Assembly (NCBI GenBank): GCA_025925185.1
Contig: JAICLV010000127.1
Location: 1 to 6,699 of the forward strand
Length of the DNA: 6,699 nt
Reading direction: 5' to 3'
DNA from: Acidothermaceae bacterium
Lineage (GTDB): Bacteria; Actinomycetota; Actinomycetes; Acidothermales; Acidothermaceae
Shown: piece by piece, positions 1 to 6,699 of the stretch
How the letters are laid out: each line of letters starts with the position of its first letter
Position numbering within the stretch: position 1 is the first letter of the stretch
Translations under genes and position numbers: made by a program
Notes under the pieces: generated by a model
Told to the model about the DNA's origin: nothing
The model's database searches: none
What the model saw: only the letters and a program-made list of their open reading frames with translations

Positions 1-372
1 GACGAGCTCGCGCGAGTCGAGCTCCCACTTCTTGCGGCCGCCGTCGAGCAACTTGATGTTCGAGTGGCCGTACAGCTTGAAGTACCAGTACGCGTAGGAG
101 GCGAACCAGTTGTTGTTACCGCCGTACAAGATGATGTTGTCGTCGTTGCTGATGCCGCGCGACGACAGCAGCTTCTCGAACGCGGCCTTGTCGATGAAGT
201 CGCGGCGCACTGGGTCCTGGAGGTCTTGCTTCCAGTCGACCTTGACGGCGCCACGGATGTGGCCCTTGTCGTAGGCGGAGACGTCCTCGTCGACCTCGAC
301 GAGCACGATTTTCGGGTCGTCCAAATGGGCCTCGACCCAGTCGGCGTCCACGAGGACGGCTTGGCGACTCAT
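1..372 (-). CDS. Thiosulfate sulfurtransferase (rhodanese), CysA/SseA type, N-terminal part
   Basis: Partial gene: the first 124 residues, open to the left edge. Family members move a sulfane sulfur from thiosulfate or 3-mercaptopyruvate to an acceptor such as cyanide or a thiol, normally in the cytoplasm, and consist of two rhodanese domains. The visible part is the first, non-catalytic domain: it opens MSRQAVLVDADWVEAHL, followed by a VLVEVDED strand, the AYDKGHIRGAV segment typical of rhodanese folds, NIILYGGNNNWFASYAYW and the LLDGGRKKWE segment. The catalytic Cys of the second domain lies outside the window, so activity cannot be judged. The ATG at 372 overlaps the TGA of the upstream DUF4395 gene (ATGA), implying translational coupling, so this gene should share the control of the leader region at 816-1046. 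This order, with a ThiX-like thioredoxin upstream, resembles the mycobacterial cysA2-thiX neighbourhood as I recall it. Confidence 0.92.
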   Translation of the reverse strand, partial: MSRQAVLVDADWVEAHLDDPKIVLVEVDEDVSAYDKGHIRGAVKVDWKQDLQDPVRRDFIDKAAFEKLLSSRGISNDDNIILYGGNNNWFASYAYWYFKLYGHSNIKLLDGGRKKWELDSRELV

Positions 373-815
373 GCGGTTACTCCCTTGCGTAGTGAGAAGA
401 CACGACGGATCAACAGGTAGCTTTCGCAGCCCATGCAGAAACCGAAGGCTGCGTTGAGGAAAGCGGCGACCCACGCGAGCGCGGTCGCGCTAAGACCGAG
501 CCACGAGGCGCCGCTGGCGAAGCCGATGACGCCGATCGCGGAGAAAGCCAATCCCACGGTCTGCGCGAAGCGCGGCGGCGCCGCAGGCTCGCGTTGCGCC
601 GGCGGGCCGATCCGCGGAGCGACGAGCTTGCGGTAAACCACCCCGTAGGGCGAGTAGCGCAGGCCGGCGACGGCGCCGACACCGAACACGATGGCCTGCG
701 CGAGCAGCACCCACACGTTGCCGGTGAGCACGACGGCGGCAAGCACGATCGCCGTGGCGGCGGCGGCGAAACGAAGACCGCGCGGGTCAACCGACCGCGT
801 GGTTGGGTCGGACAT
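369..815 (-). CDS. DUF4395 family integral membrane protein with a membrane CxxC motif
   Basis: A 148-residue membrane protein of the DUF4395 family; its biochemical role is not established. Four hydrophobic segments are visible at about residues 15-31, 36-52, 84-101 and 105-123, with a basic/proline-rich loop at 60-82 between the two pairs. Just after the last helix comes FGFCMGCESY, with Cys127 and Cys130 as a CxxC pair in the position typical of this family, which suggests thiol redox chemistry or sulfur handling at the membrane. The start is ATG 815 because AGGAG (828-824) sits 8 bases upstream. A GTG at 824 extends the frame by three residues but lies on top of the Shine-Dalgarno sequence. 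The stop overlaps the sulfurtransferase start by four bases, so the two are co-translated. Inference: it supplies, senses or exports a sulfur species for the sulfurtransferase. Confidence 0.88.
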   Translation of the reverse strand: MSDPTTRSVDPRGLRFAAAATAIVLAAVVLTGNVWVLLAQAIVFGVGAVAGLRYSPYGVVYRKLVAPRIGPPAQREPAAPPRFAQTVGLAFSAIGVIGFASGASWLGLSATALAWVAAFLNAAFGFCMGCESYLLIRRVFSLRKGVTA

Positions 816-822
816 GAACAAC

Positions 823-828
823 ACTCCT
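823..828 (-). promoter_or_regulatory. Shine-Dalgarno of the DUF4395 gene, part of a possible RNA switch
   Basis: AGGAGT read on the minus strand, 7-8 bases before ATG 815. It decides the start of the DUF4395 gene. Its AGG forms part of GTCAGG (831-826), which can pair perfectly with CCTGAC at 867-862, so access to this site may be controlled by upstream RNA structure. Confidence 0.8.
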
Positions 829-915
829 GACTTTTGCGACGGGAAAGGTAGGGAAGGCCGCGTCAGGGTCGGCGGATCGCGTTCGCGATCAGATCATGGA
901 AGCTGCAGCCGACCC
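823..915 (-). promoter_or_regulatory. Putative cysteine-responsive attenuator structure in the DUF4395-sulfurtransferase leader
   Basis: Directly visible on the minus strand after the leader peptide stop are three pairings. Helix A is GGGTCGGC (915-908) with GCCGACCC (873-866), a perfect 8 bp. Inside its loop is a second perfect palindromic stem, GATCGCG-AA-CGCGATC (890-875). Helix B is CCTGAC (867-862) with GTCAGG (831-826), 6 bp, which takes in most of the Shine-Dalgarno. Helices A and B share bases 866-867, so they compete. Inference: a ribosome on the leader stop codon would cover the 915-908 arm and favour helix B (gene off). A ribosome stalled on the leader Cys codons would leave that arm free, favour helix A and expose the ribosome site (gene on). 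No U-tract follows any stem, so intrinsic termination is unlikely. A C-rich, G-poor stretch at 857-836 could be a Rho loading site. Confidence 0.55.
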
Positions 916-917
916 GG

Positions 918-1010
918 TCAGGACATTCGACACAGGCAGGTGGCCACGCGGCACAGGTCGACCGCGCGCCTCTTGGTGAGGTTCAACTCACCGGTGAACA
1001 CCTGCTGCAT
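918..1010 (-). CDS. Cys-containing leader peptide (regulatory uORF) upstream of the sulfurtransferase operon
   Basis: A 30-codon ORF, ATG 1010 to TGA 918, in the gap between the thioredoxin and DUF4395 genes. The peptide begins MQQVFTGELNLTK and ends RRAVDLCRVATCLCRMS, with Cys at residues 20, 25 and 27. The VDLCRV...CLCR ending is the pattern I know from actinobacterial putative leader peptides ahead of sulfur-assimilation and sulfurtransferase genes. The role is probably in cis: its translation reports Cys-tRNA supply to the structured RNA just downstream. The Cys codons are TGC, TGC and TGT, the last probably uncommon in such a GC-rich genome. There is no spaced Shine-Dalgarno (GAAGG abuts the ATG), but a promoter at 1046-1017 predicts a transcript starting at or beside the ATG, i.e. 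leaderless translation. The ORF stop is two bases before the first arm of a perfect 8-bp helix. Confidence 0.82.
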   Translation of the reverse strand: MQQVFTGELNLTKRRAVDLCRVATCLCRMS

Positions 1011-1016
1011 CCTTCG

Positions 1017-1046
1017 ATGGTACGAAGATCGGGCCCCGCCTGTCAT
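1017..1046 (-). promoter_or_regulatory. Housekeeping-type promoter giving a leaderless transcript for the leader peptide
   Basis: On the minus strand, ATGACA (1046-1041; five of six match TTGACA), an 18-base spacer, then TACCAT (1022-1017; fits the actinobacterial TANNNT -10). Six bases separate the -10 from the A of ATG 1010, so the predicted start site is at or next to the first base of the leader peptide. It lies entirely between the thioredoxin stop (1060) and the leader start, so the DUF4395-sulfurtransferase unit can be expressed independently of the sigma-factor operon. Confidence 0.68.
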
Positions 1047-1059
1047 CTTGATCTCCAGG

Positions 1060-1512
1060 TCAGCGCTCGGCGAGGCGCTCGCCGGCGGGAATCGCGGGAA
1101 TCGCGGCGCCCAACGCGGCCAGCACGTCGGCCTTGCGCGGCGCCCCGCTCGCGCGCTTCACGACCCGCCCACGCTGATCGAGCACGAAGATCGTCGGCGT
1201 GCGCATCACGTCGAGGCGGCGCACCAAATCCAGGTGCGACTCGGCGTCGATCTCGACGTGCGCCACGCCATCGACCGCCGCCGCGACGTCCGACAAGGTG
1301 ATCCGTGCCGCCCGACACGGCGCGCAAAACGCAGACGAGAACTGCACCAGCGTCGCCCGCGCGCCGAGCGCGGCCTCGATGTCGGACGCCGTGAGCACGT
1401 CGTCCGAACCAGTCTTGACGTCGCGCACCGCGCCGTTGCGCGCGCGCCACACCAGCCCGACCCCGGTCGTCACAACGAGGAGGCCGATCAGGATCCACAC
1501 CGCAGGTTGCAC
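1060..1512 (-). CDS. Membrane-tethered thioredoxin-fold protein (ThiX-like)
   Basis: A 150-residue protein with one N-terminal transmembrane segment (about residues 5-22) and a thioredoxin fold. The active site reads SSAFCAPCRAAR with Cys63 and Cys66. The cis-proline loop is MRTPTIFVLD with Pro106, and the C-terminal helix follows. The resolving motif CAPC differs from the CGPC of classical thioredoxin. Positive charges after the helix (Arg23, Arg25, Arg30, Lys33) and almost none before it predict the catalytic domain on the cytoplasmic side, unlike secreted TlpA/ResA-type proteins. The start is GTG 1512; the only ribosome-site resemblance is a weak AAAGA just upstream, so the start is less certain than the domain. 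The gene lies 37 bases after the anti-sigma factor gene and ahead of the sulfurtransferase leader. Role inferred: a disulfide or persulfide reductase, perhaps partner of the sulfurtransferase or of the anti-sigma factor. Confidence 0.87.
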   Translation of the reverse strand: MQPAVWILIGLLVVTTGVGLVWRARNGAVRDVKTGSDDVLTASDIEAALGARATLVQFSSAFCAPCRAARITLSDVAAAVDGVAHVEIDAESHLDLVRRLDVMRTPTIFVLDQRGRVVKRASGAPRKADVLAALGAAIPAIPAGERLAER

Positions 1513-1549
1513 GTCTTTAGTGAACCGCGCGCGACCGCGGCTTACTCCC

Positions 1550-2245
1550 TCAGGTGTCGGAGCGGGCCGCAGGCTGCACCGGTATCTTCACCAACATCTC
1601 GCCGTCGGAGCGAACGATCTCGAACCAGGCGATCTGCGCGGGGGTCATCGACGTCGCGCCCTGCGCGGTGATTTTCCCGGACGGCGTGGCGGCCCAACTG
1701 CCCGCGACGTCCTTCGTGCCGTCGGCCGCGACGGCGACCAGCTGGCACTTGTCGACGTACGAGCCGCTGACCGCCCCGGTGACGTGCACCTCGAGTGCCG
1801 CCCCCCAGGCCTTCGGCCACTCGGTGACCGACGCGCTGACGTTGTGCTCGAAGTTCGTGCCGGTGAACGTCGCGGCCGCGGCGGGGGTGGCGTCGTGGGT
1901 CGAGGTCACCGCGACGCCGGCGACGGTGCCGGCCGCGACCACGATGACGGCCGCCGCGACGGCCGACAGCCAGCGCACCCGGCGTCCGCGCCGACGCTCG
2001 GCGGCGACAGCGGTCAACAGCCGCTGCAGCAACTCAGGGCGCGGCCCGTCTGGCACCAGCTCGACGTCCGCGATGCTCGCGCGGCTCAGCAAGCCGGGCA
2101 GCGCGGCAAATGACGCGAGCTCGTCGCGGCAACTGTCGCACTCGGCCAGGTGCGCGTCGACCCGACCACGCTCGGCCGGATCCAGTGCCCCCAAGACGTA
2201 CGCGCCGAGGCAGATCCGCGCGTCGGCGCATCCACCGGCGGTCAT
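1550..2245 (-). CDS. Zinc-binding transmembrane anti-sigma factor, RslA type
   Basis: A 231-residue anti-sigma factor. The cytoplasmic N-terminus carries a ZAS/zf-HC2 motif: AYVLGALDPAERGRVDAHLAECDSCRDEL, of which the key residues are His32, Cys36 and Cys39 (HxxxCxxC). Cys6 and Cys12 lie upstream; Cys6 sits 26 residues before the His, the spacing of the extra Cys in RsrA, so a redox-sensitive zinc site is plausible. A linker helix (about 68-91) ends in a basic RRRGRRVR stretch, one transmembrane helix follows (about 92-113), and residues 114-231 form an extracytoplasmic domain resembling RskA/RslA C-termini. The cytoplasmic domain would hold the sigma factor encoded just upstream and release it on a signal such as zinc loss, oxidation or proteolysis. 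Start ATG 2245 overlaps the sigma stop (ATGA), giving coupled, near-stoichiometric synthesis. RslA-type rather than RskA-type is my judgement from the zinc motif and the C-terminal GSW...PAQIAWFEIV region. Confidence 0.9.
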   Translation of the reverse strand: MTAGGCADARICLGAYVLGALDPAERGRVDAHLAECDSCRDELASFAALPGLLSRASIADVELVPDGPRPELLQRLLTAVAAERRRGRRVRWLSAVAAAVIVVAAGTVAGVAVTSTHDATPAAAATFTGTNFEHNVSASVTEWPKAWGAALEVHVTGAVSGSYVDKCQLVAVAADGTKDVAGSWAATPSGKITAQGATSMTPAQIAWFEIVRSDGEMLVKIPVQPAARSDT

Positions 2246-2862
2246 AGTTCCGTCACTCCTCTTTCTTCCAAAACCAATCGCAGCGCGCGCAGCGCGTAAT
2301 ACGTGCGCGACTTGACCGTGCCCGGCGGGATGCCGAGCGCCGAGGCGGCCTCCGCCACCGAACGGCCGCGGTAGTACGTCTCGATCAGCACCTGCCGATG
2401 GTCGACGCTCAGGCTCGCCAGCGCGTCGGTCACCTGCCAGGCCTCCAGCGCCCGATCGACCTCGTCGTCAACGGGGATGAGGTCGAGACCGTCGGGACCG
2501 GCCTCCGCCGGCCGCGCCCGGCGCGCCCGATACGCATCGACCGCGATGTTGCGCGCCACGGTGAAAAGCCAAGGCCGGACGGCGTCGGGCGTGCGTTCGA
2601 GCGTCTCCGGGTGCCGCCATGCCCGCAACAGCGTTTCCTGGACGACGTCCTCGGCGCGTTGCCGGTCGCCGCCGGTCAGCCGCAGCGCGTACCCGAGCAG
2701 CGGCCTGGCGTGCTGGTCGTACAGCGCGCGGACGAACTCTTCGTCCGTGCGACCCGTTTCTGCTCGCCCTGCCCCAGGGCGCCCCGCGTCTGGCACACCC
2801 TTGATACGCGGGCCGCCGCCACTCGGTTCACCAGGGTCTGACCGCCAGCGCGGCATGCGCAT
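2242..2862 (-). CDS. ECF RNA polymerase sigma factor, SigL-like
   Basis: An extracytoplasmic-function sigma factor with the two standard domains. Region 2 starts near residue 46 (ALYDQHARPLLGYALRL) and includes AEDVVQETLLRAWRHP and the promoter-melting PWLFTVARN segment. Region 4 lies at about 150-200 and includes SVDHRQVLIETYYRGRSVAE and the helix-turn-helix LGIPPGTVKSRTYYALRALR. The sequence resembles mycobacterial SigL closely by eye. The N-terminus is about 40 residues of Pro/Gly/Arg-rich sequence, longer than usual, so the start is uncertain. ATG 2862, ATG 2856, a TTG at 2865 and GTG 2796 are possible and none has a well-placed Shine-Dalgarno; a leaderless start at 2862 or 2856 is favoured. 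It is followed by its anti-sigma factor with a 4-base overlap, and the thioredoxin gene comes next, so the operon probably includes its own redox feedback. Confidence 0.9.
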   Translation of the reverse strand: MRMPRWRSDPGEPSGGGPRIKGVPDAGRPGAGRAETGRTDEEFVRALYDQHARPLLGYALRLTGGDRQRAEDVVQETLLRAWRHPETLERTPDAVRPWLFTVARNIAVDAYRARRARPAEAGPDGLDLIPVDDEVDRALEAWQVTDALASLSVDHRQVLIETYYRGRSVAEAASALGIPPGTVKSRTYYALRALRLVLEERGVTEL

Positions 2863-2899
2863 CAAGGTACTGCGATCAGGCGCCGATCCTGCCGGTTAG
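2857..2899 (-). promoter_or_regulatory. Possible promoter of the sigma-factor operon in the divergent intergenic region
   Basis: Two readings are possible on the minus strand. TACCTT (2869-2864) fits a TANNNT -10 and would place the start about seven bases on, at ATG 2856, but no -35 match accompanies it. Alternatively CTAACC (2899-2894) resembles the AACC-containing -35 of ECF promoters, with CGCAGT 18 bases on (2875-2870), which would start near ATG 2862 and mean autoregulation. Both are weak. Confidence 0.3.
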
Positions 2900-2903
2900 G
2901 AGG
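2898..2903 (+). promoter_or_regulatory. Strong Shine-Dalgarno of the small membrane protein gene
   Basis: AGGAGG, seven bases before ATG 2911. It fixes the start of the small membrane protein. It is flanked by GGTT (2894-2897) and AACC (2905-2908), a 4-bp inverted repeat too short to call a switch. Confidence 0.85.
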
Positions 2904-2910
2904 AAACCTG

Positions 2911-3228
2911 ATGGGCGCTGGCATGGTCGGAACCCTGCTGCTGATCTACGCGGGCTTCACCGCCCTCGCGGTCGCCGCAGCCGTTTCGATCGTTCGAAAA
3001 GCCGGCTATTCCGGATGGTGGGTGGCCGCTGGCCTGATCCCCCTGGTCAACGTCGTCATGCTGTTCGCCTTCGCCTTCGCCGACTGGCCGGTGCTGCGCG
3101 ATCTGCGCAGGGCGCAGGTGCCGTCCCTCGCGCCGCGCGCCCACCCCTCGTTCGCGCCCGCCCCTCCGAGCGCCCACCCCTCGTTCGCGCCCGCCCCTCC
3201 GGGCACCAACCCGTACGGCTTCTCCTGA
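2911..3228 (+). CDS. Small two-helix membrane protein with a Pro-rich tandem-repeat tail
   Basis: A 105-residue protein of unknown function. Transmembrane segments lie at about residues 5-27 and 36-56, joined by a short loop with RKAGYSGWW (GYSGWW at 32-37), a motif common to small bacterial membrane proteins of unknown role and resembling DUF805-like loops. After FAFADWPVLRDL the C-terminal 40 residues are low-complexity and Pro/Ala-rich, containing the 11-residue unit AHPSFAPAPP plus one residue, twice. Loop charge (Arg29, Lys30 in, then Arg63-Arg66 after helix 2) leaves topology ambiguous. The start is well supported by AGGAGG seven bases upstream. It is divergent from the sigma-factor operon across about 48 bases and is followed 13 bases later by the ABC-F gene, so it may lead that transcript. 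Confidence 0.78.
   Translation: MGAGMVGTLLLIYAGFTALAVAAAVSIVRKAGYSGWWVAAGLIPLVNVVMLFAFAFADWPVLRDLRRAQVPSLAPRAHPSFAPAPPSAHPSFAPAPPGTNPYGFS
3137..3201 (+). repeat. 33-bp direct repeat, two copies, coding for a Pro-rich repeat
   Basis: Bases 3137-3168 recur identically at 3170-3201, a period of 33 bases, in frame, so the copies encode the same HPSFAPAPP block. Exact identity at DNA level suggests a recent duplication or ongoing slippage; copy number may vary between strains. Confidence 0.9.
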
Positions 3229-3241
3229 CACGATTGCGGGC

Positions 3242-4879
3242 GTGTCCACTCTCACCGCCCGCGGGGTCAAAGTCGCGTTCGGAGCAACCGAGGTCTTGCA
3301 CGGTGTCGACGTCGTGGTCGGCGAAGGCCAGCGGATAGGGCTGGTCGGCCCGAACGGCGCCGGCAAGTCCACCCTGCTGCGGGTGCTCGCCGGTGAGCTC
3401 GCCCCCGACGAGGGGACCGTGCACGCGACCGGCACCGTCGGCCTGCTTCCGCAGGAGCCCGACCGCAAGCTCGGGGAGACGCTGCTCGGTTATCTCGGAC
3501 GTCGCACCGGCGTGGCCGCTGCCGAGACCGCGATGCACGCCGCCGCCGACGCGCTGGGGTCGCAAGACGCCTCGGCGGCCGAGCGCTACGACCGGTCGCT
3601 GCAGCGTTGGCTCGACCTCGGCGGTGCTGACTTCGACTCGCGCGCAACCGAAACGGTGACCGGCCTCGGCCTCGAGGCAACGGCGTTGGACGTCGAGACC
3701 GCCGGGCTCTCGGGCGGTCAGATGGCGCGCGGCTCGCTAGCCGCCGTGCTGCTCAGCCGGTACGACGTGCTGCTGCTCGACGAACCGACCAACGACCTCG
3801 ACCTCGACGGCCTGGCCCGCCTCGAAGACTTCGTGCTGTCGCGCCGCGGGGGCCTCGCCGTCGTCAGCCATGACCGCGAGTTCCTGGCCCGTACCATCAC
3901 CGACGTCCTCGACCTCGATCCGTACAACAAGGTGTCGCGGCAGTTCTCTGGAGGTTGGGACGCGTACCTTGACGAGCGTGCGCTCGCACGGCGGCACGCG
4001 CGCGAGCAATACGACGAGTACGCCGACAAGCGCGGCGAGTTGCGCGACCGGATGCAGGCGGCGCGCGAGCAGTCGGTGCGCGGCGCGCTTCGGGCCAGGC
4101 GGAAGTCGCCCGACAACGATCGCAGCGTTCGCAGCGGGCGCATCGAGGCGGCCACTGCGGGCGCGTCGAAGGTGCGCTCGCTCGAAACCCGGCTGACCAG
4201 GCTCGACGCCGAGGCGATCGCGGAGCCCCGCAAGGAGTGGGAGCTGCGACTCGACCTGCCGGTGGCGTCCAGATCGGGCGACCTGGTGGCCACGTTGAAC
4301 CGCGCCGTCGTCCGACTCGGCGACTTCACGCTCGGGCCGATCGACCTCGACGTGCGGTGGGCGGATCGGGTCGCGATCCTCGGCCCCAACGGCGGCGGCA
4401 AGACCACGCTGCTGAAAGCGCTCTTGGGCCGGCTGGCACTGGACTCAGGCGTGGCGAGCCTCGGGCCCGGCGTGGTGGTCGGCGAGCTCGACCAGGTGCG
4501 CCGGGAGTTCTCTGGCGCAGACACGGTGGTCGACGTGTTGCGCGCGGCGGCCGGGCTGCTGCCGGACGAGGCTCGCACGCTGCTCGCGAAGTTCGGGCTG
4601 AAAGCCGCCCATGTCGAGCGGCCGGCCGCGTCGCTGTCACCGGGCGAGCGCACCCGCGCCGGCCTCGCGTTGCTCATGGCGAGGCAGACCAACTGCCTTG
4701 TGCTCGACGAGCCGACGAACCATCTCGACCTGCTGGCGATCGAGCAGCTCGAGCAGGCGCTCGCGACCTACCGTGGCACGCTCCTGCTGGTCAGTCACGA
4801 CCGAAGGCTGCTCGACGCGGTGCCCACCGGCCGTAACATCCATGTGCAAGCTGGCCAAGTGACCGAACTGGCCGGGTAG
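3242..4879 (+). CDS. ABC-F family ATP-binding protein (ribosome-associated translation factor type)
   Basis: A 545-residue protein with two ATP-binding cassettes and no transmembrane segments, the ABC-F layout. Cassette 1: Walker A GPNGAGKST (36-44), signature LSGGQ (156-160), Walker B LLLDEPTNDLD with Asp180 and Glu181, switch His210. Cassette 2: Walker A GPNGGGKTT (381-389), signature LSPGE (465-469), Walker B VLDEPTNHLD with Asp489 and Glu490, switch His519. Both catalytic glutamates are present, so both sites should hydrolyse ATP. The charged linker (about 225-345, rich in Arg, Glu and Ala) is the part that in this family reaches toward the ribosomal P-site tRNA. Members either tune translation (EttA-like) or protect ribosomes from antibiotics (TlrC/OleB-like); the sequence alone does not decide. 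The start is GTG 3242 with only a weak upstream GCGGG, 13 bases after the preceding gene. No resistance-type leader peptide was seen. Confidence 0.93.
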   Translation: MSTLTARGVKVAFGATEVLHGVDVVVGEGQRIGLVGPNGAGKSTLLRVLAGELAPDEGTVHATGTVGLLPQEPDRKLGETLLGYLGRRTGVAAAETAMHAAADALGSQDASAAERYDRSLQRWLDLGGADFDSRATETVTGLGLEATALDVETAGLSGGQMARGSLAAVLLSRYDVLLLDEPTNDLDLDGLARLEDFVLSRRGGLAVVSHDREFLARTITDVLDLDPYNKVSRQFSGGWDAYLDERALARRHAREQYDEYADKRGELRDRMQAAREQSVRGALRARRKSPDNDRSVRSGRIEAATAGASKVRSLETRLTRLDAEAIAEPRKEWELRLDLPVASRSGDLVATLNRAVVRLGDFTLGPIDLDVRWADRVAILGPNGGGKTTLLKALLGRLALDSGVASLGPGVVVGELDQVRREFSGADTVVDVLRAAAGLLPDEARTLLAKFGLKAAHVERPAASLSPGERTRAGLALLMARQTNCLVLDEPTNHLDLLAIEQLEQALATYRGTLLLVSHDRRLLDAVPTGRNIHVQAGQVTELAG

Positions 4880-4884
4880 TCACG

Positions 4885-4890
4885 AAAGGA
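4885..4890 (+). promoter_or_regulatory. Shine-Dalgarno of the lipoprotein gene
   Basis: AAAGGA, five bases before GTG 4896; supports the GTG start that puts the lipobox at the expected distance. Confidence 0.7.
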
Positions 4891-4895
4891 CCGAC

Positions 4896-5462
4896 GTGCG
4901 CCTGCGGGATGGTCGTGACCGGTTCCTGCTCGCGAGCGCCGCAGCGGCCGCCCTTCTCGCCGCCGGCTGCTCGGCCCACACCGGCCGAACCGCCGGTGTC
5001 GCGACCAGCTTCAACACCTCGACGATGCCGCCGCTGACCACACCCGCGGTCGCCCTCGCCACGTCGTCCGGCGGCCCTGTCGCGGCCTCGACCGACGTAA
5101 CGTCCGGGTCAGGAGCTGCCGCGACCCCGTGCCCGGTGCCGTCGCCGGAGTTGTTCGTCGAGGCGAAGAAGGCGACGACGCAAGCCGGCCAGGTGCTGTT
5201 CAGCTATATCAACGCGCAACGTATCTGCGCCGGCGACGAGAGCGCTCGCTTCGTCGCCACCGGCACGGCCGTGACGACGAAGCCGGTCTCGCCCTCGGCC
5301 GTGGTCTTGCTGCTTGCCCCAAACGGGGGGTCGAACGAGTTGCAGGTGCCCACGCCGGCGCTGCCCGCCGCGATGGCGTCGGACAAAGCGGCGACCTTTT
5401 ACGCGATCACCCTCGACGGGTCCGGAGCGATCACCCGGATCGAGCAGGCGTACCACCCCTGA
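4896..5462 (+). CDS. Small secreted lipoprotein, function unknown
   Basis: A 188-residue predicted lipoprotein. The N-terminus is a type II signal peptide: basic MRLRDGRDR, a hydrophobic stretch from about residue 10 to 23, and lipobox LLAAGC with lipidation at Cys25. Residues 26-80 are Thr/Ser/Ala/Pro-rich, a probable flexible cell-wall spacer. The folded part runs from about 80 to 188 and contains two further Cys residues (in TPCPVPSPEL and QRICAGD) that could form a disulfide outside the cell, and ends with AITLDGSGAITRIEQAYHP, a strand-rich pattern. I do not recognise a named family. The start is GTG 4896, five bases after AAAGGA (4885-4890), and 16 bases after the ABC-F stop, so it is probably in the same transcript. 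Confidence 0.82.
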   Translation: MRLRDGRDRFLLASAAAAALLAAGCSAHTGRTAGVATSFNTSTMPPLTTPAVALATSSGGPVAASTDVTSGSGAAATPCPVPSPELFVEAKKATTQAGQVLFSYINAQRICAGDESARFVATGTAVTTKPVSPSAVVLLLAPNGGSNELQVPTPALPAAMASDKAATFYAITLDGSGAITRIEQAYHP

Positions 5463-5486
5463 CTGCTCGCAACGGGAAGGTACCGT
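5459..5486 (+). promoter_or_regulatory. Promoter giving a probable leaderless transcript for the membrane-protein/CorA unit
   Basis: CTGACT (5459-5464, four of six to TTGACA), a 16-base spacer, then TACCGT (5481-5486, TANNNT). Seven bases separate the -10 from GTG 5494, so transcription probably begins at the start codon. The -35 overlaps the stop codon of the lipoprotein gene. The same TACC-N-T -10 appears ahead of the leader peptide at 1022-1017. Confidence 0.6.
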
Positions 5487-5493
5487 AGAAGCC

Positions 5494-5913
5494 GTGGTGC
5501 GCATGGCCTTGACGCTGCGGTGGTTGCCGCGGCATTTGGCCATGCTGGTCATCGTCACCGCGTTCAGCCTGCTAGGCCGCTGGCAGTGGGATGTCTCGGC
5601 CTCCGCCCGTGGCGGTCTGCAGAACCTGCTCTATGCGTTCCAGTGGTGGGTGATGGCGGCGATCGTCATCTACGGCTGGTGGCGGTTACTGCATGACGAG
5701 GTGCACGGTCGCCCCGCACCGAAGCTCGCGCCCGTTTCCACGACGGACGACGCGACGTGGGCCGGCACGGCCTGGGCCGGCCACCCCCTCACGTCGTCCG
5801 ACCTCATCGACGCCCAGTTGGCTAACGAAGCACCCGACGAGACCGACGAAGAGCTGGCGCGGTACAACGAGTACCTCGCGTCGTTACACCGGCGTGCCGA
5901 GAACGCACGCTGA
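5494..5913 (+). CDS. Two-helix membrane protein with acidic C-terminal tail, unknown function
   Basis: A 139-residue protein. Two hydrophobic helices at about residues 11-28 and 45-63 are joined by LGRWQWDVSASARGGLQN, and a cytoplasmic-looking tail of about 75 residues ends in an acidic, helical stretch (DETDEELARYNEYLASLHRR). The LLGRWQW stretch resembles the first helix of SURF1 proteins, but the remaining SURF1 domain is absent. Proteins of this build occur in actinobacteria beside DUF3817 genes, as here, but I know no function. Start choice: GTG 5494 because the TACCGT -10 lies seven bases upstream and predicts leaderless translation; GTG 5497 and ATG 5503 are alternatives. The gene ends 28 bases before the DUF3817 start. 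Confidence 0.78.
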   Translation: MVRMALTLRWLPRHLAMLVIVTAFSLLGRWQWDVSASARGGLQNLLYAFQWWVMAAIVIYGWWRLLHDEVHGRPAPKLAPVSTTDDATWAGTAWAGHPLTSSDLIDAQLANEAPDETDEELARYNEYLASLHRRAENAR

Positions 5914-5941
5914 CTGCGATGAGGCGGTTGCCACGTTGTCG

Positions 5942-6289
5942 ATGTTGAAGACTCCGCTCGGCCGCTACCGGCTGCTCGCCTACATCGTCGGCGTCGGCCT
6001 GGTGGTGCTCGTGTTCATCGGCGTGCCACTGCGCTACGGCCTCGACTTCCCGTACATCGCGAAGTACGTCGGCATGCTGCACGGCTTCTTGTACATCGTG
6101 TATTGCCTCACCTGCTTCGAACTCGCGGTGCGTTACCGCCTGCATGTCGTGCGGTTGCTGCTCATGGCGGCTGCTGGGTTCGTGCCCTTCTTGTCGTTCG
6201 TGATGGAGCGCAAGACCACGCAACTCCTGCAGGCGCGCGAGGCAGCAGAGCGCGTGCAGCCCAGCGGGCTTTCGGCGTCCGCGAAATAG
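5942..6289 (+). CDS. DUF3817 family integral membrane protein
   Basis: A 115-residue protein of the DUF3817 family, whose function is unknown. Three hydrophobic segments (about residues 11-29, 38-58 and 70-88) are visible, with the family-typical YVGMLHGFLYIVY containing His47-Gly48, and FVPFLSFVMERK at the end of the third helix. A charged tail (residues 90-115) follows. The start is ATG 5942 by family-typical length; there is no clear Shine-Dalgarno (GAGG at 5921-5924 is too distant), and an in-frame TTG at 5936 would add two residues. It lies between the two-helix membrane protein (28-base gap) and corA-like gene (12-base gap), so all three probably share one transcript. Confidence 0.85.
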   Translation: MLKTPLGRYRLLAYIVGVGLVVLVFIGVPLRYGLDFPYIAKYVGMLHGFLYIVYCLTCFELAVRYRLHVVRLLLMAAAGFVPFLSFVMERKTTQLLQAREAAERVQPSGLSASAK

Positions 6290-6301
6290 GACGACGACGC
6301 G

Positions 6302-6699
6302 GTGGCGCGCACCAGGCTGTACCGAAACGGCGTCCTTGAACGCGACGACCTGCCGGTCGAGGAAATCTCGGACATCGTCGACTCGCCCGGATCCGTGGTC
6401 TGGCTCGACCTTTGCACGGCGGACGGCGAGGGCCTCGAGTCGATCGAGGAAGAGTTCGGCCTGCACGCGCTAGCGATCGAAGACGCCGAGCACGAGCGGC
6501 AGCGGCCGAAACTCGACCACTACGCGACGCATCTCTTTCTAAGCGCGTACGCGGTGCGACTCGACGGCGCCGCTCAAGAGCTCGCCAGCAGCGAGATCGC
6601 GATGTTCGTGCTGCCCAACGCGCTCATCACCGTTCGCAAAGACCATCACTTCGACATCGACGACGTGGTGTCGCGCTGGGACAACACGCCCGACCTGGC
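6302..6699 (+). CDS. CorA-family divalent metal ion transporter, N-terminal part
   Basis: Partial gene: 132 codons, open to the right edge. CorA proteins form pentameric Mg2+/Co2+ channels in the cytoplasmic membrane, with a large cytoplasmic N-terminal sensor domain and two C-terminal helices carrying a GMN motif. What is visible is the N-terminal domain: VVWLDLCTADGEGLESIEEEF, LHALAIEDAEHERQRPKLDHY (the family's conserved HPLAIEDA...QRPKLE region), then HLFLSAYAVRL, EIAMFVLPNALITVRKDH. The membrane helices and GMN motif lie beyond the window, so transport itself cannot be confirmed. The start is GTG 6302 with AGGA at 6288-6291, which overlaps the stop of the DUF3817 gene. Confidence 0.9.
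   Translation, partial: MARTRLYRNGVLERDDLPVEEISDIVDSPGSVVWLDLCTADGEGLESIEEEFGLHALAIEDAEHERQRPKLDHYATHLFLSAYAVRLDGAAQELASSEIAMFVLPNALITVRKDHHFDIDDVVSRWDNTPDL

Follow-up and report, generated by a model that had tools for sequence, protein, structure and literature searches.

In Mycobacterium smegmatis a small ORF with clustered cysteine codons lies upstream of cysA2/Msmeg_5788 and is occupied by ribosomes, according to a portion of PMC4633059. A functional study of mycobacterial cysteine leaders (Canestrari et al. 2020) is described in excerpts of PMC9031893 and PMC13236596, the second of which also gives the general form of unmasking of a downstream ribosome-binding site by a stalled ribosome, and an excerpt of PMC9094748 provides a further published link to cysteine leader peptides. 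Judged by its name and its downstream gene, the published uORF ahead of Msmeg_5788 would be the namesake of the NCBIfam family NF042933 (leader_Ms5788A). In the work of Canestrari et al. the stalled ribosome reportedly exposes the downstream ribosome-binding site. The classical amino-acid attenuators (e.g. the trp, his and leu leaders) likewise rely on a leader ORF that senses charged tRNA, and part of PMC1183508 describes how in the leu leader the choice of control codon (CUA) raises the sensitivity.

The DNA that we analysed (a stretch of 6,699 nucleotides from an Acidothermaceae bacterium, hereafter the window) contains on its minus strand an ORF of 30 codons followed by TGA (918..1010), the translation of which, read from 1010 to 918, is MQQVFTGELNLTKRRAVDLCRVATCLCRMS. 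The frame matched NF042933 with 54.1 bits (E 8.8e-15; curated cut-off 45) and the wider putative-leader domain NF042934 with 38.4 bits (E 6.2e-10; cut-off 27); a form of 42 amino acids was scanned, and the match falls within its last 23 residues, inside the 30-codon ORF. As both scores exceed the curated cut-offs, we rejected the explanation that this is a chance ORF. By its sequence, the element is of a known kind, the Ms5788A family of cysteine-rich actinobacterial leader peptides. An earlier note on this DNA had placed the ORF and its three cysteine codons (953-951, 938-936 and 932-930) exactly where they are found, whereas its description of the ORF as unannotatable does not hold, there being a curated equivalog in NCBIfam. 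Numbered from the conserved aspartate (D), the cysteine codons are Cys20 (TGC, D+2, 951..953), Cys25 (TGC, D+7, 936..938) and Cys27 (TGT, D+9, 930..932), all on the minus strand, the last being the proposed sensing codon. The codons of Asp18-Leu19-Cys20-Arg21 (948..959, minus strand) form the core D-[LF]-x-R.

Downstream of the leader, on the same minus strand, lie a DUF4395 gene (PF14340, 369..815, with ATG 815 as its likely start) and, after it, a gene for a rhodanese-type, CysA2/SseA-like sulfurtransferase (PF00581, 1..372, truncated at the window edge); the stop of the former and the start of the latter overlap by 4 nt. A thioredoxin-like gene (1512..1060) is found upstream of the leader, and further upstream, at 1550-2865 on the same strand, are genes for a sigma factor of the ECF type and for an anti-sigma factor with a zinc finger. 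The Ms5788A-type leaders, which by name and position include the uORF before cysA2 of M. smegmatis and M. tuberculosis, share with the window the peptide family, the leaderless geometry and a downstream sulfurtransferase, and a thioredoxin-like gene is found upstream in many of the relatives. They differ in that the mycobacterial leaders have a cluster of cysteines whereas those of the window leader are spread, in that the anti-SD of the window lies at the stop codon whereas in several relatives with a cysteine run it lies within the cysteine codons, and in that, of 158 relatives, 68 have DUF4395 between the leader and the sulfurtransferase and 90 do not.

Of 396 genomes sampled across the phylum, 26 contained a match to NF042933 with E up to 1e-3, and 12 exceeded the cut-off; within one order the corresponding figures, at E up to 1e-5, were 342 of 397 genomes and 113 above the cut-off. 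For closer study we took 167 loci, the window among them; most were top-listed family matches, and the sample is hence not random. Five of these were dropped because the pattern found no leader; among the remaining 162, a sulfurtransferase followed in 158, directly in 90 and after DUF4395 in 68, and the four loci without one were dropped as well. A redundancy filter (85% identity over 120 nt) reduced the 158 loci to 68. We also looked from the other side, at 80 DUF4395 loci, in 40 of which a sulfurtransferase was found downstream. The first pattern, [VIL]D[LMI].R[VIL], recovered a leader in just 7 of the 80, which was a fault of the pattern: a scan for leaderless geometry only found leaders, mostly of the VDF or VDH type, in 32 of the 33 further DUF4395-sulfurtransferase loci, so that 39 of the 40 have a leader (7 by the first pattern and 32 by the geometry-only scan). 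In the 40 loci without a sulfurtransferase in the fetched stretch, a short cysteine-containing ORF was seen in 9, of which 8 looked family-like by eye.

The only sigma-70-like promoter site within 800-1100 consists of a -35-like hexamer ATGACA (1041..1046, minus strand) and, after a spacer of 18 nt, a -10 hexamer TACCAT (TANNNT; 1017..1022, minus strand), with 6 nt between its end and the leader ATG; shuffled sequences gave a mean of 0.0 such sites. Since the promoter ends so close to the ATG, the leader is predicted to start leaderless at ATG 1010. The alternative in-frame ATG at 1046, which would give 42 amino acids, was rejected because it falls inside the predicted -35 box, and ATG 1010 is thus the better start. 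The same geometry, a TANNNT followed after 6-8 nt by an in-frame ATG or GTG, was found in 155 of the 158 relatives against 1.13 expected from shuffles, and in 65 of the 68 non-redundant loci against 0.56. No intrinsic terminator-like site (hairpin plus U run) was found in 800-1100 between leader and gene, a difference from the classical attenuators, and no Rfam family matched 780-1560 over threshold (naRNA4, at 1318-1409, stayed below it with 21 bits against 59.5).

The peptide core is conserved. Asp is present in 68/68 non-redundant leaders and in 57/57 further leaders of the wider family, and so is Arg at D+3 (68/68 and 57/57), with variation among synonymous codons, although the Asp and, partly, the Arg had been built into the search patterns. 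In the wider family the Arg is encoded by CGC, CGT, CGG, CGA, AGG and AGA alike, and the D-[LF]-x-R core also appears in the geometry-only set, where a few leaders have His or another residue at D+1. The retention of these amino acids (D, L/F and R) despite their varying codons suggests that the nascent chain plays a part.

Leaders with spread cysteines predominate, and cysteine runs, as in the published mycobacterial type, are less common in our sample. The 68 non-redundant leaders have two (13 leaders), three (34) or four to eight (21) cysteines, and 47 of them have no Cys-Cys run. The window leader has three cysteines and a longest run of one, unlike the contiguous cysteines of mycobacterial polycysteine attenuators; as most relatives have two or three cysteines and most lack a run, its arrangement is typical, and the peptide LTKRRAVDLCRVATCLCRPVI alone was recovered in 41 fetched loci. 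The suggestion of the earlier note that spread cysteines may imply a different way of sensing is thus not supported, while its core, a conserved actinobacterial leader peptide before a DUF4395-sulfurtransferase pair with sequence features fitting cysteine-responsive stalling, agrees with the family match and with the relatives, in which the reading frame is conserved, a check for which that note had asked.

Another finding was the nearly invariant codon at D+9. A cysteine is present nine codons after the conserved Asp in 68/68 non-redundant leaders, as TGT in 65, whereas the cysteine at D+2 is TGC in 63/67 and all cysteine codons other than D+9 amount to 134 TGC and 49 TGT. The preference is sharpest in the 47 run-free leaders (D+9 TGT in 47/47; remaining cysteines 81 TGC and 3 TGT) and weaker in the 21 leaders with a run (18/21; others 53 TGC and 46 TGT). 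In the motif-free, geometry-only set D+9 was TGT in 32/32 (elsewhere 32 TGC and 2 TGT), and the 8 family-like leaders before DUF4395 without sulfurtransferase had TGT in 8/8. For comparison, TGT makes up 6% of 81 cysteine codons in the downstream genes and 14% (59/422) in a set of 186 long ORFs, filtered by GC3, from the 80 DUF4395 loci, a share that is 11% before a C. Neighbouring synonymous sites vary; at D-1, for instance, all four Val codons occur. As a separate observation, the Ala codon of LTKRRA (window 963-965) is GCG, and GCG or GCA is used in 54 of the 56 non-redundant relatives with Ala at this site and GCC in 1, against 57% GCC among the Ala codons of the downstream genes.

The leaders of NF042934 (cis_reg_atten) extend this pattern. 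Matches (E up to 1e-4) were found in 16 of 296 genomes, up to ten per genome, and after removal of 6 loci that the first set already included, 57 further distinct leaders remained. Most share the core RRx[VI]D[LF]xR, and a cysteine at D+9 is present in 51 of them, encoded by TGT in 50, while the other cysteine codons are 35 TGC and 7 TGT. They differ from the window leader in often having a single cysteine, in showing the -10/ATG geometry in few of those scanned (part of the set) and in their downstream genes, which include sulfite/nitrite reductase, a PALP-family enzyme, cysteine dioxygenase and others. One long ORF within 450 nt was scanned behind each of 10 of the 57 leaders, chosen by length so that it may not be the first gene, and 9 of these ORFs gave a Pfam match, namely nitrite/sulfite reductase, PALP-family enzyme, FMN reductase, two luciferase-like monooxygenases, NMT1-like binding protein, dicarboxylate-type symporter, 2OG oxygenase and cysteine dioxygenase. 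The six leaders without Cys at D+9 (L082, L250, L297, L300, L302 and L304) include two without any cysteine (L300 and L302, LTRRLHIDLLRVSSAY), and the proteins that follow L250, L297 and L300 appear to begin alike; the one such protein tested, that of L300, had no Pfam match at 1e-5. A leader VRLWRRVHMDLVRYAGCVCRPS[CF] with close variants recurs in L258, L259, L266, L267, L268, L274, L275 and L316. In L259 it is followed by the ORF for cysteine dioxygenase, a cysteine-degrading enzyme for which control of opposite sign would be expected.

Over all sets UGU occupies D+9 in 155 of the 159 leaders that have a cysteine there, related sequences that do not count as independent events. On this pattern of codon use UGU at D+9 is likely the sensing codon. 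Its near-fixation is apparently new: no description of UGU in actinobacterial leaders was found in the literature searched, which did not extend to the full text of Canestrari et al. 2020, where it may be mentioned.

In the predicted fold of the window, the anti-SD UCCUGAC (917..923, minus strand), made up of the last codon, the stop and the next base, pairs with the complementary GUCAGGA in the SD region of the DUF4395 gene (825..831, minus strand), and the minimum-free-energy structure places a hairpin GGGUCGGC...GCCGACCC between the two (866..915, minus strand; coordinates counted by hand). The fold from leader to SD was not significantly better than that of shuffled sequences (z -1.63, 12/200 as good). 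Among the DUF4395-first relatives (34 non-redundant loci; 5 of the 68 loci had been dropped for want of an SD) the duplex of each leader with its own SD was stronger, at -16.77 kcal/mol, than that with swapped partners (-13.60; 0/5000 permutations as good) or with shuffled sequences (-13.01), an advantage that holds separately for the 18 run-free leaders (26/5000) and the 16 with a cysteine run (0/5000). In 34/34 a ribosome positioned at D+9 overlaps the bases that pair with the SD, largely by construction since the tested stretch starts near that ribosome. In a model with one static ribosome footprint and equilibrium folding, the cost of opening the SD was 7.04 kcal/mol without a ribosome, 7.02 with the A-site at D+2 and 4.71 at D+9, a relief of 2.33 at D+9 against 0.09 with shuffled leader ends (p 1.7e-6, 29/34). 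The idea that stalling at any cysteine codon opens the SD was rejected, D+2 being without effect.

The 29 sulfurtransferase-first relatives showed neither leader-SD pairing nor relief, and the RNA circuit is therefore not general. In a second, motif-free DUF4395 set (32 loci, reduced to 20 non-redundant ones after 3 without SD and 9 redundant ones were dropped) own pairing was no better than swapped (950/5000 permutations as good) and the relief was small (0.70 vs 0.03, p 0.048, 14/20). At -12.1 kcal/mol, the window's own duplex falls short of the mean for swapped partners in the DUF4395-first group, which lowered our confidence in the attenuation reading set out below. The modelled relief in the window was 0.8 kcal/mol for D+9 and 3.0 for the next codon, and only 0.13 at D+9 with an 8-nt definition of the SD and a transcript 10 nt longer. 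At the hairpin's predicted downstream arm lies a second CCUGAC (862-867, minus strand), which could likewise pair with the SD of DUF4395 and perhaps hold it shut once the anti-SD of the leader is covered.

The explanation that we favour, and consider probable, is that of a leaderless cysteine-sensing leader ORF that would control DUF4395 and, via the 4-nt overlap, the sulfurtransferase by translational attenuation. That the window leader responds to cysteine at all we infer by analogy with the published work on other members. Judging from the -10 geometry, transcription would start at or beside the ATG. When cysteine is plentiful, the ribosome would complete the leader and depart, upon which the leader end UCCUGAC, across the stop, would pair with GUCAGGA as in the predicted fold and shut the SD. 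When Cys-tRNA is scarce, the ribosome would, in our model, pause at the cysteine codons, above all at the UGU of D+9, and cover the anti-SD, leaving the SD of DUF4395 accessible; the overlap would then pass control on to the sulfurtransferase. The conserved Arg-Arg-x-Val-Asp-Leu-x-Arg, kept as amino acids, probably tunes the pause.

The same conservation could point to arrest by the nascent peptide itself, in which RRxVDLxR together with the cysteines would stall the ribosome in response to cysteine, Cys-tRNA or some sulfur metabolite, with codon starvation as a secondary effect. The persistence of D, L/F and R despite codon variation is what this would predict, and the single cysteine codon of many wider-family leaders offers little for plain codon starvation, yet an effect of the amino acid alone would leave the codon at D+9 free instead of fixing UGU in 155/159; we regard such arrest as a serious but rather doubtful candidate. 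That the fixed UGU is an element of RNA structure or sequence, uninformative on decoding, appears unlikely to us: on average its third U is predicted to pair with an A slightly less than half of the time (in the window 0.61), but no partner is consistent (means of 0.44-0.46 for A, 0.19-0.33 for G and 0.23-0.35 for the unpaired state), the codons on either side vary, and UGU is fixed also in wider-family leaders before other genes.

Control of transcription, by attenuation or Rho-dependent termination, with translation of the leader deciding whether RNA polymerase continues, was suggested for the cysteine leaders of Mycobacterium, Propionibacterium and Bifidobacterium in a portion of PMC1262725, and the sulfurtransferase-first relatives, being without SD pairing, need another route of some kind. 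For the window we hold it to be distinctly unlikely, given the matched pairing of leader and SD among the DUF4395-first relatives and a search of 800-1100 that returned no intrinsic terminator-like site, a result that does not speak against Rho. Highly improbable, finally, is a functional small protein (e.g. a thiol- or metal-binding peptide) whose upstream position is incidental; a conserved peptide with two to eight cysteines would suit it, but its end is variable, the synonymous choice at one cysteine is nearly fixed, and 158 of 162 loci have a sulfurtransferase after the leader.

Beyond translational attenuation at this locus, we tentatively propose, as an idea about which we remain somewhat more doubtful than convinced, that the leaders act as single-codon sensors, with a UGU placed nine codons past the nascent-chain motif D-[LF]-x-R. 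The peptide would prime the ribosome and the wobble-read UGU would set the threshold, so that even leaders with one cysteine could work; one cassette would serve many actinobacterial sulfur genes, and cysteine runs would be a lineage-specific amplification. Bacteria generally read both UGU and UGC with one tRNA-Cys. If that is so here, competition between isoacceptors cannot explain UGU, and the synonymous choice would act via decoding speed and not via isoacceptor charging. The proposal adds a testable rule, namely that one synonymous third base is nearly fixed while other synonymous sites vary. If true, it would name the sensing codon, explain cysteine sensing by leaders that have one to three cysteines, and provide a natural case in which the choice between two codons that share one tRNA appears to matter functionally.
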